A program made the translations under genes and the position numbers. 64,000 nt of DNA, taken from contig NC_003552.1 of NCBI RefSeq assembly GCF_000007345.1, positions 2,108,001-2,172,000 on the forward strand, written 5' to 3'. Under the pieces are notes generated by a model. The model ran no database searches, was not told the DNA's origin, and saw only the letters and a list, made by a program, of their open reading frames with translations. The DNA comes from Methanosarcina acetivorans C2A. Its GTDB lineage: Archaea > Halobacteriota > Methanosarcinia > Methanosarcinales > Methanosarcinaceae. This document shows positions 1 through 64,000 of this stretch, piece after piece. The stretch's first letter is position 1. The number at the start of each line of letters is the position of its first letter.

Positions 1-550
1 AGCTAAGAAAAGATCTATAAACGCTTATTTAGCTTATTATTTACTTTAAGAACCTTTAGAAAGACTACTCCATGAATTATTATGCACAATTCCGCTAAAA
101 TATCTAACCTTAACTCTGCCACAAATAGGGAATAACTTTTTCAGATAACAATGCTCTTGATTATGTTTCACTCCGAATTTTCGGAGATGAATGTGAATTT
201 TTTTAGACTGTTTCTTCGAAAGCTAAAGATGACAAATTGATGTTTGAGCCTACTGACATCGAATTTAATATAAGCAAAGACGTAAAGATTACTCAAAATT
301 ATTCCCTAGAGGAACTAACTTTTCTCTATATCTCTTAGTTTGTGTCAGACAAATTTTTCGGCATCTAAAGACTAGACAATACTAAATGTATAAAAAATTT
401 CTGGTGAAATTGAAAGTAACAGAGAGAAAAATGCATAACTCCGTTAGAAAAACAGTATCAAAAGACAAAATCATCTAATTGGTTTGTTCCCTAAGCGATG
501 GAGATTTAAGGATCTAATAAATATGAGATTCAATAAAATATTTACGAGAA
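1..550. other. AT-rich intergenic region, possible degraded coding remnant
   Basis: No intact gene is visible. On the plus strand around 150-340 a reading frame (ALDYVSLRIFGDE, then a stop, then TVSSKAKDDKLMFEPTDIEF) looks protein-like but is broken by a stop at about 208 and has no start or ribosome site, so at most it is a relic of an unidentified gene. A perfect inverted repeat CTCCGAA-TT-TTCGGAG lies at 171-186 inside that relic and is followed by a T-run. Confidence 0.3.
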
Positions 551-914
551 AATAAAATATTTATGAGAAAATTCAGAGTTTAACTTACAAATCGATCAGC
601 GAATTATTTATCAGCAAATATTAAAAAATCTATAACCTACCATTCACTAATAAAAAAGGATTAAAATGAATTAAACTAGAAAAAATTGAATAATATCATA
701 TTAAATCAATTAGAAGTTCTCTAAAATTACTTTTTCAACATAATAAAAGTTATTAATGGATATTATTGAAAGATAAGTACTTTTGATGAAAGTGACAAAA
801 ACTCAGCTTCAAAAATTATTTGAATTCCACATCACGAGGCAATTATTTTTTACGGTTAAGTAATACAAATTTTAAATATGATAATATTAAATATTATGAA
901 TATTATCAAAAGTG

Positions 915-921
915 TTAAATA
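915..921 (+). promoter_or_regulatory. TATA-like box TTAAATA of hairpin RNA family, copy 1
   Basis: The run aaaagtgTTAAATA is followed shortly by a catatgt motif. The same arrangement recurs at 13090, 43971 and 54262, always upstream of a conserved GC-rich hairpin. The sequence fits an archaeal TATA box for rightward transcription with a start near 940; no transcript data are available. Confidence 0.45.
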
Positions 922-939
922 TCTGCTCAACATATGTAG

Positions 940-1128
940 TTCTGTCCAAAAATGTCTGAAGACAACAAAACAGACACGTCTCCTAAATATGTCTGCGAAG
1001 TATTCGACTCTGAGAATTCCTCGCCTGTAAATTATGCAGGTGAGGGGTTTCAGGTAGAGAAAAATATCCGTATCTATTTGTGAATAGTGTCCGAAAGTAT
1101 AATTCAGAGAATTTTATCTGCGTTTTTT
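940..1128 (+). ncRNA. Candidate small RNA, hairpin family copy 1
   Basis: Candidate independent RNA on the plus strand, opposite the 3' side of the dockerin gene. It has a hairpin CCTCGCCTG/CAGGTGAGG at 1019-1045, extendable by AATT/GGTT wobble pairs, preceded by a CTCCT-containing single-stranded stretch and followed by T6 at 1123-1128. Four loci share this hairpin. The differences between them keep pairing as A-U or G-U only when read on the plus strand. The short ATG after the TATA box is closed immediately by TAG, so the locus is not coding. It could alternatively be a 3' UTR element of the minus-strand gene. Confidence 0.45.
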
Positions 1129-1223
1129 GAGAAAAAACCTGGACTCAAACTCCATAGGTTCTGACCCATATTGAAAATAAATGAAGAAAATGTTATGGCA
1201 GCGTACCAAAAGTTGTGGGAAAT

Positions 1224-1242
1224 TTGAGAAAAATTATCTCAA
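1224..1242 (-). terminator. Terminator-like hairpin of first dockerin gene
   Basis: Inverted repeat TTGAGA/TCTCAA lies about 50 bases after the stop codon. On the minus strand it is followed by aatttcccacaactttt. The equivalent GAGAAA/TTTCTC hairpin with the same following sequence stands after four other dockerin genes, at 13403, 25510, 29756 and, in imperfect form, 48170. Confidence 0.55.
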
Positions 1243-1293
1243 TTCCCTTTCATTTTATCAAATTTTCCCATGTTTTTTTATTTTTCTCCTTAA

Positions 1294-4200
1294 TCATATC
1301 ATTGCAAACATATCCACTACATCATCGAAGTCTATCCTTCCGTTTCCGTTGAAGTCGAAGTACTCCACCGGCATATTTTCCTCTATCCAGTCCATATTGT
1401 GGAAATAAGCCACTATATCCACGAAACTGAACTCCCCGTTTCCGGTGAGGTCTTCATAGAGCCCATCTCCGTCGAGGTCTCTAGGGGCATATTCCTGGCC
1501 CGGCAGTGGGGACAGAAGGGTTACTTCAATTGTCCCTGCCAGGAGAGCTGGTTCGATAGAGTCTCCGGAATCGTCCTCCAGACGTTTAACTCCTATTGAA
1601 AGGTTCGCAGATCCTTTCTCCTTTCCAGAAACAGTGAGAGTGGCAAGCACAACATCTGCTGCCCCTTCCTTAACGGAATCTTCCAGGTCAACAGTCTTCA
1701 TGTAGATCGAAGTCCCGGGCAGGGTAGAGTTCTCAGTAATCAAAGCCCAGGAAGGGTACTCGATATCAACTATTTCGGCAACAGCCGGGTCGTCGAGAGC
1801 AACGGTCAGGTTGTAGCCTGCAAGACCTGCAGGGAAGTTGCTTGCAACGAGATTTATTTCAGTAGATTCGTTTTCCGAAACTGAGGAACTTTCAGGGTCG
1901 AAATAGAGAGTTACAGTTGACCCGGAAGCTTCGGAAACTTCGATGTAACTCGATTTCAACTCAAAGTCAGAACCTGCATCATTTTCCACAGTCAGATTTA
2001 CGGTGTAGCTACCTGCTGCAGAATAAGTGTGCGAGGGGTTCTGCTCAGTTGAGTTTGCTCCGTCCCCGAAGTCCCAGAACCATGAAGTCGGAGACCCGGT
2101 TGATGTATCGGTAAAGTTTACTGCCAGCGGGGCATCTCCAGATGTCGGGGTTGCCGTAAAGTCGGCCACTGGCGCAGCAGGTGCCGATTCCTCATATTCG
2201 ATAACAAGGATCTGCTGGAGTGCGTCCATACCTCCGCTTGTCGTGCTCTGGACTCCCGCCTCGTTTCCTGTTGCGTTGATGTAGTTTGTAGCATCAAAGG
2301 CCAGAGGGCTTCCTGAATTTGAACTTCCCTGCCATGCATTGGTTGCCACTATGTTTCCGTTGAAAAGCAGGTTTCCTTCATCGGGCCCCGCACTTCCCGC
2401 GAAGCTGTACAGCATAGCGTTTGTGACCTTTTCCACATCAATTGACATGCCGGTGAAAGGAGCGTATGCAGTAGCCTCTTCAGGCGTGGTCCCGTAACTG
2501 GACGCAGATAAACCAAGCTCGTCGCATTCTTCATTAATGAAGATCTGCTTCCGGGTTTCATTATCGTTTCCGTAGACCACAACAAGGGTGCTGGGGTACA
2601 GTGCGTTTTTGTTTTCGCCAACAGGCGTCATGACAAGGCTGTTTCCTGCAGAGCTAAACTTGTCGGTTACATCGTAGACACAGAGCCCGTATTCATAATC
2701 AGCATATGCTCCAAAATTGCTCCAGTCCCTGTAGAGGGTTCCGTTTCCTGTTGAGATGTTTCCGTTATCAAGGATGTACCCGTTGAAGTCAATATTCAAC
2801 CACGGATATCCGCCGGGAGTCTGGTCCCAGTTGTAGGCGACATAAAGCAAGACCTTTTCTATGGTGGAGTCGTCCGGAACCGGAAGGTCGCTTGCAGTCC
2901 AGGTTTCGGTCCTGCTCTCCCAGCCAACAGGTTGGTAAGCAGAATCAGGCTGAGTGGAATACAAAAGGTTCCCCTGGAGATCAAAGGTATGCATGGTAGT
3001 GATATTGCTTCCGCCTTCCCAGTAGATGCCTTTGCCCTTATACCCGTTGTACCTGAGAGGTTTAGCCGAACTGCTCTTGTTGTTGTTGGTCTCGTCCGTT
3101 TCAGCGATAAGGTTGTCAGGGTCGACAACGGCAGTGTAGGTCACGGTGCCGCCTTCAAGGTCACGGATTGTGGGGTCGATCAGGGTTACAGTAGTCGTTG
3201 CATCGCCAGCAAGGGACGCAATCGTTGTCGTATCTACGGGAACTGTGCCACTGGAAACGTCGCTTGCATACACAGCTATCGAAATATTACTAAGGGTTTC
3301 ATCTCCGGTATTCTTGACATTGAGAACTTTCACAGGATTTGCTTCCCTGGCAAAGACCGCAGAAGCCGGAACGGTGTTGACAATTCCTGAGATTGTAAGG
3401 TCGTTCGTCGCCACTTGACCCGCTTGAGTTACGGTTATGTAATCTGTCTTCAGCTCGGAATCGCTTCCGTCTTCATTCGTAACTGTGAGGTTGACAGAAT
3501 AGGTTCCTTCAGTGGAATAGGTGTGTACTGGACTCTGCTCAGTTGAGTTTGCTCCATCTCCGAAGTCCCATTCCCAGGTAGTCGGAGACCCGGTAGATTC
3601 ATCCGTGAAGTTGACTGTTAAAGGCGCGTCTCCGGATATCGGTGATGCTGTGAATGCAGAAACGGGGGCAACAGGACCGCTACCGCCAAAGTAGTTTTCA
3701 AAAGGCTGCATTAGGGGGTAGTTATCGGCTCCCAGACTGTCAGGTAAGACGTATGGATCGTCCCCAATTCCATTATTGTTATTGTCTGTACCGTTGTAGT
3801 CGGACCAGTAGTTGCCCATATAGCCGGTGTAGGTCGTGCTGTTAAAGGTGTAGGGGATTTGATCAGGAGAAGACCAGATTGTTGTTGTCGGGGCAGTTCC
3901 CAGAAGAATAATTTGTGCGGTATTTTCAATGAAATCATTCAGATAGATTTTGTTGTTGTCACCTGCACTGTCGAATTTAATTCCACCTCCATTTCTCGAG
4001 AAGATATTATGGGTTATGGTAGTATTCGTAACTGTATTCTTATATAGGCGAAGTGCAACTCCAGTATTATTTCTGAATGTATTGTTAGTAATAGTGCAAC
4101 CTGGTACATTATAAACAGTAAGCATATTTGTTGCCGTTGAGTTTTCTAGAACATTGTTGCTAAAGGTGCAAAAGTTAGCATCTTGTCTAAAATAAATTGC

Positions 4201-4743
4201 ACTGTATGTGTTTGAAAGATCAGTAAAATGATTATTTAATATTTTGGATTTGGACGATAATCCATACATATTTATAGAACCAGATCCATTAACAAGATTT
4301 CCTTCAAAAGTCAGATTCGAAGCAGAGTAGTATCTCCCAAAAGCAGTACTTATTGAGTTAACTAGTATGCAGTTTTTGATAGTACAATCAGGAGCTGGGC
4401 CATATGTGCTTAAATATAAGTCTGACATCAATTTCATCCCTTCAAGGTCAGTTCCAGTTGCATTGCCAATATCTGGAAGCCTAATTTGGCTGGTGGGGCC
4501 AACCGTTACGAGATCAGCACCCTCTCCAATGATTGTAATGTATGGCTTGTTGACATTGAAACCGAGATAATCACCTGCATAAACGTAAATAGTATCTCCG
4601 GAAGAAGCGCTGTTGACAGCAGTTTGTATGTCTGTGAAATCTGCCCCACCATCGTCATCGACGTACCAGGTCTTTGCTTCTGCAGGCATCGTTAATACTA
4701 TGCAAATAATTGCAAAAAGAATTAGAAATATTCTTTTATTCAT
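1294..4743 (-). CDS. Surface protein: beta-helix, PKD, CARDB, DUF3344, PKD, cohesin-like, dockerin-like
   Basis: Secreted modular protein of 1149 residues. Residues 1-23 are a signal peptide ending AEA. Residues 24-350 form a NosD/pectin-lyase-type right-handed beta-helix opening [13 protein letters not shown], with many short NN-x-F/I repeats. Then come PKD (358-440), CARDB (446-560), DUF3344 (566-850), PKD (853-935), a cohesin-like beta-sandwich (943-1078) and a terminal dockerin-like module (1082-1149) with calcium loops [10 protein letters not shown] and [12 protein letters not shown]. The ATG follows a GGAGTGA ribosome site. Many N-x-S/T sites suggest glycosylation. It is a paralogue of 13474..17040. 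Role inferred: cell-envelope display, adhesion or carbohydrate contact; no catalytic residues recognised. The cohesin assignment rests on pattern and context. Confidence 0.9.
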
Positions 4744-5170
4744 CTATCATTCACTCCTCATTTCTGAAATTTTAGCCCGAAACTCCCGTGATTGTGGTCT
4801 TTTTCAGCAGGATCTGAGGGGATGTTCGGGATTGAATCACAATTATTTTGTAGCTCTTTTAGTCTGAAAGGGGAATCTCCCAATAATAAAAAATAAAAAA
4901 ATTTGTGGTGTATATAAAAAACCTGGAGCTGCGTTATGTTGTGTTTTTCAGATCAGCCCAAATTATTGAGTTTAAGTCACTGTATATAATTTAGTTCTCA
5001 TTTCTGAAGTCAAGAACGAAACTTTTCAAGTATTGCTGCCTTCTCTCAGCCTTCCAACATTTGATTCAATGTTGTGGAGTTGATCCGAATTTGGATTCCG
5101 AATTTCCTGGAGAAGATCACGTTTCAGACTTGGATAATTTAGTGTGAAAAATGGTTACGATATATATAAA
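4744..5170 (-). promoter_or_regulatory. Promoter and long conserved leader, copy 1
   Basis: A minus-strand TATA box TTTATATATA at 5161-5170 places the start about 390 bases before the ATG. The leader is conserved with those at 17041, 28818 and 41777. It contains a hairpin CAACATT/AATGTTG at 5055-5074, the block GGAAGGCTGAGAGAAGG, a TCAG-atcctg-CTGA element near the gene, and a second TATA-like TTTATATA near 4900. Long structured leaders are common in Methanosarcina; a regulatory role here is inference. Confidence 0.5.
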
Positions 5171-5500
5171 TTGATCTAAAAAATAAGAGTAGTATCTGTT
5201 TATATATGTATTAAGTAATAAAAACAAATTGATTTGTAATACTCATCTTGCAATTATGAATTACTTGGTTGAACTGAAAAAACTGCATTAAATCATCAAC
5301 TGTCTAAATTAATCGATCTGATGCTCTGGAAAATGTTTCTGAAACTTTTATTGATGTGGAAATAAATTGGTTTTGGGATGAGCTCATTAATTAACGAGGA
5401 GCCGAAAAAAGTGCATTGAACTGAGAGTGAAATGGTTTCCAATTAATTTGAAGAGGATACACATTCGTGGTCTGTTCTCATGTAGAAAGCTGAAAAAGAG
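5171..5500. other. Intergenic region between leader and next gene
   Basis: No gene is supported. A short frame reading ALENVSETFIDVEINWFWDELIN then stop at about 5318-5395 looks protein-like but has no start or ribosome site and may be a gene relic. Otherwise AT-rich. Confidence 0.3.
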
Positions 5501-5507
5501 AAACAAA

Positions 5508-5536
5508 AGGTGGGCAGATTTTATTTGTACCCACCT
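5508..5536 (-). terminator. Terminator hairpin of the propeller-tailed DUF3344 gene
   Basis: AGGTGGG/CCCACCT perfect stem about 80 bases after the stop codon; on the minus strand it is followed by TTTTGTTT. Confidence 0.6.
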
Positions 5537-5615
5537 TGAACATTGAGTTTTTTGTTGCTGTCGTCAATTTAGGTATTCAGGAGAAGTATCACAACTTTCG
5601 AAAAGAGTTGCACAA

Positions 5616-6464
5616 CTAAATCACCTGAGCCACATTGAGATTATTGTTGCCGTCGCCCTTCCAGGCAATGTATAGACTATTGTTGTGTACACAAAGAGCC
5701 GGGGATTCAGGACTTGTCTCAGGAGACGTGTATTTGTTCCCAAAGGTCATTCCGTTGTCCGCCGAGTACATCACATTCAAATTGTTGTTGCCGTCGCCTT
5801 TCCAGGCAAGATATAACCGACCATTAAGGGAGGCAAGTGCCGGACTGACAGGACTCGTATCACCAAGAGTAACCTTGTTTGAAAAATCAGTGATATTGTC
5901 CCCATTCATGGTTACCTGAGCAACATTGAGGTAATTGTTGCCGTTGCCTTTCCAGGCAATGTATAGACTATTGTTATGTACACAAAGAGCCGGGGATTCA
6001 GGACTTGTCTCAGAAGAAGTGTATTTGTTCCCAAAGGTCATTCCGTTGTCCGCCGAGTACATCACATTCAAATTGTTGTTGCCGTCGCCTTTCCAGGCAA
6101 GATATAACCGACCATTAAGGGAGGCAAGTGCCGGACTTACCGGACTCGTATCACCAAGAGTAACCTTGTTTGAAAAATCAGTGATATTGTCCCCATTCAT
6201 GGTTACCTGAGCAACATTGAGGTAATTGCTGCCGTTGCCTTTCCAGGCAATGTATAGACTATTGTTATGTACACAAAGAGCTGGGGATTCAGGACTTGTC
6301 TCAGAAGAAGTGTATTTGTTCCCAAAGGTCATTCCGTTGTCCGCCGAGTACATCACATTCAAATTGTTGTTGCCGTCGCCTTTCCAGGCAAGATATAACC
6401 GACCATTAAGAGAGGCAAGTGTCGGACTTACCGGACTCGTATCACCAAGAGTAACTTTGTTTGA
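5616..6464 (-). repeat. Three tandem 291-bp in-frame repeats
   Basis: The 3' end of the gene is three near-identical 291-bp units (about 6464-6174, 6173-5883, 5882-5616, the last slightly short). Differences are few and mostly single bases, for example GNGSN versus GNGNN, pointing to recent duplication or ongoing homogenisation. Each encodes two SP-x-LAS/CVHNN-LYxAWKG half-repeats. Confidence 0.9.
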
Positions 6465-9107
6465 GAAACCTGGTGTTTCATATTTTACTTTCAGGGTAGC
6501 AAGTGTTGTTTTGTATGAACCGCTGCCCTTGGAGTAGGCAAGAGTACTTGACTGCCCAGCAGTGATATTATCTGTCACGTCCCAGGTATTCAGACCGCTA
6601 TAATTGGATGGAGTGCTTCCTGTTTTTGCTACGCCATTGAAGGTGTAGTTGGCATCTGAGTAGGAGAAATAGCGGATCTTGCTTTCAGCACTGACCCATC
6701 CGCTGGAGAGTCCAGAGGTATCAAAGATGGTGTTCCCGTTTGCAGGACTGGACCAGTCGCCTCCGTGGTTCACCCAGTAGTAAGTCTGGTCTGTGGACGA
6801 GGTATTATTGTAGGCAACAACCAGAGTTACTCCCTTAATCCTTCCGTCAAAGTTCTTTCCGCTGATTGCTTCGCTCTTGACATTGATTGCAGGGTTTGCT
6901 GCGGAGATAAGGCTTGTCACATCGTACTGGGCCTCGTAGTCCGAGTAAACCTTATTTACATGGTCGTTGAGCGGGAAAGAAGCTCCGTTCGTCAGGGATG
7001 CGATGTCCATAGTTTCGGTACCTAGAGTGGATTCGTAGGTACTGTCCCCATCTCCATCTAATTTCACTGTTGAGGAAAGGGCGTAGGTGTTGGCTGCTGA
7101 ACCGGAGTAGGTGTTAACGTACAGTTTTGCCCACTGGATATTTCCTACTGCTGCCGCCGGCAGAGTGAAGGTCTGGTTCACTTCAGTGGCAGGCCAGGTC
7201 GTGGGTGAACTTATGTAGAGATCCCCGGAAACGGTGCCGGACTGGACAGTATTAAGCGGTTCGCGTACATTGCCTACGGAGATGTAGTGCAGTTTGGTCT
7301 CGTCATCACTGCCACCGCTGTTGCTTACGGTTAGCTGTATGTCGTAGGGAACTGCGGTTGCAAAGCTGTAGGATGCGTTTGTCTCGTTGGAGAACTCCAC
7401 CCAGCCTGAGCCGTTATTGTATTCCCACTTCCATTCGGTCGGCGAGTTCGTGGACTGGTCCGTGAAAGCTACTTGGAGAGGAGCAGTACCTACTAAAGGT
7501 GTTGCAGTGAAGGCTGCGACCGGAGCTGATACATTCGAGTCACTTACAGTAATAAAGTCTGTCTTTACCTCGGAATCGCTACCTTCGGGTCCAGTGACTG
7601 TGAGGTTGACAGTGTAGGTTCCGGGCGAATTATAGGTGTGCGAAACGTTCTGACTGGTTGAATTAGTATTGTCCCCGAAGTCCCAGAGCCAGTTAGTCAC
7701 ATTTCCTTCAGACAGGTCTGTGAACTGAACTGTAAGAGGGGCTGTTCCGCTGGTCACATTTGCAGTAAGGTTAGCATCCAGAGCTGATGGTACCGATTCT
7801 ACGTATTCGACTACAAGTATCTGCTGGAGTACGTCCATACCCCCGCTCACAGTTCCCTGTATTCCGGCTTCATTCCCGGTTGAGTTGATGTAATTCTTCA
7901 CATCAAAGACCGATGCACTGGCAGTGTAGGCATCTCCGTGCCATGCATTAGTTGCTACGGTGTTTCCATTGAAGAGCAGGTTTCCTTCATCCGGCCCGGC
8001 ACTTCCTGCAAAACTGTAAAGCGTGGCATTTGAAACATTGCTGACGTCAATAGACATGCCTGTGAAAGGAGCGTATGCAGTAGCCTCTTCGGGAGTGGTT
8101 CCATAAGTTGACTCAGATACTCCGAGCTCGTCGCACTCTTCATTGATAAAAATCTGTTTCCTGGTCATGTTAGGATTTTGGTAGATTATTACAAGAGTGC
8201 TGGGATACAATGCGGTCAGGTCAGCAAAAGTAGAATTATAGGGGTACATCTTGAGTCCGTTGTAATCGGTTGAGTTATACAAGTTAGTCACATCATAGAC
8301 AACAAGACCGTACTCATAATCAGCATACAAGCCAAAGTTACTCATGTCGGTGTAGAGGATTCCGTTTCCTGTTGAAATGTTTCCGTAATCGATTATTACA
8401 TTGTTGAAGGAAACATTCCACCATGGATATCCCCCTGGAGTTTCATCCCAATTGTAGGCGACATAAAGTAAGGCCTGTTCAATAGTAGAACCGCTCGGGA
8501 GATCCGGGTTCGGAACACTGCCACCCCAGGTTTCCGTCCTACCATTAGACCATGCCCCTTGACTCCTATATGAAGTGCTCGGTTGCGAGGATGACGAAAC
8601 GTCCCCATTAAAATCATAGGTGTGTTTCGTAGTTATGTCACTTGCGCCTTCCCAGTAACGTTTTCCTTTATACCCATTGTATCTGACCGGTACAGCCGCA
8701 CTGCTCCGGTTATTGTTGGCTTCATTGGTTTCAGGAATCAGATTATCCGGGTCGATAACTGCAGTATAGGTTACGGTGCTTCCCTGGAGGTCTCGGATGG
8801 TGGGATCGGTAATGAATATAGTTGTTGTCCCTCCACCCGCAAGGGAAGAAATCGTTTCCGTGTTTACAGGAACAGTACCGGATACGTCGCTCGCATACAC
8901 GTCTACAGTAATATTAGTAAGGTTTTCTGTTCCGGAGTTAGTTATGCCGTAAACCACAATGGTATTGGCTTCCTTGGCAAAGACAACATCGCTTGGTGAA
9001 ATAAGAACTGCGGCTATGCTGAGGTCGTTTGTTTCTGTAGCAATAGCCACGCTGACTCCGCTACTTAGAATCAGCACTAGCATTATCAGAATCAGTTTTA
9101 TGTTCGT
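5616..9107 (-). CDS. Surface protein: CARDB, DUF3344, two PKD, DUF3344, propeller repeats; probable ACG start
   Basis: Secreted protein of about 1163 residues counted from ACG at 9107. That codon lies 7 bases after a perfect AGGAGG (9115-9120) and gives the signal peptide (M)NIKLILIMLVLILSSGVSVA; the first ATG, at 9083, would be 31 bases from the AGGAGG and would remove the only Lys. Order: CARDB 27-133, DUF3344 140-425, PKD 432-513, PKD 520-603, second DUF3344 of a different subtype (TVSGDLYISS) 612-875, then three 97-residue repeats to the end. Each repeat holds two halves with LYLAWKGDGN or LYIAWKGNGN, so six blade-like units, probably a small beta-propeller. No dockerin. Substrate unknown; lectin-like binding is a guess. 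Confidence 0.85.
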   Translation of the reverse strand, partial: TNIKLILIMLVLILSSGVSVAIATETNDLSIAAVLISPSDVVFAKEANTIVVYGITNSGTENLTNITVDVYASDVSGTVPVNTETISSLAGGGTTTIFITDPTIRDLQGSTVTYTAVIDPDNLIPETNEANNNRSSAAVPVRYNGYKGKRYWEGASDITTKHTYDFNGDVSSSSQPSTSYRSQGAWSNGRTETWGGSVPNPDLPSGSTIEQALLYVAYNWDETPGGYPWWNVSFNNVIIDYGNISTGNGILYTDMSNFGLYADYEYGLVVYDVTNLYNSTDYNGLKMYPYNSTFADLTALYPSTLVIIYQNPNMTRKQIFINEECDELGVSESTYGTTPEEATAYAPFTGMSIDVSNVSNATLYSFAGSAGPDEGNLLFNGNTVATNAWHGDAYTASASVFDVKNYINSTGNEAGIQGTVSGGMDVLQQILVVEYVESVPSALDANLTANVTSGTAPLTVQFTDLSEGNVTNWLWDFGDNTNSTSQNVSHTYNSPGTYTVNLTVTGPEGSDSEVKTDFITVSDSNVSAPVAAFTATPLVGTAPLQVAFTDQSTNSPTEWKWEYNNGSGWVEFSNETNASYSFATAVPYDIQLTVSNSGGSDDETKLHYISVGNVREPLNTVQSGTVSGDLYISSPTTWPATEVNQTFTLPAAAVGNIQWAKLYVNTYSGSAANTYALSSTVKLDGDGDSTYESTLGTETMDIASLTNGASFPLNDHVNKVYSDYEAQYDVTSLISAANPAINVKSEAISGKNFDGRIKGVTLVVAYNNTSSTDQTYYWVNHGGDWSSPANGNTIFDTSGLSSGWVSAESKIRYFSYSDANYTFNGVAKTGSTPSNYSGLNTWDVTDNITAGQSSTLAYSKGSGSYKTTLATLKVKYETPGFSNKVTLGDTSPVSPTLASLNGRLYLAWKGDGNNNLNVMYSADNGMTFGNKYTSSETSPESPALCVHNNSLYIAWKGNGSNYLNVAQVTMNGDNITDFSNKVTLGDTSPVSPALASLNGRLYLAWKGDGNNNLNVMYSADNGMTFGNKYTSSETSPESPALCVHNNSLYIAWKGNGNNYLNVAQVTMNGDNITDFSNKVTLGDTSPVSPALASLNGRLYLAWKGDGNNNLNVMYSADNGMTFGNKYTSPETSPESPALCVHNNSLYIAWKGDGNNNLNVAQVI

Positions 9108-9120
9108 GAATTTTCCTCCT
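9105..9120 (-). promoter_or_regulatory. AGGAGG ribosome site with ACG as the best-placed start
   Basis: On the minus strand AGGAGG, 7 bases (aaaattc), then ACG AAC ATA AAA CTG. The same design recurs at 53377-53392, 58109-58124 and 62250-62266. No ATG, GTG or TTG lies within the useful window. Confidence 0.6.
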
Positions 9121-9554
9121 ATGTATTATTTTTTAATTATTCGGTCCTTAAATATCTTGATCGATGCTTATTTTGACAAAACGTAGAAGCATAGTTCTTT
9201 GGCAGATTAAAAAAATTAAAAATATCATCAATAGCCAACGATTAAATATTTGCATAAATTTCTCGCATAATCTCATAGGGAGTTGTTGAGATTGTTTTGT
9301 TCAGGTTGAATGGTTATACTCTATTATTAATTGTAGAATTTACTCCATTTCATTGTGATTTTTTATATTCTTTATTCCAATTCCGATTTCAAGGGATTGA
9401 CTGCTGATTCTAGTCTTTTTGTGCTTGCTTCTCTTTGAAATTAGGCAGGTTTTACTACAATCAGCGCCTTTCTATTTTTTAGATTCTCTGTGGCTTATAT
9501 TCTATATTCGGACGATTTTTGGAAAGAAAGCGTCGATCGACACTTACCAGTAAG
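9121..9554. other. Intergenic region upstream of DUF3344 gene
   Basis: No gene seen. AT-rich. From about 9440 the sequence (caggttttactac-atcagcgcctttct) matches 20011 onward and begins the duplicated 1.4-kb unit. Confidence 0.4.
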
Positions 9555-9562
9555 TATATATA
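9555..9562 (+). promoter_or_regulatory. TATA box of structured RNA, copy A
   Basis: TATATATA after ccagtaag; the equivalent place in copy B (20121-20128) reads TTTATATG after the same ccagtaag. A start would be expected about 25 bases downstream, near 9587. Confidence 0.4.
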
Positions 9563-9586
9563 GAGAATCTACGATAATCCCTTAAA

Positions 9587-9880
9587 TATGGAAAGGGATC
9601 TTTCCTATCCTTTTCCAGGTTATCCTCGATAGTTTTTTGCGGGAACTATCGAGCTCTACTATGCAAAGTCCTGGAAATCTGCTTTTCTCGTTTTTCAGGA
9701 TCTTTCTGTCCATGGGATTCAATCGTCTTTTCTGCTGTATTAGACCATTGATCGTCGAATGGGTCCCTCATAATCCTTGCTTGCCGTATATTGATCGAAA
9801 TGTCTTGTAGGGCGGGGCAGGATTTATTTACCGGTCGCACTTTTGGACTCTACTTCCCTTCGACATATTTGTAATTTTTT
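9587..9880 (+). ncRNA. Candidate structured RNA with three covarying hairpins, copy A
   Basis: Three hairpins: H1 CTCGATAGTT/AACTATCGAG at 9625-9653, with the conserved loop part GCGGG; H2 at 9665-9705, TCCTGGAAA/TTTTCAGGA plus AAAG/CTTT; H3 TCAATCGTCT/AGACCATTGA at 9719-9751. Compared with copy B the stems differ by paired changes: T-A to C-G in H1, G-C to A-T and T-A to C-G in H3, and several in H2. Most wobble pairs (G-U) favour the plus strand. A conserved GGACTCYACTTCCCTTCGAC motif precedes T6 at 9875-9880. Not matched to any family I know. It could instead be part of a leftward 5' leader. Confidence 0.5.
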
Positions 9881-9884
9881 GCCA

Positions 9885-9900
9885 TTTATATAAAGTTATT
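9885..9900. promoter_or_regulatory. Near-symmetric TATA box
   Basis: gccatttatataaagtta is conserved in both copies of the unit (20446-20462 in copy B). Being nearly palindromic it could drive the rightward small ORF, the leftward DUF3344 gene, or both. Confidence 0.4.
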
Positions 9901-10056
9901 TCATAGATTTGACATATTTTTGTATGATTTTTTCATATTATATAATAAATATTTTAACTAATTTCTTACAAATCTGTATAAAAAAGTATCAAAAGTTTTA
10001 AATTTATTTTGTTTTTATTCGATATTGGTTGGCAGTGTTTCGTTAACTTAAACCTC

Positions 10057-10182
10057 ATGTCTATATCTCTATATCAGAAGTATCCTGTTTCCGACATTGA
10101 TATTTCCGAATATCATTACAGGGTTTTCATTGTAATGTTTACTACAATGTTAATTATGGAAGTTGTATTTCATTATTTCTAA
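10057..10182 (+). CDS. Small membrane protein, copy A
   Basis: Encodes 41 residues: MSISLYQKYPVSDIDISEYH, then YRVFIVMFTTMLIMEVVFHYF, with one hydrophobic segment at about residues 22-41. The copy at 20620..20763 encodes the same protein with a six-residue extension. Their differences are silent or conservative in most codons (CAG/CAA, CCT/CCG, Ile/Val, Asp/Gly). The frame is also open upstream to a TTG at 10009 in both copies. The ribosome site is weak. Function unknown; the conservation argues mildly for a real peptide. Confidence 0.4.
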   Translation: MSISLYQKYPVSDIDISEYHYRVFIVMFTTMLIMEVVFHYF

Positions 10183-10880
10183 ATAAATATAATAATTAAG
10201 TTAGGGTGTACCGACTGTTTGTGGTTATATTCCGGAAATCAGGAGATTTTACAACAGTAAATAAATATATATTACTATTTAATACTATAAATATTATAAT
10301 TCATCATATTTATTTATATTATTGTCATCTTTATTAATATTTTATGCTAATAAATAAACAAAAATATCAAATATAATGGAAGCATACTTTATCCCTCTTT
10401 TTAATTTAGTTTAACTGAGAATACAAAATAATGGAGTATGATAATCAAAGTCGCGCTGGCGCACTTCGCTGCAAATGTTGTTGAAGATCAACTCTCAATC
10501 CTTTTTAATTCACTTATTGTAGAATATATTGTATCGATACTTGGCACCAAAACGAGATGGTAGGTAATCTGACCATAGCCATGGCTAAAACTGTTCAATT
10601 CCAACGTATATCACATCCAGTCTATAGGCGGCTGGTACCACCTATGGCCACGGTGCTGAAAAAAGCTCATTTTACAAAAAAAGTAATGATTTAGATATTT
10701 AATGAGAAAAACGAAGAGGCGAGGGTTCACTTCATCCCCGACCTAAACAGGCTGTACGATAATTACCTTCGGTAATAAATGAATTCCTTTTTTTTGATTT
10801 AAAGGGCTTATTTGCTTTCTTTTTCGCATTTTTCTATTACTATTAATAATTGTCAGACAGCCTCTAAAGGTGGGGTATTA
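10183..10880. other. Intergenic part of the duplicated unit
   Basis: No gene seen. The AT-rich start is followed by a conserved block at 10430-10690 with self-complementary pieces (AGCCATGGCT; GGTACC paired with GGTGCT at about 10635-10662, which is GGCACC/GGTGCC in copy B). On the plus strand the copy A differences are G-U wobbles, so this block may also be transcribed rightward. Confidence 0.35.
10762..10776 (+). terminator. Hairpin ATTACC-ttc-GGTAAT followed by T-run
   Basis: Six-base stem, then gaattcc and eight T. Identical in copy B at 21326-21340. It could end rightward transcripts carrying the small ORF. Confidence 0.4.
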
Positions 10881-11498
10881 GTAAGTAGCCCAGGGGAATT
10901 TCACCCCCAAGCCCTCTCAGATCCGTACGTGAATCTCTTGATTCATACGGCTCCCATTATCCAGCCATAAAGCCTTGTTTTGTCCATTGGTTCCTCCCTT
11001 GAAAACAAGGTTGACCGCAGTTCAAAACTGGATAATACAATCCCTTCGCTCCATGCCCATTACAGGCACTTCATCACTAACGAATTGTTCCGCCCCTGTT
11101 CGTCTCATCGATATTTTTGTCCTTGCGGGTCCACCGCTTGGAGTTTTCTCTTAACATCGATGAGCAGGTTCCCACGTTCCACAGAAAAGCCCGAGTTAAG
11201 TTCCCGCCACCTATATACCGATCACCATCTGGTCAGTAAACAGAGTATCTTCTAGACTTATCCCAGGTTAGTCACGCAACCTGGTTTTGATGACATCATC
11301 GCGTTTTCGATACGTCTTCAGTGGTTCATTTCATTCGGCTCCTTAACCCACACCTGACGAAGTCATAGCCTCGCCTTTTCCCATAATGCTCACTACCGTG
11401 GCTTTTGACCAAAGCAGCTTATGGGTGGTTTGGAATCACTTCCTGTAAAGCGAGTCCGAGGGGTCTACCCTCATCTTTTCTGCAGCCTCGTGGCACAC
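10881..11498 (-). ncRNA. ORF-less group II intron
   Basis: About 618 bases on the minus strand. The 5' end reads GTGTGCC (the GUGYG rule). The 34-base domain V is at 10920-10953: GAGCCGTA paired with TACGGATC, a two-base AC bulge and a four-base terminal loop. It is followed by a domain VI-like GGGG/CCCC hairpin and an end reading CTACTTAC. No reverse-transcriptase frame is present; only a short MDKTRLYGWIMG remnant precedes domain V. The empty site survives in copy B near 21440-21460. ORF-less group II introns are known in Methanosarcina and need a maturase from elsewhere. Exact 3' end uncertain by one or two bases. Confidence 0.85.
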
Positions 11499-11657
11499 CG
11501 GGACCCTCTGCGCTCCCCTTGTAATAAATATTTATGAGAAAATTCTAAGTTTAACTTACAAATCGATCAGTGAATTATTTATCAGCAAATATTAAAAAAT
11601 CTATAACCTACCATTCACTAATAAAAAAGGATTAAAATGAATTAAACTAGTGTCGAG

Positions 11658-12281
11658 TCAATCCTCAATTGTCGGATAAAGACGTGACAATTTTATTCTT
11701 GCATCATCTGTTGTGAATTGCCAATTAACCTTTGAATTTTTGTTGTTTCTGTAATTTTGCCATGCGCATACTTCTTTCCTAACAAGCTCGATGTTATCCA
11801 TTCTTCTTTTTAAACATTGACCTGTAAGTACGTTCAGTTCAATCTCTGCCATGTTCAACCAGCTTCCATGTTTTGGTGTGTACACGAACTCAAATCTGTC
11901 CCACAGCGCCTTTGCTTTGGGTGGTGGAAATGTTTCGTAGAGAGATCCAGGTATATGCGTGTTTAAATTGTCCATTACTAACGTAATTTTATCTGCATTT
12001 TCATGTTGACCTTCTATTTCTTCCAGGAAATAAGCCCATTCTCGCTTTGTTTTTCTTTCAGTAATCTTTACCATTCTTTTCCCTGTCAATGGTTCACAAG
12101 CAAGGAATACATTGCACACCCCATTTCGCTCATATTCATAATCGTACCTGGATGGCTTTCCTGGTGAGCAGGGAATAGGAATCCTGGTTTCTGCAATCAG
12201 TTGTTTTGGGGATTCGTCCATACATACAACAGGATTTCGTGGATCAAACGGACGTTTATAAACATCCAGAACCATTTCCAT
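11658..12281 (-). CDS. IS630 transposase, catalytic part (DDE)
   Basis: Second reading frame of the transposase, 207 residues from the first ATG, but homologous sequence continues upstream in the same frame (WQKKQWVIPPEQNSS) to the A7 run. It carries the DDE_3 triad: Asp in VVCMDES, Asp in LVMDNLNTH, and Glu in HGSWLNMAEIE. It is in the +1 frame relative to the upstream helix-turn-helix frame, so a full protein needs a +1 shift or loss of one A in the transcript. Otherwise the copy is a frameshifted pseudogene. All catalytic residues look intact. Confidence 0.85.
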   Translation of the reverse strand: MEMVLDVYKRPFDPRNPVVCMDESPKQLIAETRIPIPCSPGKPSRYDYEYERNGVCNVFLACEPLTGKRMVKITERKTKREWAYFLEEIEGQHENADKITLVMDNLNTHIPGSLYETFPPPKAKALWDRFEFVYTPKHGSWLNMAEIELNVLTGQCLKRRMDNIELVRKEVCAWQNYRNNKNSKVNWQFTTDDARIKLSRLYPTIED

Positions 12282-12342
12282 ATTCGCAACAAAGCTACTG
12301 TTTTGTTCTGGAGGAATTACCCATTGTTTCTTTTGCCAGGGT

Positions 12343-12789
12343 TTAATTTCGTTTTTTTAAAGTACGCCGTACTGTTTCGTGAGAAATATCCTCGAAATAG
12401 CCAAGTTCTACAGCCTTATCGGCTAATAATCTCAAAGACCATCTTGCAAAACCTTCAGGGGGTTGACTGCAACTAAGGGCGACTAAATGGGCTTCAGCGT
12501 CACCATCAACTTTTTTAGTATAAATGCGATCGCTTTCTTTCCCGTTGAGGGCAACTTCAAGTCCTTCTTCAACAAATCGCTTCTTAACACGGTCAATTTT
12601 TTTCATACTAATATTCAGGACACGTGAGATTTCTTCATTGGTTGAATGGGTAACATTCAATTCACTTTTATCGCAATTAAGCAAGATCAGAGCATTGAGA
12701 ATTTGTTGAGAGTTATGTTTTCCCTTTGAAGCAAGTTCACAAAGAGATCTACGTTCATCTTCGGTAAGTGTCACAGTATATCTAATCAT
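12343..12789 (-). CDS. IS630 transposase, N-terminal helix-turn-helix part
   Basis: Encodes 148 residues with the homeodomain-like helix-turn-helix of IS630 transposases (LCELASKGKHNSQQ, NEEISRVLNISMKKIDRVKK) and a second DNA-binding unit (WSLRLLADKAVELGYF). It ends at TAA just after TTA AAA AAA CGA AAT. The A7 run at 12352-12358 is where the catalytic frame could be joined. Confidence 0.85.
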   Translation of the reverse strand: MIRYTVTLTEDERRSLCELASKGKHNSQQILNALILLNCDKSELNVTHSTNEEISRVLNISMKKIDRVKKRFVEEGLEVALNGKESDRIYTKKVDGDAEAHLVALSCSQPPEGFARWSLRLLADKAVELGYFEDISHETVRRTLKKRN

Positions 12790-13089
12790 AAATGATACTT
12801 ATGAAGATCATTCTATGTATCTCTTAAGACCTTTCATCGTTGACGCGACACTAGAAAAAATTGAATAATATCATATTAAATCAATTAAAAGTTCTCTAAA
12901 ATTACTTTTTCAACAAAATAAAAGTTATTAATGGATATTATTGAAAGATAAGTACCTTTAATGAAAGTGACAAAAACTTAGCTTCAAAAATTATTTGAAT
13001 TCCACATTTTGAGGCAATTATTTTGTACGGATAAGTAATACTAATTTTAAATATGATAGTATTAAATATTATGAATATCATCAAAAGTG

Positions 13090-13096
13090 TTAAATA
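13090..13096 (+). promoter_or_regulatory. TATA-like box of hairpin RNA family, copy 2
   Basis: aaaagtgTTAAATA followed by catatgtcg, equivalent to 915-921 in the duplication. Confidence 0.45.
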
Positions 13097-13111
13097 TCTG
13101 CTCAACATATG

Positions 13112-13308
13112 TCGTTCTGTCTAAAAATGTCTGAAGACAACAAAACAGACACCAGACACGCCTCCTAAATGTCTGCGACGCATTCGACTCTGAGAATTCC
13201 TCGCCTGTAAATTATGCAGGTGAGGGGTTTCAGGTAGAGAAAAATATCCGTATCTATTTGTGAATAGTGTCCGAAAGTATAATTCAGAGAATTTTATCTG
13301 CGTTTTTT
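13112..13308 (+). ncRNA. Candidate small RNA, hairpin family copy 2
   Basis: Duplicate of the 940-1128 candidate. The hairpin CCTCGCCTG/CAGGTGAGG at 13199-13225 is identical. An added cagacac repeat and an intact CCTCCT lie in the 5' part. T6 at 13303-13308 could end it. Confidence 0.45.
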
Positions 13309-13402
13309 GAGAAAAAACCTGGACTCAAACTCTATAGGTTCTGATCCATATTGAAAATAAATGAAAAAAATGTTATGGCAGCGTACCAAAAGTTGCGGAA
13401 AT

Positions 13403-13422
13403 TTGAGAAAAATTTATCTCAA
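13403..13422 (-). terminator. Terminator-like hairpin of second dockerin gene
   Basis: TTGAGA/TCTCAA inverted repeat after the stop codon, equivalent to 1224-1242. Confidence 0.5.
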
Positions 13423-13473
13423 TTCCCTTTCATTTTATCATTTTTAACCATATTTTTTCATTTTTTCCTGTTC

Positions 13474-16400
13474 TTAGATCATTGCAAACATATCCACAAC
13501 ATCATCAAAGTCTATCCTCCCGTTTCCGTTGAAGTCGAAGTACTCAACAGGCATATTTTCCTCTATCCAGTCCATGTTGTGGAAGTACGCCACTATATCC
13601 ACGAAACTGAACTCCCCGTTTCCGGTAAGGTCTTCATAGAGCCCATCTCCGTCGAGGTCTCTAGGGGCATATTCCTGATCAGGCAGTGGGGACAGAAGGG
13701 TTACTTCAATTGTCCCTGCCAGGAGAGCTGGTTCGATAGAGTCTCCGGAATCGTCCTCCAGACGTTTAACCCCTATTGAAAGGTTCGCTGAACCAGATTC
13801 CTTTCCAGAAACCGTGAGAGTAGCAAGCACAACATCTGCTGCCCCCTCCTTAACGGAATCTTCCAGGTCAATAGTCTTCAGGTAGATAGAAGAATCTGGA
13901 AGGGTAGAGTTCTGAGTAATCAGAGCCCAGGAGGGGTACTCTATATCAACTATCTCGGCAACAGCCGGGTCATCAATAGCAACGGTCAGGTTGTAGCCTG
14001 AAAGACCTGCAGGGAAAAGGCTGGCAACGAGATTTATTTCAGTAGATTCGTTTTCCGCCACAGAGGAATTTTCCGGGTCGAAGTATAAAGTAACAGTTGA
14101 TCCGGAAGCTTCGGAAACTTCTATGTAATCCGTTTTTAACTCGAAGTCAGAACCAGCAGCATTTTCCACAGTCAGATTTACGGTGTAGTTACCTGCTGCA
14201 GAATAAGTATGCGAGGGGTTCTGCTCAGTTGAATTAGCTCCATCTCCGAAGTCCCAGAACCATGAAGTCGGAGACCCGGTTGATGTATCGGTAAAGTTTA
14301 CTGCCAGCGGGGCATCTCCGGATGTCGGGGTTGCCGTAAAGTCGGCCACTGGCTCAGCAGGTGCCGATTTCTCATATTCGACAACAAGGATCTGCTGGAG
14401 TGCGTCCATACCTCCGCTTGTAGTTCCCTGGATTCCAGCCTCGTTACCGGTTTCATTGAGATAGCTCTTTACGTCAAAGACCTGTGCATTACTGGTTTTC
14501 GAATCACCCTGCCATGCATTGGTTGCCACTATGTTTCCGTTGAAAAGCAGGTTTCCTTCATCGGACCCCGCACTTCCTGCGAAACTGTATAGTGTAGCGT
14601 TCTGGACCTTACCTGTTTCAATAGACATCCCGGTGAAAGGAGCATATGCAGTCGCTTCTTCAAGAGTGGTCCCGTAACTGGATGCTGATACACCAAGCTC
14701 GTCGCATTCTTCATTGATGAAGATTTGTTTCCGGGTTTCGTTAGAATTTTTGTAGACCACAACAAGGGTGCTGGGGTACAGTGCGACTTTGCCGTAGAGG
14801 TTATTATCACCATCATAGGGGTTTGTGACAAGGCTGTTACCCGACGAGCTAAACCTGTCAGTTACATCATAGACACAGAGCCCATATTCATAATCAGCAT
14901 ACGTGCCAAAATTGCTCCAGTCCCTATAGAGAGTTCCGTTCCCGGTTGAGAGGTTTCCGTTCTCTATTATGTTCCCGTTGAAGCTGAGGTTCAACCACGG
15001 ATATCCGCCAGCGGTCTGGTCCCAGTTGTAGGCGAAATAAAGGAAGACCTTTTCTATTGTGGAACCGCTCGGGACCGGAAGGTCGCTTGCAGTCCAGGTT
15101 TCGGTCCTGCCGGAACCCCATGCTCCAACACTCTTGTAAGCAGTTGCAGGCATCGTGGAGTACAGAAGGTTCCCCTGGAGGTCAAAGGTATGCTTGGTAG
15201 TGATATTGCTTCCGCCTTCCCAGTAGAGACCTTTTCCTTTGTACCCGTTGTATTTGACCGGTACAGCCCTGCTTTTGTTGTTGTTGGCTTCATTGGTCTC
15301 AGGAATCAGATTATCCGGGTCGATAACTGCAGTGTAGGTTACGGTGCTTCCCTGGAGGTTTCGGATGGTGGGATCGGTAATGAATATAGTTGTTGTCCCT
15401 CCACCCGCAAGGGAAGAAATCGTTTCCGTGTTTACAGGAACTGTACCGGATACGTCGCTCGCATACACGTCTACAGTAATATTAGTAAGGTTTTCTGTTC
15501 CGGAGTTAGTTATGCCGTAAGCCACAATGGTATTTGCTTCCCTGGCAAAGACAACATTGCTTGGTGAAATAAGAACTGCGGCTATGCTAAGGTCGTTCGT
15601 TGCCACTTGACCCGCTTGAGTTACGGTTATGTAGTTTGTCTTTACTTCCGAATCGCTTCCGTCTGCATTGGCAACGGTGAGGTTGACAGTGTAGGTACCC
15701 ACAGTTTCGTAGGTATACGATGGGTTCTCTTCTTCGTTGTCAACATTTCCATCGTTGTCAAAGTCCCATGCATAGGAAGAGACAGTACCGTTTGATGCGT
15801 CGGTGAAGTTGACCATCAGCGGTGCATCTCCGGATGTCGGGGTTGCCGTAAAGTCTGCTACCGGCGGCTCCGGGAGTGGTTCATTGACAACAATGTAATC
15901 AGTCTTTACCTCAGAATCACTTCCGTCTGCATTGGCAACGGTGAGGTTCACAGTGTAGTTCCCGGCTGAGGTGTATGTAAAAGAAGGATTCTGGTTGGTA
16001 CTGTCAATGATTCCATCGTTTTCGAAGTCCCAGGCCCAGGATGTAGGGGAGCCAGTAGACTCATCGGTAAACTGGACCGTCAAAGATGCATATCCAGATG
16101 TCGGTGATGCTGTGAATGAAGAAACGGGGATAACAGGACCGCTACCGACAACGTTGTAGTTTTCAAAAGGCTGCATCAGGGGATGGTTGTCGGTTCCAAG
16201 GTCGTTTGGAACTGTGTAGGAGGTATCGCCGATTCCGTCACCATCTGAATCAGTGCCGTTGTAGTCGGACCAGTAGTTACCCATGTAGCCAGTATAGGTG
16301 GTTCCATTGTAGGTGTATTTGATGGGGGTGGTGGAGTTCCAGTATGTAATGGAAGGAAGTGTACCTCTAATCTTGGTGATTTCTGAATTGTTGGATATGG

Positions 16401-17040
16401 TGTTTAAATATATCTTGTTTTCATCTCCTGCATCTCTAAAATAAAATGCATAACCATTTGATTCGATATGATTGTTTTTTACTGTAGTATTGGCTGCATT
16501 AAACCAAATAGCAGAATCTTTGCTGTTTTTGATTGTATTATTTACTATTATCGAATTATCTGCTTTTAATTCCAGTCCTTTGTTTGTATTATTTATGATT
16601 ATATTATTCTCAAAAATCGTATTTACGTGCAGGTTAACAGAGGTAAGTCCATCAAACACACAATCTCTGATAGTTATATCCGAAGCTGTGCCAGTAACTG
16701 ATTGAATATTTGGCGCTGTTGTTATTTTCATTCCTTCAAGGACAGTTCCGGTTGCATTTGCATAAGTCGCAGTTTGCGGAATATCTATTATACCATTAAC
16801 GGTTACTAGATCAGGGCCCTCACCTTTTATAGTAAGGTATGGGATGGGGACTGCAAATTCATTGTATGTCCCAGCATAGACATAAATTGTATCACCGGAA
16901 GAAGCACTGTTGACAGCAGATTGTATAGTCGTGAAATCTGCTCCTCCGTCGTCATCGACGTACCAGGTCTTTGCTTCTGCAGGTGTTATTAACACCGTGC
17001 AAAGAAGGGAAAACAGAATTATAAATATTCTTTTATTCAT
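13474..17040 (-). CDS. Surface protein: beta-helix, two PKD, CARDB, DUF3344, PKD, cohesin-like, dockerin-like
   Basis: Secreted protein of 1188 residues, paralogue of 1294..4743. Signal peptide 1-23 ending AEA; beta-helix 24-300 with the same [13 protein letters not shown] opening; PKD 306-385 and 393-473 (the other copy has only one here); CARDB 478-590, closer to that of 5616..9107 than to the sister gene; DUF3344 595-893; PKD 895-978; cohesin-like 979-1115; dockerin-like 1117-1188 with [10 protein letters not shown] and [12 protein letters not shown]. The mixed affinities suggest domain exchange between neighbours. GGAGTGA ribosome site before ATG. Likely displayed on the cell envelope; specific ligand unknown. 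Confidence 0.9.
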   Translation of the reverse strand: MNKRIFIILFSLLCTVLITPAEAKTWYVDDDGGADFTTIQSAVNSASSGDTIYVYAGTYNEFAVPIPYLTIKGEGPDLVTVNGIIDIPQTATYANATGTVLEGMKITTAPNIQSVTGTASDITIRDCVFDGLTSVNLHVNTIFENNIIINNTNKGLELKADNSIIVNNTIKNSKDSAIWFNAANTTVKNNHIESNGYAFYFRDAGDENKIYLNTISNNSEITKIRGTLPSITYWNSTTPIKYTYNGTTYTGYMGNYWSDYNGTDSDGDGIGDTSYTVPNDLGTDNHPLMQPFENYNVVGSGPVIPVSSFTASPTSGYASLTVQFTDESTGSPTSWAWDFENDGIIDSTNQNPSFTYTSAGNYTVNLTVANADGSDSEVKTDYIVVNEPLPEPPVADFTATPTSGDAPLMVNFTDASNGTVSSYAWDFDNDGNVDNEEENPSYTYETVGTYTVNLTVANADGSDSEVKTNYITVTQAGQVATNDLSIAAVLISPSNVVFAREANTIVAYGITNSGTENLTNITVDVYASDVSGTVPVNTETISSLAGGGTTTIFITDPTIRNLQGSTVTYTAVIDPDNLIPETNEANNNKSRAVPVKYNGYKGKGLYWEGGSNITTKHTFDLQGNLLYSTMPATAYKSVGAWGSGRTETWTASDLPVPSGSTIEKVFLYFAYNWDQTAGGYPWLNLSFNGNIIENGNLSTGNGTLYRDWSNFGTYADYEYGLCVYDVTDRFSSSGNSLVTNPYDGDNNLYGKVALYPSTLVVVYKNSNETRKQIFINEECDELGVSASSYGTTLEEATAYAPFTGMSIETGKVQNATLYSFAGSAGSDEGNLLFNGNIVATNAWQGDSKTSNAQVFDVKSYLNETGNEAGIQGTTSGGMDALQQILVVEYEKSAPAEPVADFTATPTSGDAPLAVNFTDTSTGSPTSWFWDFGDGANSTEQNPSHTYSAAGNYTVNLTVENAAGSDFELKTDYIEVSEASGSTVTLYFDPENSSVAENESTEINLVASLFPAGLSGYNLTVAIDDPAVAEIVDIEYPSWALITQNSTLPDSSIYLKTIDLEDSVKEGAADVVLATLTVSGKESGSANLSIGVKRLEDDSGDSIEPALLAGTIEVTLLSPLPDQEYAPRDLDGDGLYEDLTGNGEFSFVDIVAYFHNMDWIEENMPVEYFDFNGNGRIDFDDVVDMFAMI

Positions 17041-17467
17041 CTATCATTCACTCCTCATTTCTGAAATTTTAGCCCGAAACTCCTGTGATTGTGGCCTTTT
17101 TCAGCAGGATCTGAGAGGATGTTCGGGATTGAATCACAATTATTTTGTAGCTCTTTTAGTCTGAAGGGGGTTCTCCCAATAATAAAAAACAAAAAAATTT
17201 GCGGCGTATATAAAAAAATCTGGATCTGCGTTAATATTGTGTTTTTCAGATCAGCCCAAATTATTGATTTTAAGTCACTGTCTATAATTTATTTCTCATT
17301 TCTGAAGTCAGGAACGAAACTTTCCAAGTATCGTGGCCTTCTCTCAGCCTTCCAACATTCGATTCAATGTTGTGGAGTTGATCCGAATTTGGATTCCGAA
17401 TTTACTGGAGAAGATCACGTTTCAGACTTGGATAATTTAGTATAAAAAATGGTTACGATATATATAA
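17041..17467 (-). promoter_or_regulatory. Promoter and long conserved leader, copy 2
   Basis: TATA box at about 17459-17467. Same conserved blocks as at 4744-5170, including CAACATT/AATGTTG with loop gaatcg and TCAG-atcctg-CTGA. Confidence 0.5.
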
Positions 17468-17576
17468 ATTTATCTAAAAAATAAGAATAGTATCTAGTTA
17501 TATAGGTATTAAGTAACAAAAATAAATCTATTTTTAACACTCATCTTGCTAATTATGAATTACGTGGTTAAACTAA

Positions 17577-17958
17577 AATTCCTCCAAAAGGACGTGTGGT
17601 TCACTTCAGAGCATATGGATTTGTAAAGGTGTTTAGGATAGTTTCAAAAGATGGAGACACGCAACACTGGGTTACAGATGTGCAAGATATGGATGAATCA
17701 AAACGTGAAGAGTTGGCAAAAAAGTCATGGAAAATTGAGGGATACCATAGAGGGATAAAACAGTTCTGTGGTGTTGAAAAATGTCAGGCAAGAAAGGAAG
17801 AGTCACAAAGAGCACATATACTGTTCTCATTAAGAGCCTTCCTTAGACTGGAATTACAGAGGGTAAAAAGTGGAATATCCTGGTTTGAAAGTGCCATGAA
17901 AATTAGAAGAGTTGCAGTGACTGTATATCTAAATAATCCTCTGTACACAGTAAATTAA
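17577..17958 (+). pseudogene. C-terminal fragment of a DDE transposase
   Basis: About 127 codons with no proper start, beginning mid-protein (PPKGRVVHFRAYGFVKVF) at the point where leader homology ends. Motifs EGYHRGIKQFCGVEKCQAR and RAHILFSLRAFLRLE are typical of the C-terminal part of IS701/IS4-like transposases, including the Glu region. The reading frame ends LNNPLYTVN then stop; about 100 bases further a TGCGTAACTCTTA sequence may be the remnant of the right end. The N-terminal catalytic region is missing, so it is inactive. Confidence 0.75.
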
Positions 17959-18241
17959 TCCAGATATTTGGTAAGTTATTGAAAACGATATGCTAAGACC
18001 AAACTGCGTAACTCTTATTTAAGTTGTTATTAGATAAATTTTTCACGAAATCAGCTATGTTAAATATTAGCGGCAATAAAGGGATTATGTGAGAAATGGC
18101 AAAACCTCAATTATCAATTCTTGGATATACATTTTGATTTTAGAAAAATAGAACCGAATTAAGGTCAATTTCTGTAATAAGGTAGATAAACTGAAGCAGA
18201 CAGTCTAACTTATAACCAATTGGAGTCTCCAAAATCTTCTT
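17959..18241. other. Intergenic region with mobile-element end and short shared repeat
   Basis: No gene. It contains the probable right end of the truncated transposon near 18000-18020 and, at 18074-18110, the sequence gcaataaaggg-tatgtgagaaatggcaaaacctca, which recurs at 21468-21504 near the 3' end of another surface gene. Confidence 0.4.
18074..18110. repeat. Short dispersed repeat, copy 1
   Basis: gcaataaagggattatgtga and the following aaatggcaaaacctca match 21468-21504 with a few differences. Origin unknown; possibly the edge of an old insertion. Confidence 0.5.
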
Positions 18242-18268
18242 AAAAAAGGGAGGTTTTGATAAACCTCC
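18242..18268 (-). terminator. Intrinsic-type terminator of DUF3344 gene
   Basis: On the minus strand GGAGGTTT-atca-AAACCTCC is followed by C and TTTTTT, about 50 bases after the stop codon at 18319. Confidence 0.75.
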
Positions 18269-18318
18269 AAGTTAACGAATCAAAGTTTTTACTTTGCGTT
18301 TTTTCTAAACTTAGGAGA

Positions 18319-19875
18319 TCATACTTTTTTGAGCCACAATTTTACATAATCTGTTGCGATATGTGAGTGGTAGTCATCATCTTCGGTCTTCTGTTCTGCC
18401 AGCACAGTCACATTATTATTAATGATATAGTTCCCAAGGTTATTTGTTATTCCTCCTGTCAGGTAATTCTCGTTTCCGTCACCATCACAGTTATCCAATT
18501 CTTCATAGCCAGTTCCATTCCAGATGTAGAGATAAGCTCCATTGGAATTACCTCCTGCATCATGCCACCCAGCACCATTCCATGTTACGTTGATCGAATC
18601 AAAATTAGATAAATCGTTACAGCAACTGACATTGAACACAAACCTATGTGCTGCACGTTTTTCATAGGTGTCAGTATAATGTTCCGCAAAAACTCCATCA
18701 TCATATTTGATCTCATCGTACTCTGTCCCTGAAAATTCATCATCCGGATCATTGCTGACAGATGGTGGCAGGCCAGAAGCCTCTTTCTTGTACGCAAACA
18801 TACATATCCCTGCCCTACCCAGCGTTTCATTGCTGAAGTCGTAGATAAGAGATTTGTCCTCTACGGTCAGCAGGGCAAGCGGGATCTTGAAGTAGCCACT
18901 GTATGTTCCTGAATCAGTTGCGTTTCGATCGTATGTCATATAGCTGTCGTTTCCACTGGTAACATTGGTTGTGACGTTCCAGCTCTGCCACTGGAAGTAT
19001 TCTCCCTGCCCTGGATTAGCCCACGGCAACTGATCATCGTCACTGTTGAAGGTATAGTTCCCGTTAAAACTCGCAAGGGGGAGTACAGTTAAGTTTGCTT
19101 CCCCGGGAGTATAAACTACCGACGTATTGAAGGTAGTGTTCCCTTTGTAAGGATGAGGGAAGCCACCCGTATAAGGCGAAAAAATACCATCTGTCTTATA
19201 TGAGTCCGTGTCATGGCCCTGGGCTACCCAGTAATGAGTTACATTACAGGACTGATTATTATATGCCACCACAAGGACGATCGCCTTCACCCGGCTTTCG
19301 AATGGAGCTTCACCTATCAAATTGGTCACGCTCACATTTGTTGAGACAGTTGATGAGGTGATGTTGTCAGTCACGTCATACCAGATCAGGAAATCGCTCG
19401 TTACACGGTTACTGTGGTTAGTTATCCAGACCGGACCACTGCCTGCCCCTCCAGTACCCGCAAGATAAAACTTGTATTCAGTGTTCATGCTCTCAGAGCC
19501 CAGAGTTTCGTAGCTTGAGCCACTTCCGTTAAACTCCGTAGTGACATTCTGGGGATAATTGTTTTCCATGTGTCCAATGTAGGTGTCTACATAGAGCCTT
19601 GCCCATACGATATCATCTGGGTCACACGGTAAGGTGGTCTCCCAGTGAACCGGGTCTGGATATGCTTGATCAAACCCGGGATAAGCATCGAACCACAGGT
19701 CTCCGGTTACTGTACCGTATGTACCGTTCGCAGTGATAAGGGGAACTCCTCCGAGGTACGGGTCTGCTGCGGCAGGAGAGGCGATTGCAAATAAGAGCAC
19801 CAGTGCACCTAAGAGGAGCAGGGGAGCGATCGGCGTCGTGCCGCCTATTTTTATTGAATTTTCTTTTTTAAACAT
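18319..19875 (-). CDS. Secreted DUF3344 protein with unique C-terminal domain
   Basis: Encodes 518 residues from ATG at 19875, 9 bases after GGAG; a TTG at 19890 overlaps that ribosome site and is unlikely. Signal peptide with a hydrophobic core (LLLLGALVLLFAIASPAAA). Residues about 39-345 are a DUF3344 domain (YLGGVPLITANGTYGTVTGD; VLVVAYNNQS). Residues 346-518 are a C-terminal region not seen elsewhere in the window (HRFVFNVSCCNDLSNFDSIN, YLYIWNGTGYEEL), beta-rich and possibly a jelly-roll; not recognised. No cohesin, dockerin or membrane anchor. Probably exported. Confidence 0.8.
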   Translation of the reverse strand: MFKKENSIKIGGTTPIAPLLLLGALVLLFAIASPAAADPYLGGVPLITANGTYGTVTGDLWFDAYPGFDQAYPDPVHWETTLPCDPDDIVWARLYVDTYIGHMENNYPQNVTTEFNGSGSSYETLGSESMNTEYKFYLAGTGGAGSGPVWITNHSNRVTSDFLIWYDVTDNITSSTVSTNVSVTNLIGEAPFESRVKAIVLVVAYNNQSCNVTHYWVAQGHDTDSYKTDGIFSPYTGGFPHPYKGNTTFNTSVVYTPGEANLTVLPLASFNGNYTFNSDDDQLPWANPGQGEYFQWQSWNVTTNVTSGNDSYMTYDRNATDSGTYSGYFKIPLALLTVEDKSLIYDFSNETLGRAGICMFAYKKEASGLPPSVSNDPDDEFSGTEYDEIKYDDGVFAEHYTDTYEKRAAHRFVFNVSCCNDLSNFDSINVTWNGAGWHDAGGNSNGAYLYIWNGTGYEELDNCDGDGNENYLTGGITNNLGNYIINNNVTVLAEQKTEDDDYHSHIATDYVKLWLKKV

Positions 19876-20120
19876 AAGTATTTTCTCCAAATTTTGTTAA
19901 TTTTTGAGTTTTGTTTAGTTAAAATTCTCATTTTGAGGGAATTTTTGGTTGGTTTTCTTTCATACCTGCTGCTCAGGTAAGGATTAGAGTGTACTTTTCG
20001 GAAATTAGGCAGCAGGTTTTACTACTATCAGCGCCTTTCTGTTTTTGTGGAGTTGCTTCATTTCCGGTCCATCATTCGATAGTTATTTTGTAAGTTATCT
20101 GAGAGATGCTGTCCAGTAAG

Positions 20121-20128
20121 TTTATATG
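20121..20128 (+). promoter_or_regulatory. TATA box of structured RNA, copy B
   Basis: TTTATATG following ccagtaag, in the same place relative to hairpin H1 as in copy A. Confidence 0.4.
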
Positions 20129-20151
20129 GATAGCCTGAAATAATACAAATA

Positions 20152-20443
20152 GCCTGGAAATAGATTATTTTCATCTCTCTCCAAGTCATCCTCGACGGTT
20201 TTATTGTGGGAACTGTCGGACGGTAATGTGCAAGAGTCTGGGTCGATCCTTATTCTTTCCAGACTCTTTCTGTCCAATAATTCAATCACCTTTTCTGGAT
20301 ACCTCAGGTGACTGATCGTCGGAGATCTCTCTATATACTGGTTTACCTGATACTGGCCAGCGGACTTTGCAGGTCAGGTTCCGAATTTTTTACCTGTCGT
20401 AAATTTTGGACTCCACTTCCCTTCGACATAATAGTAATTTTTT
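20152..20443 (+). ncRNA. Candidate structured RNA with three covarying hairpins, copy B
   Basis: H1 CTCGACGGTT/AACTGTCGGA at 20191-20220 (with G-U pairs); H2 AAGAGTCTGG/CCAGACTCTT at 20232-20268, perfect; H3 TCAATCACCT/AGGTGACTGA at 20282-20315. The loop part GTGGG and the GGACTCYACTTCCCTTCGAC motif are shared with copy A. Primary sequence between stems has diverged far more than the pairing. T6 at 20438-20443. Confidence 0.5.
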
Positions 20444-20619
20444 GCCATTTATATAAAGTTATTTCACAGATTTAACGTATTTTTGTATAATTTTTTCATA
20501 TTATATAATAAATATTTTAACTAATTTCTTACAAACAAGTATAAAAATGTATCAAAAGTTTTAAATTTGGTTTGTTTTTATTCGCTCTTGGTTGGCAGTG
20601 TTTCGTTAACTTAAGCCTC

Positions 20620-20763
20620 ATGTCTATATCTCTATATCAAAAGTATCCGGTTTCCGGCATTGATGTTTCCGAATATCATTACAGGGTTTTCATTGTAATG
20701 TTTACTACAATGTTAATTATGGAAGTTTTATTTTATTATTTTTTTAATAAATATAATAATTAA
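20620..20763 (+). CDS. Small membrane protein, copy B
   Basis: Encodes 47 residues (MSISLYQKYPVSGIDVSEYH, then a hydrophobic segment YRVFIVMFTTMLIMEVLFYYF and tail FNKYNN). The frame is also open to a TTG at 20572. It is the paralogue of 10057..10182, which ends six residues earlier. No recognised family and a weak ribosome site. Confidence 0.4.
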   Translation: MSISLYQKYPVSGIDVSEYHYRVFIVMFTTMLIMEVLFYYFFNKYNN

Positions 20764-21325
20764 GTTGGAGTATATCGACTGTTTGCGGTTATATTCCGAA
20801 AATCAGGAGATCTTACAACAGTAAATAAATATATATTACTATTTAATCATATAAATATTATAATTAATAATATTTAATCATACTATTATCATTTTTATTT
20901 ATATTTAGTATTCAAAAATAAACAAAAATATCAAATAGAATGGAAGCATACTGTATACCTCTTTTTAATTCAGTTTAACTGAGAATACAAAATAATGGAG
21001 TATGATAACCAAAATTACGCTGGCGCACTCCGCTGCAAATGTTATTGAAGATCAACTCACAATCCTTTTTAATTCACTTATTGTAGAATATATTGTATCG
21101 ATACTTTGGCACCAAAACGGGATGGTAGGTAATCTGACCATAGCCATGGCTAAAACTGTTCAATTCCAATAAATATCACATCCAGGCTATAGGCAGCTGG
21201 CACCACCTATGGCCATGGTGCCAAAAAAAGCTCATTTTACAAAAAAAGTAATGATTTAGATATTTAATGAGAAAAACGAAGAGGCGAGGGTTCACTTAAT
21301 CCCCACCTAAACAGGCTGTACGATA

Positions 21326-21340
21326 ATTACCTTCGGTAAT
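21326..21340 (+). terminator. Hairpin ATTACC-ttc-GGTAAT followed by T-run
   Basis: Identical to 10762-10776; followed by gaattcc and eight T. Confidence 0.4.
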
Positions 21341-21467
21341 AAATGAATTCCTTTTTTTTGATTTCAAAGGGCTTATTTGCTTTCTTTTTAGCACTTTTTT
21401 ATTACTATCAATAATTGTCGGACAGCCTCAAAAGGTCGGGGTATTCGTGACCCTCAGCGCTCCCATT

Positions 21468-21504
21468 GCAATAAAGGGCGTATGTGAAAAATGGCAAAAC
21501 CTCA
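21468..21504. repeat. Short dispersed repeat, copy 2
   Basis: Matches 18074-18110. Both lie just downstream of the stop codon of a minus-strand surface gene. Confidence 0.5.
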
Positions 21505-21518
21505 CATGACTAATTTTA

Positions 21519-23132
21519 TTAATTAACCAGTTTAACAAGCAATTCGGCTTCTGTCGGAGGTTCTGCAAGAGCTGCATACACAGAGAAATGAGTAAGTTCG
21601 GCAAAAATTCTGTTTTCATTGAGAGTACTGTCCAGCTGCGTCCATGTGGAATTGGTTTCATCATAGCAGTAGATGGAGGGGAAGTTGCCCTCTATTGAGT
21701 TGTTGAGGCCCAGGTTGAGCCGGACAAAAGGATCGAACTCCGCTCCATCAGGCCCGAGTTTACAATAACATTTCCCTGCCAGGTATAAAGAGCCTGGAAG
21801 AGCCAGCTCATCTGCCTGTGTTATTGTTATTGCTTTAAGGGGTTCATTCTGGTTATCACTCAACTTCGTACCTTTTGGAATGAATACAAAAGCACCAAGA
21901 GCCTCATTTTCCACCGTGATATCCAGCAGAGCATAGCCATCATTGTCCAGGTAAGATGTAAGGTCGGCTCCTGATGCCAGGGTCACCTGTGTCAGGGTTT
22001 TGTTGTTATACGGCGTGTATGAGATGTTATTATATAAGGTGATTATATTCTCGGAATCGGAACTTTCGGTGTAGAGCTGCCCGCATAAATCTGAGTAGGC
22101 ATGGGCCTGGGGCACCCTATGGGCTCCAAGCTGCTCGGAGCTGATACTATAAGAAAAGGTCTTTTTTTCTTCCGGATCCAGCACAAACTCCCAGTATAGA
22201 TAAGAAGAACTGTTCGTTAGATTGACATCCTCTAAAGAAGAGCTATTATTCAGTGTAAAAGTCTCCGGCAGCAGGTCAAAAAGTCGGACATTCACTGCTC
22301 TTTCCTGGATATTTTTTACTGAAACTGTAACATATACCGGGCTCCCTGAAAAGCCTTCTGAACCTGCGTTTTTATAGATATTCAGAGGTTCGGAAACCTC
22401 AATTTCCACATCATCAGAAAGAAAATGCTTACCAGAATCGTCCTCCCAGTTCACATTTACGGTAATGTTATAATTTTCTTTTACCTTTTCCGGAAACTTA
22501 AACCTCAGTTCACATTTCTTTTTCGAGCCCTTATCAAGTACCACTTTTTCAGGACATCCCTCTCTGACAAGGAGCCCGTCCGAATCCAAATCGAGGCTTA
22601 TCTTTTCGGCTTTTACCTGCCCTGTGTTTCGAAGTTCCATATCAACGATTACCTCATCATTAAGCAGGTATTCATCTTTGTCCTCTTCGAGATCAAGTTC
22701 CAGAATCACATTTTCTTCAATATCTTTTTTTGTTTCAAAAAGGAGCTCGACTTTTGGGGAAAAGAGACTGCCAAACATCGGAAGAGTTCTCTGGTCAGTA
22801 ACATTGAATGCCTTTAACCTTAAATTCTTGCTGTCCATATAGCACCAGCCAGAGCTGTTATTTTCAAGAACCGTCTCCCCAAGGATGGTATCATTTTTCG
22901 ACACCCGAATCAAGACCATACCGTATCCGTCAAATTTTAGTGCTTCCAGGGTGTACCCGTCTTTGGAGACGAGAGAGTTTTCAAGTCCCAGGGTAACGGT
23001 CAGGTTGTCCCAGTCATCTTCATTTGCCGATGCAGGTAGAGAGCTTGAGAGTAAAAACAGGGCAGTGAAAAGAACTAAAACCGCACAAAAGTGATATTTT
23101 CTGCTCTTCTTTTGGCTTACCCTTTTGTTCAC
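21519..23132 (-). CDS. Secreted protein with NEW3/CARDB-like Ig modules and HFSVYA-type terminal domain
   Basis: Encodes 537 residues from GTG, whose first four bases (GTGA) overlap the stop codon of the upstream gene, so translation is probably coupled. Signal peptide 1-37 (CAVLVLFTALFLLSSSLPAS). Residues about 145-350 contain two Ig-like modules of the kind found in archaeal S-layer-associated proteins (LNDEVIVDMELRNTG; VYVTVSVKNIQERAV). Residues 370-525 form a module with AFVFIPKGTKL, GPDGAEFDPFVRLNL and a closing W-x-L...HFSVYAAL, a pattern that often ends archaeal surface proteins. No visible anchor. Probably acts with its operon partner at the envelope. Confidence 0.75.
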   Translation of the reverse strand: MNKRVSQKKSRKYHFCAVLVLFTALFLLSSSLPASANEDDWDNLTVTLGLENSLVSKDGYTLEALKFDGYGMVLIRVSKNDTILGETVLENNSSGWCYMDSKNLRLKAFNVTDQRTLPMFGSLFSPKVELLFETKKDIEENVILELDLEEDKDEYLLNDEVIVDMELRNTGQVKAEKISLDLDSDGLLVREGCPEKVVLDKGSKKKCELRFKFPEKVKENYNITVNVNWEDDSGKHFLSDDVEIEVSEPLNIYKNAGSEGFSGSPVYVTVSVKNIQERAVNVRLFDLLPETFTLNNSSSLEDVNLTNSSSYLYWEFVLDPEEKKTFSYSISSEQLGAHRVPQAHAYSDLCGQLYTESSDSENIITLYNNISYTPYNNKTLTQVTLASGADLTSYLDNDGYALLDITVENEALGAFVFIPKGTKLSDNQNEPLKAITITQADELALPGSLYLAGKCYCKLGPDGAEFDPFVRLNLGLNNSIEGNFPSIYCYDETNSTWTQLDSTLNENRIFAELTHFSVYAALAEPPTEAELLVKLVN

Positions 23133-24844
23133 AGCCGTTTCCCCCTGTTTCGATATCTCAAGAATAAAATTGCAGAAATAAACCCGATTCCCTCGGAAAT
23201 TGGGGATAAAACCGCCTGTTTTTCGTATTCCCTTGTCTGGGAACCTAAAATTGACTGATTAACCGGTTCCGTTTCATTCTCGGCCTTCGAAGAAACAGTA
23301 AGGTCGGATTGGGAAGACTCTTTGCTGTCTGTGGAAGACTCTTTGCCTTCTACAACAATGAGTTCCCTTCCTGTGTTGTTTTCTCCGTCGACTGCAGATA
23401 CGACTATTGTATTGGGACCCGAAACTACAGGCACGCTGGCACTCCAGCTCTCGCCTGAGATCAGAGCATTTTGCCCGTTAACATCAACTGTGAGATTTCG
23501 GTTTGTATCTTCAATTGTCCCGCTAACTGTAAGGTAGCCAGCATCTACCCTGGCCCCATCTTCCGGATAATCGATCTCAAGTTCGGGGGGAGTTAGATCC
23601 ACGACCTTAGCAAGAAAAGGACTGTTCCAGTTGTTTACTTCACAGGTTTCTTTTTTCTTGTTCGTGTAGTCAACATAAACTTTCAGGGCCTGTTCCCCAT
23701 CCCAAGCGGGTTTCCAGTTGAACTCAATTGTTTTACTCTTTCCGCTGGAAAGGGAAGATACTGGAGCAGTAGAAACAATTTCTCCATCGGCATAAAGCGC
23801 TGCCTGAAAACCATATGCAGAATCCTTACCAATATTTTTGATGCTTGCTTTTATAGTGTTGTCTTTCCCTGCATAAAGTAAAGGAACGGTAAGCCCGGAG
23901 ACGATAAGGTCAGAAGTTCCTTCTTCGCCCGTTCCCAGAGTCAGAGCAGCCAGTACGGGATGCACATAATCTTCCTCATCTCTTTGGAATTTGAGTTCAT
24001 TGTCGTCTTCTTCAAGCAAATCCAGTACATCGAAGAATTTGAAGTCAAAATAACTTTTTGAGTTTGCAATGTCGTTACTGTTCTCCCCGTCAGAGAGCTG
24101 TTCTTCGTTAAAATAAAGAGAATCATCAAGCCCCGGAGTCCCGCAGAGATACACCACGGCCAGGTTTGCAGTGTTATACTTGTCCGTATCCACCTTGCCC
24201 GAGAAGTCCGCATACCCTTCATCATGAGTTGATGCCAGGGTTTCGCTCCAACCCTTCCCATGCAGGTTTATATTTCCTTCTTCAACCCAGTATTTTGTGC
24301 TCTGTCCCTCTTTATCTTCGTATACTGCAGCCAGGATTATGCCGTAAACTCTGCCATCAATGTCTCCTTCTGTCTGGGCTTCCACAGTTACGGGCCCGGT
24401 ACTTATATTCGTGCCCACATCATAGGCAATCCAGTAGACTCCATGTCCCGTGCAGTAGATAGCAGGGTTCTGATCCTCATCATCCCCCTTATCGTTTTTA
24501 CCCTCCAGATCCAGGCTTTCGAACTCCTCCCCGTTAATAGTAAGGTCAAGAGTCCCTGTTTTTTCTTCTGTGCCTCCCCACACCCCTACATAGACCCGGG
24601 CCCAGGTTACGACATCTCCAGGCACATTGAACTCCTGCACATAAGGGGTTTTCTTAAGCCCTTCCCCCCCATCAACATAAAGCCCGCCTTTTACAGTACC
24701 CGAGGTAATTTCAATCAGTTCATCCTGTTCTGGGGTGCCTTCGAAATTGTAAGTTGCGAGGCATGGAGTAATATAAATAAAAAAGATAAGTATCCCTGCA
24801 AAGTACAGGAAAAACCTGTTCAAGTTCCTGCTTTCTGACGACAT
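23129..24844 (-). CDS. Membrane-anchored DUF3344/CARDB protein
   Basis: Encodes 571 residues from ATG, preceded by GGAG 6 bases away. Signal peptide 1-31 (FFLYFAGILIFFIYITPCLA). DUF3344 about 35-300; CARDB 310-420 (SDLIVSGLTV, TCEVNNWN); an Ig-like domain 423-505 (DYPEDGARV, VNGQNALISGESW) like those in glucodextranase-type surface proteins; Ser-rich linker 505-545; then a short hydrophobic stretch (GIGFISAILFL) with a basic tail RYRNRGKRL. The tail resembles archaeosortase sorting signals but lacks the PGF triplet. First gene of a two-gene operon with 21519..23132. Confidence 0.8.
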   Translation of the reverse strand: MSSESRNLNRFFLYFAGILIFFIYITPCLATYNFEGTPEQDELIEITSGTVKGGLYVDGGEGLKKTPYVQEFNVPGDVVTWARVYVGVWGGTEEKTGTLDLTINGEEFESLDLEGKNDKGDDEDQNPAIYCTGHGVYWIAYDVGTNISTGPVTVEAQTEGDIDGRVYGIILAAVYEDKEGQSTKYWVEEGNINLHGKGWSETLASTHDEGYADFSGKVDTDKYNTANLAVVYLCGTPGLDDSLYFNEEQLSDGENSNDIANSKSYFDFKFFDVLDLLEEDDNELKFQRDEEDYVHPVLAALTLGTGEEGTSDLIVSGLTVPLLYAGKDNTIKASIKNIGKDSAYGFQAALYADGEIVSTAPVSSLSSGKSKTIEFNWKPAWDGEQALKVYVDYTNKKKETCEVNNWNSPFLAKVVDLTPPELEIDYPEDGARVDAGYLTVSGTIEDTNRNLTVDVNGQNALISGESWSASVPVVSGPNTIVVSAVDGENNTGRELIVVEGKESSTDSKESSQSDLTVSSKAENETEPVNQSILGSQTREYEKQAVLSPISEGIGFISAILFLRYRNRGKRL

Positions 24845-25133
24845 ACCATTCTCCAGCCCCTTTCAGTGTCAGTTATTTAAGTTCCTGTTAGATAAAACAA
24901 TGCAGGCTACTGGTTTTTAGAACTATTTTCTGCACCGTTTCAGGGATATCTCAATCAAGTTATTTTTTCCTACAATTTTTAATATTTGTCACACTTTATA
25001 TGTTATATCTATATAAATTTTTCTAATTGTTGCTATTTTATCTAAAATATCTAATATTTGTTATGATCAAGTTATTAAATAGTAGAGATTAAAAAGTAGA
25101 GATTTCAAAATCAATAATTAATACTCTCCAGAC
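24845..25133. other. Intergenic and promoter region of the two-gene operon
   Basis: No gene. A minus-strand TATA box (TTTATATA) lies at 25012-25019, so the leader would be about 140 bases. A second TATA-like repeat (ttatatgttatatctatataa) overlaps it. Confidence 0.45.
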
Positions 25134-25285
25134 TGTCTCAAAACTCAAACCATTTCTACAATTGAATAATGAGCAACGTTGAATTTAAAAACAAGACCAC
25201 CTAAATTAGAGAAATTTATACATGAATTAACCTTGTAGTAGAAAAATTTGACACAATTATAGAATTAACTTTAGTTTTGAGACAG
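25134..25285. mobile_element. Candidate MITE with 13-bp terminal inverted repeats
   Basis: CTGTCTCAAAACT at 25134-25146 and its exact complement AGTTTTGAGACAG at 25273-25285 bound a 152-bp AT-rich segment with no coding capacity. This is the form of a miniature inverted-repeat element. No clear target duplication is visible at the flanks. Confidence 0.5.
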
Positions 25286-25509
25286 CCTGACTCTTATTGT
25301 ATGAAATGCAAACCTCAAATCTCACCGGAAATAACTGTAAATACCGTCAAATCTACCGAAGCAGCGTCTTCAAGCCTCCAAGTTTTCATATCGGAGTTGA
25401 TAAATTGTCTATTCCTGAAATACCCTAATCATTGCAGATAATTTGCAGAGAACCACCTCATTAAAAATGTTTTCCAAATAAACAAAAGAACAAAAGTTGT
25501 GGGAAATTT
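25286..25509. other. Intergenic region
   Basis: No gene seen between the candidate MITE and the dockerin gene's terminator. The stretch before the terminator (aataaac-aaaagttgtgggaaatttg) is shared with the 3' flanks of the other dockerin genes. Confidence 0.35.
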
Positions 25510-25524
25510 GAGAAAATATTTCTC
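25510..25524 (-). terminator. Terminator-like hairpin of third dockerin gene
   Basis: GAGAAA/TTTCTC stem with following aatttcccacaactttt on the minus strand, as at 1224 and 29756. Confidence 0.55.
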
Positions 25525-25589
25525 TATTCCCCTTTTTGTTTTTTCATTTTTCTCTATTCCTTTTGTTTTTTCATTCTCTTTTTCCCTAA

Positions 25590-28500
25590 TCATATCATTG
25601 CAAACATATCCACAACATCATCAAAGTCTATCCTTCCGTTTCCGTTGAAGTCAAAGTACTCCACCGGCATGTTTGCCTCTATCCAGTCCATGTTGTGGAA
25701 GTATGCCACTACATCTACGAAGCTGAACTCCCCGTTTCCTGTAAGGTCTTCATAGAGTCCATCTCCGTCAAGGTCTTTAGGGGCATATTCCTGGTCCGGC
25801 AGTGGGGACAGAAGAGTTACTTCAATTGTCCCTGCCAGGGGAGTTGGCTCGATAGAGTCTCCTGAATCGTCATCCAGACGTTTAATTCCTATCGAAAGAT
25901 TCGATGACCCTGATTCCTTTCCAGAAACCGTAAGAGTGGCAAGCACAACATCTGCTGCATCTGCTTTAACAGTATTATTCTCATCGACAGTCTTCAGGTA
26001 GATAGATGTCCCTGGCAGGGTAGAGTTCTCAGTAATCAAAGCCCAGGAAGGGTACTCTATGTCGACTATCTCAGCAACAACCGGGTCGTCGAGAGTAACT
26101 GTCAGGTTGTATCCTGAAAGGCCTGAAGGGAAATTGCTGGCAACGACACTTATTTCAGTAGATTCGTTTTCTGAAACTGAGGAACTTTCCGGATCGAAAT
26201 AGAGTGTAACGGTTGATCCGGAAGCTTCGGAAACTGCTATGTAATCCGTTTTTAACTCGAAGTCAGAACCAGCGTCATTTTCCACAGTCAGATTTACAGT
26301 GTAGTTACCTTCTGCAGAATAAGTATGCAAGGGGTTCTGCGCAGTTGAATTAGCTCCGTCCCCGAAGTCCCAGGACCATGAAGTCGGAGACCCGGTTGAT
26401 GTATCGGTAAAGTTTACTGCCAGCGGGGCATCTCCAGATGTCGGGGTTGCCGTAAAGTCGGCAATTGGCGCAGCAGGTGCCGATTCCTCATATTCAACAA
26501 CAAGGATCTGCTGAAGTGCGTCCATACCTCCGCTCGTCGTGCTCTGTATACCCGCCTCGTTTCCTGTTACATTGATGTAGTTTGTAGCATCAAAGACCAG
26601 AGGGCTTCCTGAATTTGAACTTCCCTGCCATGCATTAGTTGCCACTATGTTTCCGTTGAAAAGCAGGTTTCCTTCATCGGGCCCCGCACTTCCCGCGAAA
26701 CTGTAGAGCATAGCGTTTGTGACCTTTTCCACGTCAATGGACATGCCGGTGAAAGGAGCGTATGCAGTCGCCTCTTCAGGCGTGGTCCCGTAACTGGACG
26801 CAGATAAACCAAGCTCGTCGCATTCTTCATTGATGAAGATCTGCTTTCGGGTTTCATTATCGTTTCCGTAGACCACAACAAGGGTGCTGGGGTACAGTGC
26901 GTTTTTGTTTTCACCAACAGGCGTCATGACAAGGCTGTTTCCTGCAGAACTAAACTTGTCGGTTACATCGTAGACACAGAGCCCGTATTCATAGTTAGCA
27001 TACGCTCCAAAATTGCTCCAGTCCCTGTAGATGGTTCCGTTTCCTGTTGAGATGTTTCCGTTATCAAGGGTGTTCCCGTTGAAGTTAATATTCAACCACG
27101 GATATCCGCCGGGCGTCTGGTCCCAGTTGTAGGCGACATAAAGGAAAGCCTTTTCTATGGTGGAGCCGTCCGGGACCGGAAGGTCACTTGCAGTCCAGGT
27201 TTCGGTCCTGCTTTCCCATCCGACAGGTTGGTAAGCAGAATCAGGCTGTGTGGAATACAAAAGGTTTCCCTGGAGATCAAAGGTATGCTTGGTAGTGATA
27301 TTGCTTCCGCCTTCCCAGTAGATGCCTTTGCCCTTATACCCGTTGTATCTGACATTTTTGGCCGCACTGCTCTTGTTGTTGTTTGTCTCGTCCGTTTCAG
27401 CGATAAGGTTGTCCGGGTCAACAACGGCAGTGTAGGTCACGGTGCCGCCTTCAAGGTCACGGATAGTGGGGTCGATCAGGGTTACCGTGGTCTTTGCATC
27501 GCCCTCAAGGGACGCAATCGTTGTCGTGTCTACGGGAACTGTTCCACTGGAAACGTCGCTTGCATACACAGCTATCGAAATGTTGCTAAGGGTAGCAGTC
27601 CCTGTGTTTTGGACATTGAGAACTTTCACAGGATTTGTTTCCCTGGCAAAGACCGCAGAAGCCGGAACGGTGTTGACGAGCCCTGAGATTCTAAGGTCAT
27701 TTGTTGCCACTTGGCCCGCTTGAGTTACGGTTATGTAATCTGTCTTCAGTTCGGAATCGCTTCCTCCAGCATTTGAAACCGTGAGGTTTACGGTGTAGTT
27801 ACCTGCTGAAGTATAGGTATGCGAGGGGTTCTGCTCAGTTGAGTCTACAGTTCCGTCGTTATCAAAGTCCCAGGAGTAAGAAGAGACTGTACCCGTAGAC
27901 TGGTCTGTGAAGTTGACTGTTAACGGTTCCATACCTGATGTCACGTCTGCTGAGAAATTGGCTACAGGTATTTCAGGAAGCACTGTTATGTAACCAGCTT
28001 TCACATTTTGTGTCCAGCCATCATATGCTACAATCACATCATAAGTGCCAGGTTCGGTGTAGGTATGGGTGATGTTGAAATTAGGTGAGTAATCGTATGT
28101 CCCATCCCCATCTACATCCCAGGCCCACATGTTCCAGTACTCAGGAGCCAGACCAGAAACGTTTCCCGTGAACTCCACGGTGAGAGGAACGGTTCCTTCA
28201 GTCACATTTGCTGTGAAATCCGGAGACGGGTAGACTACAGTGATATGGTCAGTTTTCAGCTCGGAATCACTTCCTGCTGAGCTGGTAACCGTAAGTTTCA
28301 CAGAGTATGTGCCTTCACCAGTATAGATGAATTGGGGGTTCTGCTCCGTGGAATCCACGTCCCCGTCATTGTCAAAGTCCCACTCCCAGGTATCCGGAGA
28401 TCCGCTTGAACTGTCCGTGAAATGCACTGTAAGCGGTCCGACTCCTGAAGTAATGTCTGCGGAGAAGTTGGCAACAGGGGCTAAAGGTAGTGGTTCACTT

Positions 28501-28817
28501 ACAGATATGTATTCTGTCTTCACTTCGGAATCGCTTCCACCTGCATTGCTAACAGTAAGGCTAACCGTGTAAGTTCCTTCAGTTGAGTAGGTGTGCACCG
28601 GGTTCTGTTCCGTAGAGTTGTTGCCGTCCCCGAAGTCCCATGCCCAGCCAGTTGCATTGGTAGATATGTCGGTGAATTGCACGGTCAGGGGTGCAGGGCC
28701 ACTGGTGGTGTTAGCAGTAAAGTTTGCGACTGGTTCAACTGTTTCCACCACAGCAGACGCCAGTCCGGTCATGCACATCAGTGCAGCTATACAGAGAATC
28801 AGAAATATTCGTTTCAT
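25590..28817 (-). CDS. Surface protein: four PKD, CARDB, DUF3344, PKD, cohesin-like, dockerin-like
   Basis: Encodes 1075 residues. Signal peptide 1-22 (MKRIFLILCIAALMCMTGLA). PKD domains at 27-108, 112-190, 199-280 (a divergent one, AWDVDGDGTYDYS) and 284-362; CARDB 367-485; DUF3344 489-782; PKD 784-866; cohesin-like 869-1003; dockerin-like 1006-1075 with [10 protein letters not shown] and [12 protein letters not shown]. From the CARDB domain onward it is nearly identical to 1294..4743 and 48223..53379, while the N-terminal PKD block is its own. ATG preceded by GGAGTGAGTGAAAG. Likely displayed on the cell surface; the PKD array probably acts as spacer. Confidence 0.9.
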   Translation of the reverse strand: MKRIFLILCIAALMCMTGLASAVVETVEPVANFTANTTSGPAPLTVQFTDISTNATGWAWDFGDGNNSTEQNPVHTYSTEGTYTVSLTVSNAGGSDSEVKTEYISVSEPLPLAPVANFSADITSGVGPLTVHFTDSSSGSPDTWEWDFDNDGDVDSTEQNPQFIYTGEGTYSVKLTVTSSAGSDSELKTDHITVVYPSPDFTANVTEGTVPLTVEFTGNVSGLAPEYWNMWAWDVDGDGTYDYSPNFNITHTYTEPGTYDVIVAYDGWTQNVKAGYITVLPEIPVANFSADVTSGMEPLTVNFTDQSTGTVSSYSWDFDNDGTVDSTEQNPSHTYTSAGNYTVNLTVSNAGGSDSELKTDYITVTQAGQVATNDLRISGLVNTVPASAVFARETNPVKVLNVQNTGTATLSNISIAVYASDVSSGTVPVDTTTIASLEGDAKTTVTLIDPTIRDLEGGTVTYTAVVDPDNLIAETDETNNNKSSAAKNVRYNGYKGKGIYWEGGSNITTKHTFDLQGNLLYSTQPDSAYQPVGWESRTETWTASDLPVPDGSTIEKAFLYVAYNWDQTPGGYPWLNINFNGNTLDNGNISTGNGTIYRDWSNFGAYANYEYGLCVYDVTDKFSSAGNSLVMTPVGENKNALYPSTLVVVYGNDNETRKQIFINEECDELGLSASSYGTTPEEATAYAPFTGMSIDVEKVTNAMLYSFAGSAGPDEGNLLFNGNIVATNAWQGSSNSGSPLVFDATNYINVTGNEAGIQSTTSGGMDALQQILVVEYEESAPAAPIADFTATPTSGDAPLAVNFTDTSTGSPTSWSWDFGDGANSTAQNPLHTYSAEGNYTVNLTVENDAGSDFELKTDYIAVSEASGSTVTLYFDPESSSVSENESTEISVVASNFPSGLSGYNLTVTLDDPVVAEIVDIEYPSWALITENSTLPGTSIYLKTVDENNTVKADAADVVLATLTVSGKESGSSNLSIGIKRLDDDSGDSIEPTPLAGTIEVTLLSPLPDQEYAPKDLDGDGLYEDLTGNGEFSFVDVVAYFHNMDWIEANMPVEYFDFNGNGRIDFDDVVDMFAMI

Positions 28818-29247
28818 CTTTCACTCACTCCACATTTCTAATATTTTCACCAGCAAATCCTGTGACTGTGGCCTTTTTCAGCAGGATCTGAGGGGGTTGT
28901 TCGGGATTGAATCACAGTTATTTTGTAGCTCTTCTAATCTGAAGGGGAAATCTCCCAATAATAAAAAATAAAAAAATTTACAGTGTATATCCAAAAACTT
29001 GGATCTGCATTATATGATGTTTTTCAGATCAACTCAAATTATTGAATTTAAATTACTCTGTATAATTTAGTCATCACTTCTGAAGTCAAGAACGAACCTT
29101 TTCAAGTATTGATGCCTTCTCTCAGCCTTCCAACATTTGATTCAATGTTATGTAGTTGATCCGAATTTGGATTCTGAATCTTCTGGAGAGGATCAGTTCT
29201 CAAAACTTGGTTAATTTAGTATGAAAAAAGGTTACTATGTATATAAA
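28818..29247 (-). promoter_or_regulatory. Promoter and long conserved leader, copy 3
   Basis: TATA box at about 29235-29247. Shares blocks with the other leaders and is nearly identical to 41777-42205. The hairpin is shortened to AACATT/AATGTT. Confidence 0.5.
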
Positions 29248-29755
29248 TCCATCTAAAAAATAAGAATAGTGGTAATTTATATACATGATGTGTAACAAAA
29301 ATGGATCCATTTGTAATACTTATATTGCTAATTATGAATTGCATGGTTGAACTGAAAATCAATTTCGTTAAACCTTCGACTGCCTAAACTATATGTTTTT
29401 CAGCAATGCATATTGCTCTTGATTTTAAACTACAGGTGCGTAAGTCCTACTAATATTATCCACATATAAATGGGGAATTGGATAACATCTTACCCATAAT
29501 TTAAATGTCGTGAAATCACTGATTAGAAAAGAACATCTCCGTTTTTCACATTTTTCACACATTAACACTTTGCTTAAGCATCTCACCAATGAATTATCTT
29601 GTTACGGTGTTATCTGAAATTACTACAATTGGAAAAGGTCGCTATCGGTTTAAGGGTTATTTCTCTCCTTCGAGATAAATTGTAATTTCTGGCAACGAAT
29701 AAATCATTAATTGGGTTTTTCAAATAAATGAAAGGAAAAAAGTTGTGGGAAATTT
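29248..29755. other. Intergenic region with possible insertion-sequence end
   Basis: No gene. The sequence caggtgcgtaagtcctac at about 29426-29443 recurs at 42394-42411 and resembles TGCGTAACTCTTA next to the transposase fragment at 18005, so it may be an IS terminus. Past that point the sequence differs from the 42.4-kb copy, as expected at an insertion edge. Confidence 0.35.
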
Positions 29756-29770
29756 GAGAAAATTTTTCTC
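29756..29770 (-). terminator. Terminator-like hairpin of the giant dockerin gene
   Basis: GAGAAAA-t-TTTTCTC, the best-paired member of this terminator family, followed on the minus strand by aaatttcccacaactttttt. Confidence 0.6.
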
Positions 29771-29809
29771 TATTCCTTTTGTTTTTTCATTCTCTTTTAT
29801 TCTCCTTGA

Positions 29810-32800
29810 TCATATCATTGCAAACATATCCACAACATCATCAAAGTCTATCCTTCCGTTTCCGTTGAAGTCGAAGTACTCAACCGGCATATTTTCCTCT
29901 ATCCAGTCCATGTTATGGAAGTAAGCCACTATGTCCACGAAACTGAACTCCCCGTTTCCAGTGAGGTCTTCATAGAGTCCGTCTCCGTCAGGGTCTCTCG
30001 GAACATATTCCTGATCAGGCAGTGGTGACAGGAGAGTCACTTCAATTGTCCCTGCCAGGAGAGCTGGTTCGATAGAATCTCCGGAATCTTCCTCCAGACG
30101 TTTAACCCCGATCGAAAGGTTCGCAGATCCTTTCTCCTTTCCAGAAACCGTGAGAGTAGCAAGCACAACATCTGCTGCTCCTTCCTTAACGGCATCTTCC
30201 AGGTCAACAGTCTTCATGTAGATAGAAGTCCCGGGCAGGGTAGAGTTCTGAGTAATCAGAGCCCAGGAAGGGTACTCTATATCTACTATTTCGGCAATGG
30301 CCGGATCGTCGATAGCAACGGTCAGGTTGTAGCCTGAAAGGCCTGCAGGGAAATTACTGGCAACGATACTTATTTCAGTAGATTCGTTTTCCGCCACAGA
30401 GGAATTTTCCGGGTCGAAGTATAAAGTAACGGTTGATCCGGAAGCTTCGGAAACTTCTATGTAATCCGTTTTTAACTCGAAGTCCCTCCCGGCAGCATTT
30501 TCCACAGTCAGATTTACGGTGTAGTTACCTGCCGATTCATATGTATGCACAGGGTTCTGCTCAGTTGAGTTTGCTCCATCCCCGAAGTCCCAGAGCCAGC
30601 CAGTAATCCCTTCACCTGTGGAAAGGTCAGTAAACTGAACGTCCAGAGGCACGTACCCACCAGTGACGTTTGTCGAGAAGTTTGCGACAGGGGCTGCTGT
30701 TGATGAGGCTTTGACAGTTATCTGGACGCTGCCGTTCATACCCTCGGCAGAGGCCGTGACGTTCGTCGTTCCCCCGGTAAGGGCAGTGAAAAAGCCGGTA
30801 GTGGCATTGATGCTGCCGACTGCCTCGCTGGAAGAAGACCAGGTAAAGGTAGTGTCGGGAAGGCTCTCGCAATACTGTGTATATGCAGACGCAGCAAATG
30901 TCAGATTTTCACCCACAGACAGCTCAGCTTCGGAAGGGGTGACGTTTATGACACTCAGAACTTCTTCATCTGCAATCACCCAGATGTTGTCGATGTAAAA
31001 TCCGATGTTGTCCCAGCTGTATCCATTCCAATCTGCCTGGACTTTAAAAGTATGCTTTCCGGGTTCTATTCCCGAGAGATCAAACTCATAGAGGTGCCAA
31101 TTCTTCGCAGCTGTGACAGGAATAGAGAATATCTCATTTCCGTCCAGGTAGAATTTTACATATTCATTGTAGGCATACATTGTACTGGTCGTGGCAGCGT
31201 CAAACCTCAGAGTCTTTGCCCCGGAAGGAATTCTGATCGTACGTTCTGCAGAGGCACTCTGCTGGGAGGCATCACAGCCGATGCTGTACGAACCTTCGTA
31301 GACCGTGGTACTGACCAGGCCGCAGTTGCTGCACGTCCAGTCGTCAAGGGAATCGCAGTTGTCCTGCCAGGGGAGAGACAAATTTTCATATCTCACGCTC
31401 AGGAGGGCAAGAGGGATCTTGTAGTAGTTGGAGCCGTCCCTGTCATATGTAAGCGTGCTGTTCTGGCCGGCAGTGAGCATGGAATTTATGTCCCACTCAT
31501 CAGCGCCGAAGTAGCTCCCCTCCGGGGTTCCTGAACTGAGCGCTGTTCCCTTGAAAGTATACACACCGTTTACACTGGCATAGTAGACCGCCGAGAGGTT
31601 GGCTGAGTCCCACCCACCGGCAAGCAAAGCCGTTTCAAATTCAGTCGAACCGGTGTATCCGGTGGAGTCATCCCCCGGATTTACCGTGTCGTGGCCCTGG
31701 TTAACCCAGTAATAAACCTTGTCCGAATCCCCGTCATCGTAGGCAATAACAAGGGTCATGGCTTTTATCCTGCCGTCGAATGAGAAATCTATCTTGCCGC
31801 TTGAAGCCCTGACGCTTACCTCGCCTGAACTGATAACGTCTGTGAGGTCGTACCACATCAGGTAGTCGCTTGTAACACGGTTCATGTGGTCGCTCAGCCA
31901 GACCGGGCCTGCTCCACCGTCCCCAGGGAACGAGTAGCTTGTGTTGAAAATCTCGCGTTCCTGAAGTTCATAGGTGTTGTCCCCATCGGCGTTAATGTCT
32001 ATGGTCACATTGCCGCGGTAGTTATTTTGCATATGCCCGCAGTAGACGTCTACATAAAGCCTGGCCCATTTGATTTCCGTATAGTCCGGCAGAGTGAAAG
32101 TCTCCTGTGCAGAGGTCTCAAATCCCGGGTACGAGTCGTACCACAACCCTCCTGAAACGGTCCCGTTCCTGACTGTGGTCAGGGGAATGCCCCCGTTATA
32201 ACTATCGGAGGTAAGAGGAGCTGTGGCGGTGACGATACCGGTCGTTGTGCTGATCCCACCTACCCCTGTAGCTGCCAGAGTGACCGTATTTATCCCCGGG
32301 GTTAGATAGGTGTGGACCGGATTCTGCTCCGTTGAGGTACTACCGTCACCGAAGTCCCACTTCCAGTTGCTCACGCTGCCGGTCGAGGTGTCGGTGAAAT
32401 GAACAGTGAAAGGTACCTGGCCGGTGTCTGCATCGATGGTAAAGTTGGCAACAGGTGCTGAAACATCAGAAGTCACGCTGATGTAGTCTGTTTTTATTAA
32501 GGTGTTATTGCCGCCGTAGTTCGATGCGGTGAGCGTCACGTTGTATGTCCCTTTTGCCTCATAGGTGTGGACCGGGTTTTGTTCGGTGGAGGTGCTGCCG
32601 TCTCCAAAATCCCATTCCCAGGAGGTCGGGGTGTTTGCGGAGGCATCTGTGAACCGGACTGAGAGAGGAGCTTCACCACCTGTGACGTTTGCGCTGAAGT
32701 CCGCGGCCGGGGCGAGAACAAGAGCACCCACGTTGATGTAATCCGTTTTAGTCTCGGTATCGGCTCCAAGGGAGGTCGAGACCGTGAGAGCGACAGTATA

Positions 32801-35800
32801 ACTTGTATTTGCCGTAGAGTAGGTGTGGACCGGATTTTGTTCAGTAGAGGTACTGCCGTCTCCGAAGTCCCAGAGCCAGGAAGTTGGAGTACCGGTCGAG
32901 GTGTCGGTGAACTGCACGACAAGCGGTGCATTTCCACTCGTAGTGCTTGCTGTGAAGTTGGCCTCAGAGGCAGTTTCCAGAGTGACTTCCAGGAATGCGG
33001 CAGCAAGGTTCATATACCCGTCACACCGGACACCCAGCTCGTTAGTGCCTTCTTGCAGGCTGCTTGTGACATCGTAATACTTGTAGCCCGGGTCACTGCC
33101 TGCACCGCCGGTAAGCGATACGCTCTGCTTGTTGAAGAGTATTGTCCACTGACCGTTATCCCCACCGGATGGAAGCACGGTTGTCGCACTTGCAGAGGTA
33201 ACCCTGCTTGTGGTCACATTGTTGAATACTGCATAACCAACGTACTCGTCGCTGCTTCCTCCGTAAAGACTGTCGCAGCCTTCATCCAGCCAGACCATTC
33301 TATGCGGTTCGCCCGGATCTTCATAGACAACAGCCAGCACTGCACCATACAGCCCTCCACCTGGCCTGGAAGCGGCAATAATTGCGGTATTTCCTTCAGG
33401 GTTGAAGTATCGTGTTACATTGTAGACCGCCTGACCGTTGAAACCATATTCGGCACCATCCCCGTCTTTTAACGGGTCAGCATAGAACGCGGACTGGTTT
33501 ACAGTATTGCCATTGAACTGGAGAGTAAAACCCGGATCGCCATTACACCAGGTATAGGACTGGTAGAGCCTGGCCTCTTTTACGACCGCATTCTCAGGTA
33601 TCGGAAGGTCGGTGCTGGTATACTGCACGGTAGTAGAATACCATCCGCCCCCTGTCTGGTACCCCGAGCTGCCCTGGGAATAGATTAGTGCCACATTGCC
33701 TTCCACGTAGACCCCGGTCTCCAGGTCTATTCCGGAGTAGTATCTCCCTCCGTAATAGTAGTTGCCAGTCGTTCCAACGGTTACCTCTGCAGCGTATGCG
33801 TTGTTGGTCTCGTTGAGCTCGGCAACCAGATTTTCAGGGTCAACTGTGGCTGAGATCGAAACGATGTCTCCGGTTTTACGGCGCGTCAGATCCGTGAAGC
33901 TGACATCGGTGGTGTTCCCCGCAGCAAGGCCGGTCACGTTGATACCGGTAACTTTTCCATTTACCGAGAAACTTGTCCGGAATACCCCCGGATCAGAGGT
34001 TCCCACGTTCCGGATAGTAGCACTTACCGTGTTGGAGACGGGGGAGGTAGTCGAGCTGACGGACAGGACCGTTAGGTCAGGGGCCAGGCCAATTACGGTT
34101 ACCTCTGCCGAAGAGTTAAGACCTCCTGCAGAGGCCGTAACGTTAGTCTTGCCTGCTGCCCGGGCTGTGAACAGTCCGCTTGCATCGATGCTGCCGACTG
34201 CTTTGTCACTGCTCGACCAGCTGACTGAGGTATTGGTCATCACGTTTCCTTTCTGGTCCAGGAGGACTGCCGTAAACTGCCGGGTTTCGGTCTCGTTAAG
34301 CCTTACACTTGAAGGGGAAACGGTAACCGATGTAATGATCATCGTCTCGACTTTGTAATCACTTATTGTCACAGTGTCGCTTCCGTACTCGTTAGTCGCC
34401 GTGAGCGTGACCGTGTAATTTCCGTCCGCTGAATAGGTATGCCTCGGGTTCTGCTCGGTAGACGTGGTACCGTCCCCGAAGTCCCAGCTCCAGGCGGTCG
34501 GGTAGTTGGCGGAGGTATCGGTAAACTGGACTGCGTGTGGGAGCCCGTAAACCGGAGTGCCGGTGAAAGAGGCGACCGGCGGGGCTGCAGTCCTAACCTC
34601 GCCGCTGAATTGAGAGGCTGAAGGCAGAGAAACGGTGTCGGCGCGGACGACGAGGTTGTCCCAGCAGGCAGTATAATAATAGGAATTCGTAGAGTATCGG
34701 GTGTTCGTAAGACCGATGGCTGTTATATCTCCGGGCATGGTTCCGGTTGCCTGGAGCACTCCATCTTCATACACCGAGACCGTATTTGCAGCATCCCGGC
34801 TAATCCTGAGATGCATGCTGCCGGATGCGGGGCGGGTGCCCTGACCGGTATCGGCATTTGCTTCAGTGATAGTATAGAAAAACGAACCGTTGTATTCTTC
34901 GGACGAGCCATAATAATTATCGTAATACCCGGCTCCTGCATAGGATGCCGGGGAATTATACAAAACCAGGTACAACTCTCCCCGGCTCCTATAAGGGTAA
35001 CTGGTTGAAGTCGGCACGTATGTCAGGTCAACGTCAACAGTAAACGCACCGGAGATCGGAGTTATCGCCCGTTTCACGGCCGCAGTTGAATATGCACCCA
35101 GGGTATTTGTGTTCGGGGCGGTCTTTAACCGGTCGCTGTCTATTGTTGCAGATGCTACACCGGATATGTCCCAATCGGTAGAAAGGCTGGAGAATGCATC
35201 GAATAAGTACCCTGACTCATCCCCGGCATTCTCTGTCACATCCGTATTACTTGTCGTTGTAAGGCCTGCATCCCCGTATAAGACATTCAACGCTCCTGGC
35301 TGGTCTACCCCTTCAAGCCGGACATAGAACCGCGCTTGAGCAGCAGTATAATCCGGCTGGAGGTAGTAAGCCAGCTGGGAGCCCGTGGAATCGGTGAACC
35401 GCAGATCCCCATAATCCTCCCGGCATCGATCCCCAACATACAGGTGCCATACCTTCATGCCATTTGAGTCTTCTTCGTAAGCGGTGCCTGTACTCCTGTG
35501 GATCACAACGACCTGCTGGTACACTGACTGGCTACCGGCAGAAAAATCAATCTTCTGGTAATACTCATTCCTGCCTGCATAGATGTACCCGGTTTTTGTC
35601 GCTGTATTGCTTCCGTAGCCGTTTGTAACTGTGAGGCTTACCGGGTAGGTACCGGAGGTAGAATACGTATGCCTCGGGTTCTGTTCGGTAGATGTTGTAC
35701 CGTCTCCGAAGTCCCAGGCCCAGGAGGTCGGGTTAATCGTGGAGGTGTCGGTGAACTGAACAGCGAATCGGGGATAACCGTTCGTCACATCAGCAGTGAA

Positions 35801-38800
35801 GTTTGCGACAGGTATGCCGCTGCCTACCGTTATGTAATCGGTCTTCACGCTACTGTTGCTGCCGTAGCTGTTTGCAACCGTAAGGTTCACCGTGTAATTC
35901 CCATCCGACGAATATGTATGCACCGGTTTCTGCTCTGTGGACGTGGTCCCGTCCCCGAAGTCCCAGGCCCAGGAGGTCGGGTTAATCGTGGAGGTGTCAG
36001 TGAACTGAACCGTCAGGGGAGCATTTCCGCCCGTTACGCTTGAGACAAAGTTTGCGACCGGAACCCCACTGCTTACTATGATGTAATCGGTCTTTACACA
36101 GGTGTTGTTGCCATAGCTGTTTGAGACCGTCAGGTTTACCGTGTAATTCCCATCCGCTGCATAGGTGTGCACCGGTTTCTGCTCTGTGGACGTGGTACCG
36201 TCCCCGAAGTCCCAGGCCCAGGAGGTCGGGTTAATCGTGGAGGTATCGGTGAACTGAACCGTCAGGGGAGCATTTCCTCCTGTCACGCTTGCTGTGAAGT
36301 TTGCGACAGGTATGCTGCTGCCTACCGTGATATAATCGGTCTTCACGAGCGTGCTGCTGCCATAGCTATTTGAGACCGTCAGGTTCACCGTGTAACTCCC
36401 ATCCGCTGCATATGTATGCATCGGGTTCTGCTCTGTGGACGTGGTACCGTCTCCGAAGTCCCAGGCCCAGGAAGCCGGGGAATTAAACGAACTGTCATTG
36501 AACTGGACGGTCAGCGGAGCATTTCCACCTGTAGTGTTTACTGAGAAATTCCCTACCGGTTTGAGGCCGGATGCTGCGGGAGGAGCAGTGCTATAGGAGC
36601 GGATTGCGAGGTTATCCCAGTATGCGGTATGCCCTCCTGCGGCATTATTAAGGTCCGTACTGACCAGCCCTATGGAAGTGATATTGCCAGCCATGGTGCC
36701 GGTGGCCATGAGGACCCCATTTTCCCAGGCTGATATTTTATTTGAGGCATCCCGGGTGATTTTCAGATACATGCTTCCAGCATCAGGCCGGGTCCCATCC
36801 CCAGTAAAGGATTTATATTGTCCATCGATAAAAGTCCCAAAGCCCCCATCGGTACCCCATGTGGGTTGATAGTAGCCGATAAGTGTATAACTGTCGGAGG
36901 TATAAACAGCCAGGAAAATGTCTCCATCACTGTAACGATACGGGTAATAAGTCAGGTCGACTTCAATTGAAAATTCACCCGGGATCGGTGTGATCGACCG
37001 TATAACTCCCGCAGTCCTGTACTGGCCACTGCTTATCAAAGCACCATGCGGAATAGTTTTTAATTGGCCGTTCTCTATTGTTGCAGATGCCACGCCGGAT
37101 GTATCCCAGTTCGGATTAAGCGTGGAGAATTCATCGATTAGATACCCAGTGGCATCCGCATCGCTTGTCGTTAGAACTTCAAGGTCTCCATATAAGACCT
37201 GCAGCTTTCCGGGCTGATTTGCTTCTTCAAGCCTGACGTAGAACCGTCCCTGTTCTGTAGTATAGTTCGGCAACAGATAATATGCCAGCTCGGACCCCGT
37301 GGCATCTGTGAACCTCACATCACCGTAGTCCTCCCGGCACTGATCCCCTGCCTGCACATGCCAGACTTTTATGCCGTCTGCCGTATTCTCTTCGTAAGGA
37401 CTGCCGTTAGTCCTGTGGATTATAAGCTCCTGCTGGTACGCGGCCTGGTCTCCGGCAGTATATGTAATATTCTGGGAATAGATGTACCTGCCTGCATGGA
37501 TGTAATCGGCTTTTACTGAGGAGTTGCTGCCGTAGCTGTTCGAGACTGTCAGGTTCACGGTGAAGTTTCCAGGAGTTGTATAAGTATGCACCGGTTTCTG
37601 CTCTGTGGACGTGGTACCGTCTCCGAAGTCCCAGGCCCAGGATGTCGGGTTAACGGTTGATGCGTCCTCAAATTGGACCGTGAATGGAGCATAATTTTTC
37701 GTCACGTTAGAAGTAAAGTTTCCATCAGGTATGCCGCTGCTAACCATTATGTAATCGGTCTTCACACAGGCATTGCTGCCATAGCTGTTTGCAACCGTCA
37801 GGTTTACTGTGTAATTCCCTTCTGTTGCATAGTTATGCACCGGGTTCTGTTCGGTAGAAGAGGTGTTATCCCCAAAGTCCCAGAACCACGATGCAGGATT
37901 GACGGTCGATGTTTCGTTGAACTGAACCGTCAATGGAGCATTCCCGCCTGTCACGTTTGCAGTAAGGTTTGCGATCGGTATTCCACTGCCCACTGTTATG
38001 TAATTGGTTTTCACGCAAGTGTTGCTGCTAAAGTTGTTCGCAACTGTCAGGTTTACCGTGTAATTCCCTTCCGTTGCATAGGTATGCACAGGGTTCTGTT
38101 CGGTCGAATTTGAACCGTCGCCAAACTCCCAGAACCATGATGTTGGGTAATAACGCGATGTGTCGTTGAACTGAACCGTCAGCGGAGCATTGCCGCCGGT
38201 CTGGTTTGCGGTGAAGTTCACGATAGGCTGTAAACCGGATTCTGCGGGAGGTGTGGTGCTGTAGGAGCGGACAATGAGGTTATCCCAATACGCCGTATCG
38301 CCGGGTCTACTACTACTATATCCGGTGTTGGTGAGCCCAATGGCAGTTATGCTTCCAGCCATAGTGCCTGTCCCCATGAGGGTTCCGTCCTCATACACCG
38401 ATATGGTGTTTGAAGCATCCCGGATAATTTTAAGATGCATACTGCCTGACCCCGGGCGGCTGCCATATTTCCCGGTATCTCCAGTTGTTCCGCTTATACT
38501 ATAGAAGAAGCAGCCGTAGTAATTCGAAGAGTAATCGTAATATCCAATTGCCGTATAATCCGTTGAAGTATAAGCAACAAGGAACAGTTCTCCCCTACAA
38601 TTCACTTCACTTGCGTCATATGTCAGATTGACTTCTGCAGAAAACGCGCCTGGTATAGGGGTTATCGACTGTTTCACAGCCGCGGATGAAAGTGAATGAA
38701 AGGTACCTGTATTCCCGGTGGTCATTAACCGGCTTTCATTTATTACCGCAGATGCTACCCCGGATGTATTCCAGTTCGGATTAAGCGTGGAGAACTCATC

Positions 38801-41776
38801 GATCAGGTATCCTGTGGCATCCGCATCGCTTGCCGTAGAAACCCCGGTGTCTCCGTATAAGATCTGGATCTTTCCAGGTTGATCTGCTCCCTCAAGCCGG
38901 ACGTAGAACAACGCCTGCTCTGCGGTATAGTCAGGCCAGAGGTAACACGCCAGCTGGGTTCCGGTGGAATCGACAAAGCGCAAATCTCCATAATCCTCCC
39001 GGCACTGGTCCCCAATATACACATGCCAGACGTTCAGGTCGCCTGTATTTTCCTCATAATCAGTCCCATTGGTCCGGTGAATTACAATCTCCTGCTGGTA
39101 TACGGACTGGTCGCTTGCGGTGAAGGAGATATTCCGGGAAAAGCCGCTGCCTGCATAGATATAGCCGGCTTTTGTCTCGGTGTTGCTACCGTAGCTATTC
39201 GTGACCTTCAGGGTTACCGTGTAGTTCCCGACACTTGCGTATGTATGGACCGGGTTCTGTTCGGTGGAAGTAGTGTTGTCACCGAAGTCCCAGGCCCAGG
39301 AGGTCGGGTTAACGGTCGACGTGTCGGTAAACTGGATAATCAGCGGAACATAACCGCTCGTCACTTTTGCGGTGAAGTTTGCGACAGGTATTCCACTGCC
39401 TACCGTTATGTAATCGGTCTTCACGCATTTATTGCTTCCATAGCTGTTTGAGACCTTCAGGTTTACCGTGTAATTCCCATCCGACGCATAGGTATGCACC
39501 GGGTTCTGTTCGGTAGAGGCGGTGTTATCCCCGAAGTCCCAGGCCCACGATGCAGGATTAACGGTCGATGTGTCGTTGAACCGGACTGTCAATGGAGCAC
39601 TGCCGCCTGTCACGTTTACGGTGAAATTCCCGACAGGTATTCCGCTGCCTACCATTATGTAATCGGCCTTCACACAGTTGTTGCTTCCATAGCTGTTTGA
39701 GACTGTCAGGTTTACCGTGTAGCTACCGTCTGCTGCATAGGTATGTACAGGGTTCTGTTCGGTGGAGGTGCTGTTGTCCCCGAAATTCCAGAACCAGTCA
39801 GTCGGGTTAATGGTTGAGGTATCGTTGAACTGGACAGTCAGAGGGGGAGCTGGACTGCTTGTTACGTTGGCAGTGAAGTTCCCCGAAGGTATTCCGCTGC
39901 CTACCGTTATGTAATCGGCCTTCAAACTGCTGTTGCTGCCATAGGTATTCGAGACGGTCAGGTTTACCGTGTACGTTCCGGCTGCTACGTATGTATGGAT
40001 CGGGTTCCGGTCAGTGGAAGTGATGTTATCCCCGAAATCCCAGAACCAGTCAGTCGGGTTAATGGTTGAGGTATCGTTGAACTGGACCGTGAGCGGGGGA
40101 ATGATACTTTTTGTCACGTTTGCAGTGAAATTCCCGACAGGTATTCCACTGCCTACCGTTATGTAATCGGCCTTCAAACTGCTGTTGCTGCCATAGATAT
40201 TCGAGACGGTCAGGTTTACCGTGTACGTTCCGGCTGCTACGTATGTATGGATCGGGTTCCGGTCGGATGAGGTTGTATTGTCGCCAAAGTCCCAGGATCT
40301 TTCGGTAATATTGCCGGTTGAGAAATCGGTAAATTGTACTGCAAGAGGTACCTCTCCGTTCCTGAGGTTGACGGTAAAGCCGGCAACCGGGACAGCATCC
40401 CGGAACGCATACAGTGACGAATCAAAACTTCCGATGTACAGGGTTCCATCCGACCCTATTGCAGGAGAACCGTAAATCCGGTTTCCGGTTGCGTAACTCC
40501 ATTTAAGTGTCCCATCTGGGGTGATTGCGTAGATTTTACTGTCGTAACTCCCTATGTAGATGGTCCCGTCTGACCCGAGCGCTGCGGAACCTAAAATCTG
40601 GTTTCCGACGGTGCAGCTCCATTTCAGAGTCCCGTCAGGGTTCAGTGCATAGAGTTTGCTATCCAGGCTTCCGATGTAGATGGTACCATCCGATCCTATT
40701 GCAGGAGAACCGTAAATCTGGTTTCCGGCGGTGTAGCTCCACTTCAGAGTCCCGTCAGGGTTGAGTGCGTGGAGTTTGCTGTCCAGGCTTCCGATGTAGA
40801 TGGTGCCATCCGATCCTATTGCAGGAGAACCGTAAATCTGGTTTCCGGTTGTGTAACTCCATTTGAGAGTCCCGTCAGGATTGAGCGCGTGGAGTTTTTT
40901 GTCCAGGCTTCCGATGTAGATGGTGCCGTCCTCTCCGATTGCTGCCGAACTGAAGATCTGGTTTCCGGTGGTATAACTCCATTTGAGGGTTCCGTCAGGG
41001 TTCAGTGCATAGAGTTTGTTATCCCTGCTTCCGACGTAGATGGTGCCGTCCTCTCCGATTGCTGCCGAACTGAAGATCTGATTTCCGGTGGTATAACTCC
41101 ATTTGAGGGTTCCGTCAGGGTTTATTGTATAGAGTCTCCTGTCGTAACTTCCGATGCAGATGGTACCATCTGCACCTATCGTTGCTGAACCTGTAATCTG
41201 ATTTCCGGTTGTGTAACTCCATTTGAGGGTCCCGTCAGGATTGAATGCATAGAGTTTACCGTCGTAACTCCCAATGTAGACGGTCCTGTTTTCACCAATC
41301 GCAGGTGAACTCCTTATCGAGTTCCCTGTGACGTATGTCCAGATATTGTTGTTGATTTGCGGTCCGATATATGGTGATTGCCCGGTATTGTTGAGATTTG
41401 CCTGGAATTTGGGCCATGGTGTGTCTGCGATTCCTCCGGTTCCTGTTCCTTCGACGGTGATATAATCCGTCTTCACTTCGGAGTCGCTCCCGGCGGTGTT
41501 TGTGACAGTGAGCTTGACCGAGTAGGTGCCTGCTTCGTCATAGGTATGCGCCGGGTTCTGCCCGGTGCTATCCCCCGTGCCGTCGTTCTCGAAATCCCAC
41601 GACCAGCTGGTTGCGTTGGTAGAGATGTCAGTGAATTGTACGGTCAGGGGGGTAGTGCCGCTGGTGGCGTTAGCAGTGAAGTTTGCGACCGGCTCAACTG
41701 TCGTCACATCTGCGGACGCCAGTCCGGTCATGCACATCAGTACAGTTATACAGAGAATCAGAAATATTCGTTTCAT
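29810..41776 (-). CDS. Giant 3988-residue surface protein with PQQ-like propeller, 18 PKD, three DUF2341, cohesin-like and dockerin-like ends
   Basis: Signal peptide 1-23. PKD 27-110; eight 40-residue PQQ-like repeats 116-463 (IGSDGTIYIGSLDSKLYALN), an eight-bladed propeller; five PKD 464-875; DUF2341 876-1000 with a concanavalin-like partner 1000-1180; three PKD 1183-1428; DUF2341 plus partner 1428-1735; four PKD 1738-2066; DUF2341 plus partner 2067-2395; PKD 2398-2480; BIG2 2480-2560; CARDB 2560-2670; DUF3344 2670-2938; three PKD 2939-3185; DUF3344 3185-3465; a carbohydrate-binding-like domain 3465-3605; BIG2 3605-3695; PKD 3697-3780; cohesin-like 3782-3925; dockerin-like 3925-3988. One uninterrupted frame. 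The first calcium loop reads [10 protein letters not shown] instead of DLDGDG. Likely a long fibre-like adhesin; ligand unknown. Confidence 0.9.
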   Translation of the reverse strand: MKRIFLILCITVLMCMTGLASADVTTVEPVANFTANATSGTTPLTVQFTDISTNATSWSWDFENDGTGDSTGQNPAHTYDEAGTYSVKLTVTNTAGSDSEVKTDYITVEGTGTGGIADTPWPKFQANLNNTGQSPYIGPQINNNIWTYVTGNSIRSSPAIGENRTVYIGSYDGKLYAFNPDGTLKWSYTTGNQITGSATIGADGTICIGSYDRRLYTINPDGTLKWSYTTGNQIFSSAAIGEDGTIYVGSRDNKLYALNPDGTLKWSYTTGNQIFSSAAIGEDGTIYIGSLDKKLHALNPDGTLKWSYTTGNQIYGSPAIGSDGTIYIGSLDSKLHALNPDGTLKWSYTAGNQIYGSPAIGSDGTIYIGSLDSKLYALNPDGTLKWSCTVGNQILGSAALGSDGTIYIGSYDSKIYAITPDGTLKWSYATGNRIYGSPAIGSDGTLYIGSFDSSLYAFRDAVPVAGFTVNLRNGEVPLAVQFTDFSTGNITERSWDFGDNTTSSDRNPIHTYVAAGTYTVNLTVSNIYGSNSSLKADYITVGSGIPVGNFTANVTKSIIPPLTVQFNDTSTINPTDWFWDFGDNITSTDRNPIHTYVAAGTYTVNLTVSNTYGSNSSLKADYITVGSGIPSGNFTANVTSSPAPPLTVQFNDTSTINPTDWFWNFGDNSTSTEQNPVHTYAADGSYTVNLTVSNSYGSNNCVKADYIMVGSGIPVGNFTVNVTGGSAPLTVRFNDTSTVNPASWAWDFGDNTASTEQNPVHTYASDGNYTVNLKVSNSYGSNKCVKTDYITVGSGIPVANFTAKVTSGYVPLIIQFTDTSTVNPTSWAWDFGDNTTSTEQNPVHTYASVGNYTVTLKVTNSYGSNTETKAGYIYAGSGFSRNISFTASDQSVYQQEIVIHRTNGTDYEENTGDLNVWHVYIGDQCREDYGDLRFVDSTGTQLACYLWPDYTAEQALFYVRLEGADQPGKIQILYGDTGVSTASDADATGYLIDEFSTLNPNWNTSGVASAVINESRLMTTGNTGTFHSLSSAAVKQSITPIPGAFSAEVNLTYDASEVNCRGELFLVAYTSTDYTAIGYYDYSSNYYGCFFYSISGTTGDTGKYGSRPGSGSMHLKIIRDASNTISVYEDGTLMGTGTMAGSITAIGLTNTGYSSSRPGDTAYWDNLIVRSYSTTPPAESGLQPIVNFTANQTGGNAPLTVQFNDTSRYYPTSWFWEFGDGSNSTEQNPVHTYATEGNYTVNLTVANNFSSNTCVKTNYITVGSGIPIANLTANVTGGNAPLTVQFNETSTVNPASWFWDFGDNTSSTEQNPVHNYATEGNYTVNLTVANSYGSNACVKTDYIMVSSGIPDGNFTSNVTKNYAPFTVQFEDASTVNPTSWAWDFGDGTTSTEQKPVHTYTTPGNFTVNLTVSNSYGSNSSVKADYIHAGRYIYSQNITYTAGDQAAYQQELIIHRTNGSPYEENTADGIKVWHVQAGDQCREDYGDVRFTDATGSELAYYLLPNYTTEQGRFYVRLEEANQPGKLQVLYGDLEVLTTSDADATGYLIDEFSTLNPNWDTSGVASATIENGQLKTIPHGALISSGQYRTAGVIRSITPIPGEFSIEVDLTYYPYRYSDGDIFLAVYTSDSYTLIGYYQPTWGTDGGFGTFIDGQYKSFTGDGTRPDAGSMYLKITRDASNKISAWENGVLMATGTMAGNITSIGLVSTDLNNAAGGHTAYWDNLAIRSYSTAPPAASGLKPVGNFSVNTTGGNAPLTVQFNDSSFNSPASWAWDFGDGTTSTEQNPMHTYAADGSYTVNLTVSNSYGSSTLVKTDYITVGSSIPVANFTASVTGGNAPLTVQFTDTSTINPTSWAWDFGDGTTSTEQKPVHTYAADGNYTVNLTVSNSYGNNTCVKTDYIIVSSGVPVANFVSSVTGGNAPLTVQFTDTSTINPTSWAWDFGDGTTSTEQKPVHTYSSDGNYTVNLTVANSYGSNSSVKTDYITVGSGIPVANFTADVTNGYPRFAVQFTDTSTINPTSWAWDFGDGTTSTEQNPRHTYSTSGTYPVSLTVTNGYGSNTATKTGYIYAGRNEYYQKIDFSAGSQSVYQQVVVIHRSTGTAYEEDSNGMKVWHLYVGDRCREDYGDLRFTDSTGSQLAYYLQPDYTAAQARFYVRLEGVDQPGALNVLYGDAGLTTTSNTDVTENAGDESGYLFDAFSSLSTDWDISGVASATIDSDRLKTAPNTNTLGAYSTAAVKRAITPISGAFTVDVDLTYVPTSTSYPYRSRGELYLVLYNSPASYAGAGYYDNYYGSSEEYNGSFFYTITEANADTGQGTRPASGSMHLRISRDAANTVSVYEDGVLQATGTMPGDITAIGLTNTRYSTNSYYYTACWDNLVVRADTVSLPSASQFSGEVRTAAPPVASFTGTPVYGLPHAVQFTDTSANYPTAWSWDFGDGTTSTEQNPRHTYSADGNYTVTLTATNEYGSDTVTISDYKVETMIITSVTVSPSSVRLNETETRQFTAVLLDQKGNVMTNTSVSWSSSDKAVGSIDASGLFTARAAGKTNVTASAGGLNSSAEVTVIGLAPDLTVLSVSSTTSPVSNTVSATIRNVGTSDPGVFRTSFSVNGKVTGINVTGLAAGNTTDVSFTDLTRRKTGDIVSISATVDPENLVAELNETNNAYAAEVTVGTTGNYYYGGRYYSGIDLETGVYVEGNVALIYSQGSSGYQTGGGWYSTTVQYTSTDLPIPENAVVKEARLYQSYTWCNGDPGFTLQFNGNTVNQSAFYADPLKDGDGAEYGFNGQAVYNVTRYFNPEGNTAIIAASRPGGGLYGAVLAVVYEDPGEPHRMVWLDEGCDSLYGGSSDEYVGYAVFNNVTTSRVTSASATTVLPSGGDNGQWTILFNKQSVSLTGGAGSDPGYKYYDVTSSLQEGTNELGVRCDGYMNLAAAFLEVTLETASEANFTASTTSGNAPLVVQFTDTSTGTPTSWLWDFGDGSTSTEQNPVHTYSTANTSYTVALTVSTSLGADTETKTDYINVGALVLAPAADFSANVTGGEAPLSVRFTDASANTPTSWEWDFGDGSTSTEQNPVHTYEAKGTYNVTLTASNYGGNNTLIKTDYISVTSDVSAPVANFTIDADTGQVPFTVHFTDTSTGSVSNWKWDFGDGSTSTEQNPVHTYLTPGINTVTLAATGVGGISTTTGIVTATAPLTSDSYNGGIPLTTVRNGTVSGGLWYDSYPGFETSAQETFTLPDYTEIKWARLYVDVYCGHMQNNYRGNVTIDINADGDNTYELQEREIFNTSYSFPGDGGAGPVWLSDHMNRVTSDYLMWYDLTDVISSGEVSVRASSGKIDFSFDGRIKAMTLVIAYDDGDSDKVYYWVNQGHDTVNPGDDSTGYTGSTEFETALLAGGWDSANLSAVYYASVNGVYTFKGTALSSGTPEGSYFGADEWDINSMLTAGQNSTLTYDRDGSNYYKIPLALLSVRYENLSLPWQDNCDSLDDWTCSNCGLVSTTVYEGSYSIGCDASQQSASAERTIRIPSGAKTLRFDAATTSTMYAYNEYVKFYLDGNEIFSIPVTAAKNWHLYEFDLSGIEPGKHTFKVQADWNGYSWDNIGFYIDNIWVIADEEVLSVINVTPSEAELSVGENLTFAASAYTQYCESLPDTTFTWSSSSEAVGSINATTGFFTALTGGTTNVTASAEGMNGSVQITVKASSTAAPVANFSTNVTGGYVPLDVQFTDLSTGEGITGWLWDFGDGANSTEQNPVHTYESAGNYTVNLTVENAAGRDFELKTDYIEVSEASGSTVTLYFDPENSSVAENESTEISIVASNFPAGLSGYNLTVAIDDPAIAEIVDIEYPSWALITQNSTLPGTSIYMKTVDLEDAVKEGAADVVLATLTVSGKEKGSANLSIGVKRLEEDSGDSIEPALLAGTIEVTLLSPLPDQEYVPRDPDGDGLYEDLTGNGEFSFVDIVAYFHNMDWIEENMPVEYFDFNGNGRIDFDDVVDMFAMI
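40375..41430 (-). repeat. Eight 120-bp in-frame repeats (PQQ-like propeller)
   Basis: Units of 40 codons encoding SPAIGxDGTIYIGSxDxKLYA followed by LNPDGTLKWSYTTGNQI. Neighbouring units are very similar at the DNA level, suggesting expansion by recombination. Confidence 0.85.
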
Positions 41777-42205
41777 CTTTCACTCACTCCACATTTCTGA
41801 AATTTTCACTCACAAATCCTGTGACTGTGGACTTTTTCAGCAGGATCTGAGTGGTTTGTTCGGGATTGAATCACAGTTATTTTGTAGCTCTTCTAATCTG
41901 AGGGGGAAATCTCCCAATAATAAAAATTAAAAAAATTTACTGTGTAAATTAAAAACTTGGGTCTGCGTTATATGATGTTTTTCAGATCAACTCAAATTAT
42001 TGAATTTAAATTACTCTGTAAAATTTAGTTATCACTTCTGAAGTCAAGAACGAACCTTTTCAAGTATTGGTGCCTTCTCTCAGCCTTCCAACATTTGATT
42101 CAATGTTATGTAGTTGATCCGAATTTGGATTCTGAATCTTCAGGAGAGGATCAGTTCTCAAAACTTGGTTAATTTAGTATGAAAAAAGGTTACTATGTAT
42201 ATAAA
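41777..42205 (-). promoter_or_regulatory. Promoter and long conserved leader, copy 4
   Basis: TATA box at about 42193-42205; closest to copy 3. All four leaders precede dockerin-type genes; the fifth dockerin gene, 48223..53379, has a different upstream region. Confidence 0.5.
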
Positions 42206-43009
42206 TTAATCTAAAAAATAAGAGTAGTGAAAATTTATATACATGTTATGTAACAATAATAAATTCATTTGTAACACTTATATTGCTAATTATGAATTGC
42301 ATGGTTGAACTGAAAATCAATTTCGTTAAACCTTCAACTGCCTAAACTATATGTTTTTTCAGCAATGCCTATTGCTCTTGATTTTAAACCCCAGGTGCGT
42401 AAGTCCTATGTGATTTACAAAAAAATGCTTCAACCACGTAAGTCCTATTTGGTCCAGGATTTTTACATCCCCATGATTCAACCAACCTATTCCGGTTGAT
42501 CGATAACCGGTTAATCTTTCACCGATCCTGCTTTTCTAATAAGGAATTTCATAACGTATTTTCCAATAGCTGGATGACATTTTGAGGTCAAAATTAAAAA
42601 ATATAATTTTTCTCAACCCCCATGCGTGTTACAAATATAGTTATAAATAACACTAATACAAACTATTTAAATGGAAAGTATTGAATATAAAGACTATAGC
42701 ATAATGCTTCCAAAATTATTTTTAATACAAATAAATCATTCCTGAGATTATTAACAATTATGTGCCAAATGCTTCCTCATTTTGGAAAAAAAGGAGACCT
42801 GCGGGAGTTTTAGTTTCAACTCGGACCCTACAGGTGTTCAAAGAAAAGGAGGAGAACCAAAACAGGAGAAGAACCGGTAAAATCCTGAGCTTTTGCATGA
42901 TTAAATCTTTTCTGGTACGTCAGGTAAAGAATGTTAGTTCTTTTGGAATCATTTTGTATAGATGTTAGTTCTTTCGGAATCATTTTGTATTTTTGAGTTC
43001 ATGAAAAAG
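42206..43009. other. Intergenic region with IS-like ends and an inverted repeat
   Basis: No gene is supported. caggtgcgtaagtcctat at 42394 and cacgtaagtcctat at about 42436 are two IS-terminus-like sequences. A hairpin CCGGTT-gatcgat-AACCGG stands at 42492-42510. A short plus-strand frame at 42762-42968 has no ribosome site or family signature. Confidence 0.35.
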
Positions 43010-43432
43010 TCAGATCTTTTTATTCGGGTCTACTGTTGTGAGTTTTGAGAATTTTACGCCTTTGAGAGCTATTATGGATCCGGCAAGCTCTGTAATTTCC
43101 TGGCCGTTTCCGTCCAGCACTATTAATTCAAAACAATCATCGGTATCAAGGTACATATGTACGGAATACTTTATCAGATGAGAGTAATGGTGCTGGACGT
43201 TAATAATAGAATTTGAAAGCCCGCTTTTTTTGTGGTCGTAAATAACTGCAATTGTCCCTACGCGGCGGCCTTTTATGTCCTCCATCCATTCGTAATAAGT
43301 AATATAACTGATGAGGGCATCTCTTATCGCTTCCGAACGAGAGGGGGAATCTCTTTTTTTGATAATTTCATCAAATTGGGTCAGAAGGGCATCAGGAATG
43401 GAAACGCCTATTCTCATTAATCCTGCTTCCAT
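43010..43432 (-). CDS. NikR-family nickel-responsive regulator with one altered nickel ligand
   Basis: Encodes 140 residues from ATG at 43432, preceded by GGTGAT; an upstream TTG at 43447 is less likely. Residues 6-45 are a ribbon-helix-helix DNA-binding domain ([31 protein letters not shown]). Residues 55-135 are the ACT-like NikR metal domain. Aligned to E. coli NikR, His76 (QHHYSH), His87 (VHMY) and Cys95 (TDDCFE) are kept, but His89 is Tyr. That loss of one square-planar ligand suggests changed metal affinity or a different effector. NikR proteins repress nickel uptake or nickel enzyme genes; no such gene is nearby, so it probably acts elsewhere. Confidence 0.85.
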
Positions 43433-43970
43433 CGTATCACCAGACAATATTATATTTATTTAATACATAATAATTCATTAAATTATATCAAAATTTAATT
43501 GTATTATATTACTTTATTGATTATTAATAATACTATATATCAACATTTCTTATAAGTTCGCCCTAAAAATGATATTTTCTTAAATTAGTAAAGTTTTTAG
43601 AACCCTGTTCCATGATCAAAAACTTGATTAATTATTAGAAGTATGGATTTTGAGATCAATTTTGAGTTTTGGGATCAACTCATTAGTAAATTGACGTGAG
43701 CAAACGGGGATTCGGAATAAACGGCAGATTATTATTCTAATTATCGTTTTTCAGGAGCTTTAAAGACCATTTGCTCATCTCTACATCTTACATAAGTGCA
43801 AAGAATCGAGTTTATAACTGCAAAAAATAGCAATTCACAAAGGATAGTGATGCTGATTAAGCTCAACATAAATACCTATGATTTTTTCCTAAGTTGCCAT
43901 ATTTTCCATAGGAACGTAATACAAATTTTAAATATAATAATATTTAATCTTACATTAATTTAAGTAAATG
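43433..43970. other. AT-rich intergenic region
   Basis: No gene seen. The first 150 bases next to the regulator are very AT-rich and contain TATA-like runs for its promoter (aataaatata on the minus strand). The part near 43915 (gtaatacaaattttaaatat) matches 860-880 and 13035-13055, upstream of the hairpin RNA family. Confidence 0.35.
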
Positions 43971-43977
43971 TTAAATA
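43971..43977 (+). promoter_or_regulatory. TATA-like box of hairpin RNA family, copy 3
   Basis: TTAAATA followed 17 bases later by catatgtct, the same spacing as copy 4 at 54262. Confidence 0.45.
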
Positions 43978-43996
43978 GGTGGTCAGCATACATACA

Positions 43997-44170
43997 TATG
44001 TCTACCTAAAAAACACCTAAATAGACACGCCTCCTAAATTTGTGCATAGCATACAACTCCAGGAATCCCTCACCTGTAAGGTAGGCAGGTGGGGAATCCA
44101 GGATTCGAGGGTAGAGCAAGTAAAAAATCTGATCCCTATTTCAATAATCATTTATCAATCTTTTCTTCAT
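43997..44170 (+). ncRNA. Candidate small RNA, hairpin family copy 3
   Basis: Hairpin CCTCACCTG/CAGGTGGGG at 44068-44094, preceded by acacgCCTCCTaaat and followed by agagcaag-aaaaaatctg. Relative to copies 1 and 2 one G-U pair has become A-U and one U-A has become U-G. The ATG at the presumed start is closed after three codons. The 3' end is approximate, in a T-rich stretch. Confidence 0.45.
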
Positions 44171-44440
44171 GTTACCCGAATATCGCTATTGTTTTGGATT
44201 TTAAGAGGTAGTGGGTTTGACGTGGTATTCTTTTTTATGGTACGATTGAAATTTTTTGGTTCTTTTCAGTGGAAAGAACGTTTGGAGCTTTTGTGTACCG
44301 GAAGGGGTTCAATAGTCTGAAGTATGGAATAATATGTAAGGAAAATCGGAGAAAAGCCTAAATTTGACAAAGGGTCGTTATGTAAAATCAAAGAATAAAT
44401 CAAATAAAGATAAAATATTTATTACAAAAAAAGGGAAGGA

Positions 44441-44461
44441 GGTCAGCCTTATTCGGCTACC
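44441..44461 (-). terminator. Terminator hairpin with the stop codon in its loop
   Basis: On the minus strand GGTAGCC-GAATAA-GGCTGACC followed by TCCTTCCC and T7. The TAA stop of 44449..47169 lies in the loop. Same design at 54621 and 59353. Confidence 0.75.
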
Positions 44462-47169
44462 TCCGCCCAGAAAGTTATCGTTCCTTTTTTGTTTCCAGTT
44501 CCGGTGTAGTCAGAAGGAACATGTAGGGCCGCGGTTGCGTTCTCCTGGCTATTGCTTCCGATCACATTGCAGTAATCACTCCAAATCTGTGAATCCAGCA
44601 GCAGTCCCAGGCCAAAGAGATTGTCTTCTGCAGAAGAATCGCTTACTTCAGCGGTAACCTTTATGCCGGAGACTCCACAATTTTTGAGGGTTAGCAACTG
44701 TGGTTCACTGGTCTGTCCGGCGGAGAGTTCTCCGAATTTGAGGGCTGAAGGAGAAACCTCAAAGCAAACAACCGGAACAATGGTGACATTCAGGGACACA
44801 CTTGATGATCCGTTCTGGCTCTGGCTCCCTGAAGAAGCCTCCTCAACCTTGATACAATCCGCAAGCTCGTTGTTTGTCTCGTCCGATTCGGCTATTACAT
44901 TCCCCGCATCTGCACTTACCTTAACACTGTAATATCCGGCAGCAACCGGCTTCCATGAGAAATTAACAGTAGCGCTACTGCCCGATACAATCCCTGATAC
45001 GGCGTGGGTGTCCACAACCGCTCCATTTACGGAAAGAGTCGCGTTAAAGGTTCCAGCATCGCTTTCGCCTGTGTTACTGATGGTGGCGCCGATGTTGCAG
45101 GAGGTGTTTGCAGTAATACTGGAAGGCGGGATGATGGATGAAACAATGAGATCCGGCCGGGCCTCTGGTGTAGTCGACGAGTCGGTTACCGTGATATATT
45201 CGACCTTTACTTCCGAGTCGCTTCCCACTTCACTGGATACTGTTAGGTTGACAGTATAATTTCCTTCGGCAGTGTAAGTGTAGCTCGGGTTTTGCTCTGT
45301 GGAATCCATGTTTCCGTCGTTATCAAAGTCCCAGGCCCATGAAGTAGGCATACCTGTAGACTGGTCCGTGAAGTTAACTGTTAGAGGTACAGTGCCATTC
45401 GTTACATCAGCAGTGAAAGCAGCAACCGGTTCAGGTTCTGTAGGTGTAGATGATTCGGATACAGTGATATAATCGGCCTTCACCTCAGAACTATTCCCAC
45501 TTTCACTTATGACCGTGAGGTTCACAGTGTAGTTACCGGCTGAATTATATGTATGCGAGGGATTTTGTTCTGTTGCACTGGTGTTATCCCCAAAGTCCCA
45601 GAGCCAGGAAGTTGGGGAACCTGTGGACTGGTCCGTGAAATTAACAGTGAGAGGTACAGTGCCATTCGTTACATCAGCAATGAAAGCAGCAACTGGTTCA
45701 GGTTCTGTAGGCGTAGAAGATTCGGATACAGTAATATAATCGATCTTCACTTCTGAATCGCTTCCCTCTGCATTGGCAACCGTGAGGTTGACAGTGTAAG
45801 TACCGGCTGAAGTATATGTATACGAGGGGTTCTGCTCAGTTGAGTCCACAGTGCCGTCATTATCAAAGTCCCAGGCCCAGGAAGTAGGTGCTTCAGTAGA
45901 CTGGTCAGTAAAGTTGACAGTGAGTGGTACAGTGCCATTCGTTACATCAGCAGTGAAAGCGGCAACTGGTTCTGGTTCTGTAGGTGTAGAAGATTCGGAT
46001 ACAGTAATATAATCAGTCTTCACCTCTGAATCGCTTCCACCGTCATTCGTAACTGTAAGATTCACGGTGTAATTACCTGCTGAAGTATATGTGTGCGAAG
46101 GACTCTGCTCAGTTGCCGTAGCTCCGTCTCCAAAGTCCCATGTCCAGGCAGTAGGCGAGCCGGTAGACTCATCAGTGAACTGGACAGTCAGGGGGGAATC
46201 TCCGGAAGTAGGAGTTGCAGTGAATTTGGCGACAGGCAGAGTTGAAGAACCCTGGACCTTAACACTTGATGCTTCAGCAACGGCGTTTATGTTACTGCCT
46301 GAATCGTCATCCAGGCGGTTGAAAGTAAGAGATATTTCACTTTCCCCCGGAGTTTCAGCCACAAAAGTGACATTTGCCAGGAGAACGTTTTCATCACCAG
46401 CCTTAACAACGTCGTTAGTATCCACCGCTTTTACTTTTATCGAAGTATTGGGCATACTGGAGTTTTCCGAAAGACCAACCCAGGAGGGATACTCCACATT
46501 CGTGAACTTTCCAACAGCCGGATTCTCGAGGGTGAGGTTAAAGTCATAGCCAGAAATACCTTCTGTGAATTTATCCGCCCTGATCTCAAAGACCTGGGAT
46601 GCGCCCGAAGAAAGGGTAGATTCTGCCGGAAGAATAGAAACAACCGGGTTCTCGGAAGTCGTTCCAGAAGTCAGTTTTGCTTCCCGGACGGTGACAGAGA
46701 TCGTATTTTCGGAGTCATCATCCAACCGGTCAACGGATACGGTGAGATTTGCTTCCCCGGAAGCGAGGGATTCTACAGTTACCGTACCTAAAAAGACATC
46801 TAAATCTCCTGCATTTATTTTTTCTTCCAGATCAACAGCTTTGATCTGGACCAAATCCGCCGGAAGACTTGAACTATTATTTATGCCTGACCAGGAGGGG
46901 AACTCCACTCCCGTTATCTGGGCAACTGAAGGATCGCTTATACTGAGATTAAGTTTGTATCCTGCAAGCCCGGAAGGCGCTTGATCAAGATAAAGGCTCA
47001 GACTTGCTACGGAGCCGGTATCTGAAAAAACAGCCTCTTGGGGCTCAAAATAGAGTTCTTCACCGGCAGCCGTACACACAACAAGGCTGAACAGCAGAAG
47101 GACTGCAAGGCTCCTCAGTAAGTTTCCTGTAAACTTTTTTCTTGTTAGTTTCATGTTAAATCTTTCCAT
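44449..47169 (-). CDS. Surface protein: two cohesin-like domains, four PKD, CARDB, FWAEV-ending module
   Basis: Encodes 906 residues; ATG at 47169 (AAGGAA site) or 47154 (GGAAAG site). Signal peptide to about residue 32 (LLRSLAVLLLFSLVVCTAAG). Cohesin-like 36-165 (YFEPQEAVFSDTGSVASL; SGLAGYKLNLSISDPSVAQI) and 172-312 (EGISGYDFNLTLENPAVGKF). Four PKD at 316-386, 401-475, 493-565 and 581-660, with repeated TPTEPEPVAAF linkers. CARDB 670-773. C-terminal module 796-906 (VSPSALKFGELSAG; LLDSQIWSDYC; ITFWAEVAE). It has no dockerin: with two cohesins it could be a receptor for dockerin proteins. It follows the PGF-anchored cohesin gene by 20 bases, so they are probably co-transcribed. Confidence 0.85.
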   Translation of the reverse strand: MERFNMKLTRKKFTGNLLRSLAVLLLFSLVVCTAAGEELYFEPQEAVFSDTGSVASLSLYLDQAPSGLAGYKLNLSISDPSVAQITGVEFPSWSGINNSSSLPADLVQIKAVDLEEKINAGDLDVFLGTVTVESLASGEANLTVSVDRLDDDSENTISVTVREAKLTSGTTSENPVVSILPAESTLSSGASQVFEIRADKFTEGISGYDFNLTLENPAVGKFTNVEYPSWVGLSENSSMPNTSIKVKAVDTNDVVKAGDENVLLANVTFVAETPGESEISLTFNRLDDDSGSNINAVAEASSVKVQGSSTLPVAKFTATPTSGDSPLTVQFTDESTGSPTAWTWDFGDGATATEQSPSHTYTSAGNYTVNLTVTNDGGSDSEVKTDYITVSESSTPTEPEPVAAFTADVTNGTVPLTVNFTDQSTEAPTSWAWDFDNDGTVDSTEQNPSYTYTSAGTYTVNLTVANAEGSDSEVKIDYITVSESSTPTEPEPVAAFIADVTNGTVPLTVNFTDQSTGSPTSWLWDFGDNTSATEQNPSHTYNSAGNYTVNLTVISESGNSSEVKADYITVSESSTPTEPEPVAAFTADVTNGTVPLTVNFTDQSTGMPTSWAWDFDNDGNMDSTEQNPSYTYTAEGNYTVNLTVSSEVGSDSEVKVEYITVTDSSTTPEARPDLIVSSIIPPSSITANTSCNIGATISNTGESDAGTFNATLSVNGAVVDTHAVSGIVSGSSATVNFSWKPVAAGYYSVKVSADAGNVIAESDETNNELADCIKVEEASSGSQSQNGSSSVSLNVTIVPVVCFEVSPSALKFGELSAGQTSEPQLLTLKNCGVSGIKVTAEVSDSSAEDNLFGLGLLLDSQIWSDYCNVIGSNSQENATAALHVPSDYTGTGNKKGTITFWAEVAE

Positions 47170-47189
47170 AAAATTCCTTTATATTTTTC

Positions 47190-48110
47190 TCATTTTTTTG
47201 ATCTTGAGTAAATTACCACAAAAAAAACGAAAACTGATATCGAATAGATGAATCCGAACCCGGGAAGGGTACTGTTTCCTGTACTGTTACCTGTTCCTGT
47301 ATTGTTACCTGTATCATTTTTACTTTCATCAGCCTCCTCATCAGAATGTATGAGATCGTCCTGTTTTTCGGAAGTTTCGGGACTTGAGATTTCTACCTCC
47401 TTTTTTAAGGAGGAGTTTTCATCAGCGGAGTTTTTCATTTCCTCCGCGGTTTCATTAGGATCTTCCTGTATTACTGACATGGAGCTACTGTTCGATTGAC
47501 TCAGGGGGTCTGAAGTTTTGACACTATCTGAAGTTTCGACATTGTCCTCGACAGACGTATTTTCTTCCGAATCTCCTCCATCTTCTTCTGAATCTCCACC
47601 ATCTTCTTCCGAATCTCCTCCATCTTCTTTCGGATATTCCGCTCCTTCGAGGATGATCGTATTCTCAGAGTCGTCATCCATTTTGGATACTGTGACGGTG
47701 ATTCCGGTAGATCCGCCTTCGAGCCCTTTTAAGGTAAGGACTGCAAGTTCTACATCTTCCGCCTCTCCGTCTATGGCTTCCTGGAGGTCGACTGCTTTTA
47801 ACTTCACGGAGGAAGCAGGAAGCTCGGACACATCAGTCAGACTCGCCCACTCGGGAAAGTTAACGGCTTGTATTTCAGCGACATCCGGATCAGTCAGTTC
47901 CACGGTCAGCTTATAACCAGAAAGTCCTTCAGGCAGGCTATCCGCACTCAGAGACAGCTCACAGATTTCCCCGGTCCCCAGGGAAATTTCCTCCGATGGC
48001 TCTATTATAAGAGAAGGAGAAGCTTCTGCAAGTCCAGTACAGATCAGGGCAGAAAGAAGGGTAGCAAAAGCTAAAAGTATTGAAATTAAAACTCCGGACC
48101 TTTTTTGCAA
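47190..48110 (-). CDS. PGF-anchored single-cohesin surface protein
   Basis: Encodes 306 residues from TTG at 48110, 5 bases after GAGGTGA. Signal peptide 1-30 (LISILLAFATLLSALICTGLA). One cohesin-like domain about 32-160 (LIIEPSEEISLGTGEICEL; EGLSGYKLTVELTDPDVAEI). An acidic linker follows with three tandem EEDGGDS repeats (about 47565-47627) and a Ser/Asn/Glu-rich stretch. The C-terminus is LPGFGFIYSISVFVFFVVIY plus SRSKK: the PGF triplet, a hydrophobic helix and a basic end that mark archaeosortase A substrates, which are cleaved and lipid-attached. Middle gene of a run dockerin gene, this gene, double-cohesin gene. Inference: membrane anchor for dockerin-bearing proteins. Confidence 0.85.
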   Translation of the reverse strand: MQKRSGVLISILLAFATLLSALICTGLAEASPSLIIEPSEEISLGTGEICELSLSADSLPEGLSGYKLTVELTDPDVAEIQAVNFPEWASLTDVSELPASSVKLKAVDLQEAIDGEAEDVELAVLTLKGLEGGSTGITVTVSKMDDDSENTIILEGAEYPKEDGGDSEEDGGDSEEDGGDSEENTSVEDNVETSDSVKTSDPLSQSNSSSMSVIQEDPNETAEEMKNSADENSSLKKEVEISSPETSEKQDDLIHSDEEADESKNDTGNNTGTGNSTGNSTLPGFGFIYSISVFVFFVVIYSRSKK

Positions 48111-48169
48111 AGAATCACCTCGTTAAAAGGGTTTTTCAAATAAATGAAAGAAAAAATCGTGGGAAATAT

Positions 48170-48186
48170 GTGAAAATTTTTCTCAA
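48170..48186 (-). terminator. Weak terminator-like hairpin after the dockerin gene
   Basis: TGTGAAAA/TTTTCTCA, an imperfect member of the dockerin-gene terminator family, lying 37 bases after the stop and before the anchored cohesin gene; it may only attenuate. Confidence 0.4.
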
Positions 48187-48222
48187 TTCCCCTTTGTTTT
48201 TTCATTCCTTTTTTCTCCTCAC

Positions 48223-51200
48223 TCATATCATTGCAAACATGTCCACTACATCATCAAAGTCTATCCTTCCGTTTCCGTTGAAGTCAAAGTACTCCACCGG
48301 CATGTTTTCCTCTATCCAGTCCATGTTGTGGAAGTATGCTACTACATCTACGAAACTGAACTCCCCGTTTCCGGTGAGGTCTTCATAGAGTCCGTCTCCG
48401 TCAAGATCCCTGGGGGCATATTCCTGATCTGGCAGGGGCGACAGAAGGGTCACCTCAATTTTTCCTGTTAAAAATGTCGGCTCGATGACGTTTCCTGAAT
48501 CGTCATCCAGACGGTCAACTCCTATGGATAGGTTCGCAGATCCTTTCTCCTTCCCAGAAACCGTGAGAGTGGCAAGCACAACATCTGCTGCTCCTTCCTT
48601 AACGGCATCTTCTCCGTCAACAGCCTTCAGGTAGATAGAAGTCGCTGGCAGGGAAGAGTTTTCAGTAATAAGAGCCCAGGAAGGGTACTCGATGTCGACT
48701 ATCTCAGCAACAGCCGGGTCGTCGAGAGTAACGGTCATGTTGTAGCCTGAGAAACCTGCAGGGAAATTGCTGGCAACGATACTTATTTCAGTAGATTCGT
48801 TTTCTGAAACTGAGGAATTTTCAGGGTCGAAATAGAGAGTAACGGTTGGCCCGGAAGCTTCGGAAACTTCTATGTAATCCGATTTTAACTCAAAGTCAGA
48901 ACCAGCAGCATTTTCTACAGTCAGATTTACGGTGTAATTTCCGGCTGATGTGTACGTATGAGAGGGGTTCTGCTCAGTTGAGTTTGCTCCGTCCCCGAAG
49001 TCCCAGAACCAGGAAGTTGGGGAACCTGCGGACTGGTCCGTGAAATTCACAGTAAGAGGAACAGTCCCGCCGGTTACGTCAGCAGTAAACATAGCAATAG
49101 GTTCTGCAGGAGTAGAAGATTCAGATACCATGATATAATCGGTCTTCACCTCGGAATCGCTTCCAGCTGTATTTGTAACTGTGAGGTTCACTGTATAGTT
49201 ACCTGCCGCAGAATAAGTATGCTCCGGGTTCTGCTCAGTTGAGTTTGCTCCATCCCCGAAGTTCCAGTACCATCCAGTTGCGTTTTCAGAAAGATCGGTA
49301 AACTGGACTGAGAGAGGGGCAGTACCACTGGTTGTATTTGCCATGAAATCGGCCATCGGTGCAGATTCTGAGTATTCAACTACGAGAATGGCATTCATGG
49401 CATACACATTGTCACCGCCGGTGCCCGCGTCATAGCTCTGGAACCTTGCTTCATTGGCACCGCTTGCGATCCCGTCCGTTACATTGTAGACAGAGAAACC
49501 TATCTTTGAATCGTCATGGTAATCTGCCCAGAAGCCGGGGTACTCTTCGCCGTTGAAGAAGAACTTACTCTTCCCTGAGTCGCCTGCACTGGCAAGGATA
49601 GAAACTACCTCTGCACTCCCGATATCCTCTGTATCAACCCCGGATAAGTTCGCATAGGCGGTCGCCTCATCACTGGTCACCGAATAGCTGCTCTTGGAGT
49701 ACAGCATGTCGAACTCATCGTTGATGAAAATCTGCTTCTCGGTTGTTTCCTGGTCGCTATAGACAACGATGAGGTAAGCTCCCCAGAGGGCATAATCATT
49801 GGTCGTGCCTGCGCTTCCCTCAGGGGTCAGGACGAGCGTGTTCCCTGCAGTGCTGAACTGATCGGTCACATTGTAAACATAGAGACCATACGGGAAGTTG
49901 TAGCTGCCATAACCTTTGATATCTTTGTAGGTTGCATCGGTTGATATCGTGGCACCGTTGAAGACTGCCGTGAATGAAGGATCAATACCCATCTTGTTAT
50001 AAGAGTAGGGCTGATAGAGCCTGGCGCTCACGACACTTGCATCAGCCGGGATTGACAGGTCGGAAGATGTCCATGTGTCAGTAACGGATAACCACTTTGA
50101 GGATGTGTAGACAGAGTCCCCACTGGAGTAGATGATATCATATTTACCCTCAAACGTTGCCCGTGTGTTAATGTCGTCCCCATCGGTCCAGCGTTTGCCC
50201 TTGTATCCGTTGTAGACTACTGTTTTTGTAATGGAAAGGGCATTGTTAGTCTCGTTGGACTCAATTATGCTGTTTTCTGTGTCTGTGGTGGCGGTGATCT
50301 CAACGCTGTCCCCATAAGCTCGGATGGAAGGGTCGGTTATTGAAAGTGTGATGTTAGCCCCTGCTGAAAGTCCGTCAACTGAGACATTTGTAGAAATATC
50401 ATTTACATCAAACCTGACCGTAAAAGATCCGGCGGCTGCAGTACCACTATTTTCGACCTTTGCCGAGACGGTATTTTCTTCGTTTGCAAAGCTTTCCCCG
50501 GCGTTAAGAGTGAGGGCAGAGACAAGGAGATCAGGCTCTGAAACCGAAGGTTCGGTTACTTTGACATAATCAGTCTTGAGCTCTTCATCGCTACCACCTT
50601 TATTGGAAACTGTGAGGGTCACATTATAGCTGCCGGCTGAGGTGTAGGTGTGTGAGACATTCTGCTCGGAAGCATTGGCTCCGTCTCCGAAGTCCCAGAA
50701 CCATGAAGTCGGAGACCCGGTTGATGTATCGGTAAAGTTTACTGCCAGCGGGGCATCTCCAGATGTCGGGGTTGCCGTAAAGTCGGCCACTGGCGCAGAA
50801 GGTGCCGATTCCTCATATTCGATAACAAGGATCTGCTGGAGTGCGTCCATACCTCCGCTTGTCGTGCTCTGGACTCCCGCCTCGTTTCCTGTTGCGTTGA
50901 TGTAGTTTGTAGCATCAAAGGCCAGAGGGCTTCCTGAATTTGAACTTCCCTGCCATGCATTGGTTGCCACTATGTTTCCGTTGAAAAGCAGGTTTCCTTC
51001 ATCGGGCCCCGCACTTCCCGCGAAGCTGTACAGCATAGCGTTTGTGACCTTTTCCACGTCAATGGATATGCCGGTGAAAGGAGCATATGCAGTAGCCTCT
51101 TCAGGGGTGGTCCCGTAACTGGACGCAGATAAACCAAGCTCGTCGCATTCTTCATTGATGAAGATCTGCTTCCTGGTTTCATTATCGTTTCCGTAGACCA

Positions 51201-53379
51201 CAACAAGGGTGCTGGGGTACAGTGCGTTTTTGTTTTCACCAACAGGTGTCATGACAAGGCTGTTTCCTGCAGAGCTAAACTTGTCGGTTACATCGTAGAC
51301 ACAGAGCCCGTATTCATAGTTAGCATACGCTCCAAAATTGCTCCAGTCCCTGTAGAGGGTTCCGTTTCCTGTTGAGATGTTGCCGTTATCAAGGGTGTTT
51401 CCGTTGAAGTTAATATTCAACCACGGATATCCGCCGGGAGTCTGATCCCAGTTGTAGGCAACATAGAGGAAGGCCTTTTCTATGGTGGAACCGTCCGGGA
51501 CCGGAAGGTCACTTGCAGTCCAGGTTTCGGTCCTGCTCTCCCATCCGACAGCTTGGTAAGCAGAATCAGGCTGTGTGGAATACAAAAGGTTTCCCTGGAG
51601 ATCAAAGGTATGCATGGTAGTGATATTGCTTCCGCCTTCCCAGTAGATGCCTTTGCCCTTATACCCGTTGTACCTGAGAGGTTTAGCCGAACTGCTCTTG
51701 TTGTTGTTGGTCTCGTCCGTTTCAGCTATAAGGTTGTCAGGGTCAATAACGGCAGTATAGGTCACGGTGCCGCCTTCAAGGTCACGGATGGTGGGGTCGA
51801 TCAGGGTTACGGTGGTCTTTGCATCGCCAGCAAGGGACGCAATCGTTGTCGTGTTTACGGGAACTGTTCCACTGGAAACGTCGCTTGCATACACAGCTAT
51901 CGAAATGTTGGTAAGGGTAGCAGTTCCTGTGTTTTGGACATTGAGAACTTTCACAGGATTTGTTTCCCTGGCAAAGACCGCAGAAGCCGGAACGGTGTTG
52001 ACGATTCCTGAGATGCTAAGATCGTTCGTTGCCACTTGACCCGCTTGAGTTACGGTTATGTAGTCTGTCTTCAGCTCGGAATCGCTTCCATCTTCATTCG
52101 TAACTGTGAGGTTGACAGAATAGGTTCCTTCAGTGGAGTAGGTATACATTGGATTCTGCTGGGTGCTGTCGACAGTCCCGTCATTATCAAAGTCCCATGC
52201 ATAGGATGAAACCGTCCCTGTTGATGCATCGGTAAACTGTACTTCAAGGGGGGCATCCCCGCTTGTTACATCTGCCGTAAAGTCTGCCACAGGCGGCTGG
52301 GAACTCGTTTCAATCGGGCTTTTTACCACGAGGAACGCGAGGGGGATCTTGTAAAATGCTGCGGTCCCTTCACCCAAGAAGTAACGGGCATAGCCGAGTG
52401 TGACATCACTGCTACCTGTAACTGAGGAAGTCACGTTCCAGGAATCTATACCTGAATAAGCGCCCTGTGTATCAGGGTCCCGGTCGAGCTGAAGGTTGGT
52501 GAACGTTCCCTCAACCGAGGGGGTCCCACCAGTGTACTCAAAGTTATTATCCGCGGTCGGGAATCCGTAGCACCCATTATTACTTGCCATATAGTCAACT
52601 GTCAGGGTAGCTGAAGTGACCTCAGAAAGGCCAGTTGTGCCAAAGCTTGTGTTCCCAACAGCAGCTTCTCCAAAATTGTCCTCGGTGAAATAAGAACAGA
52701 CGTCATGCCCCTCGTTCACCCAGTAAGTGGTCTGTGTGGTGGAGGAGGGGTCGTTGTATGCGACTACGAGAGTAATGACTTTGATCCGCCCGTCGTACGA
52801 GCCGGTGGTGTCGACATTGACATTGATGGTCTGCCCGTAGATCAGGTCCTTTACGTCATACCACATGAAGTAGTCGCTCGTCACCCGGTTCTCGTGGTCA
52901 TTGATCATAAGATAGGGTTCTTGGGTCCCGTGCCCGTCAAATTCGCTGTTGTCATTTCCTAAAGTCTCCCATGTATTCGGGTCTATAATATACTGAAATG
53001 CTCCATGCCCAGTTTCGGGCCAAACCTGCTCGTAAACGCCGTCATTGTCCCCATCCCAGCTGTTGGTGATGGAAAACGCATAATCGCTTTGCATGTGCCC
53101 GCAGTAAGCAGAGATATAAAGCCTGGCCCAGGCAATCCGTCCGGGTTCGGCTACTGCGGCCTCAGGCAGCGTAAAGGTCTTGGTCACAACCTGTTCTCCC
53201 CAGTTAGGCGCTGGGGTTGCATCGAACCAGAGGTCACCGGTGACTGTTTCTGTCTGTACGGTTGTCAGCGGCAAGCCTCCAACCCATTCATCTGCAGCTG
53301 CAGCGTCTGTAAATAAAGTAAGGCCTACTCCGCTGCACAGAATCAGCGTTAACAATACAAAAATTAGTTTTCTGTCCGT
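48223..53379 (-). CDS. Surface protein: three DUF3344, PKD, CARDB, cohesin-like, dockerin-like; probable ACG start
   Basis: About 1718 residues from ACG at 53379, 7 bases after AGGAGG (53387-53392), giving (M)DRKLIFVLLTLILCSGVG as signal peptide. An upstream ATG at 53466 would add 29 residues, but that DNA is in a different frame in the paralogue, so it is not coding. DUF3344 33-356, PKD 360-440, CARDB 445-565, DUF3344 570-855, PKD 857-938, CARDB 945-1050, DUF3344 1053-1335, PKD 1337-1415 and 1420-1500, cohesin-like 1507-1645, dockerin-like 1650-1718. The first 1300 bases are nearly identical to 58111 downward and the middle to 1294..4743. First gene of the run with the two cohesin genes. Confidence 0.85.
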   Translation of the reverse strand, partial: TDRKLIFVLLTLILCSGVGLTLFTDAAAADEWVGGLPLTTVQTETVTGDLWFDATPAPNWGEQVVTKTFTLPEAAVAEPGRIAWARLYISAYCGHMQSDYAFSITNSWDGDNDGVYEQVWPETGHGAFQYIIDPNTWETLGNDNSEFDGHGTQEPYLMINDHENRVTSDYFMWYDVKDLIYGQTINVNVDTTGSYDGRIKVITLVVAYNDPSSTTQTTYWVNEGHDVCSYFTEDNFGEAAVGNTSFGTTGLSEVTSATLTVDYMASNNGCYGFPTADNNFEYTGGTPSVEGTFTNLQLDRDPDTQGAYSGIDSWNVTSSVTGSSDVTLGYARYFLGEGTAAFYKIPLAFLVVKSPIETSSQPPVADFTADVTSGDAPLEVQFTDASTGTVSSYAWDFDNDGTVDSTQQNPMYTYSTEGTYSVNLTVTNEDGSDSELKTDYITVTQAGQVATNDLSISGIVNTVPASAVFARETNPVKVLNVQNTGTATLTNISIAVYASDVSSGTVPVNTTTIASLAGDAKTTVTLIDPTIRDLEGGTVTYTAVIDPDNLIAETDETNNNKSSSAKPLRYNGYKGKGIYWEGGSNITTMHTFDLQGNLLYSTQPDSAYQAVGWESRTETWTASDLPVPDGSTIEKAFLYVAYNWDQTPGGYPWLNINFNGNTLDNGNISTGNGTLYRDWSNFGAYANYEYGLCVYDVTDKFSSAGNSLVMTPVGENKNALYPSTLVVVYGNDNETRKQIFINEECDELGLSASSYGTTPEEATAYAPFTGISIDVEKVTNAMLYSFAGSAGPDEGNLLFNGNIVATNAWQGSSNSGSPLAFDATNYINATGNEAGVQSTTSGGMDALQQILVIEYEESAPSAPVADFTATPTSGDAPLAVNFTDTSTGSPTSWFWDFGDGANASEQNVSHTYTSAGSYNVTLTVSNKGGSDEELKTDYVKVTEPSVSEPDLLVSALTLNAGESFANEENTVSAKVENSGTAAAGSFTVRFDVNDISTNVSVDGLSAGANITLSITDPSIRAYGDSVEITATTDTENSIIESNETNNALSITKTVVYNGYKGKRWTDGDDINTRATFEGKYDIIYSSGDSVYTSSKWLSVTDTWTSSDLSIPADASVVSARLYQPYSYNKMGIDPSFTAVFNGATISTDATYKDIKGYGSYNFPYGLYVYNVTDQFSTAGNTLVLTPEGSAGTTNDYALWGAYLIVVYSDQETTEKQIFINDEFDMLYSKSSYSVTSDEATAYANLSGVDTEDIGSAEVVSILASAGDSGKSKFFFNGEEYPGFWADYHDDSKIGFSVYNVTDGIASGANEARFQSYDAGTGGDNVYAMNAILVVEYSESAPMADFMANTTSGTAPLSVQFTDLSENATGWYWNFGDGANSTEQNPEHTYSAAGNYTVNLTVTNTAGSDSEVKTDYIMVSESSTPAEPIAMFTADVTGGTVPLTVNFTDQSAGSPTSWFWDFGDGANSTEQNPSHTYTSAGNYTVNLTVENAAGSDFELKSDYIEVSEASGPTVTLYFDPENSSVSENESTEISIVASNFPAGFSGYNMTVTLDDPAVAEIVDIEYPSWALITENSSLPATSIYLKAVDGEDAVKEGAADVVLATLTVSGKEKGSANLSIGVDRLDDDSGNVIEPTFLTGKIEVTLLSPLPDQEYAPRDLDGDGLYEDLTGNGEFSFVDVVAYFHNMDWIEENMPVEYFDFNGNGRIDFDDVVDMFAMI

Positions 53380-53392
53380 AACTTTTCCTCCT
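53377..53392 (-). promoter_or_regulatory. AGGAGG ribosome site with ACG as the best-placed start
   Basis: AGGAGG, aaaagtt, ACG GAC AGA AAA CTA. No ATG, GTG or TTG lies within the window; the next TTG is eight codons on, inside the hydrophobic core. Confidence 0.6.
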
Positions 53393-54261
53393 GTACCGAA
53401 ATAGAGAAAGAATCCCAGAGCTATGTGCACAATCAGCTCCCACCAGAGGAGGTAACAGAAATCCAATTGATTTCAGAAAAAAATAAAAGCAAATTATTGT
53501 CATTGTGAGCTTGAACAACTATAGTTAATTTTTACCCAAGTAATATTGAATATTCTCTTTTCTGATAGGATTCTATTTCACAGATCAGATCTGGAATTAT
53601 TTTCTCCACAAATTCTTCCCAATTTATGTCTAATTATTAATACTAATAATCATTTTATTAACAAATTTTGTTATATATTAATCTTTCTAAACGTTTCTAG
53701 GATATGCATATTTATATATAATTATGAACAACAAATAACAATTTCAAGGAATGATAAGTTTTGAAACAAACGCAGATTATTTAAGTACATATCTTATTAG
53801 CAATTCTTTATCTCTGAGAAAACACCATTAAATGCCTGCTTGCAATATATAATTACAAAAATAATTAAATTGACATGTCAGGTTAATAAATATATTTTTC
53901 AAAAATATACTCTTATGTTTTAGCTTAATTATTTTGGATATTAGGAAAAGTTTTTATTTTTAATATTTATTTCTGGATTAACTTATTTGATAATCAAATA
54001 ATTTATATATTTATCTAATTATTATTAATAATTGATTATTTAATAACAATATTTAATAATAATATGGTTGTCAAACCCAGATTGAGAGCTGTTACTATTG
54101 AGAAATTAACTGTGAGTAACCGTTAACTCAATCGAGAATCTTTTATTATTCTACAATAATCGGTTACAACCTGAATTCCTGGAAAATGTATCTTTTCAGT
54201 AAGTTAATAGTACAGAAATTAATTTTCATAACATAATATATTATGAAATAAACAAAAAGTG
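53393..54261. other. Intergenic and promoter region
   Basis: No gene is supported. 53520-53700 is closely repeated at 58250-58430, with a minus-strand TATA-like run (ttaatatataac) at about 53671-53683. The rest is very AT-rich with repeated aataata-type runs. Confidence 0.4.
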
Positions 54262-54268
54262 TTAAATA
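54262..54268 (+). promoter_or_regulatory. TATA-like box of hairpin RNA family, copy 4
   Basis: aaaaagtgTTAAATA followed 17 bases later by catatgtct. Confidence 0.45.
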
Positions 54269-54287
54269 GGAGTTTATTATAATCTCA

Positions 54288-54453
54288 TATGTCTATAGAA
54301 CAGACATGGATAAGTGAAAAGATCTACAAAATCTGTGGATGGCACCTGCAATGCTTGGAATTCCTCACCTGTGATATATGGGCAGGTGGGGAGCCATAGG
54401 TGCGAGGAAAAACCAGAAAAAATCTGGTATTCTACTCATTACTTAACTTTTTT
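54288..54453 (+). ncRNA. Candidate small RNA, hairpin family copy 4
   Basis: Hairpin CCTCACCTG/CAGGTGGGG at 54363-54391, extendable to 11 pairs, then a second hairpin ACCAG/CTGGT and T6 at 54448-54453. The 5' part differs from the other copies and lacks CCTCCT. The ATG at 54289 opens 35 codons, but this frame is absent at the other loci. Confidence 0.45.
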
Positions 54454-54609
54454 GACATTCAGCATGTTATAACACTCGACATGTAATGATATCTCAAGGA
54501 TAACTGTTGGTCCCCTTGAACTTTCCGGGCCTGTCAATTGTTGAACAGGACTAGAGAAAAAAATTGAAAGAAATAAATACCCTCAAACATGCCTTATAGA
54601 AATTATATA

Positions 54610-54642
54610 AAAAAAGAAAGAAACAGCCTTATCAGGCTGCTT
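54610..54642 (-). terminator. Terminator hairpin with the stop codon in its loop
   Basis: AAGCAGCC-TGATAA-GGCTGTTT at 54642-54621 on the minus strand, then CTTTC and T7. The loop is exactly the tandem stops TGA TAA of 54632..58111. Confidence 0.8.
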
Positions 54643-57600
54643 CTGCCCAGAAAATAAGGCTTCCCTGGAATTGCCCTGTCGACGAGTAGTTTACCGGGAG
54701 GTCAAGCTGAGCTTCGGAGGTTTCCGAACTTTCTGCAGCTATGACCTTACTGTAACTGGACCAGATGCTCTGATCAAGCAGAAGTCCCGTTATAAACGGA
54801 CCGTTTTCCTGGTCATCCACTTCAGCGGTCACTTTTATACTGGCACCTCCTTTGTTCTGAAGGGTCAGGGGCAAGGACTCACTTGGTGTTCCGGGGGTGA
54901 CTTTTCCGAAATCGAGAGAATTCGGAGAGACAGTCAGGGAAATTGCAGGAATGATATCCACTTCGAGCGATACAGTTGAAGAGGAGCTGGGCTCCGAAGA
55001 GGAAGCTTCTATCGCCTGCTGGGTAAGCTCTGCACCTGTATAGCCTTCTTTGCTAGCTGTTACGATAATGGTTCCTTCACAGCTTGCATTTACGGCAATT
55101 ACAACAGTTCCGTTCTCATCGGTAGTTCCCGAACCCGTAGCACAACCGCTCAGGTTAACAAGTGCCCCTTCAACAGGGGAATCGTCACCTGTTACGGTGT
55201 ACGTAACATCGGTTTCCTCTCCCACGGTCACATTAAGGGGGCTCGCGGAGAGAGAAAGCGCAGGAGTGGCAGAAGTTCCGTTCTTAACAACAATATACTC
55301 GGTTTTTACCTCGGAATCACTGCCTTCAGATCCGCTTACAGTGAGGTTGACAGAGTAATTACCTGCAGTTTCGTAGGTATACGATGGGTTCTTTTCCTCG
55401 CTGTCGATAGTGCCGTCATTATCAAAGTCCCATAACCATGAAGTCGGAGACCCGGTTGATGTATCGGTAAAGTTTACTGCCAGCGGGGCATCTCCAGATG
55501 TTGGGGTTGCCGTAAAGTTGGCCACTGGCGCAGAAGGTGCCGATTCCTCATATTCGATAACAAGGATCTGCTGGAGTGCATCCATACCTCCGCTTGTCGT
55601 ACTCTGTATACCTGCCTCGTTTCCTGTTGCATTGATGTAGTTTGTAGCTTCAAAGACTAAGGGACTCCCTGAATTTGAACTTCCCTGCCATGCATTGGTT
55701 GCCACTATGTTTCCGTTGAAAAGCAGGTTTCCTTCATCGGGCCCCGCACTTCCTGCGAAGCTGTAGAGCATAGCGTTTGTGACCTTTTCCACGTCAATGG
55801 ACATGCCGGTGAAAGGAGCATATGCAGTAGCCTCTTCAGGGGTGGTCCCGTAACTGGACGCAGATAAACCAAGCTCGTCGCATTCTTCATTGATGAAGAT
55901 CTGTTTCCTGGTTTCATTTTCGTTTCCGTAGATCACAACAAGAGTGCTCGGATACAGTGCGTTTTTGTTTTCACCAACAGGCGTCATGACAAGGCTGTTT
56001 CCTGCAGAACTAAACTTGTCGGTTACATCGTAGACACAGAGCCCGTATTCATAGTCAGCATATGAACCAAAATTGCTCCAGTCCCTGTAGAGGGTTCCGT
56101 TTCCTGTTGAGATGTTGCCGTTATCAAGGGTGTTTCCGTTGAAGTTAATATTCAACCACGGATATCCGCCGGGAGTCTGATCCCAGTTGTAGGCAACATA
56201 GAGGAAGGCCTTTTCTATGGTGGAACCGTCCGGGACCGGAAGGTCACTTGCAGTCCAGGTTTCGGTCCTGCTCTCCCATCCGACAGCTTGGTAAGCAGAA
56301 TCAGGCTGTGTGGAATACAAAAGGTTTCCCTGGAGATCAAAGGTATGCATGGTAGTGATATTGCTTCCGCCTTCCCAGTAGATGCCTTTGCCCTTATACC
56401 CGTTGTACCTGAGAGGTTTAGCCGAACTGCTCTTGTTGTTGTTGGTCTCGTCCGTTTCAGCTATAAGGTTGTCAGGGTCAATAACGGCAGTATAGGTCAC
56501 GGTGCCGCCTTCAAGGTCACGGATGGTGGGGTCGATCAGGGTTACGGTGGTCTTTGCATCGCCAGCAAGGGACGCAATCGTTGTCGTGTTTACGGGAACT
56601 GTTCCACTGGAAACGTCGCTTGCATACACAGCTATCGAAATGTTGGTAAGGGTAGCAGTTCCTGTGTTTTGGACATTGAGAACTTTCACAGGATTTGTTT
56701 CCCTGGCAAAGACCGCAGAAGCCGGAACGGTGTTGACGATTCCTGAGATGCTAAGATCGTTCGTTGCCACTTGACCCGCTTGAGTTACGGTTATGTAGTC
56801 TGTCTTCAGCTCGGAATCGCTTCCATCTTCATTCGTAACTGTGAGGTTGACAGAATAGGTTCCTTCAGTGGAGTAGGTATACATTGGATTCTGCTGGGTG
56901 CTGTCGACAGTCCCGTCATTATCAAAGTCCCATGCATAGGATGAAACCGTCCCTGTTGATGCATCGGTAAACTGTACTTCAAGGGGGGCATCCCCGCTTG
57001 TTACATCTGCCGTAAAGTCTGCCACAGGCGGCTGGGAACTCGTTTCAATCGGGCTTTTTACCACGAGGAACGCGAGGGGGATCTTGTAAAATGCTGCGGT
57101 CCCTTCACCCAAGAAGTAACGGGCATAGCCGAGTGTGACATCACTGCTACCTGTAACTGAGGAAGTCACGTTCCAGGAATCTATACCTGAATAAGCGCCC
57201 TGTGTATCAGGGTCCCGGTCGAGCTGAAGGTTGGTGAACGTTCCCTCAACCGGGGGGGTCTCACCAGTGTACTCAAAGTTATTATCCGCGGTCGGGAATC
57301 CGTAGCACCCATTATTACTTGCCATATAGTCAACTGTCAGGGTAGCTGAAGTGACCTCAGAAAGGCCAGTTGTGCCAAAGCTTGTGTTCCCAACAGCAGC
57401 TTCTCCAAAATTGTCCTCGGTGAAATAAGAACAGACGTCATGCCCCTCGTTCACCCAGTAAGTGGTCTGTGTGGTGGAGGAGGGGTCGTTGTATGCGACT
57501 ACGAGAGTAATGACTTTGATCCGCCCGTCGTACGAGCCGGTGGTGTCGACATTGACATTGATAGTCTGATCGGAGATCAGGTCCTTTACATCATACCACA

Positions 57601-58111
57601 TAAAGTAGTCGCTCGTCACCCTGTTCTCATGGTCATTGAGCATAAGATAGGGTTCATGTTCCCCGTGCCCGTCAAATTCGCTGTTGTCATTTCCAACCGG
57701 ATTCCAATCAGCGTCAACAAAATACTGGAATGCTCCATGCTCAGTTTCGGGCCAAACCTGCTCGTAAACGCCGTCATTGTCCCCATCCCAGCTGTTGGTA
57801 ATGGAAAAAGCATAATCGCTTTGCATGTGCCCGCAGTAAGCAGAGATATAAAGCCTGGCCCAGGCAATCCGTCCGGGTTCGGCTACTGCGGCCTCAGGCA
57901 GCGTAAAGGTCTTGGTCACGACCTGTTCTCCCCAGTTAGGCGCTGGGGTTGCATCGAACCAGAGGTCACCGGTGACTGTCTCTGTCTGTACGGTTGTCAG
58001 CGGCAAGCCTCCAACCCATTCATCTGCAGCTGCGGCGCCTGTAAATAAAGTAAGGCCTACTCCGCTGCACAGAATCAGCGTTAACAATACGAAAATTAGT
58101 TTTCTGTTCGT
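54632..58111 (-). CDS. Surface protein: two DUF3344, PKD, CARDB, Ig-like, FWAEA-ending module; probable ACG start
   Basis: About 1159 residues from ACG at 58111, 7 bases after AGGAGG (58119-58124); signal peptide (M)NRKLIFVLLTLILCSGVG to about residue 28. DUF3344 33-353, PKD 359-437, CARDB 443-565, DUF3344 569-854, PKD 856-942, an Ig-like domain 947-1040 (NVTVGEETDVTYTV; SPVEGALVNLSGCATG), and the C-terminal module 1045-1159 (VSPNSLDFGKVTPG; LLLDQSIWSSYS; FWAEAA). The N-terminal two thirds is nearly identical to 48223..53379; the C-terminal third matches 59364..62252, so it looks like a recombinant of its two neighbours. No dockerin or PGF signal. Confidence 0.85.
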   Translation of the reverse strand, partial: TNRKLIFVLLTLILCSGVGLTLFTGAAAADEWVGGLPLTTVQTETVTGDLWFDATPAPNWGEQVVTKTFTLPEAAVAEPGRIAWARLYISAYCGHMQSDYAFSITNSWDGDNDGVYEQVWPETEHGAFQYFVDADWNPVGNDNSEFDGHGEHEPYLMLNDHENRVTSDYFMWYDVKDLISDQTINVNVDTTGSYDGRIKVITLVVAYNDPSSTTQTTYWVNEGHDVCSYFTEDNFGEAAVGNTSFGTTGLSEVTSATLTVDYMASNNGCYGFPTADNNFEYTGETPPVEGTFTNLQLDRDPDTQGAYSGIDSWNVTSSVTGSSDVTLGYARYFLGEGTAAFYKIPLAFLVVKSPIETSSQPPVADFTADVTSGDAPLEVQFTDASTGTVSSYAWDFDNDGTVDSTQQNPMYTYSTEGTYSVNLTVTNEDGSDSELKTDYITVTQAGQVATNDLSISGIVNTVPASAVFARETNPVKVLNVQNTGTATLTNISIAVYASDVSSGTVPVNTTTIASLAGDAKTTVTLIDPTIRDLEGGTVTYTAVIDPDNLIAETDETNNNKSSSAKPLRYNGYKGKGIYWEGGSNITTMHTFDLQGNLLYSTQPDSAYQAVGWESRTETWTASDLPVPDGSTIEKAFLYVAYNWDQTPGGYPWLNINFNGNTLDNGNISTGNGTLYRDWSNFGSYADYEYGLCVYDVTDKFSSAGNSLVMTPVGENKNALYPSTLVVIYGNENETRKQIFINEECDELGLSASSYGTTPEEATAYAPFTGMSIDVEKVTNAMLYSFAGSAGPDEGNLLFNGNIVATNAWQGSSNSGSPLVFEATNYINATGNEAGIQSTTSGGMDALQQILVIEYEESAPSAPVANFTATPTSGDAPLAVNFTDTSTGSPTSWLWDFDNDGTIDSEEKNPSYTYETAGNYSVNLTVSGSEGSDSEVKTEYIVVKNGTSATPALSLSASPLNVTVGEETDVTYTVTGDDSPVEGALVNLSGCATGSGTTDENGTVVIAVNASCEGTIIVTASKEGYTGAELTQQAIEASSSEPSSSSTVSLEVDIIPAISLTVSPNSLDFGKVTPGTPSESLPLTLQNKGGASIKVTAEVDDQENGPFITGLLLDQSIWSSYSKVIAAESSETSEAQLDLPVNYSSTGQFQGSLIFWAEAA

Positions 58112-58124
58112 AACTTTTCCTCCT
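58109..58124 (-). promoter_or_regulatory. AGGAGG ribosome site with ACG as the best-placed start
   Basis: AGGAGG, aaaagtt, ACG AAC AGA AAA CTA ATT TTC. An upstream in-frame ATG at 58249 has no ribosome site. Confidence 0.6.
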
Positions 58125-59352
58125 GTACGAGTTGGAAAATGAATTCCAGAACTATGTGCACAATCAGCTCCCACCAGAGGAGGTAACAAAAATCCAAAAA
58201 GGTTCAAAAAAATCAAATTGTTTCTATTATGAGTTGGAAAAATGCTCATAGTTAATTTTTAAGCCAGGTAACGCTGGATTATTCCCTTTTCTGATGGGAT
58301 TCTATTTTACAGATCAGATCCGGAATTATTTTCTCCCTAACTTCTTCCCAATTTATGTCTGATTATTAATACTAATAATCATTTTATTAACATATTTTGT
58401 TATATATTAATCTTTCTAAATGCTTTTTGACGAGATATAAAATTCTTTTTTATTGGGATTAAGTAGTAGTTTTGCAGTGTTCAAAGCTTCAATATTAATG
58501 AATAGATCAGTTGAAGTATATCTTTTTTGGATAATTAGTCCTGCCGGGAAAATACCCCCATTTTTTAAATGCAAGAGTCCATTTTCAACCTGATTGCTGC
58601 GAAAAATTTGTAAAAAATATGATTCCCACATATTTTGCAGTATATATGATTATTTATTAACCGATGTATCAAATTATTTGCTTAATTATTATTAATATTC
58701 ATCACTAAAATAACAATATTTAATAATAAAATAATCAGTGAAATTCAATTAAAAGGGATTACTATTAAAAAATTAATAATAAATAATATGGGATTCAATT
58801 GAGGATCTTTTAAATTCTAAGGATTACAACTCCTAATAAGGCCGGAAAGAAGCAAGCATTTTCTTAAGAATGAGAATTCCTCACAATTTTTATATCTCTT
58901 ATTTTCTTAAGAAGCCCTGTTTTCCCAGGATATGAGCAGGAAAATTACCTGTCAGGAAAATTACCTGTCATATTCATTTCATTTTTCAAAATTGGTCCTA
59001 TAATGCTTCGGATAAAACAAAGTCAGTGCCGAGAATTTTTTGAGTTTCCACAGTAACTGCAGGTGTTTTTGACCTTTTAAAGTTCAATCAATTTTTGGCC
59101 CGGAAGTCGGTTGCGGAATATCAAGGAAATAATGAATCCCCTATCTTAATGAGGAAACTGATCCCGATTTATCTTGACAAACTTAAAGCCATCATAGGAG
59201 TTATCAGTATCTGTTTCCAAGCTTTTCCTGAGGGTTAACAAAGAAAATCCGCAAGGAAAATGGCAGACTCAAAAAAAGAATAAATCTTTTTCTGGTCAGG
59301 ATTTTAACTTTTTTTCTGAATTTCACAGGATTTCAAATAGGAATATACAGAA
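58125..59352. other. Long intergenic region
   Basis: No gene is supported. The first 300 bases repeat the promoter region of the neighbouring paralogue (53.5 kb), including ttaatatataac on the minus strand. The remainder is AT-rich without conserved elements; a minus-strand frame at 58416-58631 has no ribosome site. The hairpin RNA family present at the same place behind other genes is absent here. Confidence 0.4.
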
Positions 59353-59374
59353 AAACAGCCCTATCAGGCTGCTT
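59353..59374 (-). terminator. Terminator hairpin with the stop codon in its loop
   Basis: AAGCAGCC-TGATAG-GGCTGTTT followed by TTCTG on the minus strand. The loop contains tandem stops TGA TAG. Confidence 0.7.
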
Positions 59375-62252
59375 CTGCCCAGAAAAGAAGGCGTCCCTGA
59401 AATTCCCCTGTAGACGGATAGTTTGCCGGAAGGTCAAGCTGAGCTTCGGAGGTTTCCGAACTTTCTGCAGCTATGATCTTACTGTAACTGGACCAGATGC
59501 TCTGATCAAGCAGAAGCCCTGTTTCAAAAGGACCGTCCTCCTGGTCAACCACTTCAGCGGTTACTTTTATACTGGTGTCTCCGTTATTCTGGAGAGTAAA
59601 GTTCAGGGTCTCACTCGGTGTCCCCAGGGAGACTGTTCCGAAATCGAGCGAATTCGGAGAGAGAGTCAGGGAAACTGCGGGAATGAGCGTCACATTGAGG
59701 GATGCTTCTGCATCAGGATCGGACCCCGAAGAGGAGGCTTCTTTCGCCTGCTGGGTAAGCTCTGCACCTGTATAGCCGTCTTTGCTAGCCTCTGCAGTAA
59801 TAGCTCCTTCACAGCTTGCATTTACCGCAAGTGCTACCGTTCCGTTTGCATCTGTCTCCCCCGAACCTGTTGCACAACCGCTCAGAGAAACAAGTGCCCC
59901 TTCAACAGGGGAATCGTCACTTGTTACGCTATATACAACCTCAGTCTCCTCCCCCACAGTCACATTCAGGGTGCTTGCAGAGAGAGAAAGGGCAGGAGTG
60001 GCAGACGTTCCATCTTTATAACTGACAATAAGGATTGAATTTGAAGGGACCAGATAGTCGCCACTATTATCCGTAACTAAGGGAGGTATTATCCTTGCCC
60101 TGTTGTTTTCGGTCAGAAGATAGGTTCCGACAGCCCTTGCTTCATCGATGTCCAGATCAGAATAAGGTGTCGAGTCATAAATCCCTGAAGTATTCATTTC
60201 ATTGAATTCCAGAGATATACCATCATGCCCTCCTGACTGGACTGTAGTCCAGAGGCGGGCCTCATCTACATTGCTGAGATCTATGGATCCTTCGAACGGA
60301 ATTTCTACGGTAGCTTCCTCTGGAGTCAGACCGCCCGAAGTACTCATCGTACTTACCATATCGCAGCCTTCATTGATCCAGTATTCGATTTCCTCTCCAG
60401 AGGAGTCTTCATATACCACAAGCAGGGCAATCCCGTCAAAACAGACAAAGTTTCCGGTATCACTGTGAGTATTTGTGACCACTGTAGTATAAGTTCCGCT
60501 TCCAGTCACAAGCCCTGTTATATCATAAGCCCAGGTCCCTGTTGGATAGTCATATACTGAGCCCCAGCCTTTCTGATCGTCGTATTCTGCTTCAGGGGTC
60601 AGAGAGTTGCCTTCAAACTGCAGGCTCATGGAAGGAATAACTCCGACAGTGGCTGTCGCACTCCATGTCCAGAAGTTATAGAGCCGGGCAAACTTCACAG
60701 TTGCTCCTTCAGGAAGCTCCAGGGAGTGGCTTACGCTGTACGTATCTCCGGAAAACACCTTATTACTGTAGCTGCTGTTCCCATAATCATAAATAATGTT
60801 TCCTTTTACCGTACCGTGGGCATAGGTTTCAAGAGGATTATCCCCAGCGTAACCGTTATGCAGCACCTCCTGGGTCTTACTCAGTTCATTATTTGTCGTG
60901 TCCGTATCGCTTATGATAGAACCCGGGACAACAACTGCCTTGAGAGTATAATCCTTTATATCTTCCGGCTTCCAGGAAAAATCAACCGTTTCAGTAGCCC
61001 CATTTGCAAGTCCGGTGACCTGCCTGCTTTCGACAGGGGTACCATCAGAATAAAGTTCGAGAGCAAAACTGTCTGCATTCTCTGGCCCGTTGTTTATTAC
61101 AGTAACGCTTACAGTGTTGTTCAGCTTGTTCCAGGCTTTGGCCAACCCATTGTGCGAGACTTTTACATCCTGTATGCCCAGATCAGCTGATGACGTTTCT
61201 TCGCTGGTGTTACCAGAGGTATCGTCGCCAGTGTCATCAGATGTATCGTCACCGGTATCATCAGATGTATCGTCACCGGTATCATCAGATGTATCGTCGC
61301 CAGTGTCATCAGATGTATCGTCACCGGTATCATCAGAAGATGATGTTGTGTATTCGGCTGTCAGAATGCCTAGGGCACATTTATAGAATCCAGCATTCCG
61401 GTCATAGGTTAAGGTGTTTTTGCCGGTGGATTCTAATTCGTCTTTAACATCCCATGTATTGGACCCACAGTAAGTTCCCTGAGGCGTGCCTGAGATGAGA
61501 TTATTACCATTAAAAGTGTATGTTCCATCCGTGCTTGCCATGTGCACAACTGTGAGCTCTGCATCAACCAGGGAAGAACCTTCCGGCAAATCCGCCTCAA
61601 AATCTGTGCTTCCCACGTAAGTTTCACCCTGATAATCTTCAACATAATAAGTATCTGCGTCATGTCCACGGTTGATCTGATACAGGATCTTGTCTCCACT
61701 GCCGTCATTGTAAGCCACAACAAGGGTTATCAGTTTTATCCGCCCGTCAAAGGAGCCATCGAGAGGTGCCGTGCTTACTACAGCCGTGTTTTCCCCGGCT
61801 TTTACAAGGCTCGTGACGTCATAATACATCATATAATCACTTGTCACCCTGTTTACATGGTCATTTACCTGGACGTATGCTTCGCCGTCATTGCCCCCGT
61901 TTGCAATGAAGTTAAAAGGAACATTCAAGGTTTCGTTTCCGAGGGTCACACCGTTGAAGCTAACGTTTGCAGTTCCTACGTAATTGTTTTGCATGTGACC
62001 ACAATATACTGTAGTGAGCAGCATTGCCCATTCGATTTCGGCGTTATCCGGAAGGGTAAATGTATGACCTATTGTTTTTGCGTCGTTTATTCCCTGATTT
62101 GCCGTTCCGTAGTAGCTGTCAACATAGACGCCACCATCTACTGTTCCACTCTGAGCAGGTGTGAGGGGGATTCCGCCTACGTAATTATCAGCAAAGCAGA
62201 CTCCACTGCTCAGAATCAGTGTTAACAATATCAAGATTAGTTTTCTGGACGT
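59364..62252 (-). CDS. Surface protein: two DUF3344, acidic repeat linker, CARDB, Ig-like, FWAEA-ending module; probable ACG start
   Basis: About 962 residues from ACG at 62252, 8 bases after AGGAGG (62261-62266), giving (M)SRKLILILLTLILSSGVCFA as signal peptide; the TTG at 62234 is 26 bases from the ribosome site and would drop Arg-Lys. DUF3344 24-304, five DDTGDDTS repeats 306-345 as a flexible acidic linker, CARDB 357-461, DUF3344 464-744 of a diverged kind, Ig-like 750-840, C-terminal module 850-962 ending FWAEAA. No dockerin. C-terminal third closely related to 54632..58111. Exported; ligand unknown; the acidic repeats might bind calcium. Confidence 0.85.
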   Translation of the reverse strand, partial: TSRKLILILLTLILSSGVCFADNYVGGIPLTPAQSGTVDGGVYVDSYYGTANQGINDAKTIGHTFTLPDNAEIEWAMLLTTVYCGHMQNNYVGTANVSFNGVTLGNETLNVPFNFIANGGNDGEAYVQVNDHVNRVTSDYMMYYDVTSLVKAGENTAVVSTAPLDGSFDGRIKLITLVVAYNDGSGDKILYQINRGHDADTYYVEDYQGETYVGSTDFEADLPEGSSLVDAELTVVHMASTDGTYTFNGNNLISGTPQGTYCGSNTWDVKDELESTGKNTLTYDRNAGFYKCALGILTAEYTTSSSDDTGDDTSDDTGDDTSDDTGDDTSDDTGDDTSDDTGDDTSGNTSEETSSADLGIQDVKVSHNGLAKAWNKLNNTVSVTVINNGPENADSFALELYSDGTPVESRQVTGLANGATETVDFSWKPEDIKDYTLKAVVVPGSIISDTDTTNNELSKTQEVLHNGYAGDNPLETYAHGTVKGNIIYDYGNSSYSNKVFSGDTYSVSHSLELPEGATVKFARLYNFWTWSATATVGVIPSMSLQFEGNSLTPEAEYDDQKGWGSVYDYPTGTWAYDITGLVTGSGTYTTVVTNTHSDTGNFVCFDGIALLVVYEDSSGEEIEYWINEGCDMVSTMSTSGGLTPEEATVEIPFEGSIDLSNVDEARLWTTVQSGGHDGISLEFNEMNTSGIYDSTPYSDLDIDEARAVGTYLLTENNRARIIPPLVTDNSGDYLVPSNSILIVSYKDGTSATPALSLSASTLNVTVGEETEVVYSVTSDDSPVEGALVSLSGCATGSGETDANGTVALAVNASCEGAITAEASKDGYTGAELTQQAKEASSSGSDPDAEASLNVTLIPAVSLTLSPNSLDFGTVSLGTPSETLNFTLQNNGDTSIKVTAEVVDQEDGPFETGLLLDQSIWSSYSKIIAAESSETSEAQLDLPANYPSTGEFQGRLLFWAEAA
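61218..61338 (-). repeat. Five 24-bp in-frame tandem repeats (DDTGDDTS)
   Basis: Unit tgtatcgtcaccggtatcat+caga on the plus strand with a few silent changes (cgccagtg for caccggta). It encodes an Asp/Thr linker between domains. Confidence 0.9.
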
Positions 62253-62266
62253 AAATTTTTCCTCCT
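62250..62266 (-). promoter_or_regulatory. AGGAGG ribosome site with ACG as the best-placed start
   Basis: AGGAGG, aaaaattt, ACG TCC AGA AAA CTA. The spacer is one base longer than in the other three cases, yet the aligned codon is still ACG. Confidence 0.6.
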
Positions 62267-63546
62267 GTACTTGGTTCTAGACAAAATTCCTGAATTCTGT
62301 GTAAATAAGTTCCTGACAGAGAGACAGCAGGAATCAAAAATGTTGCCAGAAAATCAGAATAAATAAATTGTCACTATTCTTTGTAAAAAATATCTCATGC
62401 ACCTATTTTATGGCAGTTGGGGGATCAATTCCCGGTAGTGTAGTGAATGTCCTGTAAAATTAAAATATCAGGAAGTTGCTTGCTGGATAATTCCGTCTCA
62501 GACGCCCACTTTTTTCCATAGTACGCAAACATTTGATGTCAAATTTACAGAAAATTAGGCACACTACCAACGATCCTGCTTCTAATAGGAGATGTTTTTA
62601 CATATCTATCTTAAGTTCATTTCCTTCAAAGATTTCTTTCTCGATATTTACTTAATAATTAATACAAATATTTACATTATTCATAACTTTTCAGATATAT
62701 CAATTTTTCTAAACAATTTATGAGCGTACCAGATTTCAGATGTTGGCACGTTAAATGCTGTGTATTTCAGAAGTGTATTCATTCAAAATTTTATTAAATT
62801 ATGCTTAACATAACGATTTTAACCATGAATATTTTATCCCGGACCTGTCACTTCAGTAAAAATGAAACCAGCAAATGATATATCAAATATGATGTGGTTA
62901 TTTGTGAATAAATAATACTTTTGTAACTAATAATAAAATTCTTCAATTACAAAACTATACTACTATAGATATTAATAATATTCTTTTAGATAACAAACAA
63001 TAAATCATAGTTCATATTGAGAAGTTACATTCTGTCTGGAAATGTTTGAGATTGCTGAGAAAAAATAAACAAAAATATCCTGGAGATGTCTTCTTAGAAA
63101 CTTTTTATTATTCTCTGGTTTCTTCCTATCCACGGCAGAGTTGTGATTCATAACCGTATGCGAGAATTAAGGGTACAATTATAGGTATATTTTTCTTTAG
63201 TTGGTCTGTAAATAGATAAATCAAAAAATAGGCGTTGATTAAATTGCGTGGTCATGGTCGTAGATATTTTATTGGAATGGTGGGTTTGAAAGGTCGTTTA
63301 AGATTAGCGGAGTAAAAATATGATTATAAGTCTATAAGATCAAACAATCAATTGCAGAAAAAGGCATAGTGGGAAATGTTTTGCGTGCCTTCAACGAATA
63401 TTTTTAACGTTAAAACACGGAAAAACAAATTTCCTGTTATGACGTGAGGGTTACCAGCTCACTTCTAACCCGTCAGGAATTTCTTAATGGATCATTAATC
63501 AACCAGGTCAAATGAGTGAAGTAGACCCTGTTAAGGTGAAGAAGAT
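62267..63546. other. Gene-free AT-rich region
   Basis: No gene seen on either strand. Promoter elements for the last surface gene should lie here, for example TATA-like runs near 62690. cgatcctgcttctaatagga at about 62570 resembles 42533 (cgatcctgcttttctaataa); meaning unknown. Confidence 0.4.
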
Positions 63547-63716
63547 AAGTAAAATACATGCTTAAGTAAAATACATGCTTAAGTAAAATACATGCTTAAG
63601 TAAAATACATGCTTAAGTAAAATACATGCTTAAGTAAAATACACGCTTAAGTAAAATACATGCTTAAGTAAAATACATGCTTAAGTAAAATACATGCTTA
63701 AGTAAAATACATGCTC
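63547..63716. repeat. Tandem array, ten 17-bp units
   Basis: Unit aagtaaaatacatgctt repeated ten times head to tail with no spacers. Unit six has cacgctt and the last ends in ctc. The unit ends (aag/ctt) are complementary. Not CRISPR. Confidence 0.95.
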
Positions 63717-64000
63717 ACTTTAGTGAAATTAAAATACTCAATACTAGCCAACTTTCATTTTTTTTAACTTTAAATTTTTTTGCATTCGTAATTTTTCTGG
63801 GTCTGTTTGGGATAGAAAATATCTATTTTCAGGTTCAAATCTGTTCAAAATAGGCTGTGAAGAGAGCCTGAATTGAGAGTAAAGTTTTTTCCCTTTCAGC
63901 TTTTTAGTGTGACGGTGCAGCATAGGGGATTTATCTAACTCTCTAACATTCCTTCCGTTTTTATAGCTATGAAAATTTATTGCAAACTATTATAATCTCT
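63717..64000. other. Intergenic sequence to window end
   Basis: Nothing recognisable; AT-rich, no gene or clear hairpin. Confidence 0.4.

Follow-up and report, generated by a model that had tools for sequence, protein, structure and literature searches.

ORF-less group II introns of Methanosarcina acetivorans were reportedly described by Dai and Zimmerly in 2003, and RmInt1, a group II intron to which we return below, carries a reverse transcriptase (RT). In bacteria, ORF-less introns nearly always coexist with related RT-bearing ones, and nested introns have been reported in M. acetivorans (PMC4424553). In Thermosynechococcus elongatus, three introns occupy a conserved site in ISEL1, an element of the IS200 family (PMC2882425), and the IStrons are group I introns paired with IS605- or IS607-type elements (PMC4227781). 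A paper on halophiles discusses group IIB introns together with an IS200/605 element, both as users of single-stranded DNA, with no insertion of one in the other in the part available to us (PMC7923331), and IS200 goes unmentioned in a survey that covers archaeal introns (PMC8919778). Both ORF-less Methanosarcina introns and introns within an IS200-family element, in Thermosynechococcus, are already known. On the target described below, the left end of such an element in Methanosarcina, we found no paper in the open literature covered, a scope outside which the primary intron papers lie, and we make no claim that it is unpublished.

The window, the whole stretch of DNA analyzed here, comprises 64,000 nucleotides of M. 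acetivorans, bases 2108001–2172000 of a single contig of 5,751,492 bases. It contains an ORF-less group II intron of 619 nt, which runs on the minus strand from 11498 to 10880 (Table 1). An initial annotation, made from the letters alone, had proposed an ORF-less group II intron at 10881–11498; the 5′ end stands, with GTGTG at 11498 as the GUGYG start it had named, but the 3′ end lies one base further, and the intron is on the minus strand. Both halves of the intron are matched in Rfam, the first by RF01999 and the second by RF00029 at 10955–10877 on the minus strand (48.3 bits, E 2e-6, cut-off 40), and the 34-base domain V with a domain VI hairpin next to it is found as described in that annotation. 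By eye, a candidate branch A lies in domain VI, 7 nt from the intron end. Folding of the 619-nt RNA, which had been proposed as a check, gives a six-domain structure of −218.8 kcal/mol (z −5.7; none of 20 shuffled sequences as low), in which a large domain I and a short domain IV without an RT are predicted together with domains V and VI.

Table 1. Features of the intron and of the two host element copies in the window (window positions)
Feature	Position	Strand	Basis
ORF-less group II intron, GTGTG...CTACTTACT	10880..11498	-	Rfam, fold and filled/empty alignment
Domain I part, RF01999 (group-II-D1D4-2)	11352..11472	-	Rfam, 104.3 bits (E 2e-20, cut-off 36)
EBS1 candidate UAUGAC, domain I hairpin loop	11362..11367	-	fold and pairing
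Short domain IV stem, no ORF (approximate limits)	10955..11038	-	fold and comparison with relatives
Domain V, 34 nt	10920..10953	-	Rfam and alignment
Domain VI (approximate limits) and 3′ splice site	10880..10917	-	Rfam and consensus fold
IS left end (5′ arm of hairpin), preceded by TTTATTAC; 5′ exon	11499..11528	-	
IBS1 GTCCCG, last 6 nt of 5′ exon; 4/6 pairs	11499..11504	-	
Remaining decayed IS200-type element, forming the 3′ exon; 92% to empty copy	9821..10879	-	
~115-bp element in hairpin loop, AGGCTGT...ACAGCCT ends	10749..10863	.	limits by eye
IS200 TnpA relic, N-terminal third, frameshifted, internal stops	10465..10604	-	tblastn with L219 TnpA
Second decayed IS200-type copy without intron; junction 21445/21446	20383..21475	-	
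TnpA relic of empty copy	21032..21169	-	80% over 46 aa to intact L219 TnpA

Comparison with related copies extends this picture. The consensus of six aligned full copies, comprising three from M. acetivorans, the inner (nested) copy of the genome G012 and two from G042, contains 191 pairs, of which 14 show one or more pair-preserving double changes; MAFFT misplaced the start of the M. acetivorans rows, which was read by hand. A further compensatory change, also found by hand, lies in the basal helix, which is CCACG/CGTGG in M. acetivorans versus CCAAG/CTTGG in the relatives. No RT lies inside the intron: the genome's 16 RVT_1 matches all lie elsewhere, and the intron's sole ORF of at least 80 aa is a 91-aa frame on the opposite strand. 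Adjoining the intron is an IS630-family transposase in two separate frames (11658–12281 and 12343–12789, minus strand). Elsewhere in the window, on the plus strand, the archaeal small RNA family sRNA41 (RF02905) is matched twice, at 44000–44112 (48.6 bits) and at 54291–54409 (45.2 bits), its cut-off being 45.

The flanks of the intron belong to a mobile element. A unit at 20.0–21.4 kb resembling these flanks had been read as a duplicate of the locus, and as a segmental duplication this does not survive: both units carry a broken relic of the N-terminal third of an IS200 TnpA together with a left-end hairpin, and they are therefore, by their sequence, a pair of decayed copies of an IS200-type insertion sequence, the second of which has an upstream flank of its own. 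The TnpA relic of the empty copy scores 21.8 bits against Y1_Tnp, under the cut-off of 23. An IS200 TnpA relic also lies downstream of the sister intron copy 4030k (L002), and intact TnpA proteins of 153 and 155 aa are encoded downstream of the same left end in G042 and G040 (L219 and L214; PF01797 E 6e-38 and 5e-36; NCBIfam IS200). The features of the IS200 group, a Y1 TnpA (in L219 and L214) and a left-end hairpin, are thus present, with the window copies being relics. We also considered whether the repeated motif is the 3′ end of a TnpB omega-RNA, at an IS605 right end, and rejected this reading: the motif lies instead upstream of an IS200 tnpA. A pattern scan of six tnpB-matching loci (L077–L082, out of eight) returned two short partial matches only.

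In all five copies folded, the left end forms a two-stem hairpin. The intron enters this structure in the unpaired stretch on the 5′ side, above the lower stem (GGGTCAC/GTGAACCC) and below the upper one, after GTCACG, and it is oriented like tnpA. The 5′ exon is GGAGCGCRGAGGGTC in all three full M. acetivorans copies, and the 3′ exon reads AATRCCC in all four ORF-less copies of that genome, including L004, which is without the 5′ part. The ~115-bp element in the hairpin loop of the filled unit has a counterpart in the empty one (about 21315–21430, AGGCTGTCCGACAATTA-type ends) and so predates the divergence of the two IS copies. AGGCTGT occurs within 60 nt downstream in 15 of 106 left ends, suggestive of a transposon with hairpin loops as its target.

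The empty copy defines the insertion point to the base. The filled and empty units in the window align over 1,067 bp on the 3′ side (92%) and 30 bp on the 5′ side (87%), and, given an intron at 10880–11498, the alignment blocks abut without gain or loss at an empty site between 21445 and 21446, which is position 115|116 of the compared stretch. The claim that an empty junction is preserved at the neighboring unit is therefore borne out on full alignment. The accompanying claim of a clean before-and-after pair holds for the junction but not for the locus, because the empty unit is an IS copy with a different upstream flank, making the pair paralogous. A cleaner pair is found in G042, where the filled L240 and the empty L312 share flanks of 31 bp (100%) and 253 bp (98.8%) around a junction at 263|264. 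A second pair in the same genome, L241 and L323 (junction 286|287), shares 26 bp (100%) and 37 bp (94.6%), so that their sister relation is based on 63 bp. In G023, L275 and L296 are paralogous stretches with the IS at the same position and the intron in one only; their flanks are 84% identical over 229 bp, and we rejected them as an allelic before-and-after pair.

All three pairs give intron ends GTGTG...TACC (TACT in the window), one base beyond the expected GTGYG...AY: the GUGUG 5′ end matches GUGYG, and the empty sites place the 3′ end at ACC/ACU. Among 55 related 3′ ends from other prokaryotes, 53 have C as the extra base and 2 have T. In the RT-bearing relatives described below, the same extra-base reading restores, by eye, a sensible FADDFIVTA frame in the interrupted gene.

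Allowing at most two mismatches, the left-end pattern is found in 29 of 30 genomes of the genus, with no match to a reversed control in any of the 30. The intron 5′ junction (0–1 mismatch) occurs at 15 places in four of these genomes, whose 106 left ends divide into 15 filled, 87 empty and 4 other, the last being three with a different sequence without AATACCC and one that is broken. M. acetivorans (G000) has 10 left ends (3 filled, 5 empty, 2 other), G042 has 27 (2 filled, 23 empty, 2 other), G012 has 23 (1 filled, 22 empty) and G023 has 46 (9 filled, 37 empty); G023 is a fragmented assembly in which the filled copies are visible for the first 66–129 nt of the intron only. Three junction matches with three mismatches, in G041, G044 and G003, were set aside as chance, with no left end around them and two such matches in the reversed control. 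The left-end places in G042 are strand-biased, 22 forward and 5 reverse. Three loci in G000 and G042 (L353, L355 and L356) have a different shared sequence, starting KGGAGTGAAGAGGGTCACGGCTTGAAACG, after TTTATTAC, and this sequence may be another IS200-type left end.

Within M. acetivorans, the full ORF-less copies are the window intron, 4030k (97%) and 4143k (96%), with a 5′-truncated copy at 2673k. G042 has, in addition, four partial copies (L195–L198) with neither junction pattern. Two further copies depart from the rule. In G012, L098 (C167:2341–3656) is a twintron, an intron within its own copy at about position 137, in an IS200 left end. In G003, L099 (C34:47741–48325) is an ORF-less relative (84%) that lies not in an IS but at the RT-gene site GATGATT, and whose domain V is without part of its 3′ strand.

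From these sequence comparisons, we consider it probable that an ORF-less intron lineage has, as its homing target, the left-end hairpin of an IS200-type element that Methanosarcina carries in multiple copies. The intron is found at one exact point of the hairpin, in IS copies that differ in left-end variant and have intron-free sisters; the G003 copy and the inner G012 copy lower our confidence in this reading. The alternative that intron and element move jointly as a composite, as a group II analog of an IStron, finds some encouragement in the position of the intron between the two stems, because of which a transposase might still recognize the end. The nine filled left ends of G023 have nine different flanks up to TTATTAC, as joint movement would produce, and two of them share a variant, TA...CGGAGG, that is absent from the 37 empty copies there; the other side of the same count is that five filled G023 copies have the variant of 32 empty ones, and the contigs end 66–129 nt into the intron, too early to decide for or against joint movement in that genome. 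Similarly, in M. acetivorans both GTCATG left ends are filled and none of the five empty ones has GTCATG, but the hairpin variant in the 3′ exon differs between these two filled copies. The window pair, moreover, shares the IS and its loop insertion but not the intron, and in G042 the left-end variant differs between the two filled copies, both of which have an empty sister of their own variant (for the second copy, judged on 63 bp). From this last observation, the intron moved independently of the IS at least in G042, firmly for L240 and less so for L241, and we regard a composite as very unlikely.

Homing by reverse splicing must also be weighed against a spread of copies by DNA recombination or gene conversion between IS elements. 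The three full M. acetivorans copies have all lost a hairpin, about 40 nt long, close to the 5′ end, and all have A facing the triad G of domain V, so that introns already altered occupy three separate places; two of the three also have the 5′ exon GTCATG, as would be expected if sequence had been exchanged between elements. Conversion would, however, tend to bring flanking IS sequence with it, whereas the 3′ exons differ among copies and the junctions are base-exact in three pairs. We judge this route very unlikely.

If the intron homes to the hairpin, its domain I should recognize the 5′ exon. In M. acetivorans, the EBS1 candidate of all three full copies is UAUGAC, and two of these copies have IBS1 GUCAUG; the two G042 copies and the outer copy of G012 have UGUGAC with IBS1 GUCACG. 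Pairing is 6/6 (one G-U) in five copies, these last three and the two M. acetivorans sisters, and EBS1/IBS1 covaries between species with one compensatory change. Pairing to the flanks, on which the initial annotation had staked its case, is thus complete in these five, but the window copy reaches 4/6, and there are exceptions elsewhere. The same EBS1 loop recurs in the inner G012 copy beside a 5′ exon, GGTGGTT, that does not fit it, the G003 copy has loop UGUGAC at its equally non-fitting RT-gene site, and in the RT-bearing relatives (L005, L006, L007, L100 and L207) the EBS1-like loop is, by eye, unpaired with their own 5′ exon GATGAYT. IBS1 can also pair elsewhere in the intron, at one or two places in every one of the five matching copies; a rival loop, CGUGAC in another hairpin, pairs in four of the five and in G042 does so without any G-U. 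Because of this rival and of the non-fitting inner G012, G003 and RT-bearing copies, the EBS1-IBS1 assignment is likely but not secured. A by-eye look for EBS2/IBS2 found none. One of the alignments was used without its rows for L004 and for the empty site, whose orientations were mixed.

A search of the genome for a related intron with an intact RT, suggested alongside the initial annotation, yields three copies, ∼83% identical to the window intron over the shared RNA. Their RT ORF sits in the domain IV region, just before domain V; the three ORFs are 96–100% alike, and the one read encodes 433 aa, is annotated as group II RT/maturase and matches just two Pfam families at E 0.001, RVT_1 and the maturase domain GIIM. 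These RT-bearing introns are inserted in the FADD motif of other RT genes, which is the nested pattern noted for this species (PMC4424553). G023 has one RT that is 92% identical to the M. acetivorans cognate RT, whereas no cognate RT was found in G012 or G042, where the RTs present are 28–32% identical. ORF-less and related RT-bearing introns thus occur together in the window genome and in G023, and not in G012 or G042. Because the cognate RT is seen only in M. acetivorans and G023, a model in which the RT acts in trans looks to fit two of the four genomes, and the G012 and G042 introns look stranded.

In the homing model, a precursor RNA reading into the IS would be spliced with the aid of a maturase/RT that the RT-bearing relatives provide in trans. 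The lariat would then find new IS left ends, partly via EBS1-IBS1 pairing and probably while the hairpin strand is single-stranded. It would reverse-splice into the new site and be copied by the same RT.

Whether the window copy still takes part in such a cycle is a separate matter. It is probably aging and may now splice poorly, its splicing being doubtful because of the 4/6 IBS1 pairs and a mismatch in domain V, where the GGAUC 3′ strand places an A opposite what we take to be the triad G; the G012 and G042 copies have U there. We put about even weight on its being a dead relic of a past insertion that no longer splices, which would be compatible with homing. Consistent with a relic, the IBS1 is the poorly fitting GTCCCG, the 5′ hairpin is lost, the last intron base is T where five other aligned copies have C, and the host IS is decayed. 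The predicted fold is nevertheless intact, and the domain V change and the hairpin loss are common to copies 97–99% identical elsewhere; as these altered copies are at other places, neither change can have stopped spread at once.

The window case illustrates well how one genetic parasite, itself of a known kind, can live within another. Beyond the earlier reading of the locus, it identifies the host as an IS200-type transposon and the recurrence of the intron at its left-end hairpin in other species. It provides a natural set of filled and empty sites in an archaeal genus, including one clean pair (98.8–100% flanks) in a single-contig genome, and homing of an archaeal ORF-less intron is therefore testable: the RT-bearing relative as mobilizer in trans, the need for single-stranded hairpin DNA, and whether the transposon is silenced or spared. 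It also carries a caution, in that a neighboring “empty site” can be a paralogous transposon copy, not the ancestral locus.

The window intron is very probably among those already catalogued for M. acetivorans, which are alike in being archaeal and ORF-less, with RT-bearing kin in the same genome and nesting in RT ORFs; the RT-bearing relatives differ from it in targeting RT genes. A parallel in target is offered by the F4 introns of T. elongatus, likewise group II introns at a conserved site of an IS200-family element, in a cyanobacterium where the protein of another intron both splices and mobilizes the ORF-less F3 (PMC2882425). RmInt1 in ISRm2011-2 of Sinorhizobium meliloti is likewise a group II intron in a multi-copy IS, where poor splicing limits the IS, but the element is of the IS630-Tc1 family and the intron lies in the transposase-coding region rather than in an end hairpin (PMC4238363). 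IStrons share the association of a ribozyme intron with an IS200/IS605-family element, but they are group I introns that move with the IS, whereas here a group II intron lies inside the left end and many copies are intron-free (PMC4227781). Both ends of the Methanosarcina intron lie inside the IS left end, and intron-free sister copies of the IS exist, which sets it apart from an IStron. An unlikely extension is that of a two-layer parasite, in which the intron would recognize the same single-stranded left-end hairpin that the transposase uses and land between its stems, leaving both intact, and might either tax the transposon or travel along with it, in the manner of an archaeal, group II version of the IStrons.
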